This document shows, piece by piece, positions 1 to 6,538 of a DNA stretch of 6,538 nt. Under the pieces are notes generated by a model that was not told the DNA's origin, made no database searches, and was given only the letters and a program-made list of their open reading frames with translations. How positions within the stretch are numbered: the first letter of the stretch is position 1; each line of letters opens with the position of its first letter. The DNA is from Promethearchaeota archaeon. GTDB lineage: Archaea > Asgardarchaeota > Lokiarchaeia > Sigynarchaeales > MK-D1. Location of the stretch: the NCBI GenBank assembly GCA_016839865.1, contig JAEOTN010000093.1, positions 1 through 6,538 on the forward strand. The letters are read 5' to 3'. The position numbers and the translations under genes were made by a program.

Positions 1-617
1 CTCCCAAACGGTCTAAATAGACCTGCTACTGTAATAGCTGCAAATACAGTACTAGTTAAACTTAAAGCTGTTTGAGCATAAAATCCAAAGAAACTTGCAA
101 TGAGTTGTATTAATGACATAATTCCAATCCCAAGTGCCATATTGTCCTTTAATTTTATTCCTGCTTGAAATAATGCAAGCATAGAAGCTATTCCAAAAGT
201 CATGATAAACATAAACACGAAATTGATTTCTGGAATTATTATGCTCATTACAATAGCTCCAACCATTAAAAATCCAGGAAATAATATAAAAGCGTCCCAT
301 CGGTTGATGTATGCTGCAAATGTTGAGCTAAACATAATAGTAATGCCCATGAAAACTGTATTCACAGTGAAGTCATTGATTGATACTCCAATTAATCCTT
401 CAAGCGTTTGTAGATCCAAGGCATGATAGCCAATCGTTAAGGCGTGGCTAAATAAGCTAAACATAAATGACATAGCCATCAACATTCTAGCAATATTGAA
501 TTGCTTTGTTTCGCGAAATTGTTTCACATTTCGTTGCAACATGAAGGTAATCATAGTTCCTAATGCTACAAACGAAATGGAAGAGCGAATTATGAGCCAT
601 AAAGTTTGTGTATCCAT
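1..617 (-). CDS. Multi-pass membrane protein, about seven predicted TM segments, partial (C-terminus beyond left edge)
   Basis: An open frame of 205 codons starts at an ATG at 617-615 and runs without a stop to the left edge, so the C-terminus is missing. The start is supported by a GGAG Shine-Dalgarno site six bases upstream. The translation is very hydrophobic and rich in Met and Phe. By eye it holds about seven membrane segments, near residues 5-27, 42-66, 84-104, 109-128, 130-150, 158-180 and 184-203, joined by short loops. The first loop is basic (QRNVKQFRETKQ, 28-39), which favours a cytosolic position and an outside N-terminus. I recognise no family. The fold could be a seven-helix sensor or receptor-like domain, with a possible signalling domain beyond the edge. 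It is the third gene of the minus-strand cluster after the Arf-like GTPase and a small soluble protein, so a role as membrane partner of the GTPase is possible. That role is inferred from position only. Confidence 0.8.
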   Translation of the reverse strand, partial: MDTQTLWLIIRSSISFVALGTMITFMLQRNVKQFRETKQFNIARMLMAMSFMFSLFSHALTIGYHALDLQTLEGLIGVSINDFTVNTVFMGITIMFSSTFAAYINRWDAFILFPGFLMVGAIVMSIIIPEINFVFMFIMTFGIASMLALFQAGIKLKDNMALGIGIMSLIQLIASFFGFYAQTALSLTSTVFAAITVAGLFRPFG

Positions 618-675
618 TTTTTTCTCCTTTACTCAGTTTTTTTTGTATTGTTTTTTTTAGTAGTGCGTCGTTTTT
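618..675 (-). other. A-rich spacer between the small protein and the membrane-protein gene
   Basis: This 58-nt gap holds several A-runs on the transcribed (minus-sense) strand, including two of eight A. There is no T-run after the stop of the upstream gene and no clear TATA box, so read-through into the membrane-protein gene is likely. The T-runs seen on the plus strand would only end a rightward transcript, and no rightward gene is present here. Confidence 0.5.
624..627 (-). promoter_or_regulatory. Shine-Dalgarno site of the multi-pass membrane protein
   Basis: On the minus strand the sequence reads AAAGGAGAAA just before the ATG at 617. The GGAG core lies six bases from the start codon, which is ideal spacing. 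It fixes the start of a gene whose other end is outside the window. Confidence 0.75.
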
Positions 676-1170
676 TTAGAAGAGACCTCCTCGAATTTTT
701 CGAGTGTCTCTTTCAATGGACATCCCAGTATTGGTGAGATACCCGTGAATATCAAAAGTATACGAATCATAGATGAAACTACCTCGGTTTAAACCACTAT
801 GTAATTTCTTTCCTAAATCCGTAAATGCTTCAATTTCTTTGATCTTCTCAATTTGAAATTCGTCAAAAATTGTCTTCAAGATCGAGATAATTGTGCTTTT
901 CTCGGCATGATCATTAAGTAATAAACTAATAGTAACTACATCATTTCGAGTATTATCCTGCTGTAATTCCGAAACAATCACTACCAAATCTTGCCCTTTA
1001 TATGTATGTTCATATAGATCTCCAGTTTTGGCACCATTTGGTAATGTATAGGTTATAATTTTATCTTTTCTAATCCCTGAATCATTTGGAAAACAAGTAT
1101 ATATCTCAGGATTTGAACCAGATTCTCCCTTTAATGCAGAGATGATTATATTTGTAACAATCGGTTTCAT
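676..1170 (-). CDS. Small soluble protein (164 aa), possibly longin-like, partner of the Arf-like GTPase
   Basis: The protein has no signal peptide or membrane segment and is expected to be cytosolic. Its ATG at 1170 has a GGGAG ribosome site 12 bases upstream. Residues 37-105 look like a compact alternating alpha/beta domain: a strand (KIITYTLP, 37-44), a Gly/Asp turn (GAKTGDLYEH, 46-55), a hydrophobic strand (LVVIVSEL, 62-69), another (VVTISLLL, 78-85), then an amphipathic helix (STIISILKTIFDEF, 92-105). That order resembles longin-type modules that often accompany Asgard small GTPases, but I cannot name a family and the assignment is weak. The tail (106-164) is charged and ends in a basic stretch followed by GGLF. 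The gene lies 39 nt downstream of the GTPase and 58 nt upstream of a membrane protein on the same strand. A regulator, adaptor or exchange-factor role for the GTPase is inferred from position. Confidence 0.75.
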   Translation of the reverse strand: MKPIVTNIIISALKGESGSNPEIYTCFPNDSGIRKDKIITYTLPNGAKTGDLYEHTYKGQDLVVIVSELQQDNTRNDVVTISLLLNDHAEKSTIISILKTIFDEFQIEKIKEIEAFTDLGKKLHSGLNRGSFIYDSYTFDIHGYLTNTGMSIERDTRKIRGGLF

Positions 1171-1182
1171 GATAATTTTCTT

Positions 1183-1187
1183 CTCCC
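1183..1187 (-). promoter_or_regulatory. Shine-Dalgarno site inside a small hairpin, before the 164-aa protein
   Basis: The minus-strand GGGAG lies 12 bases upstream of the ATG at 1170. It is also the 3' arm of a short inverted repeat (TTCCC, loop AATA, GGGAG; five pairs including one G-U). The hairpin could partly hide the ribosome site and so set the level of this second gene relative to the GTPase. The stem is short, so the effect may be small. Confidence 0.5.
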
Positions 1188-1209
1188 TATTGGGAATAAA
1201 ATAAAAAAT

Positions 1210-2106
1210 TTACATTAAATTTGTTGCATAGTGTGCTACTTTAAGCTCTACGTCTTGTCTCTCTCCGTTAGAATTACTTTCTAGATGAGCTAACAAGTCT
1301 TTTAATGCATCCTCAGAATACTCTAACGGTGTATCTAATTCGTTATTCCATAAGAGTGCACCAATGTAATTGTTGCTGCGCATAATTACGAAAGTTCCAT
1401 TATCTTGAGATTCAAATTTGATATTACTATTTACCATACCTTTCATGTTTGCAAAAGCCGTAATCGCGGATAAGAACCCACCTTCCAAAATTGTTTGATC
1501 AACATTTTGGCCACTAGAATTCATAACTAATGGAATTCCACTGTTATCATAAATCGTAATTGCCTTAGCGACAACATTTTTCTTGATAACTTTTCCTGTT
1601 AAGATTGAGTAAAATTTCGTAAAGAAATCTACCATACCATATCCAGTCATAGCTGAAATGGTCATAATTTCAAAATTATCAACCTTATGGAGTTCAAAAA
1701 TGTCGATAAGATCTTTTACTGTCATTCCTGGAAGATCCCATTTATTTGCTGCAATTAAGATTTTGACCTTGTGTTTCAATGCTAACGGTAAGATTTTCTC
1801 GAATTCACGTCGTGATTCTTGAACACGATCCAAGTCGGATCGGTCGATAACCCATAAAACACACTTTGCGTCTTTCATTTCTCCAAGCCAGATGGAACGA
1901 AATGCACTTTGTCCACCCATATCAAATAGTTCTAATTTAGTACCTGATACAATGATTTCTTGTTTCTCTTTTCCCATCGTCGGTGTTGTGGGCACAAAAC
2001 GCCCCTCTTTCAAGAAGTTAACAATAGTAGTTTTTCCACTATTATCTAACCCGCAAATAACGGTTTTTAAATTTGTTCTACGTCTAATTCTGTCAAATAA
2101 TCCCAT
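1210..2106 (-). CDS. Arf/ARL-like small GTPase with C-terminal sensor-like (longin/roadblock-type) extension
   Basis: This 298-aa protein is an Arf-family GTP-binding switch fused to an extra domain; Arf proteins themselves are about 180 aa. All G motifs are visible: P-loop GLDNSGKT (19-26), switch I PTMG with Thr43, switch II DMGGQ (62-66) with the Gln66 expected for hydrolysis, NKWD (121-124) for guanine, and SAMTG (151-155). The N-terminus, MGLFDRIRRR, has the Gly2 of Arf proteins and a short basic helix that could touch membranes; there is no C-terminal prenylation cysteine. Residues about 175-298 form a second alpha/beta domain (AITIYDNSGIPLVM, then EGGFLSAITAFANM, then IKFES...TFVIMRS), resembling longin/roadblock-type sensor modules that accompany GTPases in archaea. 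It is the first gene of the minus-strand cluster, followed by a possible longin-like protein and a multi-pass membrane protein. The GTPase call is firm. The fold of the extension and the pathway are inferred. Confidence 0.93.
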   Translation of the reverse strand: MGLFDRIRRRTNLKTVICGLDNSGKTTIVNFLKEGRFVPTTPTMGKEKQEIIVSGTKLELFDMGGQSAFRSIWLGEMKDAKCVLWVIDRSDLDRVQESRREFEKILPLALKHKVKILIAANKWDLPGMTVKDLIDIFELHKVDNFEIMTISAMTGYGMVDFFTKFYSILTGKVIKKNVVAKAITIYDNSGIPLVMNSSGQNVDQTILEGGFLSAITAFANMKGMVNSNIKFESQDNGTFVIMRSNNYIGALLWNNELDTPLEYSEDALKDLLAHLESNSNGERQDVELKVAHYATNLM

Positions 2107-2123
2107 GTTGTTTTCACTTCGTT

Positions 2124-2141
2124 AATCAGTGTTCAGTGATT
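2124..2141. repeat. Imperfect 18-bp palindrome (AATCAGTGTTCAGTGATT), candidate operator of the GTPase cluster
   Basis: The two 8-base arms around a central TT pair at seven of eight positions (one G/G mismatch). The same stretch can be read as two TCAGTG units seven bases apart. It lies 17 bases upstream of the GTPase ATG, in the leader or at the promoter of the minus-strand cluster, where a dimeric repressor could bind. Chance is possible in AT-rich DNA. Confidence 0.35.
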
Positions 2142-2266
2142 TTAGTAAGATCTAATGATTTACAAAATAGTTTAAGAACTAACTCTTGGAATGTTTCTAA
2201 TAAAGAGCGGAATGAATTTCATAATTCCAATCTGCAGATCAATTAAACAGACTTTTAACTATTCTC

Positions 2267-2298
2267 GATATAAGTGGATTCCTCATCAGAGATATAAT
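2267..2298 (+). promoter_or_regulatory. Two candidate TATA boxes for the VTT-family gene
   Basis: GATATAAG (2267-2274) and GATATAAT (2291-2298) lie 24 bp apart. An archaeal start site usually falls about 25 bp downstream of the box, giving starts near 2297 or 2321 and a leader of about 60-80 nt before the ATG at 2379. Which one is used cannot be decided from sequence. Confidence 0.35.
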
Positions 2299-2378
2299 CA
2301 AAATTCTGCATAACTAAGGTTAAACAGTTAATTCTGGCTACAATCAAATTCAAATAGGTTCGATTTAAGGATACATTT

Positions 2379-3329
2379 ATGGAAGAAGGCAAGACCCAAT
2401 CTCAAGATACTGAGAAACAACCATTTTTTCAACGTTTATGGCAAGGTACTAAGAAAATCGCCATTCAATTTTGGGATATGGTTAAACGTGCCTTCCGAGA
2501 TCATAGTAAGACAACTTGGATATGGATTGGAATTTTTATAGCTGTTCTTGTTTTCACCGTTCTTCTTTGGGTCATGCAGATTTATGATGATACTTTGCTA
2601 TTTCGTTTCGTGATGTTGTATATTGTGAAACCTATTCATGAAATTAAATTTTGGGGGCATCTACTTTTCTTCATTTTTATGGGAATTCAAGCTATCTTGT
2701 TACCCCTTCCTTCTGAGGCACTTTTACTGAGTAGTGGACTGATATGGGGGTGGTGGGGTATTATTGATGGAATCGTTGGAAGTATGTTTGCAGGTGTAAT
2801 AACATACTACATGGTTCTAAAAGGTGGACGCCCATTAGCGGAGAAGTTTGCGGGAAAAGAAGCAATAGATATTTTAGATCGATTTATTGACAAATATGGT
2901 GCATGGGCAATTGTCATTTTACGTGCTTTTCCCTTTATGGCATTTGATCCAGTAAGCTTTGCTGCAGGATTAACAAAGATTGAAACTAAAACGTATTTGC
3001 TTGCTACATTCGTTGGTTCTATCTTCAGGGTTGTTTTTTATGTAGCGTTAAAAGGATTTTTCCTTGGAGGGAATAATATAGAAGATCTCATTAGTGATCC
3101 CATCCTTATGGATACACTCATTCATGAAAGGTCAAAAATATTCAACATAATGTCTCTTGTGATAGTATTACTGGGAGTTGGAAGTCTAGCCGCTTATCAG
3201 TTCGTCGTTATGCCATATTTGAAACGCAAAGGACGGAAAGAGAAAGCCGAAAACAATGTACTTGTTACCAAAGAAAAAACAGAATCTCATGAAATCGAAC
3301 ATAAATCAAAACCTACGAATGATTCCTAA
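2379..3329 (+). CDS. VTT/DedA (SNARE-associated, TVP38/TMEM64) family membrane protein
   Basis: This 316-aa integral membrane protein carries the VTT-domain signatures: PLPSE (109-113) followed by a Gly-rich stretch (SSGLIWGWWG, 118-127), then RAFPF (182-186) and DPVSFAAGLTK (190-200). Family members are half-transporter-like proteins in bacteria (DedA), and eukaryotic relatives TMEM41B and VMP1 move phospholipids between membrane leaflets; others bear on membrane-potential homeostasis. Membrane segments are seen near 46-65, 92-110, 113-145 (partly re-entrant), 175-198, 206-229 and 256-280. Both ends are unusually long and charged: a polar N-terminal stretch (1-45) with an amphipathic part, and a Lys/Glu-rich tail (282-316). 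The ATG follows an AAGGA ribosome site by seven bases. The gene is divergent from the Arf-like GTPase cluster. Family assignment is good; the transported lipid or ion is unknown. Confidence 0.85.
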   Translation: MEEGKTQSQDTEKQPFFQRLWQGTKKIAIQFWDMVKRAFRDHSKTTWIWIGIFIAVLVFTVLLWVMQIYDDTLLFRFVMLYIVKPIHEIKFWGHLLFFIFMGIQAILLPLPSEALLLSSGLIWGWWGIIDGIVGSMFAGVITYYMVLKGGRPLAEKFAGKEAIDILDRFIDKYGAWAIVILRAFPFMAFDPVSFAAGLTKIETKTYLLATFVGSIFRVVFYVALKGFFLGGNNIEDLISDPILMDTLIHERSKIFNIMSLVIVLLGVGSLAAYQFVVMPYLKRKGRKEKAENNVLVTKEKTESHEIEHKSKPTNDS

Positions 3330-3366
3330 ACTTCGTATTTTCTTGTGACTCAATCTAACTCATAAC

Positions 3367-3373
3367 TTTATAT
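3367..3373 (+). promoter_or_regulatory. Candidate TATA box for the DUF401 permease
   Basis: TTTATAT lies in the 94-nt gap between the VTT gene and the permease, and matches the archaeal TATA consensus well. Transcription would begin near 3395-3400, leaving a leader of about 25 nt that includes the GGTGG ribosome site. It suggests the permease can be transcribed separately from the VTT gene. Confidence 0.4.
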
Positions 3374-3423
3374 CTCATACCAAATTGATACAGCTATAAC
3401 CCTCTGGTGGATGAACGCATACA

Positions 3424-4695
3424 TTGTTACCAATCTGGATTTCTTTTCTTATAGCAGTTGCGATAATACTTGTGTTATCTCAAATTGGACTAAAGGATCT
3501 GGGAACGGCATTATTTGCTGGAGCAATATTTCTCGCGCTTATGTCCGTTTTTCCTTATAGGGTTGATTTAAAAGAAGTTACTAAAGTCGTATTTCTTACC
3601 CCAAAGAATATTTTTCTTGCATTATCTGTAGCGGTAATTCCTCTCTTAGGAGGTATCATGAATAAATCTGGTTTAATGATGGAACTTATTCACCGTTTAG
3701 ATGTATCTAATAAATGGAGTTTGATGCTGTCACCTGGTTTATTCGGTTTATTACCGATGCCCGGTGGTGCTTTACTCAGCGCTCCTTTAGTTGATAGTAT
3801 TGATTCAAACATCGCTCCCCATAAAAAAGTCGCAATAAATGTGTGGTTCAGACATGTGCTGATTTTAGTTTATCCACTTCAAGGTTCAATATTGGTAGTA
3901 ACGGATATTGTTGGATTTTCCAATCCATACATAACTAGTGGGATTTTACTGACTCCATTTGTTATAATGGTGTCAATCGGATTTTTTTATCTTATTCTAA
4001 CTACACCAAAAATTGAGAGAAAGAACACTAGAAATCTCTGGATATTTCTAAGAGACGTTTTACCAATCTTATTAGCTCCAATAATTGATATTATCTGTCG
4101 AATAATACTGGGAAGATTAGAAAATAATGGTATAGACATACCTTATTGGATAGTTCCTGAGATGTTTCTTTTCCTAGGATTAATACTCAGTGTCATTCTA
4201 TCATTTATTTTATCAAAAAGTGCAAAATCCGAAGAAATTTCCCAAGTCAAAGTCAAAGAAATATTAGGAGTTGCCAAAAAAATGAAAGTTTGGCGATATC
4301 CAGTGATGATCTTTGGTATGTTTTTCTTTTTACAAGTATTTATCCGATCTGGAATGCCAGAATTCATCAGCTCACTTAATGCTCCTATGGTTTTATTCTT
4401 GCTAATTTCATTTTTACTTGGAGTTGGCACGGGACGGGTACAATTACCTGCTTCAATCTTGTTTCCAATCTATATGACTCAACATGTATTAACTGTAATG
4501 CCTTTCTTCCATTTTGGTTTAATTTACTTTGCGATATTTCTCGGTTATTTAATGACCCCTATTCATCCATGTCTTGCGTATAGTATAGACTATTTTAAGA
4601 CAACATATGCAAAATCCTTCCGAAATATTGCTATCCCTTGTTTAATTGGACTTACTATTGTGTATGCAGTCTACGGTGTATCTCTTTTATTTTAA
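3424..4695 (+). CDS. DUF401-family integral membrane permease
   Basis: This 423-aa protein has about ten or more membrane segments and the landmarks of the DUF401 family, which is found mainly in archaea and resembles ion-transporter (IT) superfamily carriers such as GntP-type permeases. Landmarks are LLPMPGGALLSAP (109-121), FRHVLILVYPLQG (142-154), a matching second-half motif GTGRVQLPAS (335-344), and TPIHPCL (378-384). The two motif pairs suggest the inverted-repeat build of such carriers. The substrate is unknown; organic anions are a fair guess. No ATG fits the start: the frame is closed by a stop at 3412-3414 and the first internal Met is residue 40, inside the domain. TTG at 3424 is therefore chosen, with GGTGG (3406-3410) as ribosome site 13 bases upstream. 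An ATG at 3411 is in another frame. The neighbouring VTT gene is 94 nt upstream on the same strand. Confidence 0.85.
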   Translation: MLPIWISFLIAVAIILVLSQIGLKDLGTALFAGAIFLALMSVFPYRVDLKEVTKVVFLTPKNIFLALSVAVIPLLGGIMNKSGLMMELIHRLDVSNKWSLMLSPGLFGLLPMPGGALLSAPLVDSIDSNIAPHKKVAINVWFRHVLILVYPLQGSILVVTDIVGFSNPYITSGILLTPFVIMVSIGFFYLILTTPKIERKNTRNLWIFLRDVLPILLAPIIDIICRIILGRLENNGIDIPYWIVPEMFLFLGLILSVILSFILSKSAKSEEISQVKVKEILGVAKKMKVWRYPVMIFGMFFFLQVFIRSGMPEFISSLNAPMVLFLLISFLLGVGTGRVQLPASILFPIYMTQHVLTVMPFFHFGLIYFAIFLGYLMTPIHPCLAYSIDYFKTTYAKSFRNIAIPCLIGLTIVYAVYGVSLLF

Positions 4696-4718
4696 GTATT
4701 CAGTCATAGGGAAAAACC

Positions 4719-4725
4719 ATATAAT
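4719..4725 (+). promoter_or_regulatory. Candidate TATA box for the U32 gene, implying a near-leaderless transcript
   Basis: ATATAAT follows an A-rich stretch (GAAAAACC, 4711-4718) that could be a TFB-recognition element. A start site about 25 bp downstream would fall near 4747-4749, only six to eight bases before the ATG at 4755. This fits the lack of a Shine-Dalgarno site there. Confidence 0.45.
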
Positions 4726-4754
4726 CCATGAAATTTTGATTTATTTTGAAGACT

Positions 4755-6065
4755 ATGGTTGAACTACTTGCTCCTGCAAAGAATTTGAAATCTATTAAAG
4801 CTGGATTGAAATTTGCTGATTCCTTCTACTTTGGATTTGAAAAATTTAATATGAGGATGCAAGCAGACAACTTCACTCAGCAAGATCTCCCAAAAGCAGT
4901 TAAACTACTCCATGATAACAACAAAAAAGCATTTTTAACAACAAATATTTTGTTTTATGAAGAAGAGTTAAACGAATTACGAGAACTGTTAGAACTTGCC
5001 TATACATCTGAATTTGATGCGGTTATTCTTCATGATGTCGCTGCTGTGCAATATGCCCGGGATATCGGAATACCCTTTCATATATCTACCCAAGCTAACA
5101 TATCAAACTCTGTTTCAGCACGATTTTATGAAAATTTAGGTGCCGAACGTTTAATTCTTGCACGAGAATGTTCATTGAAGCAAATTGAAAAAATTGTGAA
5201 ACAATTAAAAAAAGCCGAGATTGAAGTGTTTGTGCATGGAGCAATGTGTACCTCAATTTCTGGTAGATGTTATTTCTCACAAGATATATGTGGAGGAGAT
5301 AACAAGTTCTCAGCAAATAGAGGTAGATGTACTCAACCTTGTCGGCGTGATTGGACTGTAATTGATAACCAAAACAACGAATATATCTATGATGGAGTTC
5401 GTTTCATGAATTCTCGAGATTTATGCCTGATAGAATTTTTGCCAGAAATTATCAAGACGGGAGTGAAAGCATTAAAAATTGAAGGGAGAATGCGAGAACC
5501 TCACTATGTCCATTGGATTACCAAGATTTATCGGGAAGCACTAGAAGCATATAAAAAAGGCGAATTCTCGACTTCCAAGAAAAAAAAGGTTGGTTTATGG
5601 ATAAATGAGCTAAAAAAAGTATACAATAGAGGATTTACACAAGGTTTCCTCTTTAATCGAATGCAATCTATCGACCACCAGTATAAATCTCCAACAAACC
5701 TATCTCACTGGCGTCTAATAAAATTGGGTACAATTACTGCATTTTCCAAACCCATTGGAATTGTTAAGTTGACTAATGGATTTATTAAAGAAAATTCACG
5801 ACTGATTGTCCAAGGAAACTCCGAATCTGATACTTTCTTTCCACAACAAGTTAAACAACTTAAAATGGGGACACAATCCGTACCTATTTCTAAAAAAGCG
5901 ACCGAAGCAAATCCGGTTACAATTTCCATGAAATTTGATCATTCGGTCATTCCACAAAAGGATTCATTATACCTTTTTACTGATACGACATATCGACACC
6001 GAAAATCAAGTAAGGGGAAAAAAGGTAATAAAGGGAAAAAGAAGAATGATTTTTACAAACTTTAG
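4755..6065 (+). CDS. U32-family (TrhP/YegQ-like) iron-sulfur protein, probable tRNA U34 hydroxylation enzyme
   Basis: This 436-aa protein belongs to peptidase family U32. Despite the name, studied members are iron-sulfur hydroxylases: TrhP makes 5-hydroxyuridine at tRNA position 34, RlhA acts on 23S rRNA and UbiU/UbiV on ubiquinone precursors. Visible landmarks are the N-terminal MVELLAPAKN, HISTQANISN (109-118), FVHGAMCTSISGRCYFSQ (159-176), NRGRCTQPCR (188-197), MNSRDLCLI (218-226) and the U32 signature VKALKIEGRMR (237-247). Cys165, Cys172, Cys192/196 and Cys224 match the pattern that holds a [4Fe-4S] cluster in relatives; Cys179 is extra. Residues about 315-410 form the beta-barrel domain of longer members, as in TrhP. 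The tail (from about 415) is Lys/Gly-rich and could bind RNA. A TTG nine bases upstream is in frame, but ATG 4755 matches the family start. The gene overlaps the convergent right-edge gene by three to four bases. A tRNA role is inferred. Confidence 0.88.
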   Translation: MVELLAPAKNLKSIKAGLKFADSFYFGFEKFNMRMQADNFTQQDLPKAVKLLHDNNKKAFLTTNILFYEEELNELRELLELAYTSEFDAVILHDVAAVQYARDIGIPFHISTQANISNSVSARFYENLGAERLILARECSLKQIEKIVKQLKKAEIEVFVHGAMCTSISGRCYFSQDICGGDNKFSANRGRCTQPCRRDWTVIDNQNNEYIYDGVRFMNSRDLCLIEFLPEIIKTGVKALKIEGRMREPHYVHWITKIYREALEAYKKGEFSTSKKKKVGLWINELKKVYNRGFTQGFLFNRMQSIDHQYKSPTNLSHWRLIKLGTITAFSKPIGIVKLTNGFIKENSRLIVQGNSESDTFFPQQVKQLKMGTQSVPISKKATEANPVTISMKFDHSVIPQKDSLYLFTDTTYRHRKSSKGKKGNKGKKKNDFYKL

Positions 6066-6538
6066 TAAATTCGTTTGATTACTTCCATTGCTTGAGTATC
6101 ATCATTTACAGATTGAGACTGTTGGAATGCTGAATGGAAGAATTCACGATCTTCAGGATCAAAATACTTGAATCCAAACTGCTTCCAATGAGTATCCTTT
6201 GCTAGAGTCGAAATCATAGATAATTTATCACGAACAAGATTCATAACAACCAAGTTGATTATCTGGTCTTGTTTCCGCTTTGCTTTTGTGGATAACAACA
6301 CTTCTCCTTTATAGTTAGAATAATTTCCATCAAATTGGAACATCATTTTTTGAATATCCATAACACCACTGTTAATGAGATTTGCAATTGCATTAATAGC
6401 CATATCACTGGAAGCAACATTCGGATTTTGGGAATTAATCACACTTGAAATCCCAGGGATTGAATTATGTTCTAAATAAGGTGCTCCGTATTCTGGAAGT
6501 AGTTTTAATTGATTCAATCCCATGATATTTTGCATATC
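6062..6538 (-). CDS. Protein of unknown function, probably a C-terminal part (cut by right edge)
   Basis: The frame runs from the right edge to a TAA at 6064-6062. An ATG at 6535 would give 157 aa and another at 6523 would give 153 aa, but the frame is still open at the last codon of the window and the first residues (QNIMGLNQLKLLPEYG) look internal, so a longer protein is likely. It is soluble and mostly helical by appearance. There is an Asn/Ser-rich stretch (about 24-44), a hydrophobic helix (AINAIANLINSGVMDIQKMM, 46-65), a basic segment (STKAKRKQ, 82-89), a second long helix (IINLVVMNLVRDKLSMISTL, 92-111), and an aromatic, acidic part (FGFKYFDPEDREFF, 120-133). I recognise no family. Its stop overlaps the stop of the U32 gene, and the two genes converge with no spacer. 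Confidence 0.65.
   Translation of the reverse strand, partial: DMQNIMGLNQLKLLPEYGAPYLEHNSIPGISSVINSQNPNVASSDMAINAIANLINSGVMDIQKMMFQFDGNYSNYKGEVLLSTKAKRKQDQIINLVVMNLVRDKLSMISTLAKDTHWKQFGFKYFDPEDREFFHSAFQQSQSVNDDTQAMEVIKRIY

Follow-up and report, generated by a model that had tools for sequence, protein, structure and literature searches.

Three adjacent genes in a Promethearchaeota archaeon, encoding an Arf-family GTPase, a small protein and a multi-pass membrane protein, raise the question of whether their products act together in a membrane GTP switch or are neighbors by chance. The genes lie in a window of 6,538 nucleotides, the whole stretch of DNA analyzed here (assembly GCA_016839865.1, contig JAEOTN010000093.1, positions 1-6,538).

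Layout of the locus and the GTPase

As the preliminary description of this DNA had stated, the cassette ORFs are all on one strand, here the minus strand, with gaps of 39 nt between the GTPase gene and the middle gene and 58 nt between the middle gene and the gene for the seven-helix (7TM) membrane protein, TM1 (Table 1). The gaps stand, but in an archaeon the T-rich tract after the GTPase stop codon makes the accompanying claim of no visible terminator too strong. The membrane protein is again predicted to have the seven helices that had been estimated, with the correction that its gene is truncated by the window edge. The last few TM1 residues are expected beyond this edge, since the 11 relatives listed are 206-211 aa long, 5 of them with the ending RPFG(K/R)QEV. 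Because relatives usually carry a second 7TM gene (TM2) after TM1, the cluster may also extend past the window. Elsewhere in the window, positions 2379-6065 of the plus strand encode a membrane protein of the VTT/DedA type (which also matches UptA below threshold), a DUF401 membrane protein and a U32 peptidase-family protein, and an orphan ORF on the minus strand (6062-6538) is cut by the window edge.

Table 1. Coordinates of the cassette genes and their features within the window
Feature	Position	Strand	Basis
Arf-family GTPase with C-terminal domain, 298 aa	1210..2106	-	PF00025 E 3.3e-33, motifs, alignment
G domain, GTPase residues 10-164	1615..2079	-	PF00025 match
C-terminal domain of GTPase, residues about 172-298	1213..1593	-	weak PDB and Pfam matches
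T-rich tract TTTTTTATTTTATT after GTPase stop	1208-1195	-	read from sequence
Shine-Dalgarno-like GGGAGAAG (GGGAG) before middle gene	1180..1187	-	read from sequence
Middle gene: predicted longin protein resembling NPRL2, 164 aa, candidate GAP	676..1170	-	predicted fold, relatives
Arg75 codon (CGA), candidate arginine finger, cf. NPRL2 Arg78	946..948	-	alignments
Shine-Dalgarno-like GGAG before 7TM gene	624..627	-	read from sequence
TM1: predicted seven-helix membrane protein, N-out/C-in, 205 aa seen	3..617	-	open at window edge
Lys157-Asp158-Asn159, third cytoplasmic loop of TM1, most conserved TM1 patch	141..149	-	conservation

The Arf assignment of the GTPase is well supported, its G domain matching PF00025 with 115 bits against a curated cut-off of 22.3. 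The G motifs read in the sequence are intact (GLDNSGKTT, TPTMG, DMGGQ, NKWD and SA), and the catalytic glutamine of DxGGQ is present (Gln66). In an alignment of 21 sequences, G24, K25, D62, G64, G65, Q66, N121, K122 and D124 are invariant and an MGxF-like N-terminus is common. The Rag profile PF04670 reached 17 bits, below its curated cut-off of 22; by Pfam profile, the G domain is Arf, not Rag. The description as an Arf-like GTPase has to be amended in that the protein has two domains, the G domain being followed by about 130 residues. This C-terminal domain is perhaps of the longin/roadblock class: of the 19 PDB matches with E up to 10, all weak, LAMTOR3/MP1 made up 8 (best E 0.35); MAPKK1_Int, LAMTOR5, Fuz_longin_1 and Intu_longin_1 were 4 of the 11 Pfam families matched up to E 1; and such roadblock/longin Pfam matches, likewise weak (best E 0.003), were found in 1-4 of 22 members. 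Asgard GTPase-RB and GTPase-longin fusions are known, many of them annotated as Arf and structurally Rag-like (PMC10933270, in part).

Among the public-data matches listed, there were 98 relatives of the GTPase, its own sequence included; those that carry an organism name are Loki-, Prometheo-, Sigyn- and Hodarchaeota, Harpocratesius, "archaeon", one "Bathyarchaeota" and two eukaryotes. At one related locus (L024), two ORFs of 520-560 aa (9025-10590 and 10610-12292), which score 55 and 49 bits against the GTPase profile, lie a few kb from a cassette.

Linkage of the three genes in Asgard genomes

The same gene order was searched for in Asgard genomes and was found. Scanning GTDB genomes with the GTPase alignment gave 79 loci, around which ORFs were called. 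At most of L001-L024 and L054, titled Prometheoarchaeum, Lokiarchaeota, Lokiarchaeia, Sigynarchaeota and one "Bathyarchaeota", the GTPase gene has a middle gene as well as one or two multi-pass genes next to it, and at two Heimdallarchaeota loci (L026, L027) the middle gene is followed by a single-domain Arf and a multi-pass gene. A middle-protein profile (34 rows) detected the protein in at least 49 of the 227 genomes of the phylum and had no hit among 150 genomes from a single bacterial phylum or in 2 bacterial genomes.

Among 59 well-scoring middle genes, 47 were near an Arf GTPase gene and 49 shared a run with at least one multi-pass gene, counts that for close relatives are partly built in because profiles A4-A6 came from genes around GTPase hits. 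Such seeding from GTPase-centered loci is biased towards linked copies; the middle and TM1 profiles were searched against whole genomes, where unlinked copies would have appeared. By score, with one rule applied to all neighborhoods, an Arf gene lay within 3.5 kb of 28 of the 29 middle genes with at least 150 bits, 19 of the 30 with 65-150 bits and 4 of 26 distant ones, and a multi-pass gene, called by a simple hydropathy rule, was in the same-strand run in 25, 24 and 9 cases, respectively. The background, taken from 82 similarly sized soluble ORFs at the same loci, was 2, a value that is too low since multi-pass genes already assigned to the cassette were left out. The 85 middle ORFs of this tally include L183:6236-6841 (17.9 bits, probably no member) and L186, a single ORF with both middle-protein and GTPase matches that was scored as having no Arf within 3.5 kb; the L120 copy stands outside the linkage and gene-order tallies.

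With MID for the middle gene and tmX for any other multi-pass gene, the 59 gene orders were MID-Arf-tmX (16), MID-TM1-TM2-ArfRB (15), MID-tmX (8), MID alone (5), ArfRB-MID-TM1-TM2 (4), ArfRB-MID (3), MID-Arf (2), ArfRB-MID-TM1 (2) and four single cases; up to its edge, the window reads ArfRB-MID-TM1. Median gaps were 0 nt for MID>TM1 and TM1>TM2, 0.5 nt for Arf>tmX and 218 nt for TM2>ArfRB. The TM1 profile detected at least 30 genes in at least 26 of the 227 genomes (31 rows, as a gene in G150 appears in two pieces). By coordinates, 27 of the 30 adjoin a middle gene, one (L195) sits where its contig ends, next to TM2 and the GTPase gene, and two (L196, L197) are elsewhere. Thus, homologs of the genes are often adjacent, above background, and the linkage of the three genes is more than chance. 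The occurrence of their relatives together in many Asgard genomes suggests an ancient membrane signaling unit in Asgards.

Some genomes hold several copies: G004, G060 and G064 each have 5-8 middle-profile matches, several with their own Arf and multi-pass genes, a multiplication of the cassette as is often seen in receptor systems. The two TM1-family genes outside the cassette (L196:4000-4647 and L197:4033-4686) have a conserved 205-aa gene and one of ~400 aa as neighbors and adjoin a ~280-aa protein with CxxC and a CEHxxxAYxDxxFxxRxY motif; a similar sequence forms a C-terminal extension in the TM2 genes of L004 and L007.

The membrane proteins and the predicted middle longin

We propose, with moderate confidence, that the products of the three genes, or of four if TM2 belongs to the set, form one membrane GTP switch with a longin GAP and a controlling 7TM partner. 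The GAP catalysis, dimerization, complex, sensing and direction of control that we infer would run as follows. The Arf-type GTPase would be the switch, and the NPRL2-type longin would act as its GAP, forming a dimer either with a second copy of itself or with the C-terminal domain of the GTPase and inserting Arg75 into the GTPase active site. At the same time, the 7TM protein would hold and control this pair at the membrane via its conserved cytoplasmic loops, responding to something outside or in the membrane. A membrane-linked switch with its own regulator and membrane partner had been suggested from the gene order; the linkage, the predicted longin fold, the retention of the arginine and the 7TM topology all support it.

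No Pfam or NCBIfam match was found for TM1 or for the middle protein, and scattered matches of family members were read as noise rather than as membership in a known family. The listed public-data matches include 11 relatives of TM1. Both topology prediction and the positive-inside rule give seven TM1 helices with the N-terminus outside and the C-terminus inside. Its conserved residues are in cytoplasmic loops and helices and none are in the outer loops, which therefore show no conserved binding site for an external ligand. The best structural matches to the TM1 model were GPCRs, weakly (Foldseek best E 0.013); among the 50 Foldseek matches listed, adiponectin receptor 1 (5lxg) had the top TM-score (0.60) and microbial rhodopsins occurred too, which means that such a bundle is not specific to GPCRs. 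No GPCR family is among the 12 Pfam families that 31 TM1 members matched at E <=1, and we do not claim homology of TM1 to GPCRs. TM1 and TM2 are homologous (E 7.8e-9). A single homologous 7TM family across all Asgards was rejected, as the Heimdall-type genes are not detectably homologous to TM1/TM2, with which their multi-pass proteins share topology only.

The membrane protein might instead be a passive anchor, a factor akin to a GDI-displacement factor that, following Yip1-like logic, places the GTPase for trafficking or membrane shaping and senses nothing. The lack of conserved residues in the TM1 outer loops would fit such a role, as would the reported arrival of Asgard ArfRs at membranes upon heterologous expression (PMC12554972, in part). 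A Yip1 match was also seen for one Heimdall-type multi-pass protein, but below threshold (17.9 bits, cut-off 28.6) and in only one of three multi-pass proteins scanned, and Yip1 is absent from the families found for 31 TM1 and 20 TM2 members. In our judgement, seven N-out helices and a homologous TM1/TM2 pair are more receptor-like, and we regard passive anchoring as a serious but rather unlikely alternative to a controlling 7TM partner.

That the middle protein might be longin-like had been raised from the sequence, and modeling bears this out. Its AF2 model has the order b-b-a-b-b-b-a-a, as in the longin fold, and longin-bearing entries lead the structural rankings, with NPRL2/Npr2 chains on top in both. 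The Lokiarchaeal longin 8yqg fits with a lower rmsd than NPRL2/Npr2, and DENND1, DENND10, BLOC-3 and Fuzzy-Inturned chains are also among the matches. On this basis, the middle protein, for which 15 relatives including itself were among the public-data matches listed, is predicted to be a longin resembling NPRL2, for which the sequence evidence is weak. Membership in the NPRL2 family PF06218 was rejected, as the cut-off was reached in 0 of 227 genomes. A roadblock partner of the MglA/MglB type was downgraded, since NPRL2/Npr2 rank above MglA-MglB entries structurally, and comparison of the middle protein with the GTPase C-terminal domain gave no signal of homology (hhalign E 0.28).

In the model, a conserved arginine, Arg75, lies two residues before strand 5. 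In alignments made without doubtful or fragmentary rows (L004:9221, L006, L139, L153, L155-L158), it shared a column with NPRL2 Arg78 in 2 of 4 runs and was one position off in the other 2; Arg78 is the arginine finger of NPRL2 (PMC8213707, in part). The arginine is kept in 47 of 49 Arf-linked relatives versus 19 of 34 others (83 counted, L183 having been dropped and L139 left out for a gap). Judged from these sequences, Arg retention follows Arf linkage among the middle proteins.

Longin folds also serve as GEFs and scaffolds, and the middle protein could be one of these, as in the Mon1-Ccz1, DENN and TRAPP longins, rather than a GAP. The DENN, BLOC-3 and Fuzzy-Inturned matches, the better rmsd of 8yqg, and the other residue (17) or gap (2) at the Arg75 position among 102 family members, a set that includes the L120 copy, would all suit a GEF or scaffold, but the top rank of NPRL2/Npr2 and the near-complete retention of the arginine beside Arf genes argue for a GAP, and we consider a GEF or scaffold role unlikely. 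Very improbable is that the genes are neighbors for reasons of expression only, with products in different pathways, since the linkage persists through rearrangement and duplication (L001, L003, L014/L160) and where middle proteins have diverged to some 20% identity, even though the GTPase gene shifts position (before MID or after TM2) and is on the opposite strand at one locus (L010/L162).

More distant longin-like ORFs occur in other settings. Those of about 300 aa at L156:3350-4255, L157:3333-4232 and L158:1-876 match the longin profile weakly, the first two with a sub-threshold COG4_N match as well; flanked by two ORFs of about 140 aa on one side and ORFs of 270-380 aa on the other, L156 and L157 look like a separate conserved cluster. 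Distant relatives of about 150 aa at L141, L143, L145 and L149 keep the arginine, have no Arf GTPase in the tally and lie near large multi-pass genes and a gene of 332 aa, which in L145 encodes an amidohydrolase.

Known systems and implications

The proposed longin GAP switch under a 7TM partner would have a counterpart in eukaryotic lysosomal nutrient sensing, where GATOR1 (NPRL2)/Rag and LYCHOS (GPR155) likewise bring together a small GTPase, an NPRL2-like longin and a GPCR-like 7TM protein. The Asgard longin shares with NPRL2 an arginine just before strand 5, and the Asgard GTPase perhaps shares with Rag a C-terminal domain of the roadblock/longin class (weak matches). In the current model, LYCHOS is lysosomal with a GPCR-like part, and its ICL3-homologous loop binds GATOR1, through which LYCHOS acts on Rag GTPases (PMC11574030, in part). 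The differences are that the Asgard G domain is Arf by profile, that the longin stands alone at 164 aa with no PF06218 match, and that the 7TM protein has 205 aa, unlike GPR155 with 17 helices and a DEP domain (PMC11574030, in part). The comparison covers the NPRL2 member of GATOR1, not NPRL3 or DEPDC5; the parallel is close, yet it is an analogy, not evidence.

In C9orf72:SMCR8, a longin arginine finger also acts on an ARF GTPase (PMC8213707, in part), an activity that is putative for the Asgard protein; that complex is a eukaryotic longin-DENN heterodimer, whereas the Asgard candidate GAP is a single longin-sized chain. With GPCR, heterotrimeric G protein and RGS systems, the cassette shares a 7TM N-out protein beside a GTPase, here Arf-type, and a GAP candidate; it differs in having no GPCR Pfam match and weak Foldseek similarity. 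In the MglA/MglB system of Myxococcus, MglB is a roadblock protein and MglA is not an Arf, and we know of no 7TM protein linked to the pair. A bolder version of our proposal, which we hold to be improbable, would make the 7TM proteins, with GPCR fold and topology, both membrane receptors and exchange factors for the Arf-type GTPase and the NPRL2-type longin GAP its off-switch, with several paralogous cassettes per Heimdallarchaea genome, a forerunner of both GATOR1-Rag-LYCHOS and the receptor-G protein principle.

The preliminary description knew of no system with this make-up, and no description of a gene cassette that unites an Arf GTPase with an NPRL2-like longin and a 7TM protein was found in the literature searched, in which subscription journals are thinly covered, so a prior description is possible. 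The parts themselves have precedents: an ArfR family has been described in Asgards (PMC12554972, in part), and "NPRL2-like longin domain" is a listed class of Asgard ESPs (PMC9834061, in part). As far as these sources go, the GTPase-RB/longin fusions and ArfRs are described as proteins, not as a conserved cassette with a candidate longin GAP and a 7TM protein. The main text of PMC10307638 uses none of the terms NPRL2, longin, GATOR, Rag GTPase and Ragulator.

As only three or four short linked proteins are involved, direct tests of GAP activity, of complex formation and of membrane input are feasible. A small, repeated, linked Asgard unit of an Arf-type GTPase, a predicted longin with a conserved arginine and 7TM proteins bears on the origin of the eukaryotic longin-type GAPs (NPRL2, FLCN, SMCR8) and of their membrane inputs. 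Should control of the switch indeed lie with the 7TM proteins, a circuit of receptor, GTPase and GAP would be older than eukaryotes.
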